A stretch of 33,004 bases of DNA from Bacteroidales bacterium (GTDB lineage Bacteria > Bacteroidota > Bacteroidia > Bacteroidales > F082), in contig JAFTXI010000028.1 of assembly GCA_017461665.1 (NCBI GenBank), positions 1-33,004 of the forward strand, in the 5' to 3' direction. This document shows positions 1 to 33,004 of the stretch, piece after piece (positions within the stretch are counted from its first letter, which is position 1; the number at the start of each line of letters is the position of its first letter). Made by a program: the position numbers and the translations under genes. Under the pieces are notes generated by a model. It searched no databases. It saw only the letters and a program-made list of their open reading frames with translations, and was not told the origin of the DNA.

Positions 1-126
1 AATTCCTAATTCTTCAACAATCGGCGCTTCGACAGGCTCAGCGACCGTGGACGATGTCTGTTGTCCGTTGTCTGTTATCTGTTGACTGAGCAAAGCGAAT
101 AATATGTAAAACAGGAGCATTCTCAT
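1..126 (-). CDS. Partial N-terminus of a paralogue of the TPR regulator at the right edge
   Basis: An open frame of 42 codons starts at ATG 126-124 on the minus strand and runs off the left edge without a stop. It begins MRMLLFYILFALLSQQ and continues through a TDNGQQ stretch and the residues VAEPVEAP. The gene at 31153 begins MRMLILYILFLAFGCQQ and also has TDNRQR and VAEPVEAP, so the two are paralogous starts. The first ~15 residues are hydrophobic, like a signal or lipoprotein leader, although the cysteine of the right-hand copy is serine here. The promoter lies only 7 bases upstream. Codons 27-35 are read from a REP-like element (22-46). Function is inferred only from the paralogue (TPR, membrane segment, putative regulator); nothing beyond the leader is visible. 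Confidence 0.6.
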   Translation of the reverse strand, partial: MRMLLFYILFALLSQQITDNGQQTSSTVAEPVEAPIVEELGI

Positions 127-133
127 GGTTGCG

Positions 134-141
134 CAAAGATA
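134..141 (-). promoter_or_regulatory. -7 box (TATCTTTG) for the left-edge gene
   Basis: Read on the minus strand, TATCTTTG matches the Bacteroidota -7 consensus TAnnTTTG. The ATG begins 7 bases after it, so the transcript would have almost no leader. No clear -33 TTTG is visible. Confidence 0.6.
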
Positions 142-182
142 GAGAATTTTATGTAAGCACCCACGCCGAAAGGTAAAAAAAT

Positions 183-215
183 AAAACGCGTCAATTGAAC
201 GAACTGACGCGTTTT
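183..215. terminator. Intrinsic terminator downstream of lepA
   Basis: Perfect 11-bp stem (183-193 with 205-215, core ACGCGTCA) and an 11-base loop. It is flanked by A and T runs on both sides, so it can act in both directions. It lies 20 bases beyond the lepA stop and upstream of the left-edge gene's promoter. Confidence 0.85.
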
Positions 216-235
216 TTTTAATTCCAAATAATTTA

Positions 236-2023
236 TTAATCCAACTTCAACACTGCAAGGAATGCCGACTGTGGTACTTCCACGCTACCGATCTGACGCA
301 TTCTCTTCTTACCGGCTTTCTGCTTCTCGAGAAGCTTGCGCTTACGGCTGACGTCGCCACCATAACATTTTGCAGTAACGTCCTTACGAACCTGGCGTAC
401 AGTCTCTCTCGCGATGATCTTGGCTCCGATAGAAGCTTGGATGGCGATGTCGAACTGATGACGCGGGATGAGTTCTTTTAACTTCTCACACATCTTACGT
501 CCGAAGGCGTAGGCGTTGTCGCGGTGAATCAATGTCGATAAGGCATCGACGACTTCTCCGTTCAACATTATATCTAATTTTACCAAATTGGCTCTCTGAT
601 AACCTGCGATGTGATAGTCGAAGGAAGCGTAACCTTTTGATATTGATTTTAATTTGTCGTAGAAGTCGAATACAATCTCACTCAAAGGCATCTGGAATTT
701 CAGCTCGACGCGGTCTGTGGTGAGATAAGTCTGGTTCATCAAGACGCCGCGTTTGTCGATGCAGAGTTTCATGATAGAGCCTACAAATTCGTTCTTGGTG
801 ATAATCTCTGCTATGATGAAAGGCTCGTCGATGTGGTCTAATTTCGTCACTTCAGGGAGTCCGCTTGGGTTGTGAACGTCCAATTCTTCTCCGTCGGTGA
901 GATATGCCTTGAACGAGACGTTAGGCACAGTGGTGATGACGTCCATGTTGAACTCGCGGTCTAAGCGTTCCTGGACGATTTCCATGTGAAGCAGTCCTAA
1001 GAAACCGCAGCGGAAACCGAAACCGAGAGCTGCCGATGACTCAGGCTCCCATACCAAGGAGGCGTCGTTGAGTTGAAGCTTCTCCAATGAGGCACGGAGT
1101 TCTTCATAGTCGTCGGCGCTGACAGGATAGACACCGGCGAAGACCATGGGCTTCACGTTTTCAAAACCCTCGATAGGTCTGTCGCAAGGACGCTCGACAT
1201 GAGTGATGGTGTCGCCGACCTTGACTTCAGAAGAGGTTTTTATACCAGAGATGATATAACCTACGTTACCGGCGGAGAGTTCGTCTTTAGGAACTTGCTT
1301 AAGCTGAAGCACGCCAATCTCGTCGGCGTGATATTCCATCTTGGTAGCGAAGAACTTTACCAAGTCGTTAGTTTTTATTGTTCCGTTGAAGATACGGAAA
1401 TAAGCGATGATGCCACGATATGAGTTAAATACTGAGTCGAAGATGAGAGCCTGCAAAGGAGCGTTAGGGTCGCCTTTTGGAGCTGGTATTCTGTTGACGA
1501 TGGCGTCTAAAATTTCCTCTATACCAATGTTGTTACGTGCGCTGCAGCGCAAGATTTCTGAACGGTCGCAGCCGATGAGGTCAACGATTTGGTCTTCCAC
1601 CATCTCAGGGTTAGCGCTGTCCATGTCGATCTTGTTGATGACCGGGATTATCTCAAGGTCGTGCTCCAAAGCCATATAAAGGTTGGAGATGGTCTGAGCC
1701 TGTATTCCTTGAGTTGCGTCAACGACCAACAAGGCGCCTTCGCAAGCAGCTATGGAACGCGACACTTCGTATGAGAAGTCAACGTGACCAGGAGTGTCGA
1801 TGAGGTTTAACGTATAGTTGACACCGTCTTTTATATAATTCATCTGGATGGCATGACTCTTAATGGTGATACCACGTTCTCTTTCCAAATCCATGTCGTC
1901 CAAAACCTGATTTACCAATTCCTTCTGCGACAAGGTCTTTGTGTTTTCTAAAAGTCTGTCTGCCAATGTGCTCTTACCATGATCGATGTGAGCAATGATA
2001 CAAAAGTTTCTAATTTTATCCAT
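236..2023 (-). CDS. lepA: Elongation factor 4 (LepA), ribosome back-translocating GTPase
   Basis: 595 residues, the normal EF4 length. Translational GTPase motifs are all present: G1 HIDHGKST (residues 12-19), G2 RGIT, G3 DTPGH, G4 NKID. The EF-G-like domains and the EF4-specific C-terminal domain follow, with the conserved [20 protein letters not shown] stretch near the end. EF4 binds ribosomes and is known to affect elongation and initiation under stress. It stands alone here: a terminator lies just downstream, and gapA diverges upstream. The start is set by full-length family alignment. It lies only 4 bases after a TATCTTTG box, which implies a leaderless or nearly leaderless mRNA. Confidence 0.98.
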
Positions 2024-2027
2024 AGCG

Positions 2028-2035
2028 CAAAGATA
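2028..2035 (-). promoter_or_regulatory. -7 box (TATCTTTG) for lepA
   Basis: Minus-strand TATCTTTG followed by CGCT and then the lepA ATG. The flanking string TATCTTTGCGC is identical to that before both edge genes. The spacing leaves room for 0-3 leader bases at most. Confidence 0.6.
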
Positions 2036-2045
2036 ATAAAAAATG

Positions 2046-2073
2046 ACAATTTACAATTAACAATTTACAATTA
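2046..2073. repeat. Perfect 14-bp tandem duplication, AT-rich
   Basis: Two exact copies of ACAATTTACAATTA (2046-2059, 2060-2073) between lepA and gapA. This is low-complexity intergenic sequence, comparable to the ATGAATTATG runs at 27779-27808. Confidence 0.8.
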
Positions 2074-2085
2074 AATATCTCGTAG

Positions 2086-2105
2086 AGACACACGTCCGTG
2101 TGTCT
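2086..2105. repeat. Palindromic element, ACGTCCGT type
   Basis: Nine-bp perfect arms AGACACACG/CGTGTGTCT with a 2-base centre, preceded by GTAG. It is nearly the same as the elements at 22411-22430 and 22448-22467. It sits upstream of the gapA promoter and has no adjacent T-run, so it is probably not a terminator. Confidence 0.75.
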
Positions 2106-2170
2106 GAGAACGCAATAATTTTTTTACAAAAAAATAGTCATATTTTTATTAATATGTTTCTAAAAAAATG

Positions 2171-2178
2171 TAATTTTG
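2171..2178 (+). promoter_or_regulatory. -7 box (TAATTTTG) for gapA
   Basis: TAATTTTG fits TAnnTTTG. The expected start of transcription is near 2183-2185, giving a leader of about 70 bases. The -33 region is only AT-rich. Confidence 0.6.
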
Positions 2179-2186
2179 TACCTCCG

Positions 2187-2214
2187 AAAACAAAGTTCCC
2201 AAAAACTTTGTTTT
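2187..2214 (+). promoter_or_regulatory. 5'-terminal stem-loop in the gapA leader
   Basis: Perfect 11-bp stem (2187-2197 with 2204-2214, AAAACAAAGTT paired) with a 6-base loop, followed by a T-run. It begins within a few bases of the predicted transcription start. It could be an mRNA-stabilising 5' hairpin or an attenuator-like element. The role is inferred; the structure is seen. Confidence 0.6.
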
Positions 2215-2247
2215 TAGATATATACATATATTATTAACAGTAAATAA

Positions 2248-3273
<1,026 letters not shown>

Positions 3274-3297
3274 TTCATAATGCATAATTGGATAAGG

Positions 3298-3326
3298 GAG
3301 CTGCTGTGAAAACGGTGGCTCTTTTT
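3298..3326 (+). terminator. Intrinsic terminator of gapA
   Basis: A 10-bp stem with three G-T wobbles (3298-3307 with 3312-3321) is closed by a GAAA tetraloop and followed by TTTTTATTT. Confidence 0.85.
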
Positions 3327-3329
3327 ATT

Positions 3330-3394
3330 TAGAACTCTGGAACTTTAGAACTCTGGAATTATGGAGCTTGGAAGTTTGGAGATTTGGAGTTGAG
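3330..3394. repeat. Degenerate GAACTCTGG / TTTGGAG repeat tract
   Basis: AGAACTCTGG occurs twice in 30 bases, followed by decaying TTGGAGATTTGGAG units. It resembles, in the opposite orientation, the AAAACTTC units read as codons at 31769-31810. It sits between the gapA terminator and the next promoter. Confidence 0.6.
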
Positions 3395-3423
3395 GATGAT
3401 AACGGAATTTTTTTTGTTAATTA

Positions 3424-3454
3424 ATTGGGGGAAATGTATTTTTTAATACATTTG
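3424..3454 (+). promoter_or_regulatory. Promoter of the FISUMP lipoprotein gene
   Basis: -7 box TACATTTG at 3447-3454, with ATTG at 3424-3427 and a 19-base spacer, as expected for the Bacteroidota primary sigma factor. The leader would be about 95 bases. Confidence 0.6.
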
Positions 3455-3554
3455 CGATGTCAACAATTAATATTTAATAAATTAAATTTAAGCTAATTTT
3501 TATGAATATGTAAAAGATGATTATGAAATTCGTAATAATTAAACTTATCCAATT

Positions 3555-4886
3555 ATGAAAAAATTACCAGTTTTATTAGTATTGATTGCAAGCTTGTTGA
3601 TGTCTTGCAAAGAAGAAAAAGAACAACCGATAGTAAAAACAACGACAGTTACTGAAATAACCGAGTCCTCTGCAATCTGCGGTGGAGAAGTCATTAACGA
3701 CGGCGGCTCAGAAGTGACGGCAAGAGGCGTCTGTTGGAGCACAAACCAAAATACTACAATAGAAGATAATAAGACAACAGACGGTAATGGAGTCGGCAAT
3801 TTTACTTCTAATATTCAAAACCTCGTCCCCAATACTCAATATTATGTAAGAGCTTACGCTACAAATGAAGTGGGAACGAGCTATGGAGATGAAGTGTCTT
3901 TCATTACTTTGGAAAATAATGATGATAATGACGGTGACGGTGATGGCGGAAATGACGATGGAAACGATGAAGGTGGAAATGATAACGGAGGAGATGATGA
4001 TGGAGGTGAAGATGATGGTAACGATGACGAGCCTGAGATATTACTTCCAGAAGTCACTACTTTAACGATTACTGAAATAGATATTACGTCAGCTGTCGGT
4101 GGAGGCGAGGTTACTTCTGACGGTGGTGCTGAAGTTACTATGAGAGGTGTCTGCTGGAGCATAAACCAAAATCCAACAATAGATAACAAGCATACGGAAG
4201 ATGGTTCTGGTGTAGGTGCGTTTACATCAAATATCAGCAATCTTGCAATGAACACTACATATTACGTAAGAGCTTACGCTATAAATGAAGCTGGAACTGC
4301 ATACGGAGAAGAAATTACTTTTACAACGTTAGAAGGTAATTTTATCAATGGTTATGAATATGTTGACTTGGGACTGCCAAGTGGTTTGAAATGGGCTACG
4401 CATAACATCGGAGCTACAATGCCTTACGAGATAGGAAGTTATATAGCTTGGGGAGAACATGCGCCAAAAGATATGTATAGCATCGATAACAGCACGACAT
4501 ACGGTCATGAAATAGGTGATATTTCGGGCGATATTCAATATGATGTGGCTTCATTTACTTGGGAAGGCACATGGAGAATACCGACAGAAACGGAAGCGAG
4601 AGAGTTGATTGACAACTGTACTATTGAATGGACGGTGAAGAATAACGTTCAAGGAGCTTTGTTTACGGGTCCTAATGGAAATCAGATTTTCTTACCATCG
4701 GGAGGCTTCGCTACAGAAGGCAATATCGACTTCGCTGATTCGGAAGGCGCCTACTGGACCTCATCGCCAGATCCTTCTGACCCTGTCTATTATTCGACAT
4801 TCTTCTATTTCTATAACACGAACTTCGCTAACATAGGATGGTTCAGCCGTTACGCTGGATTGCTGATAAGACCGGTATCTGATTAA
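3555..4886 (+). CDS. Surface lipoprotein: two FN3-like repeats, acidic linker, C-terminal FISUMP domain
   Basis: 443 residues. The signal ends in a lipobox (LLMSC, Cys18), so the protein is probably membrane-anchored. Two closely similar modules (about 27-119 and 165-259) share the pattern GGEV..DGG.EVT.RGVCWS...NPT and end in YYVRAYA.NE.GT.YG; they look like fibronectin-type-III-like domains. Between them, residues 121-162 are almost only D, N, G and E. Residues 266-443 match the Fibrobacter succinogenes major paralogous domain: YVDLGLPSGLKWA, a WRIPT motif, YWTSS and a C-terminal RYAGLLIRPV. The biochemical function of this domain is not established. The gene is flanked by its own promoter and a hairpin, so it is probably monocistronic. 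Confidence 0.85.
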   Translation: MKKLPVLLVLIASLLMSCKEEKEQPIVKTTTVTEITESSAICGGEVINDGGSEVTARGVCWSTNQNTTIEDNKTTDGNGVGNFTSNIQNLVPNTQYYVRAYATNEVGTSYGDEVSFITLENNDDNDGDGDGGNDDGNDEGGNDNGGDDDGGEDDGNDDEPEILLPEVTTLTITEIDITSAVGGGEVTSDGGAEVTMRGVCWSINQNPTIDNKHTEDGSGVGAFTSNISNLAMNTTYYVRAYAINEAGTAYGEEITFTTLEGNFINGYEYVDLGLPSGLKWATHNIGATMPYEIGSYIAWGEHAPKDMYSIDNSTTYGHEIGDISGDIQYDVASFTWEGTWRIPTETEARELIDNCTIEWTVKNNVQGALFTGPNGNQIFLPSGGFATEGNIDFADSEGAYWTSSPDPSDPVYYSTFFYFYNTNFANIGWFSRYAGLLIRPVSD

Positions 4887-4911
4887 TTGGGAACGGGAGT
4901 CGGGAATGGGT

Positions 4912-4958
4912 AGAGACGCAGCAACATTCGACAGAATTTTGCTGCGTCTCTGCTTTTT
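4912..4958 (+). terminator. GAGACG-type palindrome acting as a likely terminator
   Basis: Perfect 13-bp stem (4912-4924 with 4939-4951, AGAGACGCAGCAA paired) followed by GCTTTTTATT. It shares the GAGACG/CGTCTC ends of the dispersed repeat family and also has the U-tract of a terminator. Confidence 0.75.
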
Positions 4959-4999
4959 ATTGTATCTGTAATTTTCTTAATTTTTTTTTACTTTTTCTA

Positions 5000-5030
5000 T
5001 TGACTTTCGGGAAAATGCATATTAACTTTG
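5000..5030 (+). promoter_or_regulatory. Promoter of the RelA/SpoT gene
   Basis: TTGAC at 5000-5004, an 18-base spacer and TAACTTTG at 5023-5030. Transcription should start near 5036, about 17 bases before the ATG. Confidence 0.7.
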
Positions 5031-5052
5031 CATCTTTTAATATTGAAATGCT

Positions 5053-7248
5053 ATGAATTATCCCGACACTTATCCTAAAGAGGAACAGCTTGAGATGGAC
5101 AGGTTGTACGACGTCTTGCTTGAGTCATGGACTGGTAAAAAAGACAGCTTTGATATTGAACTCGTTAAGAAAGCTTACGAGTTCGCAGCATTTGCTCATA
5201 AAGACGCACGCCGTAAGTCGGGGGAACCTTATATCTTCCATCCAATAGCAGTCGCGATAATCGTAGCAAAAGACATAGGAATGGGTCCTACTTCCATCAC
5301 AAGTGCGCTCCTTCATGATGTCGTCGAGGATACCGAATACACAGAGGAATATATAGCTCAGGAGTTTGGTCCTAAGGTGGCTCGCGTAGTCAAAGGTCTC
5401 ACCAAACTCAGCGGCATCGATTTTCAAAATAGCATAGAAAGCATACAGGCTGAGAATTATCGTAAGATTGTCAACTCGCTCTCGGAAGACATACGCGTCA
5501 TCCTCGTGAAACTCGCCGACCGCCTACATAACATGAGGACTTTAGACTCGATGGCTCATCATAAACAGCTGAAGATAGCCTCGGAGACATTGTCGTTTTA
5601 CGCGCCTCTCGCTTATCGCCTGGGTCTCTACGCCATCAAGATGGAATTGGAAAACCTCTGTCTCAAATATATCAACCCACAAGTTTATGATTCAATATCG
5701 AAACAATTAGACAATATCAGAAAGTCGAAAATCAAGGAGTTAGAAGAGTTTGCTGCTCCGATAAGAGAAGAATTGGAGAGAGTGGGTATCAAAGCAGAGA
5801 TAAAAATCCTTGAGAGAACACAGAGCGGAATATGGGAACGCATGCATAAATTCGGACTCTCCTTAGAAGAGATTTACGACGTCTTCGTCCTGCGAATCGT
5901 AATAGACTGTCCTTTAGATGTGGAGAAGATACAATGTTGGCAGACCTTTGGAGTGCTCACCATGTTCTACAGACCTAACAACGCGAAACTTCGCGACTGG
6001 CTCTCGTTCCCCAAGACGAACGGCTACGAGTCGATACATGCGGTTTTTATGAGCAAACAAGGTAACTGGATTGAGACGCAGATACGTACAAAAAAGATGG
6101 AACTTATCGCAGAACGCGGTATCATGGCCTACCTTAAGTATTATAAACAAGACAACAACGCTGCTGAGAATAGTCTCAAACTTTGGCTCGATAACGTCAA
6201 GGACTTGACAAAATCGGACGACTCTTCCGCCATAGAGTTCCTCAGCAGTTTCAAACTCGACCTCTTCAATGACGAGATTTTCGTTTTCACTCCAAAAGGC
6301 GAGATGAAGTGTTTGCCTAAAGGAGCTACCGTCTTAGACTTCGCATATATGATTCACAGTGAGATAGGAAACCACTGCGTCGGCGCTAACGTCAACAAGA
6401 AACTGACTAAGATGAATTATGTACTCTGTATGGGCGACCAAGTGGAAATCATTACGTCGGCGTTTCAAAATCCTCAAGACCAACACTTCGATTATTTAGT
6501 GACATCTCTCGCCAAGTCGCGACTCAAAGCAGGAATAAAAGATTACAAGAGAACCTTTAAGGAAAAAGGCAAGGCGACACTTCAAGAATTTTTCCAACGC
6601 TTGGATGTTGACTTCAGTCGCCAAAATAGAAACGTATTGGCAGAGAAAGCCGGTCTTGCCGGACGTATCGACCTTTATTATAATGTGGCTTTGGAGAAAC
6701 TATCTTTCGATGATGTTGAAAAACTTCTCGACGATAAACATTCTGCCACACCTAATTCTTTGATAAAGATAATTGCCAACAGCAAAGATGCAAAAGCTTC
6801 TGAAAAGGAAGGCGACGACTTGGGTTATACAATTTCAACATGTTGTAATCCAATTCCAGGTGATGACGTAGTTGCGATTTCGTTCCCAAATCAGCCTTTG
6901 CAGATACATCGTCCCGATTGTCCGAAAGCCATCAGTCTGATGTCGCAGTTCGGTAATAACATAGTCAAAGCTAAATGGCAGTTCAGCGACGACCTCGCAT
7001 TCATGGCGACATTGAAAATAACGGCGGTAAATAAGATGGGCTTCGGTTCCGACTTGTTCTCCACTCTCAGTGGCAAATTTAAACTCGACCTCTATTCCGT
7101 CAAGATGCAAAGCGAAGGTGGAATGGTCGATGCAACAGTGTCGTTCTATGTTAATAATCTTAAACAATTAGAGACTGTCATCTCCGATATTGAATCGATG
7201 AGCCTCGTGAATAAAGTAAAGAGAATAGAAAGAAACGTTGAAAGTTAA
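5053..7248 (+). CDS. relA/spoT: RelA/SpoT homologue (RSH), (p)ppGpp hydrolase with a divergent synthetase domain
   Basis: 731 residues with the full long-RSH layout. The HD hydrolase domain keeps its metal ligands (His63, His88-Asp89, Asp156) and the ED pair at 92-93, so ppGpp hydrolysis should be intact. The synthetase domain (about 240-365) keeps Asp276, NGYESIH (323-329) and Glu341 in ETQIRT. The usual RPKxxYSIW loop instead reads LERTQSGIW (253-261), so synthesis is uncertain. A TGS domain spans 402-466. A conserved-cysteine domain has Cys597, Cys598, His619 and Cys623. An ACT domain covers 650-727. The family controls the stringent response. purA, a known ppGpp target enzyme in other bacteria, lies 157 bases downstream but has its own promoter. 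Confidence 0.93.
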   Translation: MNYPDTYPKEEQLEMDRLYDVLLESWTGKKDSFDIELVKKAYEFAAFAHKDARRKSGEPYIFHPIAVAIIVAKDIGMGPTSITSALLHDVVEDTEYTEEYIAQEFGPKVARVVKGLTKLSGIDFQNSIESIQAENYRKIVNSLSEDIRVILVKLADRLHNMRTLDSMAHHKQLKIASETLSFYAPLAYRLGLYAIKMELENLCLKYINPQVYDSISKQLDNIRKSKIKELEEFAAPIREELERVGIKAEIKILERTQSGIWERMHKFGLSLEEIYDVFVLRIVIDCPLDVEKIQCWQTFGVLTMFYRPNNAKLRDWLSFPKTNGYESIHAVFMSKQGNWIETQIRTKKMELIAERGIMAYLKYYKQDNNAAENSLKLWLDNVKDLTKSDDSSAIEFLSSFKLDLFNDEIFVFTPKGEMKCLPKGATVLDFAYMIHSEIGNHCVGANVNKKLTKMNYVLCMGDQVEIITSAFQNPQDQHFDYLVTSLAKSRLKAGIKDYKRTFKEKGKATLQEFFQRLDVDFSRQNRNVLAEKAGLAGRIDLYYNVALEKLSFDDVEKLLDDKHSATPNSLIKIIANSKDAKASEKEGDDLGYTISTCCNPIPGDDVVAISFPNQPLQIHRPDCPKAISLMSQFGNNIVKAKWQFSDDLAFMATLKITAVNKMGFGSDLFSTLSGKFKLDLYSVKMQSEGGMVDATVSFYVNNLKQLETVISDIESMSLVNKVKRIERNVES

Positions 7249-7307
7249 CAACTTACTTTTATTTTTATTTTTATGATTTTTTCTTATTAACGTACAGAGT
7301 TTTTTAC

Positions 7308-7315
7308 TAACTTTG
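7308..7315 (+). promoter_or_regulatory. -7 box (TAACTTTG) for purA
   Basis: TAACTTTG fits the consensus. The expected start is near 7320-7322, giving a leader of about 85 bases. No clear -33 box. Confidence 0.6.
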
Positions 7316-7318
7316 AAC

Positions 7319-7368
7319 GCTAAATAAATGTGCTTTCCGCATTGCTCCAATTCGCGAGTTTATTTAGC
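7319..7368 (+). promoter_or_regulatory. 5'-terminal stem-loop in the purA leader
   Basis: A perfect 10-bp stem GCTAAATAAA/TTTATTTAGC (7319-7328 with 7359-7368) encloses a GC-richer 30-base loop. It starts at the predicted transcript end. I do not recognise a known purine riboswitch or other known leader here. Confidence 0.55.
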
Positions 7369-7384
7369 CTTATTTAGTTAATAA

Positions 7385-8701
<1,317 letters not shown>

Positions 8702-8711
8702 TTAATTAAAT

Positions 8712-11339
8712 ATGAGAAAGATTAAGAACTTATTTTTAGCCGTACTATTTTTAGGCTTGATTTCTTCATGTAATCGTGAAGAGCATTTTATCTCTGATGC
8801 ACAACAACGCGCCGAGGTCGAGAAAGACCTTCAAGAAAAAATGGCGCAACTTCCAAATGGCGATTTGTTCAATGTCTTAAACATGGAACTGCCTCAAAAA
8901 GAAAAAGAAGCATTACAGTTCCTGTATGCTTATATGCCTTTGAGCGACATCACCGACTATCCTGGTGCTTTCTTCCACAAAAACGTGTTGGCTTCTTACA
9001 AGGCAAGAGAAGAGATGCCTTGGGGAGAAAGTGTCCCTGAGAGAGAATTTAACCATTTCGTACTTCCAGTGAGAATCAATAATGAGAACTTGGACGATGC
9101 GAGATTTGTCTTTTACGAGGAGTTGAAAGATAGAGTGAAAGACTTGTCGATGTATGATGCTGTCCTTGAAGTGAATCACTGGTGTCACGAGAAAGCAAAC
9201 TACAAAGGCTCCGACTCTAGAACGAGTTCTCCTCTCGCTACAGTGAAGACTTCATGGGGTCGTTGTGGAGAAGAATCGACATTCTTAGTGGCAGCTCTCC
9301 GTTCCGTATGTATCCCTGCACGTCAAGTATATACTCCGCGTTGGGCACACTGCGACGACAACCATGCTTGGGTTGAGGCTTACGTCGCTGGCGAATGGCA
9401 TTTCCTCGGTGCTTGCGAGCCGGAACCCGTGCTCGACTTAGGTTGGTTCAACGCTCCTGCTTCACGTACGCTGCTCCTTCATACTCGCGTGTTCGGTCGT
9501 TATTATGGACCTGAAGAAGTGATTGACGTAACACCAAATCACACCGAAATAAATGTAGTCGATAATTATGCCGATGCTTCCAAGATGACTGTCAAAGTAG
9601 TTGACATTGATGGTAATCCTGTTCCTAATGCAAGAGTGGAGTTTAAGATTTACAACTATGCAGAATTCTGCGGCGTGGCAGTGAAATTTACCGACGAGAA
9701 AGGCGAGACATGGATGACAGCAGGTAAGGGCGACATGCTCGTATATGCTTCAGATAAAGGAAAATTCGGATTCGAAGAGATGCCTTTCGGAGAGAAGAAT
9801 GAACTCGTCGTGAAGTTAGACAAATGCTACGGCAAAGACATCATGGTGGAATATAACATCACCCCTCCGGCAGAAAACGCCAAGATGCCTAATGTGACAC
9901 CTGAAATGCGCGCTGAAAACGACCGCCGCTTCGCATATGAAGACTCATTAAGAAACGCTTATATAGCTTCATTCCCTAAGAATATCAAAGACGCTGAGTT
10001 ACAAGCTTTCGTCGATAAGTCATGGGGTAACCATAGAACTATAATAGAGTTTTATAAATATGCAGTAAAGAGTAACAAACGTCAGAAGGCTCTCGACCTG
10101 CTATCTGAAGTGAGCGACAAAGACCTTCGTGATGTGAAATTGGCAGTGTTGAAAGACAACTTAGACAATACTGTTAAAGGTGAAGGCGACATCTATAATG
10201 CATATATCTTGAATCCACGCGTTTCTAACGAGATGTTGTATCCTTACAAAAAAGATTTGTCAAATTATTTCGATAGAGAACAATCTGAGAAATTCAAAAA
10301 CAATCCACAAGAACTCGTCGAGTGGATTAAAGATAACATAGTGATAAATAACGACCTTAACATTCGTGGCATCCCGATGTCACCTCAAAGCGTGTTGAAA
10401 GCAAGAGTCGCCGATGTGCGTTCAAGAGGTATTTTCTTCGTCTCGATGGCGCGTTCGCTCGGTATAGCATCACGTATCGACCCTGTTACAGCTAAGGTTC
10501 AATATCTTAAAGACAACGAATGGATTGATGTCAAGTTTGACGAAAACAATGTAGAAGCAGTAGCTGCGCCTACAGGAAAACTCATGGCAAAATATGTCCC
10601 ATCAGGCGCATTGACAGACCTCCGTTATTACACACATTTCTCTATCAAGAAATTTGACGGTACCAGATTCAGACTCTTAGCTTACGATGCTAAAGATCCG
10701 GGAATGGATGTCGGTGAACAGTATTCGACATTGTTTGAAAATGGACTTACATTAGATGAAGGTTATTACGTTCTTACAACAGGAACACGTCTCTCTGATG
10801 GCAGCGTCCTCGCTCGTATGCAGTTCTTCACCATCGAACCTAACAAGACAACAAACATCGACTTGGTGATGAGAGAACCTGAAAAAGGTCTTAGAATAAT
10901 TGGTAACTTCAACTCCGAAAACAGATATATGCCTGTCGACGCAACAGAAGACAAGAGTTTGTTGCAAACCACAGGACGCGGATTCTACGTGTTGGGACTC
11001 TTGGATGGCGGCAGCGAACCTACAACACACGCAATGCAGGACATCGCCTTAGTGAAAGATCAATTGGATAAATGGGGTAGAAGTTTCGTGTTCCTCTTCC
11101 AAAACGAAGAACATAAGAGAAACTTCGAACTCAAAAACTTCCAAGGACTCCCTGAAAATCTCACCTTCGGTATTGAAGACGGCTCGATGTTGAAAGAAGT
11201 AGTAGCTAATATGAGACTACAAAACAACAACCTCCCAATATTCATCGTGGCTAACACACAGAATGAGATAGTTTTTATCTCACAAGGTTATACCATCGGA
11301 TTGGGAGAACAACTGATGAAAGTCGTTAATGAATTATAA
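8712..11339 (+). CDS. Transglutaminase-like lipoprotein with a second degenerate core and thioredoxin-like C-terminus
   Basis: 875 residues. The lipobox GLISSC places the lipid on Cys20. The first transglutaminase-like core (about 140-240) has Cys185 in SWGRCGEEST and His218 in DDNHAWVEAY. Glu236 (GACEPEP) takes the place of the usual aspartate. A carboxypeptidase-regulatory-like beta module follows (about 290-375). Residues 530-600 again look transglutaminase-like (SVLKARVADVRSRGIFFVSM, then ARSLGIASRIDP and WIDVKF), but the position of the nucleophile has no cysteine. The last ~140 residues resemble a thioredoxin fold without CxxC. Such proteins probably act on peptides or protein crosslinks at the envelope; the substrate is unknown. 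It is likely co-transcribed with purA. Confidence 0.8.
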   Translation: MRKIKNLFLAVLFLGLISSCNREEHFISDAQQRAEVEKDLQEKMAQLPNGDLFNVLNMELPQKEKEALQFLYAYMPLSDITDYPGAFFHKNVLASYKAREEMPWGESVPEREFNHFVLPVRINNENLDDARFVFYEELKDRVKDLSMYDAVLEVNHWCHEKANYKGSDSRTSSPLATVKTSWGRCGEESTFLVAALRSVCIPARQVYTPRWAHCDDNHAWVEAYVAGEWHFLGACEPEPVLDLGWFNAPASRTLLLHTRVFGRYYGPEEVIDVTPNHTEINVVDNYADASKMTVKVVDIDGNPVPNARVEFKIYNYAEFCGVAVKFTDEKGETWMTAGKGDMLVYASDKGKFGFEEMPFGEKNELVVKLDKCYGKDIMVEYNITPPAENAKMPNVTPEMRAENDRRFAYEDSLRNAYIASFPKNIKDAELQAFVDKSWGNHRTIIEFYKYAVKSNKRQKALDLLSEVSDKDLRDVKLAVLKDNLDNTVKGEGDIYNAYILNPRVSNEMLYPYKKDLSNYFDREQSEKFKNNPQELVEWIKDNIVINNDLNIRGIPMSPQSVLKARVADVRSRGIFFVSMARSLGIASRIDPVTAKVQYLKDNEWIDVKFDENNVEAVAAPTGKLMAKYVPSGALTDLRYYTHFSIKKFDGTRFRLLAYDAKDPGMDVGEQYSTLFENGLTLDEGYYVLTTGTRLSDGSVLARMQFFTIEPNKTTNIDLVMREPEKGLRIIGNFNSENRYMPVDATEDKSLLQTTGRGFYVLGLLDGGSEPTTHAMQDIALVKDQLDKWGRSFVFLFQNEEHKRNFELKNFQGLPENLTFGIEDGSMLKEVVANMRLQNNNLPIFIVANTQNEIVFISQGYTIGLGEQLMKVVNEL

Positions 11340-11346
11340 AAATGTA

Positions 11347-11400
11347 GAGACGCGTCAATCACACAATAAAAAATAAACAAGAATGTGATTGACACGTCTC
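11347..11400. repeat. GAGACG-type long palindrome downstream of the transglutaminase gene
   Basis: Arms 11347-11363 and 11384-11400 pair over 17 positions with one C-A mismatch directly inside GAGACG/CGTCTC. The inner arm is GTCAATCACA. A second, terminator-like hairpin follows. Confidence 0.8.
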
Positions 11401-11410
11401 AAGAAGAAAC

Positions 11411-11442
11411 AAAAAAGGAGACGCGGTAGTGTCTCCTTTTTT
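11411..11442. terminator. Bidirectional terminator between convergent genes
   Basis: A 12-bp perfect stem AAAAAAGGAGAC/GTCTCCTTTTTT with an 8-base loop. It lies between the stops of the transglutaminase gene (+) and the small exported protein (-), and suits both. Confidence 0.88.
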
Positions 11443-11447
11443 CGTTG

Positions 11448-11867
11448 TTATAGTTTATATGAAACTTTAAATCCGTCGTATTTTATCCTACTTGATTTGA
11501 TGTTGTTGTAGGCTGTGAGTTTTACGACATATCCAGCTACTCCGATACCAGTGCCGAGCAATGTGAACAAGACTGCTGTATCTTCATTGATGAATGGAGC
11601 CATTCCCAACATCATACTTCCTGCTATTATCATAACCTCTCCTGTAAGTGATTGACGTGCATACTTGTCCAAATAATAATTTGTCTTTGCCAATTGACTG
11701 CTGATGGCTTCGTATTCGGCATACAATTCATCTGTTCCTAATTTAGGATTGGCAGACTGCTCTTTTTGAATATTGTCCTTGTCAGAATTTTTTACGACAA
11801 TGTAATTGCTTTGCGACATACCTGCAAAGGAGAGAGCCATGAAAATCAATAGAAATAACTTTTTCAT
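11448..11867 (-). CDS. Small exported protein of unknown function with two membrane-like segments
   Basis: 139 residues. I do not recognise the family. The start MKKLFLLIFMALSFAGMSQS looks like a signal peptide. A polar stretch that may be helical (about 25-75, rich in K, D, E and Q) precedes two hydrophobic segments, around GEVMIIAGSMMLGMAPF and VLFTLLGTGIGVAGYVV. It lies 115 bases downstream of oxyR on the same strand and could share its transcript; no good TAnnTTTG promoter is visible between them. A shared terminator ends it. It may be an inner-membrane or envelope protein. Confidence 0.65.
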   Translation of the reverse strand: MKKLFLLIFMALSFAGMSQSNYIVVKNSDKDNIQKEQSANPKLGTDELYAEYEAISSQLAKTNYYLDKYARQSLTGEVMIIAGSMMLGMAPFINEDTAVLFTLLGTGIGVAGYVVKLTAYNNIKSSRIKYDGFKVSYKL

Positions 11868-11982
11868 AAGATTTAATTTTATGGGTTATACAATATTATA
11901 ATTTTAAATGATACGCAATGAATTTAAGTTATATTTGTTAAAATTTCTCAGTTTTTCAGATCTTCAATTTCTAAGTTTCTTA

Positions 11983-12909
11983 TTAAAGTTTTATTGAAAA
12001 CTTTTTCAGTCTCTCGTCGAGCATATTTTCTGGAATGGTATCGCTGATATTTTTTGCAATGATATTCAAAAGTCGCTCCTTGACATAGTCGTTACGAACT
12101 ACCAAAGAAATCTCTCTGTTAGGCTCTGGGTTGATAATAGGCCGAACGTTGGCTTTCTGTCGCTCGTTTAATAAATCTATATGTAACTCTGGAATAATAG
12201 TGTAACCACCATTAGTATCGACTATTTTAATTAAGGTGTCGATACTTCCGGCTTCATAAATAGACGAGAATCCGGAGTCGAAATCGCAAATTCGCATCAC
12301 CTGATTACGCAGACAATGTCCTTCCTTCAAAACCCATAGATGATCCATTGGAATGTGATGCATCTCCAATTCTTTCAACTTATATAATTCTTCGGTAGGG
12401 GAGACGTAACCGAAAAATCTCTCATAATAAATAGGTATCTCCAACAAGTTTGGATTGTTGAGCGGAGTGGCTAAAAGCGCCATGTCGATCTCTGCCTTTT
12501 CCAACTGATTGATAATCTCAGCCGTCGTGATTTCCTTGACATGAAGCCTGATGTTGGGATTTCTTTCTTGAAGTATGCTGAACAGTCGAGGCAATATATA
12601 TGGAGCTATCGTAGGAATAATTCCTAACGATACCTTTCCGGATTCCTGCTGCTTCTCATTCATGGCCAACTCCTTGAATAGTTTGGAGTTATACAGAATC
12701 ACTTTCGCCTGATCGATGAGACGTGCGCCAATCACTGTCGGACTCACAGGCTGAGTTTTCCTGTCGAAGATGTTGATTTCCAACTCTTGCTCTAACTTCT
12801 GTATCATCATGCTGAGTGTCGATTGTGTTACGTTGCACGACTCGGCTGCTTTAACGAAGTGACGATATTTGTCTAACGCCACTATGTATTCCATTTGTTG
12901 TAATGTCAT
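11983..12909 (-). CDS. oxyR: LysR-family hydrogen peroxide sensor OxyR
   Basis: 308 residues. The N-terminal winged helix-turn-helix (about 1-60) has AAESCNVTQSTLSMMIQKLE. The C-terminal substrate-binding-like domain carries Cys199 and Cys208 in GHCLRNQVMRIC. These are the same numbers and spacing as the redox-active pair of Escherichia coli OxyR, which form a disulfide with peroxide. The gene is divergent from a peroxiredoxin gene, the classic arrangement for a LysR regulator and its target. The start MTLQQMEYIVAL matches the family N-terminus. Autoregulation is suggested by a palindrome overlapping its -7 box. Confidence 0.95.
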   Translation of the reverse strand: MTLQQMEYIVALDKYRHFVKAAESCNVTQSTLSMMIQKLEQELEINIFDRKTQPVSPTVIGARLIDQAKVILYNSKLFKELAMNEKQQESGKVSLGIIPTIAPYILPRLFSILQERNPNIRLHVKEITTAEIINQLEKAEIDMALLATPLNNPNLLEIPIYYERFFGYVSPTEELYKLKELEMHHIPMDHLWVLKEGHCLRNQVMRICDFDSGFSSIYEAGSIDTLIKIVDTNGGYTIIPELHIDLLNERQKANVRPIINPEPNREISLVVRNDYVKERLLNIIAKNISDTIPENMLDERLKKFSIKL

Positions 12910-12944
12910 ATATTTTTAAGTCTATGAGTCTATAATTTAATGAG

Positions 12945-12960
12945 TTGAGATACGTCTCAA
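12945..12960. repeat. Small palindrome TTGAGATACGTCTCAA in the oxyR leader
   Basis: Six-bp arms TTGAGA/TCTCAA around TACG, between the oxyR promoter and start codon. It shares the GAGA..CGTCTC core with the dispersed palindromes and may be a shortened member. Confidence 0.5.
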
Positions 12961-12994
12961 ATTTATTATTTATAGATTATCAAAATTTTCGATA

Positions 12995-13002
12995 CAAAGA
13001 TA
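12995..13002 (-). promoter_or_regulatory. -7 box (TATCTTTG) for oxyR
   Basis: Minus-strand TATCTTTG. The predicted leader is about 80 bases. It overlaps the palindrome at 12998-13012. Confidence 0.6.
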
Positions 13003-13012
13003 GAAAATATCT
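12998..13012. promoter_or_regulatory. Candidate OxyR operator in the divergent promoter region
   Basis: Palindrome AGATA-GAAAA-TATCT. It covers the oxyR -7 box and ends 1 base before the -33 box of the peroxiredoxin promoter. A LysR regulator bound here could repress itself and activate the peroxiredoxin. The function is inferred from position. Confidence 0.4.
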
Positions 13013-13013
13013 G

Positions 13014-13046
13014 TTTGACTGATACATATTTTTTGAAGTATTTTTG
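13014..13046 (+). promoter_or_regulatory. Promoter of the peroxiredoxin gene
   Basis: TTTG at 13014-13017, a 21-base spacer and TATTTTTG at 13039-13046, close to the ideal TTTG-N19-21-TAnnTTTG. The leader is about 90 bases. Confidence 0.75.
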
Positions 13047-13145
13047 CATTGTCAAAATGAACAAAGTCTGAGGTCGAAAAGTTAAGGACAAAAGACGAAT
13101 GACAAATAAATAAAATAAATTAAAACAAATTAAAAAGTAAAAAAA

Positions 13146-13856
13146 ATGGAAACAAACAACACAATAAACGTAATGCCAAGAATAGGCGACAATGCACCAG
13201 CTTTCACAGCAAAGACAACACAAGGCGAGATAAACTTCCCAACAGACTATAAAGGGATGTGGAAAATATTATTCAGTCACCCTGCCGACTTCACTCCGGT
13301 GTGTACTTCAGAATTTATGTCGTTCGGAAAGTTAGCCGACGAGTTCAAGAAACTCAACACTCAGTTGGTTGGTCTCTCTGTTGACGGATTATACAGTCAC
13401 ATCGCATGGTTGCGTACCATCAAAGAAAAAATTGACTGGAAAGGCATGAAGAACATGGAGATTCAGTTCCCTCTCATCGAAGACATTACTATGAATGTTG
13501 CCAAGATGTACGGCATGATCCAGCCTGGCGAAAGTACGACTTCGGCTGTACGCGCTGTCTTCTTCATCGACCCACAAGATAAGATTCGTACAATCATGTA
13601 TTATCCACTCTCTTTGGGACGCAACTTCGATGAGATATTAAGAGTCTTGAAAGGATTACAGACTGCTGATAATTTCGGCGTTGCATTGCCGGCAGACTGG
13701 CACCCGGGTGAAGAAGTAATCGTTCCTACTGCCGGTTCATGTGGCGTGGCTAAGGAAAGAATGCAAAGCTCTGAAGATGAGATGCACTGCTACGACTGGT
13801 TCTTCTGCACCAAGAAACTCAGCAAAGAAGATGTAGAAAAGAAACTCTATAAATAA
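13146..13856 (+). CDS. Peroxiredoxin, Prx6 / archaeal thioredoxin peroxidase type
   Basis: 236 residues, the length of Prx6-type enzymes rather than the ~190 of AhpC. The peroxidatic cysteine is Cys53 in HPADFTPVCTSEF. The extended C-terminus carries Cys215 and Cys221 (CYDWFFC), with the same 6-residue separation as the resolving cysteines of archaeal thioredoxin peroxidases, plus Cys199. It should reduce hydrogen peroxide and alkyl hydroperoxides in the cytoplasm. The next gene encodes a thioredoxin that is a plausible reductant. The promoter faces oxyR, so peroxide induction is expected. A general alternative name is AhpC/TSA-family protein. Confidence 0.93.
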   Translation: METNNTINVMPRIGDNAPAFTAKTTQGEINFPTDYKGMWKILFSHPADFTPVCTSEFMSFGKLADEFKKLNTQLVGLSVDGLYSHIAWLRTIKEKIDWKGMKNMEIQFPLIEDITMNVAKMYGMIQPGESTTSAVRAVFFIDPQDKIRTIMYYPLSLGRNFDEILRVLKGLQTADNFGVALPADWHPGEEVIVPTAGSCGVAKERMQSSEDEMHCYDWFFCTKKLSKEDVEKKLYK

Positions 13857-13866
13857 ATTGAATATT

Positions 13867-13893
13867 GTAGAGACGTCACTCTGAGGCGTCTCT
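13867..13893. repeat. Short GAGACG-type palindrome between peroxiredoxin and thioredoxin genes
   Basis: GTAGAGACG at 13867-13875 pairs with CGTCTCT at 13887-13893 (7 bp). No strong T-run follows, so it may not fully terminate the peroxiredoxin transcript. Confidence 0.65.
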
Positions 13894-13917
13894 ATTTAAC
13901 ATAAAAAATTAAGAACT

Positions 13918-14277
13918 ATGTCAACGATAAATTTAACAAAAGAAGGATATATAAAAAATGTAATGGATTATAGAAACAATCCTACGGAATGGAAATATAA
14001 AGGCGACAAGCCGGCGATAATAGATTTCTATGCTTCATGGTGCGGACCATGCAAGATGTTGGCTCCTGTACTTGAAGACATTGCTAAGGATTATGAAGGT
14101 AAGATTTATGTCTATAAAGTCGATACCGAAGCAGAGGAGGAGTTGTCGCAAATGTTCAACATTCGCTCTATCCCTACATTGTTGTTCATCCCTATGGAAG
14201 GAAAACCGATGATGATGCAAGGGGCTCTTCCCAAAATCGAACTAGACAATATTATAAAAGAGAAACTTATAAAATAA
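13918..14277 (+). CDS. trxA: Thioredoxin
   Basis: 119 residues with the classical active site WCGPC (Cys42, Cys45) after the strand IIDFYAS. The cis-proline follows in SIPTLLF and a late glycine in QGALPK. A short N-terminal extension (residues 1-30) precedes the core. It reduces protein disulfides in the cytoplasm and is the likely electron donor for the peroxiredoxin gene 61 bases upstream, which has the same direction. No separate promoter is visible, so co-transcription is likely, with the palindrome between them perhaps tuning expression. Confidence 0.93.
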   Translation: MSTINLTKEGYIKNVMDYRNNPTEWKYKGDKPAIIDFYASWCGPCKMLAPVLEDIAKDYEGKIYVYKVDTEAEEELSQMFNIRSIPTLLFIPMEGKPMMMQGALPKIELDNIIKEKLIK

Positions 14278-14311
14278 CTTTAGAATTTTAAAATCTTAGA
14301 GATAGAATCTA

Positions 14312-14347
14312 GGCAGGTATGAAGTACGATAGCACGGAATACCTGCT
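14312..14347. terminator. Hairpin downstream of thioredoxin
   Basis: Stem GCAGGTAT/ATACCTGC (14313-14320 with 14339-14346) plus an outer G-T pair, followed by CTAATTTATTT. It may end the trx transcript; the T-run is weak. Confidence 0.45.
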
Positions 14348-14365
14348 AATTTATTTCCATGTGAC

Positions 14366-14530
14366 TTACACATTGATAAGACGAAGATAGGATTTCACAG
14401 GCTGATGTTTTTTTAACGGAGCATTATTTGTGTTGGATGTTCGTTCCGTTAATAGCATTAATCTCGTCAGCATTAGATGCGTATGATGTAAAAAAGACCA
14501 AAAACATCGACTTGGTAGGAATTTCTTCAT
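14366..14530 (-). pseudogene. Frameshifted remnant of a secreted protein homologous to the N-terminus of the giant adhesin
   Basis: On the minus strand from ATG 14530, ATGAAGAAATTC aligns with ATGAGAAAATTT, the start of the gene at 22057. One base is missing before a second ATG; then 22 codons align without gaps. These read MFLVFFTSYASNADE here and MLLVLFAPFALRADE there, and both continue to the identical string AACGGAACG. A 4-base gain and a 9-base loss follow, yet GCTCCGTT and CATCA still match. Pieced together, the reading gives a signal peptide and the NGT...NAP...HQ motif of the adhesin's first module. No further module sequence is seen before trx. The remnant lies just downstream of its intact paralogue and keeps its own promoter-like box. 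Confidence 0.78.
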
Positions 14531-14603
14531 AATAAAATTTGTTGTCTGAAGATGATAAAAATGAACTTCTTATTTAGTATAAATAGATTACTTTATGGTT
14601 TCG

Positions 14604-14611
14604 CAAATGTA
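14604..14611 (-). promoter_or_regulatory. -7 box (TACATTTG) ahead of the remnant gene
   Basis: Minus-strand TACATTTG about 73 bases before the remnant's ATG. The bases after it, CGA, match those after the box proposed for the giant adhesin gene (AAATTTGCGA). Confidence 0.45.
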
Positions 14612-14656
14612 TAATAAAAATGATAATGATGAAAATTTAGGTGTATAATTTAATAA

Positions 14657-14688
14657 AAAAAGTCGTCACTCAAATGTGACGACTTTTT
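14657..14688. terminator. Terminator of the giant adhesin gene
   Basis: Perfect 13-bp stem AAAAAGTCGTCAC/GTGACGACTTTTT with a 6-base loop, 34 bases beyond the adhesin stop on the minus strand. A and T runs on both sides make it bidirectional. Confidence 0.88.
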
Positions 14689-14722
14689 AAAAATATATTA
14701 GAATTCTAAATTTCTAAGATTC

Positions 14723-17700
14723 TTATTTTACAACAGTGATTCGTTGAACTATTACGCCGTTTTCTGTTGTGATACGTACTGAATAAACACCAGCTTCATA
14801 TTGTGACATGTTGATGATTTCGTTGTCTGAATCGACTTCTTGATTATAAACGATTTGACCTAATGTGTTGCTGATTGTTATACGTGTCATGTTTTCTGCA
14901 AAGATGTTAACATTGTCTTGAGTTGGGTTAGGATAAACCTTCAAACCATTAACGCCGTTTTCATTGATAGTATTAACATCTACGATTACGTAATCTTGTG
15001 TTTCACTACCCTTAGCTAAAGCTGGTACTGATTCATATTCTTCACCATCGATGACATTGACCGCTGTTACTTGGTAGTAGTAGGTACCTTCTTCAACTTC
15101 GTCGAAGTATGTAAAGCCTTCTTCTGTTTTGCCTACCAATACGTAGTCGCTGTTGCTTGTGCTGCGGTAGATGTTGAAGTGGTCGCATATAGTGTAAGGA
15201 TATACCCAGTTCAATGTTGCACCGAATGTTCCATCTTCATTGTAAGTATATTCACCTTCTAAGTCGTAAGGTTCAACAACTTCTATAGGAGTTGTGAATG
15301 ATACTGTTACCTCGTCTGCGCATGACATTGCGTAGTAAGTATCGGATGTTTCACCGCCGTAAACGACTCTTACTTCGTATGTGTGATCACCTTCAGATAC
15401 TTCAGTGTCAACGTAAGTTTCAGTGTTGAGAGGTTGTTCCATGAGGAGTTCGCCGTCGCGATAAATCATAGCACCGAGAACTTCTGCTTGTGCTTCTTCT
15501 GGTTCGTCTGGCAATGGAGTGGCTTCGCCATCAACGTAAGCACTGATTTGCCATGAACCGTACCAACCTTCACCATAATATGAAGCGTCATACCATGTTG
15601 AACCACCGTTGTCAGAGATCCAACGAGCGTTAGGATCGCCACAGTCTGCTGTGTATGATGCTACGTAAGTACCTGTTGTGTTAGAGAATTGAATCCATAC
15701 GTTTTCTGTACCTGAGATTTGTACAGGGTTTGTTAACTCGATTTCTACAGTTTCGTAGCTGTATGATGAGAGGTCGTATGATTGTGTATGAACTGCTGTT
15801 CCTGGAGCAGTGTCGCCGCCAACGTGGATACTGAATCCGCCTTGGTGTCCTTCATAGACGTATGTTGAAACTTTGGTGATGCAAGTACCTGCATAGTTAG
15901 AGATGACGTCAGCAGGGAACATGATAGCCCAGTTGATTGGTAAGCCAGGACCACCGATTTCTGTCATAAATCCTAAAGCTAATTCGTTAATACCGTTGTG
16001 ATATTGTAACCATTGACCGTCTTTGCTTTCTCTTGAAGATGTCAACTCAACGTTGTCGAGTTTCAACCATGCCATGTCGTAGCAGTCGAAGTGACGGAAT
16101 GCGATGTAGATTTGTTGTCCTGCGTACGCGCTGAGATCTATTTCCATGTTATACCATTGACCGTCCATGTCACCTTCGTAATCAGCTTCACCAGCTGAGA
16201 GTGTTTCTTCGAAGATAACAGTGAAGTCTTCAGGATTAGTACCTGTTGTTGAAACAGCAACGCCATAGTGTTCTTCATCGTATGTTCTGCTGTGAGCACT
16301 GATAACATAAAGAAGTTTAGAACCTTCTGTGATAGTATATTTCTTATCTGTTACCAAGTAGTTGTCTGGCGCGATAGCACCGTAAGTATTATCGTATGAC
16401 ATTGAAAGAGCGCAGTATGTGTTTTCTACGCCTAAGCCATTGTTGCTAAATTCAGAAGTGTTCATCCATACGTGACCGTCGTTGTTAGCGTCAACGTTGA
16501 TCCAGCCTGCGAGAGAACCGTTGTCGAAGTTTGTTGAGAATGTATAAACAGGGTCTGTGTTTTCATAGACTGGGAGATTCCATGTGAGGGTAGCGCCGTT
16601 TTCATCAGCTGTTGCTGTCAAGTTGACAACGCCGGCAAAGTTAGAACATGCACTATATGTCCATTCGTATTCCATCACTTCTGTTGTTGCATTGTTAATG
16701 ATGACAGCTGTTTTGTAAACTTCACCTTCAACTAAACCTGTTACGTCTAATTGATAGTATGTTTCTGTGATGTCGTCAGCTACTGTTTCGCCTTCGAGCA
16801 ATACATCATAAACATTGTCGCCTTCTGCTTCCCACATTGCCCAAGCTGTTGGTGATACATAGAGACCATCGATGAGTTCAGGTTGTAATTCTAATGTGTG
16901 GTTGATAGAAGTAGGTTGTGTGATGTCGATGATAACTTCTGTTACAGAGACATAACCGTCTAATGAAATTGTGTACTCGTATGTACCTTTACGGAACTCT
17001 GTCCATTCGTAGTAACCAGTTTCGTCTAATGTTGCTTCATAAACGTATGTTGGTTCGTTAACATTTGTCAAAGTAACAACTGTACCTGCTACTGAACCAC
17101 CGTCAGCTGTAGCGACCGTAATGTCGACTGTAGTAGTCATGTCTTTTTCGATTGTATTTGACCAAACGATTTCTGAAGCTACCGGGATAGGACCGTCTGT
17201 TGCTTCAGCTGTGACAACTACATCGTCAATACCAGCACCGAAAGAACCTAAGTCTTTTGTTACGAATGCTAAGTAAACGACTTTACCTGAGCAAGCGGAA
17301 AGATCAACTGTAGCTCCAGTCCATTCTGTGAAACCAGCATCTTCTTTTACCCATAGTTCTGTCCATGGACCTGTTGCTGATTCTGAATAAACCAAGCTTA
17401 ATGTATTACCAGCACTTTCAAATATACCAGGAGCCATATATTTAAAGTCTGCACTAATATTGATAGATGATGATAAATCTAATGCTGGAGTAACTAAATA
17501 GAAACTAGCGTCAATAGAATAACCACCTGATGCAAATGCACAATGTACACCTGAATAAGGACCTCCGAAACTGTTAATACCATAACTTGTTGCCCAATGA
17601 CTATATTCACTTGCACTTTGACTATCAGAGTATGTTGTCCAACCTTCTGGGAGTGTATAATAATCTACTTCGTCGAAGTTTTCGCTTAAAACTGTTGTAA

Positions 17701-20700
17701 CTTCGCGTTTAGCATTTGCAGTGTACATTGCAGCGACGCCCCATTTGTAAGAACCTGCTTCAGCTTCAGCCCATGTAGCGTCTTCGAATGTTGTTTCTGT
17801 CAAGTTTTCTGCAAGAACGATAGGTTCGTTGTCACCGTTAGCTCTATACAATTTGTAGCTGTGGAATGTATAGTCGCTTGCGTCGCGCTTGTTTTCGTAA
17901 TATCTTACGTTACCTTTTCTGTCGATTTGTGACAATACGCGTGAGCTTTCCATGCTCCATTCAACGTCAACGTTAGCACCATTTTCTGTTGCTATTACTT
18001 GAGCTACAGGGAGTAATTCTGGTTCTTCTTGTTCGCCACCAACAGTATTGATGTTAACTGAGAAAGCTTCTGTTGCTGATGCTACCAAGTAGTAAGTACC
18101 TGCAGGAAGAGTTTCTTCTATGCTGTTAGCGCGGTTGCCTCTTTTAGCTGAAGATGATAATTGTATGTTGTCAACGCAGATTGATTCAAAACCAGAGCAA
18201 TCAAAGTGACGTAAACCAATATACAATGATTGACCAGCATACTCGCTTAAACTTAATGTCTTATTAGCAAATTCTGTCATGTATGTTAAAGTTTCTTCGA
18301 AAACGACTGTCCAGTTTTCATTATCTGAAGAAACAACGATACCATAATGTTCACCATAATAATTTGGATTAGATGGAGCTACATTCCATGATAATGACGA
18401 AGTTTCATTAATTGAATATTGACTTAATGTAACGATGAAATTATTTGGAGTAAGGTTGCTACTATTCCATGAATCTGATGAAATGCACTTGCTTCCGTCA
18501 GGGCCTGTCAAAGCATTGCTTGAAGAAATTCTCCAGTTATGACCGTCGCCGTCACTGTCAATGACTCTCCATACGTCGTTAAAGATGCCGTCGTTAAAGT
18601 CTTCTGTGAATGATGCGATCCCGCCTTCTGGTTCTTCTTCATCTTCTTCAGCTGTTAAGTTATAGTTGTCAACCAAGATGAAGTAGCCATCTGTGCAGTC
18701 GAAGTGGCGAAGAGCAATGTAAACATTCTGACCTGCATATTCACTCAAACTTACAGTTTGTAATTTACCTGAGTTGTCTTTATAAGTTTCTTCAAATACT
18801 GTTGTGAAGTTTGTTCCATCTGTAGATACTGCAACTCCGTAATGTTCTTCGTATGAGCAACTAACTTTGAATGAAACTTCTGAATTTTCAGTGATAGCGT
18901 ATTTGTTCTTAGTAACGATATAGTTGTCTGGCGTAAGTGCGAGATAAGTATCGTTAGAGTATGAATATGATGCAATGCAAGCACCACCATCAATACCGTA
19001 TGCTGAAACATACATGATCCAGTCGTAATTGTCACCATCAGCATCGATTAATGTGAAGTCTTCAAGTGATTGATTATTGAAGTCGTATGAGAATGTTGTT
19101 GCATACTCGCCATCTTCTGGAATTTCTGGGTCTGTTGTACCATCTTCTAATTTAACATTGTCAATTAAAATACCTGAGCATTGGTTGCTGTTGTAGTGGC
19201 GGAATCCGATGTGGAGATTCTTACCTGCATAATAGCTGAGGTCAACAGTATTGTTTGTGTAGCTCTTAGGTGCTGTTTCTTCCCAGATTGTCAAGAAGAA
19301 TTCACCGTCTTCCGAGATAACTACGCTATAGTAGTCATCATAGTACATACTATTAGCTTTAGCCTCGAATGTGAGTGTTGAATTTTCTGAGATAGCGTAA
19401 ACCTCGGTTGTATAAACGTAGTTGTTAGGTGTTAATGATGTTGACTTTGAGTAGAGACATTTTGTTCCGTCAGAACCTGTGTAGTTGACACCGTCTGATA
19501 CTTCCCATTCGTATGTGTCAGCGTCAGCATCTAATGATTCCCAACCTTCTAATGAACCATCATTGAAGTCGAAGAAGAATGATGTAGTTGTGTCTGGGTT
19601 ATCTGGAGTTTCATTTGCACCATAATAGTTGTCAGTGCCTGGATTATCTTCTCCGTTGAAGTCTTCAGCATACAAAGCTACTTTGCCGTTAGCACCGTTT
19701 ACTGTTGCAGCTATTGTTGTTTCTTCTGCTAAAGTGAGTTTATAGACAACGTCTTTACCATCTTGTTCTTCACCTGGTAATGTGTAGTTATTGTTTAAGT
19801 TAGCGAAGTCTGGTGTATGTGAGAATGGATATTCAGTAACTTCGATAGCATCTTGCCAAGTGTCGCCTTCTGCAACTTCCGGTTCTGGATCAATTTCACC
19901 ACCTTCTGTATAAGTAATCTTAATGTTTGGTCTGTATTTGTTTGTATAACCGCTTGTAGTAGGATATTGAGCGTATGATACATCATCACCACCAACGTAC
20001 ATGCTTACATTTGATGTAAACTCTGTGTAGTAATACTCAACGTAATCTGTTGTAGTTGCGCTCTTAGCTACAGCTATAACCAAGTTTTCATTGCCACTAT
20101 AAGCAAAAGGTGTATCTAAGACGAATGTTTCCCAATCTTCTTCACCAATAGTGACGTTAGCACCTGTATATACGAGTGTTAAGTCTTCTTCAGGAACCCA
20201 ACCTGTTGTGTGGGCATCCATTGAAGTTTCACCCATATAGATTCTAACATCTGTAAGAACATAATTCTTTACATATTGATTATGATTGTACGATATTGAG
20301 TTGATAGTTATTGCACCATTAAATTCACTGCTTGCATAGATTGATTCTGTGAATGAATGTTTGTTAGAAGCTCTGAAAGGAACAACGTTTGTTGCTTCTG
20401 TACCATTACCTATAACTAATTCATTGGCTGGAACTATAGGTTCAATTGGTTCTGTTGATCCATCGCCTGTTAATACGACATTGTCAACGAGAACGCCATC
20501 GCTAAAGTCTGGGTCATTTTCGTAGTGACGTAAGCCGATGTAAAGGTTTTTACCTGCGTATGCACTAAGGTCGATAGTCTTTTGTGTAAATGATGTAGGT
20601 GAATACTCGTCGAACATTTCACTCCAAACTACTGTCCAGTTTTGGTCGTCTTCAGAAACCACAACGCCGATTTTATCATATACATAGTTTGAATCTTTAG

Positions 20701-22057
20701 GACGTGTGTAGAATGTAAATTCTGAATTTTCTGAAATAGCGTATTGTGAAGTCGTTACGATATAGTTGTCCGGGTCAAGATAACCACCTGAGTAAGATTC
20801 AGACATAATACAACTGCTGTTATCCATACCAGAATTGCTTATTCTCCAGTAATGACTGTCATTGTCACCTTGGAATGTTCTCCAACCTGTTAACTCATTA
20901 TCGTCGAAGTTGTCTGAGAACAATACTGTTGTTTCAGGTTCTGGGTCTGGTGTTGGATCTGGATCCGGTGTTGGATCTGGTTCTTCTGTTTCTATAGCTT
21001 CGAGAGTCCATGTTTCTTGACATGAGCCTTCGCAGTCACAGAAGATATAGTGTTGATAACCATCAGTAGAAGAATAGACATATTCAACTTTGAAATATTT
21101 GTTGTTGTTATTATTTTTGAAGTAGTATGTACCATCGCCTGCATCGACCAAACTTAAAGCTGTTTTGTCTGTTGTGCTGTAGGCGTCAACGTTCCAATCC
21201 CAGCATTTAATGTAGTTGCCGTCTGCTGAACGGAGATAGAATTGACCATTGCCTGCATCTTCCATCGTGAAGATTTGAGCATTGCTTTCTTCGTTTAAAA
21301 GGGCAACACCAACGCCACCGAATGCACCTGTTTCGTGTTTCTCAGTATTGAAGACGTTGAGGTATTTGCCTGTTGTGTTAGCTTTGAAACGATATTGAGC
21401 AACTTCTGGTTCTGGTTCTGGTTCCGGTTCTGGTTCTTCACCACCTTCGCTTGCATTTATCCTCATGTTAGGAAGTTTGCTGTATGGATAACCATTGCCA
21501 CCCATATGACAACCGCTGCTTGGGAATTGAGCTCCAATAGGATCGCTGTCTTTCCAATCAAACATGATGCTGTTAGATATAGTAGAACAAGCCCATTTCA
21601 AGAAAAGATTTGTTTGTCCACCATTGTTGTTTGAGAATACGACAACGAGACTGTTGTTGCCACTGTACTCGAATGGTGTGTCCAAAACTAATGTTTCCCA
21701 TTCGGTGTCACCGAGAGTTACATTAGTTCCCGTGTAAACCAATGTGAGCTCTGCTTCTGGAGTGAAGCTACCTGCTGTCATTGTTGTTTTTGTTGACTCT
21801 GCGAGATAAACCTTAATCTCGTTTGATGTAAAAGTTTGACCTACGGTTGTACAGTTGTAAGACAAGGATGTGATTGTACATGCTTGTCCAATCATACTGC
21901 TCGGGTAAACCATTTCCACCCATTGATGTCCGTAAGCATTTCCGAACGGAGCCATGTTACCACTATCCGTTCCGTTGCCGACGATGATTTCGTCAGCCCT
22001 CAATGCGAATGGTGCAAATAACACCAAAAGCATCAAAATTGCTAAAAATTTTCTCAT
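14723..22057 (-). CDS. Giant T9SS-secreted adhesin with six choice-of-anchor J / cleaved-adhesin modules
   Basis: 2444 residues. Signal peptide 1-21. A duplicated module with GNGT...P and LTLVYTG.NVT...W motifs lies at 22-203 and 546-717. A ricin-like beta-trefoil candidate spans 220-355, between EP- and DP-rich linkers. Six choice-of-anchor J / Cleaved_Adhesin-like modules lie at about 377-531, 825-972, 986-1137, 1147-1302, 1453-1620 and 1837-2008; most have (F/D)N...W..DAD.D...W, PDNYIVT and YAG..(I/L)YI..RH. FN3-like domains lie near 1350-1450, 1726-1837, 2180-2260 and 2262-2350, and a carboxypeptidase-regulatory-like fold at 1637-1725. Residues 2372-2444 are a type A T9SS sorting domain (YPNPTQDNVNI, ending VYSVRITTENGVIVQRITVVK without its last residue limits marked). 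Related modules build the Porphyromonas hemagglutinins and gingipain adhesins. No protease domain is seen. It is probably a surface-bound adhesin of unknown ligand. Confidence 0.88.
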   Translation of the reverse strand: MRKFLAILMLLVLFAPFALRADEIIVGNGTDSGNMAPFGNAYGHQWVEMVYPSSMIGQACTITSLSYNCTTVGQTFTSNEIKVYLAESTKTTMTAGSFTPEAELTLVYTGTNVTLGDTEWETLVLDTPFEYSGNNSLVVVFSNNNGGQTNLFLKWACSTISNSIMFDWKDSDPIGAQFPSSGCHMGGNGYPYSKLPNMRINASEGGEEPEPEPEPEPEVAQYRFKANTTGKYLNVFNTEKHETGAFGGVGVALLNEESNAQIFTMEDAGNGQFYLRSADGNYIKCWDWNVDAYSTTDKTALSLVDAGDGTYYFKNNNNNKYFKVEYVYSSTDGYQHYIFCDCEGSCQETWTLEAIETEEPDPTPDPDPTPDPEPETTVLFSDNFDDNELTGWRTFQGDNDSHYWRISNSGMDNSSCIMSESYSGGYLDPDNYIVTTSQYAISENSEFTFYTRPKDSNYVYDKIGVVVSEDDQNWTVVWSEMFDEYSPTSFTQKTIDLSAYAGKNLYIGLRHYENDPDFSDGVLVDNVVLTGDGSTEPIEPIVPANELVIGNGTEATNVVPFRASNKHSFTESIYASSEFNGAITINSISYNHNQYVKNYVLTDVRIYMGETSMDAHTTGWVPEEDLTLVYTGANVTIGEEDWETFVLDTPFAYSGNENLVIAVAKSATTTDYVEYYYTEFTSNVSMYVGGDDVSYAQYPTTSGYTNKYRPNIKITYTEGGEIDPEPEVAEGDTWQDAIEVTEYPFSHTPDFANLNNNYTLPGEEQDGKDVVYKLTLAEETTIAATVNGANGKVALYAEDFNGEDNPGTDNYYGANETPDNPDTTTSFFFDFNDGSLEGWESLDADADTYEWEVSDGVNYTGSDGTKCLYSKSTSLTPNNYVYTTEVYAISENSTLTFEAKANSMYYDDYYSVVISEDGEFFLTIWEETAPKSYTNNTVDLSYYAGKNLHIGFRHYNSNQCSGILIDNVKLEDGTTDPEIPEDGEYATTFSYDFNNQSLEDFTLIDADGDNYDWIMYVSAYGIDGGACIASYSYSNDTYLALTPDNYIVTKNKYAITENSEVSFKVSCSYEEHYGVAVSTDGTNFTTVFEETYKDNSGKLQTVSLSEYAGQNVYIALRHFDCTDGYFILVDNYNLTAEEDEEEPEGGIASFTEDFNDGIFNDVWRVIDSDGDGHNWRISSSNALTGPDGSKCISSDSWNSSNLTPNNFIVTLSQYSINETSSLSWNVAPSNPNYYGEHYGIVVSSDNENWTVVFEETLTYMTEFANKTLSLSEYAGQSLYIGLRHFDCSGFESICVDNIQLSSSAKRGNRANSIEETLPAGTYYLVASATEAFSVNINTVGGEQEEPELLPVAQVIATENGANVDVEWSMESSRVLSQIDRKGNVRYYENKRDASDYTFHSYKLYRANGDNEPIVLAENLTETTFEDATWAEAEAGSYKWGVAAMYTANAKREVTTVLSENFDEVDYYTLPEGWTTYSDSQSASEYSHWATSYGINSFGGPYSGVHCAFASGGYSIDASFYLVTPALDLSSSINISADFKYMAPGIFESAGNTLSLVYSESATGPWTELWVKEDAGFTEWTGATVDLSACSGKVVYLAFVTKDLGSFGAGIDDVVVTAEATDGPIPVASEIVWSNTIEKDMTTTVDITVATADGGSVAGTVVTLTNVNEPTYVYEATLDETGYYEWTEFRKGTYEYTISLDGYVSVTEVIIDITQPTSINHTLELQPELIDGLYVSPTAWAMWEAEGDNVYDVLLEGETVADDITETYYQLDVTGLVEGEVYKTAVIINNATTEVMEYEWTYSACSNFAGVVNLTATADENGATLTWNLPVYENTDPVYTFSTNFDNGSLAGWINVDANNDGHVWMNTSEFSNNGLGVENTYCALSMSYDNTYGAIAPDNYLVTDKKYTITEGSKLLYVISAHSRTYDEEHYGVAVSTTGTNPEDFTVIFEETLSAGEADYEGDMDGQWYNMEIDLSAYAGQQIYIAFRHFDCYDMAWLKLDNVELTSSRESKDGQWLQYHNGINELALGFMTEIGGPGLPINWAIMFPADVISNYAGTCITKVSTYVYEGHQGGFSIHVGGDTAPGTAVHTQSYDLSSYSYETVEIELTNPVQISGTENVWIQFSNTTGTYVASYTADCGDPNARWISDNGGSTWYDASYYGEGWYGSWQISAYVDGEATPLPDEPEEAQAEVLGAMIYRDGELLMEQPLNTETYVDTEVSEGDHTYEVRVVYGGETSDTYYAMSCADEVTVSFTTPIEVVEPYDLEGEYTYNEDGTFGATLNWVYPYTICDHFNIYRSTSNSDYVLVGKTEEGFTYFDEVEEGTYYYQVTAVNVIDGEEYESVPALAKGSETQDYVIVDVNTINENGVNGLKVYPNPTQDNVNIFAENMTRITISNTLGQIVYNQEVDSDNEIINMSQYEAGVYSVRITTENGVIVQRITVVK

Positions 22058-22352
22058 AATGTAAATGAATTGATTTATAAATAAATTGAATTGTGATTAT
22101 TTCCCACAAACGTTATATTCATTACTTATTAATGTCTTTCCCGATAAAATGATTTGTGTCATAGTACTATACTAAATTCTCTATATTTTTTTTCTCTATA
22201 GATTGTTAATAATAAATTTATTTTTCCCCGTTTATTCCTTTTAATTTTATAATAATCAACTAAAAATGAATTTCTTATGCTGAAATCAAGTAACGAGTCA
22301 AACGAATTCGTCGTCTTATAATTATTGATTTTTTATGAGAAATTCCAACTCG
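22058..22352 (-). promoter_or_regulatory. Long AT-rich leader of the giant adhesin gene
   Basis: About 290 bases with no convincing gene lie between the proposed -7 box and the adhesin ATG. A second near-match (TAACGTTTG, one base too long) lies close to the start codon. If the distal box is real, this is the longest leader in the window. No riboswitch was recognised. Confidence 0.35.
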
Positions 22353-22360
22353 CAAATTTA
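22353..22360 (-). promoter_or_regulatory. Candidate -7 box (TAAATTTG) for the giant adhesin gene
   Basis: Minus-strand TAAATTTG, the only full TAnnTTTG match I found upstream of the gene. No -33 TTTG. Confidence 0.4.
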
Positions 22361-22410
22361 AAAATATATTCTTATATATTACTAAATTTCAGAAAGAAAA
22401 TTTTAAGAAA

Positions 22411-22430
22411 AGTCACACGTCCGTGTGACT
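22411..22430. repeat. Palindromic element, ACGTCCGT type
   Basis: Perfect 9-bp arms AGTCACACG/CGTGTGACT with a 2-base centre. It differs from the 2086 element by swapping adjacent bases in both arms together, so pairing is kept. Confidence 0.75.
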
Positions 22431-22447
22431 CTACCTAATCTCACTAG

Positions 22448-22467
22448 AGACATACGGACGTATGTCT
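22448..22467. repeat. Palindromic element, ACGGACGT type, next to the infB terminator
   Basis: Perfect 9-bp arms AGACATACG/CGTATGTCT with a 2-base centre, preceded by TAG. On the minus strand the centre reads ACGTCCGT like its two relatives. Confidence 0.75.
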
Positions 22468-22475
22468 TAAAAAAA

Positions 22476-22502
22476 ATTAGGACGTATCGAATACGTCCTA
22501 AT
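22476..22502 (-). terminator. Intrinsic terminator of the rimP-nusA-infB operon
   Basis: A 12-bp perfect stem ATTAGGACGTAT/ATACGTCCTAAT with a 3-base loop, followed on the minus strand by eight T. It is 4 bases beyond the infB stop. Its GGACGTAT core recurs inside the coding region at 31365-31383. Confidence 0.92.
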
Positions 22503-22506
22503 AGTC

Positions 22507-25500
22507 TTACAATTTTCTGCTTATTTCTTTAATAGTGTATCCTTCGATGATATCGCCGACTTTAATGTCGTTATATCCTTCGATGTTCAGACCGCATTCG
22601 AAACCAGCGCTGACTTCCTTGACGTCGTCTTTGTAACGCTTCAATGAGCCTAATGAACCTGTGTGAACCACGATACCGTCTCTGATGATACGAATCTTAG
22701 TCTGTCTGTTGACTTTACCGTCGAGAACCATACATCCTGCGATACGACCGACCTTGCTGATATTGAATACTTCTCTAATTTCGATATTACATGTAACGAC
22801 TTCTTCAATTTCAGGAGCCAACATACCTTCGATAGCTGATTTGATTTCTTCGATGGCTGTGTAGATGATAGAGTAGAGGCGGATATCGATTTCTTCCTTT
22901 TCGGCAAGACGTCTTGCTTGAAGTGTAGGTCGTACGTTGAAACCAACGATGATAGCGTTTGATGCCGAAGCCAACAAAATATCTGACTCGCTGATAGCAC
23001 CGACTGACTTGTGAATGACGTTGACTTGTACTTCTGGGTTAGAGAGTTTCAACAATGAGTCAGCCAAAGCTTCTGATGAACCGTCGACGTCGGCTTTGAC
23101 GATGATGTTCAATTCTTTGAAGTCGCCGATTGCTATACGTCTTCCGATTTCGTCCAAAGTGATGTGTTTTTGTGTACGTAAGCCTTGTTCTCTCTGTAAT
23201 TGTTGACGGCGTGTTACGATTGCCTTTACTTCTTTTTCATCATCAAATACGCTGAAGTTGTCGCCGGCTTGAGGCGCGCCGTTGAGACCTAACATCAATA
23301 CAGGTGTTGATGGACCTGCCGACTTGACGGCCTTATTTTGTTCGTTGAACATAGCTTTTACCTTACCGTATGTCGTTCCTGCGAGAACCATGTCGCCGAC
23401 TTTAAGTGTTCCGTCTTGAACCATGATTTTGGCAACATAACCACGACCTTTGTCCAATGCCGATTCGATGATAGTTCCCTTAGCAGCTTTCTTAGGATTT
23501 GCCTTAAGATCCAAGAACTCAGCTTCTAACAAAACTTTGTCTAACAATTTATCAACGTTGAGACCTTGTTTTGCAGAAATCTCTTGTGACTGATATTTAC
23601 CGCCCCATTCTTCAACGAGAATATTCATCTGGGCCAACTCTTGATAAATCTTTTGTACGTTAGCTGTAGGTTTGTCAATCTTATTTATTGCGAATACGAT
23701 AGGTACGTTAGCTGCTTGGGCATGGTTGATAGCTTCAATAGTCTGAGGCATGACGCTGTCGTCGGCAGCGATAACGATGATGGCAACGTCGGTGAGACTT
23801 GCACCGCGGGCACGCATAGCTGTAAACGCTTCGTGACCTGGAGTATCCAAGAATGAAATCTTCTTGCCTGATAATGTCGTCACCTCGTAAGCACCGATAT
23901 GCTGAGTGATACCTCCGGCTTCGCCTGCTGCTACGTTGGCGTTACGTATACTATCCAAAAGCTTCGTCTTACCGTGGTCGACGTGACCCATGACAGTGAC
24001 GATTGGAGCTCTTGGAATCAAGTCTTCTGGATTGTCTTCTTCGTCGTTGCTTGCCAAAGCTTCTTGAACGTCGATGCTGATAAACTCCACCTTAAATCCA
24101 AATTCTTCTGCGACTAAAGTAAGGATTTCTGCATCCAAACGCTGGTTGATGGAGACGAAAACGCCTAAACTCATGCATGTAGAGATAACCTTTGTGACAG
24201 GTATGTTCATCATGGTAGCCAACTCGTTTGCTGTAACAAACTCGGTGACTTTAAGGATTTTCTTTTCTTCCATTTCGTGGAGTCTTTCTTCCTCCATCTC
24301 GTTTGCTATGTTGTGACGTTTCTCGCGACGGTGCTTTGAAGTCTTCGATTTGCCGAGTGGCGACAAACGAGCCAAAGTCTCCTTGATTTGTTTTTGGATT
24401 TCCTCTTCTGTGAGTTCTACCTTCTCTTCAACAACAGGTTTGGCTGGCTTCTTGAACTTATCGTTCTTACGTTTTTCGTTACGTTTGTCGTCGCCAGGTT
24501 TTCCACCACCTTGTTTGTTGTTAGTGCTGTTGTTCTTGTTATTATTCTTGTTGTTAGCATTGTTGGAATTGTCGCTGTTAGAGTTAGCAGCAGCGTTTTC
24601 CGAACCGATGCGTTTACGTTTTTTCTTCTTGTCTTTGTTGAAGTTCTTGTTGTCGTCGCCCGATGATGCAACAGGTTGTTTTGCCTTAGGCTTGCGTTCA
24701 ACAGGAAGTTCAATCTTATCCAAAATTTTCGGACCTTCCAACTTCTTGACCTGAGTAGGGATGAAGTTGACAGGTTTTTCTTCTTTAGGTTTTTGTGTTT
24801 CAGCATTTTTGTTTTCAACAGTAGCGTTCTTTACTTCAGGCTTGTTGAGTTGTTGCTGAACTTGTGACTTAGGATTGTTGTTCTTATCCTGACGCTTATT
24901 GTTGTTATTGGCGTTATTGTTATTGGCAGGTTTCTGCGAATTATTATTGTTTTTGTTCTTGTCTTTCTTGTCCTTAGATTTTTTATCCTCCAAAGGGATT
25001 TTCCCTACAACGGTTATTTGTATGCCACTATTGTTTTTATTGTCCGAATGTGTTGTTATGTCCTTGTTCGATTCATGTTTAATATTTGCAGCTTCTTGAT
25101 TTGAAGTCTTAACATCTTCTTTTACAACTTCCTTTATCTCTTCTTTAACTGCCTTATTATCTTCTGATTTAACCTCAGTTTTTACTTCAGGTTTAACTTC
25201 AGTATTATCATTTTCTTGTTTAACTTCAGTTGCCTCTCTTTTTACCTTGGCTATTTCCGCTTTTGGAGTTTCTGTAACTACAGTCTTAGGGGTAGCTGCT
25301 TTTTCTTCTACCTTAACTTCTGTTTGAGGTTTGCTTGGCTCTTGTTGAGTTTTTTCCTCTTTTGGCTCAGCAGTTTGTTTTTTCTTCTCTGCAGGCTTGG
25401 TATTCTTTATGGAAATTTCTTCTTCGTAGTCGTATTCTTCGTTTTTGATTGTAGATTCTACGGTGATACTTTTTCCTTTATAACTGAAGTTGCCGAGTTG

Positions 25501-25701
25501 ATCGGCGTTTTTCTTTACTTCTTTCTCGCTGTGATATTCCTTAACCAATAGGGCATACATCTCTCCGTTAAGTTTTGTGTTCGGCGATGAGTCTAATTTG
25601 TAGCCTTTCTTTCCGAGAAATTCAATAATGGTGGACATTCCAATATTGAACTCGATAGCGGCCTTCGATAATCTGATGGTTTTCTTTGAATCTTCGGACA
25701 T
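22507..25701 (-). CDS. infB: Translation initiation factor IF-2
   Basis: 1064 residues. It is the GTPase that brings initiator tRNA to the 30S subunit and promotes subunit joining. An IF2_N-type segment starts the protein (about 1-60) and a second lies near 485-550. Between them are some 400 residues of low-complexity K/E/N/P-rich linker, including poly-Asn runs. The G domain opens with [10 protein letters not shown] (Met571 to Thr579); the next residue is lysine (580), where I expect serine. DTPGHEAFT and NKID follow, then domains II-IV with a C-terminal VGDIIEGY. It is the last gene of the rimP-nusA-infB unit, 55 bases after nusA, and ends at a strong terminator. Confidence 0.98.
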
Positions 25702-25756
25702 ATAATTTTTTTTCTTGTTAATAATCTTTTATAATAACTCTACCTTGCGCAATAAA

Positions 25757-27013
25757 TTATTGGTCGTCGTCTTCGAACTCTGCTTTGAGAATTTCGATGA
25801 CATCGTAAACTGTTTCTATCTCTAAGTCGGCGCGTGTTGCGATTTCTTCTGGAGTGTAAGCCAATACTGCTTTTGCTGTGTCGCAGCCCATATTCTTAAG
25901 ACTGTCGATGACCCACTCGTCGATTTCGTCGATAAATTCTTTAAGATCGACGTCGTCTTCCATCTCTGCTTCTTCTGCATTACGATAAACATCGATTTCG
26001 TAGCCGGTGAGTTTACCTGCCAACTTGATGTTGTAACCGCCTTTACCGATAGCTAAACTTACTTGGTCGTTTTCCATATATACTTCTGCCACTTTCTTGG
26101 CTTCGTCGACGACGATAGAAGAAATCTTGGCAGGGCTTAATGCTCTTGTAATGAATAAGTCGGCTTTTGTAGTGAAGTTGATAACGTCGATGTTCTCGTT
26201 GCGAAGTTCTCTCACGATACCGTGGATACGTGAACCTTTCATACCGACGCAGGCTCCAACAGGGTCGATGCGTTCGTCATACGACTCTACAGCAATCTTA
26301 GCTCTTTGTCCTGGTTCTCTAACTATCTTACGGATTGTAATCAAGCCGTCATAAACTTCTGGGACTTCCATCTCGAACAAACGTTGCAAGAATATTTCCG
26401 ATGTTCTCGACAAGATGATGACTGGAGAACCGTTCTTGTTTTCAACGCTCTTAACGATAGCTCTGATGTTGTCGCCTTTTTTATAATTGTCTGATGGAAT
26501 TTGTTCGGCCTTAGGAAGTACCAATTCTATTCCGTCTTCATCAACGATAAGCATTTCCTTACGCCATACCTGATAAACCTCTGCTGTGATGATTTCACCG
26601 ACCTTGTCCTTATATTTAAGGAATATATTTTCTTTTTCAAACTCCATGACTTTTGTCTGAAGGTTTTGACGGATTGCCAAAATTTCTCTTCTGCCGAAGT
26701 CTTTAATGTCGACGACTTCAGAGACTTCTTCACCGACTTCAAAGTCAGGTTCGATCTTTATAGCGTCGGAATATGAAATCTCGCTGAGTGGATCTTCAAC
26801 CTCGCCGTCTTCCACGACAGTACGGTTATGATATATTTCAAGAACACCCTTGTCAGTGTTGACAACGATTTCAAAATATTCGTCGCTGCCATATTTCTTT
26901 GCGAGCATAGCTTTGAACACATCTTCGATAATGTGCATCATTGCTTCACGATCGATATTCTTGAATTCTTTAAATTCAGAAAAGGTGTCGATTAAGTTTG
27001 ATATTTCCATCAT
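25757..27013 (-). CDS. nusA: Transcription termination/antitermination factor NusA
   Basis: 418 residues. The N-terminal RNA-polymerase-binding domain (about 1-130) is followed by an S1 domain (GEIITAEVYQVWRKEM). KH domains then carry DPVGACVGMKGSRI and SLAIGKGGYNIKLA. An acidic tail follows, with no clear AR repeats of the kind found in E. coli NusA, which fits the shorter length of Bacteroidota proteins. It modulates pausing and termination. The annotated start has two adjacent Met codons; either could be used. It lies 11 bases after rimP in the conserved operon. Confidence 0.98.
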   Translation of the reverse strand: MMEISNLIDTFSEFKEFKNIDREAMMHIIEDVFKAMLAKKYGSDEYFEIVVNTDKGVLEIYHNRTVVEDGEVEDPLSEISYSDAIKIEPDFEVGEEVSEVVDIKDFGRREILAIRQNLQTKVMEFEKENIFLKYKDKVGEIITAEVYQVWRKEMLIVDEDGIELVLPKAEQIPSDNYKKGDNIRAIVKSVENKNGSPVIILSRTSEIFLQRLFEMEVPEVYDGLITIRKIVREPGQRAKIAVESYDERIDPVGACVGMKGSRIHGIVRELRNENIDVINFTTKADLFITRALSPAKISSIVVDEAKKVAEVYMENDQVSLAIGKGGYNIKLAGKLTGYEIDVYRNAEEAEMEDDVDLKEFIDEIDEWVIDSLKNMGCDTAKAVLAYTPEEIATRADLEIETVYDVIEILKAEFEDDDQ

Positions 27014-27024
27014 AGTTTGAAAAC

Positions 27025-27486
27025 TTAAAAATTAATGTATGGTTTTATTTCTTTAATATCTTTGAAAAATAATTCAGTTGTGTCGGAATATGTTGTCTTT
27101 TTCAACTTGCCCAACTTTTTGATGATGGCTTCTTGAACGTCCATCTTCTCTTCGTTGAAAGATAAAAGTTTGAACACTTTCTTGATGCCTTCGTTGTTGG
27201 TCATCTCGAGTTCTTTCTCGACATATTTGTTCAACTGACGATGTTTTAACAAAGGATAGTCGATGCCTGCCGACGACACGCTTAACTCGTAGTCTTCTAC
27301 TTCTCTGTCTAAACTACCTTCGATGAAACGGCTCAACTCGACGCAGTGATCTATTGTCACCGAGCTGTCGGCATCAATATAAACGGAAATAACGTTGCTT
27401 TTTGAAACGCTGAGATCGACGACGAAACGGTCGGTATTCTCTAAAGCCTCTGATGCTAATTCTATTATCTGTTCCTTTGTTATCAT
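27025..27486 (-). CDS. rimP: Ribosome maturation factor RimP
   Basis: 153 residues. The N-terminal alpha/beta domain has the motif VSVYIDADSSVTIDHCVELS, slightly varied as VISVYID, then EVEDYELSVSSAGIDYPL with its near-invariant SSxGxDxPL pattern. A C-terminal SH3-like domain follows. It assists 30S subunit maturation. It starts the rimP-nusA-infB operon. Upstream lies a tRNA-Gln gene with its own terminator and promoter. No TAnnTTTG box was seen between tRNA and rimP, so read-through from the tRNA promoter may supply the operon. Confidence 0.95.
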   Translation of the reverse strand: MITKEQIIELASEALENTDRFVVDLSVSKSNVISVYIDADSSVTIDHCVELSRFIEGSLDREVEDYELSVSSAGIDYPLLKHRQLNKYVEKELEMTNNEGIKKVFKLLSFNEEKMDVQEAIIKKLGKLKKTTYSDTTELFFKDIKEIKPYINF

Positions 27487-27500
27487 AACTTTTTGACAAT

Positions 27501-27529
27501 AAAAAAACCTGTTACATTCCGTAGCAGGT
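27501..27529 (-). terminator. Terminator downstream of tRNA-Gln
   Basis: On the minus strand, ACCTG...CAGGT (27525-27529 with 27507-27511) with an inner TAC/GTA pairing is followed by a T-run. It lies 20 bases after the tRNA and about 15 bases before the rimP start. Confidence 0.75.
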
Positions 27530-27548
27530 CTTCAATTTATAAACTTTG

Positions 27549-27619
27549 TTGTCGAACAAGGATTCGAACCTTGACAGGCAGAACCAAAATCTGCAGTGCT
27601 ACCATTACACCATTCGACA
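27549..27619 (-). tRNA. tRNA-Gln (anticodon UUG)
   Basis: A 71-base cloverleaf on the minus strand. Acceptor stem TGTCGAA/TTCGACA (7 bp) with discriminator A. D arm around GTGTAATGGTAGCAC. Anticodon stem GCAGA/TCTGC with loop TTTTGGT, anticodon TTG. T arm CAAGG-TTCGAAT-CCTTG. The 3' CCA is not encoded. It decodes CAA. It has its own promoter and terminator and precedes rimP on the same strand. Confidence 0.96.
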
Positions 27620-27648
27620 ATCATTATTTCGTATCTTGAATGTGAGTG

Positions 27649-27678
27649 CAAAAATACATCTTTTTTCAATATCTGCAA
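27649..27678 (-). promoter_or_regulatory. Promoter of tRNA-Gln (and possibly the rimP operon)
   Basis: Minus-strand TTG (27678-27676), a 19-base spacer and TATTTTTG (27656-27649). Transcription would start about 22 bases before the mature tRNA. Confidence 0.65.
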
Positions 27679-27813
27679 CAAAAAAAATAATTTTTTTTTA
27701 ATTTTTTTTATACCTTATTTATATGGACAAAAAGACCAAAATCTATCGGCAAATTTATTAAAGAATCAGCAAAAAAATTATGAATTATGCACTATGAATT
27801 ATGAATTAAATTT

Positions 27814-27821
27814 TATCTTTG
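27814..27821 (+). promoter_or_regulatory. -7 box (TATCTTTG) for the DUF2723 gene
   Basis: TATCTTTG, 50 bases before the ATG. Upstream is a run of ATGAATTATG-like repeats (27779-27808) and an A/T-rich spacer from 27660 with no other feature. No -33 TTTG. Confidence 0.6.
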
Positions 27822-27871
27822 CAAATTATATATATTACGTCTTGATAATAAATAATTAAACAAGAATACTA

Positions 27872-30800
27872 ATGAGTTTCAAAAAATTAAACAACATTGT
27901 AGCTTGGTTCGTCTTTCTTGTCGCAACCATAGTTTACTTCTTTACTTTGGAATCGACCGTCAGTTGGTGGGACTGCGGCGAGTATATCTCAACAGCTTAT
28001 AAATTACAAGTGGGTCACCCGCCAGGAGCACCTCTCTTCCAGATGATAGGCAGATTTTTCTCACTCTTTGCCTTCGGCGACGTGACAAAAGTAGCCCTGA
28101 TGATAAACGCGATGTCGGCTCTTTGTAGTAGTTTTACTATCTTATTCCTCTATTGGACAATCACGCTTCTCTCGAAGAAGATTTGGATGAAAGAAGGCGA
28201 TAACGCTCCTATGTCAAATCAAATCGCTGTTATTGCTACTGGCGTTGTCGGCGCTTTGGCTTACACATTCTCCGATTCGTTCTGGTTCTCAGCCGTCGAA
28301 GGTGAGGTCTATGCCATGTCGTCGCTCTTCACTGCGATAACTTTCTGGGCAATATTAAAATGGGAAGAAGTAGCCGATGAACCTTATAACTATCGTTGGA
28401 TTATTCTCATAGCTTATCTCATTGGCTTGTCAATCGGTGTTCACCTCCTGAACCTCTTGTGTATCCCTGCCGTCGTGTATGTGGTTTATTTCAAGAAATA
28501 CAAGAAGATAACATTCAAAGGATTCTTCCTCACAGGTGTTATTTCTGTAGTGTTGGTGGGTTTCATCCAGGTTATCCTCGTTCCTGCAGTGGTGTCGATA
28601 TGCGGTAAGTTCGAGCTCTTCTTCGTCAACTCCCTCGGCGCTCCTTTCAACTTGGGAACTGTAGTTTATTTCGTTCTCCTCATCGCATTACTTGTCTTGG
28701 GAATTTATTTCACAAATAAATATAAGAAAGTGTTACTCAACACAGCAGTTCTTTCCTTGATGTTCATCTTGATAGGTTATTCTTCATTCTTCATGCTCGT
28801 CATTCGTGCTAATGCAAATACACCTATCAATGAAAACGAACCGAGCGAAGCCGTCTCTATGCTTTCTTATCTCAAACGCGAACAATACGGCAGCTGGCCT
28901 CTTCTTTACGGTCCTTATTATATGGCAAAACCTTACGACGCAGGTAACAGCAGCCCTATTTACGTCAGAGACGAAGCAAAGGGAAAATATGTCATCACCG
29001 ATAAGAGAGAAGGAACCGACCCAATTTACGACAATAATGTACAGACAATCTTCCCTCGTATGTGGAACGGAACAAAACCTTCTTACATAAGTACTTACAA
29101 TCAATATATAGATAAGTCGAAGATGATTCCTGTCACGATGAAGAAATCTGACGGAACTTCTGAAATGGTGATGAAACCGACATTTATGCAGAACCTGAAA
29201 TTCTTTATTGGTTATCAATGTAATCACATGTATTGGCGTTACTTTATGTGGAACTTCGTGGGACGTCAGAACGATATTCAAGGTCACGGCGAGTTGGAAA
29301 ACGGTAACTGGATTAGCGGTATCGACTTCATCGACAACGCGCGTCTTGGAAATCAAGACGATTTGCCAAAGTCGATGGCTAACTCCGGACGAACCGAGTT
29401 CTATTTCTTGCCTCTTATATTAGGTCTCGTCGGTCTGTTCTATCATCTGAAACGCGACATCAACAACTCGTGGGTAGTGTTCCTGCTGTTCTTTATGACA
29501 GGTCTCGCCATCGTGATATACTTGAACCAAACGCCTTATCAACCTCGTGAACGCGACTATGCATACGCCGGTTCCTTCTATGCCTTCTGTATATGGATTG
29601 GAATGGGTGTGCTCGCAATAGTTGAAATGCTTCAAAAAGTCGTTAAAAATAAGATGGCTGCTGCTGCGGTGGCTTTCGTCTTATGTCTCTCTGTTCCAAC
29701 AGTTATGGCAGCTTCGGGTTGGGAAGGCCACAACCGTTCCGACAAGACTTCAGCCTTAGACTGGGGTAAAAACTACTTGAAGAATCTCCCTGAAAACGCT
29801 GTGATATTCACTCGCGGCGACAACGATACTTTCCCATTATGGTATGTACAAGAAGTTGAAGGTTATCGCACCGATGTCCGCGTTTGTAACTATATGCTTT
29901 CTTCAGGTTATTGGTACGTACATCAGATGGGACGTAAACAATATGAGTCGGAGCGACTTCCACTTTCGTTGACACCAGAACAATATGATAATGGCGTTAA
30001 TGAGCCTGTCTTCATCCAAGAAGTTTTTGAAGGTCCGGTGGAACTTAAAGACGCCATAGAATTTGTAAAGAGTGACAACGTAAGAACTAAAGTTTCTTTG
30101 ATGTCGGGCGACAAAGTCAATTATTTGCCAGCAAGAAATCTCAAACTTACCGTCGATAAAGAAGCTGTAGTTCGTAACGGCATCGTTCCGGAAAGCATGA
30201 AAGATCAGATTGTTGACGAGATAGTTTGGAGAATACCTGACAATGTCAGTTATCTTTACAAGAACGATTTGATGCTCTTAGACTTCATGGCAAGCAACGA
30301 CTGGACACGCGCTGTCTATTTCACAAGTTTGAGCGATATCAAGAATATCTTGGGAATCGATAAATACTTACATCAAGAAGGATTGTCGCACAGATTCATG
30401 CCTGTTGTTGCTTCTGATTATCATAAAGATGCCGGCGGTGTTTATGTTGAAGGTTCATACGAATTGTTGATGGCAGACGACATCCGTTGGGGTAACTTAA
30501 ATCAGCCTGATGTTGCCGTTGATCCTGAAAGCCGTCGTAATTTATTGTTTGTTAAACAAGCATATATGCGTCTTGCACAGGCACTCGTCAACCGTAATCA
30601 GAACGACTCGGCTATAGCTGTTTTAGACAGATGTCAGGAGTTCTTCCCAGATGAAAAGATACCATACGACTTGTACATGATGGCATATCCTGAGATTTAC
30701 TATCAGGCAGGTGCTATGGAAAAAGGCGATGAGCTTATCAATACAATAATAGACAACTGTATGGATAACTTACGCTATTTCGAGAGTTTAGACAGCAGAT

Positions 30801-30952
30801 TCATCCCTTATTATGCTGAGACTATCAGAGAAAATCTTGCCATGATAAACGAGATGAGCAATGTCGCTAAGAGAAACAAACGCAACGAACTCAACCTCAG
30901 ATTAGATAACATGCTCGAACAAGAGTTCAATAAGTTCTATGATTTGTTTTGA
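27872..30952 (+). CDS. DUF2723 family integral membrane protein (putative GT-C-type glycosyltransferase)
   Basis: 1026 residues. The first ~310 residues hold several hydrophobic segments, for example 9-25, about 75-100, 118-135, 173-205 and 215-240. A loop of about 200 residues follows, then further segments (FYFLPLILGLVGLFY, WVVFLLFFMTGLAIVIYL, AFCIWIGMGVLAIVEML). The C-terminal ~380 residues are soluble and end in helical, TPR-like sequence. Near the N-terminus, SWWDCGEY (Asp34, Glu37) and VGHPPGAPLF are family signatures; acidic residues in the first loop are typical of GT-C transferases using lipid-linked sugars. It is thought to act in protein or surface glycosylation, but donor and acceptor are unknown. 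Monocistronic by its flanks. Confidence 0.85.
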   Translation: MSFKKLNNIVAWFVFLVATIVYFFTLESTVSWWDCGEYISTAYKLQVGHPPGAPLFQMIGRFFSLFAFGDVTKVALMINAMSALCSSFTILFLYWTITLLSKKIWMKEGDNAPMSNQIAVIATGVVGALAYTFSDSFWFSAVEGEVYAMSSLFTAITFWAILKWEEVADEPYNYRWIILIAYLIGLSIGVHLLNLLCIPAVVYVVYFKKYKKITFKGFFLTGVISVVLVGFIQVILVPAVVSICGKFELFFVNSLGAPFNLGTVVYFVLLIALLVLGIYFTNKYKKVLLNTAVLSLMFILIGYSSFFMLVIRANANTPINENEPSEAVSMLSYLKREQYGSWPLLYGPYYMAKPYDAGNSSPIYVRDEAKGKYVITDKREGTDPIYDNNVQTIFPRMWNGTKPSYISTYNQYIDKSKMIPVTMKKSDGTSEMVMKPTFMQNLKFFIGYQCNHMYWRYFMWNFVGRQNDIQGHGELENGNWISGIDFIDNARLGNQDDLPKSMANSGRTEFYFLPLILGLVGLFYHLKRDINNSWVVFLLFFMTGLAIVIYLNQTPYQPRERDYAYAGSFYAFCIWIGMGVLAIVEMLQKVVKNKMAAAAVAFVLCLSVPTVMAASGWEGHNRSDKTSALDWGKNYLKNLPENAVIFTRGDNDTFPLWYVQEVEGYRTDVRVCNYMLSSGYWYVHQMGRKQYESERLPLSLTPEQYDNGVNEPVFIQEVFEGPVELKDAIEFVKSDNVRTKVSLMSGDKVNYLPARNLKLTVDKEAVVRNGIVPESMKDQIVDEIVWRIPDNVSYLYKNDLMLLDFMASNDWTRAVYFTSLSDIKNILGIDKYLHQEGLSHRFMPVVASDYHKDAGGVYVEGSYELLMADDIRWGNLNQPDVAVDPESRRNLLFVKQAYMRLAQALVNRNQNDSAIAVLDRCQEFFPDEKIPYDLYMMAYPEIYYQAGAMEKGDELINTIIDNCMDNLRYFESLDSRFIPYYAETIRENLAMINEMSNVAKRNKRNELNLRLDNMLEQEFNKFYDLF

Positions 30953-30967
30953 TTAGGAATTATTGTA

Positions 30968-31020
30968 GAGACGCACCAACAACACCTATAAATTTAAAAC
31001 AGGTGTTGTTGATACGTCTC
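30968..31020. repeat. GAGACG-type long palindrome downstream of the DUF2723 gene
   Basis: Arms 30968-30987 and 31001-31020 pair over 20 positions with two mismatches just inside GAGACG/CGTCTC. The inner 11 bp, CAACAACACCT with AGGTGTTGTTG, are perfect. No T-run. Confidence 0.82.
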
Positions 31021-31045
31021 AATAATTAGGAAACTCATAGATGCG

Positions 31046-31099
31046 GAGACGCATTATTTACATGTTGTTTAATTTCTATAGGTGTAATTAGTACGTCTC
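31046..31099. repeat. Second GAGACG-type palindrome in tandem
   Basis: GAGACG (31046) pairs with CGTCTC (31094), followed by an imperfect stem that includes TTACA/TGTAA and two wobbles. The C-A mismatch next to the ends is the same as in the 11347 and 30968 copies. Confidence 0.75.
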
Positions 31100-31137
31100 T
31101 ACCAAACTCCATTACTTCAAAATTCCAAATCTTTTCT

Positions 31138-31145
31138 TATCTTTG
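31138..31145 (+). promoter_or_regulatory. -7 box (TATCTTTG) for the TPR regulator gene
   Basis: TATCTTTG with the ATG 7 bases later. TATCTTTGCGCAAC is shared exactly with the left-edge paralogue, so both should give nearly leaderless mRNA. Confidence 0.65.
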
Positions 31146-31152
31146 CGCAACT

Positions 31153-33004
31153 ATGAGAATGCTCATCCTTTACATATTATTCTTAGCCTTCGGCTGTCAA
31201 CAGACAACAGACAACAGACAACGGACAATAACTTCGACTCTGACTTCGACTCTGACTTCGGTCGCTGAGCCTGTCGAAGCGCCGGGCGATGTTGTCGTGC
31301 CTTCGACAAGCTCAGGCACCTGTACGGACACATTGAATGTGTCCACGTATATAATATGCAATAAGGACGTATGCGATACGTCCCTACGTAGTGACTCGGT
31401 GACTTACTACAAATCCCAGCTCCTCATTGCCGACTCCTTATATAAAAACTATCTCCCTCAATATAATTTCAACGAGGTTAAAGCTGCCGTAGTGTTTTTT
31501 GAGAAGTCATCAAGTCACCAAGTCTCTAAGTCACCAAGTAGAGATAATCAAAACAACTCGTTGACTTGGCGACTCGTTGACTCGTTGACCCATTCTCTTG
31601 GTGACTCGGTGACTCGGCGACTCGGTGACTTGAACTTCCTCTCCGCTCGCGCGCACTACTACCACGCCGTAGGTCTCACTGAACGCGATGATGTCGTTGG
31701 CGCCTGCGAACATTACTTAAGAGCGCTTGAAATTATGGAACTTGAATTAGAAACTGAAAATTTGAAAGCTCTAAAACTTCAAAACTTCAAAACTTCAGAA
31801 CCTCAAAATCTCGGTGACTCGGTGACTCAGCGACTTGGTGACTCAAATTACGAAAAACTCCGTTTCATCGCCCTAACCTACACCCGTCTCGGAAGATTAT
31901 TCCTAAATGAGAACTATTGTGATCATGCAATTACAAAATACAAGAATGCATTGAAATATGCTGAGATTCTGGGGAACAACGACTCTAAAGCTAACATACT
32001 TAAAGAGTTAGGTAACTCATATCAGCTTGCCAATAAACCTGATAGTGCCTTATATTATTACAATGAATCACTAAGATACAATCCGAGTTTACCGAATAGA
32101 TTGGATGTTGAGAAGAGTATTGCTAAGATTTTGTTTTACAAAGACGAAAAAGATAGTGCGTATGTTCTTTTAAAAAATAATCTTAGAGAAATTGATAATG
32201 GAAACTTAAAATACTCATATTACTATACATTAGGTGATATGTATTTCAATGATAAAAAATATGACTCAGCACTTTATTATTTAGAAACAAGTTTGGATAA
32301 CGATATTGTTACAAAGAAGGTTGCATTCACAACAAAATTGTCAGCTATTTATGATATCTTAGGTGATTATGATAAAAGAGACTATTACGATAATTTCTCA
32401 GCCAAAATGCTATTGAATCATGCTAATAAAGAGGTTGATAACAAACAGCTTCAAGTCATTTACGACAATTATAAGGAAAGGAAAAACGAAAGAGAAAGGA
32501 GCATAGCCAAAGCCAAAACAAGGAAACAAATAATTGCAATAGTTCTGTGTGTATTTGTTATTCTTGCGTCCTTATCAATATTTTTTAAATACAGGCATCA
32601 AAGACATATCAATAAGTTAACGGAAGATATAGACGATTATGCCAATGAGAACAGGCAGCTTGTTGAGGATTTTCAAAAAGTCAGTAGCAAGAAAGACAAG
32701 ATTATCAGACAGCAGAAAAAAGAAATAGAAGAGATAAAGATTCAACTCGACAAGAAAAACCGTGTCAATCTTGAAGCCTATTATGATTCTGAGATATGCA
32801 AAAAGATTATGGCAAGAAAAGATTCCGACTTCTCATGTTTGAAAGAAGACGAATTAGCTTTGTTGATGAAGTCGGCAGATATGCATCTCAACAATATCTC
32901 GACACGATTATGCGAGCAATTTCCAACTTTAAACACAAACGACTTATATACCATTTGTTTGATTATACTTAATGTTGAGAAAAACAAGTTCCCATATCTG
33001 TTGG
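31153..33004 (+). CDS. Partial TPR / transmembrane / coiled-coil putative regulator with in-frame repeat DNA
   Basis: Open for 617 codons from ATG 31153 to the right edge; the C-terminus is missing. The leader MRMLILYILFLAFGC suggests a lipoprotein (Cys15). Residues ~15-232 are a patchwork in which DNA repeats are read as protein. Interspersed are normal-looking segments such as YKSQLLIADSLYKNY and ARAHYYHAVGLTERDD, which look like a TPR start. TPR-like helical repeats fill ~233-440 (ALTYTRLGRLFLNEN, LGNSYQLANKPDSALYYYNE). One membrane segment lies at 457-478 (IIAIVLCVFVILASLSIFF). A coiled coil follows (~485-540). The last part (NLEAYYDSEICKKIM, LNTNDLYTICLIILNVEK) resembles the C-terminal regulatory domain of Bacteroidales TPR-transmembrane proteins, which usually ends in a helix-turn-helix. 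Its ligand and targets are unknown. Confidence 0.75.
   Translation, partial: MRMLILYILFLAFGCQQTTDNRQRTITSTLTSTLTSVAEPVEAPGDVVVPSTSSGTCTDTLNVSTYIICNKDVCDTSLRSDSVTYYKSQLLIADSLYKNYLPQYNFNEVKAAVVFFEKSSSHQVSKSPSRDNQNNSLTWRLVDSLTHSLGDSVTRRLGDLNFLSARAHYYHAVGLTERDDVVGACEHYLRALEIMELELETENLKALKLQNFKTSEPQNLGDSVTQRLGDSNYEKLRFIALTYTRLGRLFLNENYCDHAITKYKNALKYAEILGNNDSKANILKELGNSYQLANKPDSALYYYNESLRYNPSLPNRLDVEKSIAKILFYKDEKDSAYVLLKNNLREIDNGNLKYSYYYTLGDMYFNDKKYDSALYYLETSLDNDIVTKKVAFTTKLSAIYDILGDYDKRDYYDNFSAKMLLNHANKEVDNKQLQVIYDNYKERKNERERSIAKAKTRKQIIAIVLCVFVILASLSIFFKYRHQRHINKLTEDIDDYANENRQLVEDFQKVSSKKDKIIRQQKKEIEEIKIQLDKKNRVNLEAYYDSEICKKIMARKDSDFSCLKEDELALLMKSADMHLNNISTRLCEQFPTLNTNDLYTICLIILNVEKNKFPYLL
31202..31260. 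repeat. Two adjacent tandem repeats inside the TPR gene
   Basis: AGACAAC is repeated three times (31202-31222). ACTTCGACTCTG is then repeated twice plus a half unit (31231-31260), read as TSTLTSTLTS. The left paralogue has related but non-identical sequence here. Confidence 0.85.
31260..31319. repeat. REP-like pair in inverted orientation inside the TPR gene
   Basis: 31260-31284 is the exact reverse complement of 22-46 (core CTTCGACAGGCTCAGCG). 31297-31319 carries the variant CTTCGACAAGCTCA in the opposite orientation, closed by GTGCC/GGCAC arms. Both are translated in frame. Confidence 0.8.
31326..31383. repeat. Two palindromes inside the TPR gene
   Basis: GGACACATT/AATGTGTCC (31326-31334, 31336-31344) and GGACGTAT/ATACGTCC (31365-31372, 31376-31383). 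The second has the same arms as the infB terminator stem core. Both are read in frame. Confidence 0.8.
31503..31540. repeat. AAGTCACC 8-bp repeat units, reverse orientation
   Basis: About four degenerate units of the type CAAGTCAC, the reverse complement of the GGTGACTC type found further on. Translated as SSHQVSKSPS. Confidence 0.7.
31559..31632. repeat. GGTGACTC-type 8-bp tandem repeats inside the TPR gene, first block
   Basis: Units GACTCGTT and GGTGACTC recur with an 8-base period, interrupted by CCCATTCTCTT. The frame shifts by one each unit, so every third unit would give TGA. The two units in that phase read CGA (31570, 31618). Confidence 0.85.
31811..31849. repeat. GGTGACTC-type 8-bp tandem repeats, second block
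   Basis: Four units; the one in the TGA phase reads CGA (31831-31833). Just before it, 31769-31810 is an AAAACTTC-rich tract, also in frame. Confidence 0.85.

Follow-up and report, generated by a model that had tools for sequence, protein, structure and literature searches.

Repeats that lie in frame inside genes have been described in several systems. Rickettsia palindromic elements (RPEs) are dispersed repeats that occur in the reading frame of unrelated genes, where they persist as translated inserts (PMC10969869, citing Ogata 2000, 2002); in the excerpted parts of that source they are about 150 bp long and encode a conserved peptide. REPs are palindromes of 20-40 bp with a GTAG or CGTC tag, the GTAG types being linked to transposase genes, and short GTAG/CGTC REPs, many of them dimers, are located inside ORFs of known proteins, including DNA-repair genes, in many species, as far as the excerpted account goes (PMC3733652). 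Excerpts of two further sources describe coding palindromes, i.e. inverted repeats inside translated genes, in the mitochondria of Nematomorpha (PMC6649704), and bacterial simple repeats of 6-9 nt, whose tandem units are of similar size to the octamers reported here (PMC4692102).

The window analysed here is the whole 33,004-nt stretch of contig JAFTXI010000028.1, and its last gene carries octamer repeats within the open frame. Like the RPEs, this octamer repeat is dispersed and lies in frame in unrelated conserved genes; it is set apart from the RPEs, as these are described in the excerpts, by an arm of about 36 nt that occurs in both orientations and all three frames and thus encodes differing peptides. 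Like the intragenic REPs of the excerpted account, the octamer repeats are short, often paired and situated inside ORFs of known proteins, but a single octamer arm is a direct array in which no GTAG or CGTC tag was seen, and the computed fold pairs two arms. The presence of inverted repeats within translated genes is shared with the coding palindromes of Nematomorpha, whose arms, in the parts of the source at hand, are perfect and encode conserved protein parts, whereas the octamer arms are imperfect and code for variable loops. In contrast to the 6-9 nt simple repeats as excerpted, the number of octamer units is mostly four, the units vary and the arms come in inverted pairs. By analogy, the octamer repeat works like RPEs and intragenic REPs, yet it lacks the sequence features that define them. 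Going by these excerpts, Rickettsia and the GTAG/CGTC REPs already provide cases of in-frame repeats in genes; new is an untagged four-octamer array, direct as a single arm and read in both orientations, of which we found no report in the open-access PMC literature (most subscription papers lie outside that scope).

The frame of the window gene opens at position 31153 and runs off the contig end at 33004 (Table 1). In addition to TPR_12, its product is matched by TPR_2 of Pfam (2.9e-09) and thus qualifies as a TPR repeat protein. Reading of the sequence suggests a putative membrane segment and a coiled coil, as well as a putative C-terminal helix-turn-helix in the full-length paralogs. A first-pass annotation of this DNA had claimed that, between 31559 and 31849, GGTGACTC octamers cycle through the three phases and keep their T where it is harmless. 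This was borne out: we examined 15 octamer positions in the gene, 11 out of phase and four in phase, and TGA was retained in 11/11 out-of-phase octamers (31390, 31398, 31560, 31576, 31584, 31600, 31608, 31624, 31813, 31821 and 31837). The accompanying statement that all three units in the TGA phase read CGA is accurate for the codons at 31570, 31618 and 31831, but omits a fourth, degenerate in-phase unit at 31592 (ATTCTCTT), which reads TCT. Exact GGTGACTC occurs in five copies in the window, compared to a mean of 0.42 in shuffled sequence, and autocorrelation of positions 1-30000 revealed no 8-base rhythm, only the coding period of 3. If three C-bearing units are dealt randomly among 14, the probability that all three fall in phase is 1/364. 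The annotation had also proposed a permutation of unit order, and this upheld the pattern: shuffling of units within each of the three tracts of the window gene alone gave P = 0.022, and for the 29 sense tracts described below none of 20,000 shuffles reached zero in-phase TGA. The region comprising both arms (31500-31640) has a predicted fold of -53.9 kcal/mol (z -4.6) with an outer stem of 31504-31511 and 31624-31631. In this predicted fold, hairpin and reading frame would be in conflict, as the in-phase C at 31618 would remain unpaired, facing the A at 31517, where a T would pair.

Table 1 Features of the TPR gene at the right end of the window. Positions are those of the window.
Feature	Position	Strand	Basis
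Host gene, TPR protein, 3'-truncated by the contig end	31153..33003	+	ORF; Pfam TPR_12 2.7e-11; paralogs and homologs
CAACAGA 7-bp repeats, N-terminal coding part	31198..31228	+	
ACTTCGACTCTG 12-bp repeat	31231..31260	+	
Inverted repeat GCTGAGCCTGTCGAAG ... CTTCGACAAGCTCAGG within the open frame	31261..31320	+	Encoded stretch also in frame in paralogs C13, C34, C16
Palindrome GGACACATTGAATGTGTCC within the open frame	31326..31344	+	Read from sequence
Palindrome GGACGTATGCGATACGTCC within the open frame	31365..31383	+	Read from sequence
Two octamers AGTGACTC GGTGACTT, out of phase, TGA retained	31390..31405	+	Sequence, phase count
Left arm, four inverted octamers AAGTCATC AAGTCACC AAGTCTCT AAGTCACC	31504..31535	-	Sequence, tract list
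24-nt spacer separating the arms	31536..31559	.	
Right arm of nine octamers, one of them degenerate; units in phase are 31568 (CGA), 31592 (TCT), 31616 (CGA)	31560..31631	+	
AAAACTTC octamers, second octamer family	31773..31808	+	
Four octamers GGTGACTC GGTGACTC AGCGACTT GGTGACTC; third in phase, CGA at 31831	31813..31844	+	

The window contig belongs to the 2.49-Mb draft genome of a gut Bacteroidales (G000); all genomes compared are drafts. A three-unit pattern allowing up to two mismatches matched 112 times in this genome, overlapping places counted, and a reversed control pattern 0 times. With a narrower pattern, two of 60 genomes (G000, 35 of its genus and 24 of its order) gave matches, namely G000 itself and G009. 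A third genome, G060, with 79 pattern matches, was found via the closest named record, JAFTUF010000058.1 (L077) of Bacteroidales bacterium RGIG4154 from roe deer colon, whose TMEM260-like protein is 96% identical. Beyond the TMEM260-like gene, the DNA of this record is unlike the window; at L077:11258-11345 it contains octamers as an inverted pair, the 24-nt spacer of which is similar. Around the pattern matches we collected at least 139 tracts in G000 and G009 (76 and 63) and 51 in G060, with 100 of the 112 places in G000 entered and tracts with identical 40-base flanks counted once. An A at unit position 3 was scored as a mismatch, and AGA-rich tracts are thus under-sampled in every class.

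Tracts were classed as coding if an ORF of at least 200 codons extended 15 codons to either side, and as lying outside ORFs if no 150-codon ORF extended 10 codons to either side; intermediate tracts were assigned to neither class. We dropped from the phase count the ORFs lacking Pfam support (L044, L052, L218, L231 and the 270-codon ORF of L217) as well as the opposite-strand readings of L048 and L233, and retained L045, L047, L205 and L206 on homology and L225, in which the only tract is antisense, because it visibly resembles L049. The 31 tract-bearing genes of G000 and G009 that passed this filter contained 29 sense tracts, in which TGA occurred in 0/31 in-phase units compared to 42/85 out-of-phase units, with 11.3 in-phase TGA expected from shuffling within tracts. 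After removal of paralogous copies (21 tracts), the respective numbers were 0/23 and 31/62. The in-phase codons were 11 CGA, 7 AGT, 6 AGA, 4 GGA, 2 TAT and 1 GGT. Along the four-unit tracts, TGA was found at successive unit positions in 12, 9, 0 and 10 of 23 sense coding tracts, in 11, 9, 10 and 11 of 23 antisense coding tracts and in 13, 27, 18 and 22 of 47 tracts outside ORFs; in G060, the numbers outside ORFs were 10, 8, 10 and 3 of 16. TGA is thus unevenly spread over the unit positions outside ORFs, too (13/47 at position 1; 3/16 at position 4 in G060). The annotation had named, as evidence that would count against its claim, an every-third pattern in intergenic tracts as well; tracts of this kind were looked for outside ORFs and not found. 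Taken by genome, in-phase TGA amounted to 0/14 versus 79/153 outside ORFs in G000 (P = 9e-5) and to 0/9 versus 51/132 in G009 (P = 0.026), and the phase pattern is general in these two genomes. In G060, the TPR, MatE, RimO and PriA genes have two CGA and two AGA in phase, with TGA in 4/11 out-of-phase units, and the TatD gene has one CGA and one AGA in phase. The absence of in-phase TGA is partly built in, because open frames were required and these exclude in-phase TGA by definition; independent weight comes from the T kept out of phase, the antisense and non-ORF controls, the in-frame tracts ahead of conserved domains and the CGA/AGA differences between relatives.

The tract-bearing genes with family matches include biotin ligase-like, RimO, DapB, CobW, U32, PriA, SBP_bac_5, MatE, AroA, OEP, TilS, AroE and others. 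The RimO, DapB, PriA and AroA tracts are found in G000 and those of TilS and AroE in G009, the AroA and AroE matches falling below the NCBIfam curated cut-offs. In these six and other genes, the tracts are in frame and the matched domains lie downstream, so a working protein requires that its tract be read through. PriA was matched in 40/40 genomes, and in an alignment of nine genomes it has 37 extra amino acids in G000, 11 different residues in G009 and none in the other seven. Likewise counted by eye, RimO has 32 extra residues in G000, 8 in G009 and none in eight further genomes, and DapB about 10 in G000 and 3 in G009. For all four aligned proteins (PriA, RimO, DapB and AroA), relatives have either no tract or a different, mostly shorter insert. 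In PriA, RimO and MatE, the in-phase unit differs between relatives, one having CGA and the other AGA, two codons for arginine; in PriA, all four units are CGA in G000 and AGA in G060, the out-of-phase ones included, and in this gene the choice of C or A is therefore not phase-specific. The sense arm encodes ...GDSVTRRL... and the antisense arm ...SHQVTESPS.... The annotation had concluded that the repeat-filled region is translated and matters. That it is translated is very probable, judging from the in-frame tracts ahead of conserved domains; that it matters is not supported for the repeat itself, since the tract peptides differ among paralogs and are, as such, absent from the aligned homologs of most other genomes.

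Of 62 tract segments compared between G000 and G060, 16 allowed anchoring at both ends, 13 of them in ORFs and three outside. The length differences in ORFs were multiples of 3 in 12/13 cases (0, 6, 12, 24, 42, 48, 66, 66, 72, 102, 105 and 126), eight of the 13 comparisons being TPR paralogs against the same G060 genes; the exception, RimO, differs by 65, and one of its anchors probably lies inside the repeat. The three non-ORF segments differ by 6, 1 and 66, two of which are also multiples of 3. Apparent SBP_bac_5 orthologs of G000 (L065:1155-3122) and G009 (L213:2237-4039) have tracts at three common sites, with GT-type units in one ortholog and mostly GG-type units in the other, and L065 has a fourth insert not shared by L213; the unit type seems to have changed in concert at a fixed place.

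The window gene (C21) is part of a paralogous TPR family in G000. TPR homologs of the genus and the order align before and after two loops, and it is these loops that contain the octamers in G000. Octamers of the GGTGACTC type are present at both sites in C21 and C17 and at site 1 in C13, those of the CTTCTGGA type at both sites in C34 and C16 and at site 2 in C13. C21 and C17 show an in-phase CGA/AGA swap at two sites, and C13 is shorter than C21 by exactly 24 bp, i.e. three units. Between the two tract sites, pN among C21, C17 and C13 is 0 over 31 codons. At site 1, there are 0 changes over 39 codons between C21 and C13, the flanks having pS values of 0.24-0.57, which looks like a tract exchange between paralogs. 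A gene fragment of G000 (C27, L057) is identical to the C17 gene (L047) across 864 bases and is perhaps an assembly duplicate.

We consider it likely that dispersed, lineage-restricted repeats persist as translated in-frame loop inserts and that stop-bearing copies are removed by selection on the host protein. This reading builds on the observed repeat family and its distribution, on the open in-frame tracts in conserved genes and on the phase rule with its controls. A dispersed repeat, consisting of a single arm or of two inverted arms around a spacer, would have spread into intergenic DNA and permissive gene loops, the tracts being selfish or neutral repeats that reached such loops by insertion or by copying. 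Since 8 is not divisible by 3, the units would cycle through the three phases and every third one would read TGA. A copy with an in-frame TGA would break the protein and be lost, and one with CGA, AGA, AGT or another sense codon would stay, because a stop would remove the downstream conserved domains; an out-of-phase T would be free to remain. Paralogs probably replace each other's tracts in frame by copying. Translation itself, the mode of movement and purifying selection rather than directed change are the steps that we infer.

Read in this manner, the tracts constitute a natural experiment on dispersed DNA turning into protein. Since 8 and 3 share no factor, each tract is its own control, with one and the same unit in stop-making and harmless phases only bases apart. 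The result is a direct readout of nonsense selection on tracts within genes such as PriA, RimO and DapB, with an unusually clean internal control, and a caution that an insertion confined to one species can, in such proteins, be a translated repeat.

The unit of the element is NNNG[A/T]CT[C/T], 8 bp in length, and its usual form is a half unit followed by four units. Among the matches listed, 131/190 tracts have four units (54/76 in G000, 48/63 in G009 and 29/51 in G060); three-unit tracts are rarer (24/190), although the search pattern needed only three units. A half unit, CTC or CTT, precedes 58/76, 50/63 and 37/51 tracts, respectively, half unit and four-unit state being counted separately. 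Neighbouring tracts within 70 nt are arranged -+ in 26/31 cases, and the types of the two arms agree in 20/26 pairs, compared to 13.7 expected from shuffling (P = 0.00035); G000 and G009 contain 22 inverted pairs. Despite the agreement of arm types, we do not claim a maintained hairpin, because in C17 the right arm has changed while the left arm was kept. The alignments and the G000-G060 segments revealed no clean empty site with boundaries or target-site duplication, a duplication that, along with terminal inverted repeats and mobility, marks MITEs. A search for a mobilising enzyme gave 0 matches to Y1_Tnp (PF01797) in G000, which is 94% complete, and one in G009, 28/36 genomes having a match; mobilisation by a RAYT, as in the GTAG type of REP, was rejected for G000 on this result. 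On a less probable reading, these tracts would represent a new mobile or copied element of fixed size, in which a half unit and its four octamers add up to about 36 nt, or 12 codons, and one copy is hence frame-neutral by construction. Such an element would spread among coding loops, either as one arm or as a hairpin pair; its units at fixed sites would be rewritten together (to the GT type in one species and the GG type in another), with the stop-phase unit kept stop-free. Other octamers (CAAAACTT, TCTGGACT and similar) often continue into arrays in the same register, e.g. in L040, L055 and L063. In G009, a near-identical longer element, with a spacer of 35 nt between its arms, is found no more than about 200 bases from contig ends (L208, L210, L217, L222, L226, L228, L234 and L236); its copies thus appear long and alike enough to break the assembly, and may be recent.

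The annotation had left two ways in which the repeats could have become stop-free, editing by selection for an open frame or survival of stop-free variants only. Of the frames through tracts outside ORFs, 32% are open in the sense and 66% in the antisense direction. Genes hold 14 single tracts in sense and 19 in antisense orientation, or 11 versus 19 without three sense tracts of the CTTCTGGA family. These counts are about what loss of stop-bearing insertions predicts, and survival suffices to account for them. The support for editing is mixed: in-phase CGA is in excess in G000 (6/14 compared to 13.5% of the non-TGA units outside ORFs, P = 0.007), but G009 shows no clear enrichment (3/9, P = 0.26), and, both CGA and AGA coding for arginine, an amino-acid preference may explain the CGA. 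Overlapping with the preferred reading is an active adjustment, in which gene conversion or a biased T-to-C change would rewrite tracts after insertion and remove in-phase stops. The CGA excess in G000, the apparent exchange of site 1 between C21 and C13 and the apparent SBP_bac_5 orthologs, in which three tract sites are retained but the unit types differ, would all be compatible with such rewriting; with the single-tract counts fitting loss alone and the G009 result as it is, we regard it as unlikely.

Growth of an ordinary octanucleotide microsatellite by slippage in loops, possibly with phase variation, would also yield tandem 8-bp units, and a difference of exactly three units, as between C13 and C21, would suit it. 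The copy number does not fall off from short to long as expected for slippage, being four in most tracts with three-unit tracts rarer, the units are heterogeneous and neighbouring tracts mostly lie in the -+ arrangement, which makes this origin improbable. The same can be said, somewhat more firmly, of copying in 24-bp blocks that already had C in each third unit, by which the phase pattern would stem from the repeat and not from selection. TGA status does agree at lag 3 in 23/29 comparisons in sense coding tracts and in 26/35 in antisense coding tracts, but the antisense tracts agree at lag 2 as well (51/65), and outside ORFs the agreement at lag 3 (43/84) is no higher than at lag 1 (114/218). 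Moreover, neither the antisense nor the non-ORF class has a TGA-free unit position, and the in-phase codons are diverse; we therefore set this origin aside as largely refuted. Finally, it is hardly credible that a repeat-rich untranslated or pseudogene stretch stayed open by luck, even though the window gene is truncated by the contig end and its first 80 codons are largely repeat, since the paralogs C34, C16 and C17 are open across 688, 676 and 643 codons, pN is 0 between the tract sites and the phase rule also applies to unrelated conserved genes.

Some further observations concern the surroundings of the window gene and its relatives. Between the TMEM260-like and TPR genes of the window (30960-31110), there are REP-like inverted repeats, GAGACGCACCAACAACACCT ... 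AGGTGTTGTTGATACGTCTC. At the left contig end (1-126, - strand), the sequence MRMLLFYILFALLSQQ... resembles the N-terminus of another TPR paralog; both contig ends thus seem to be flanked by the TPR gene family, which may have caused the assembly break. Which palindromic element the TPR loop hosts varies with the species. The loop, framed by Y/F-F/Y-DS and ARAHY or AKAHY, is short in four further aligned genomes (G001, G008, G015 and G017) and holds other palindromic in-frame stretches in nine loops of other genomes (L181, L177, L179, L185, L190, L189, L186, L178 and L206). These stretches are GCGGACTTG(A/G)TCC(G/A)C in G014 and G002, CCTGAGCTTGTCGAAGGG in G018, CCCCCTTTGAAAGGGG in G007 and G022, GGACGCACGCGGTGCGTCC or near variants in G038, G003 and G023, and AATTAGGAATTA..CCTAATT in G009.
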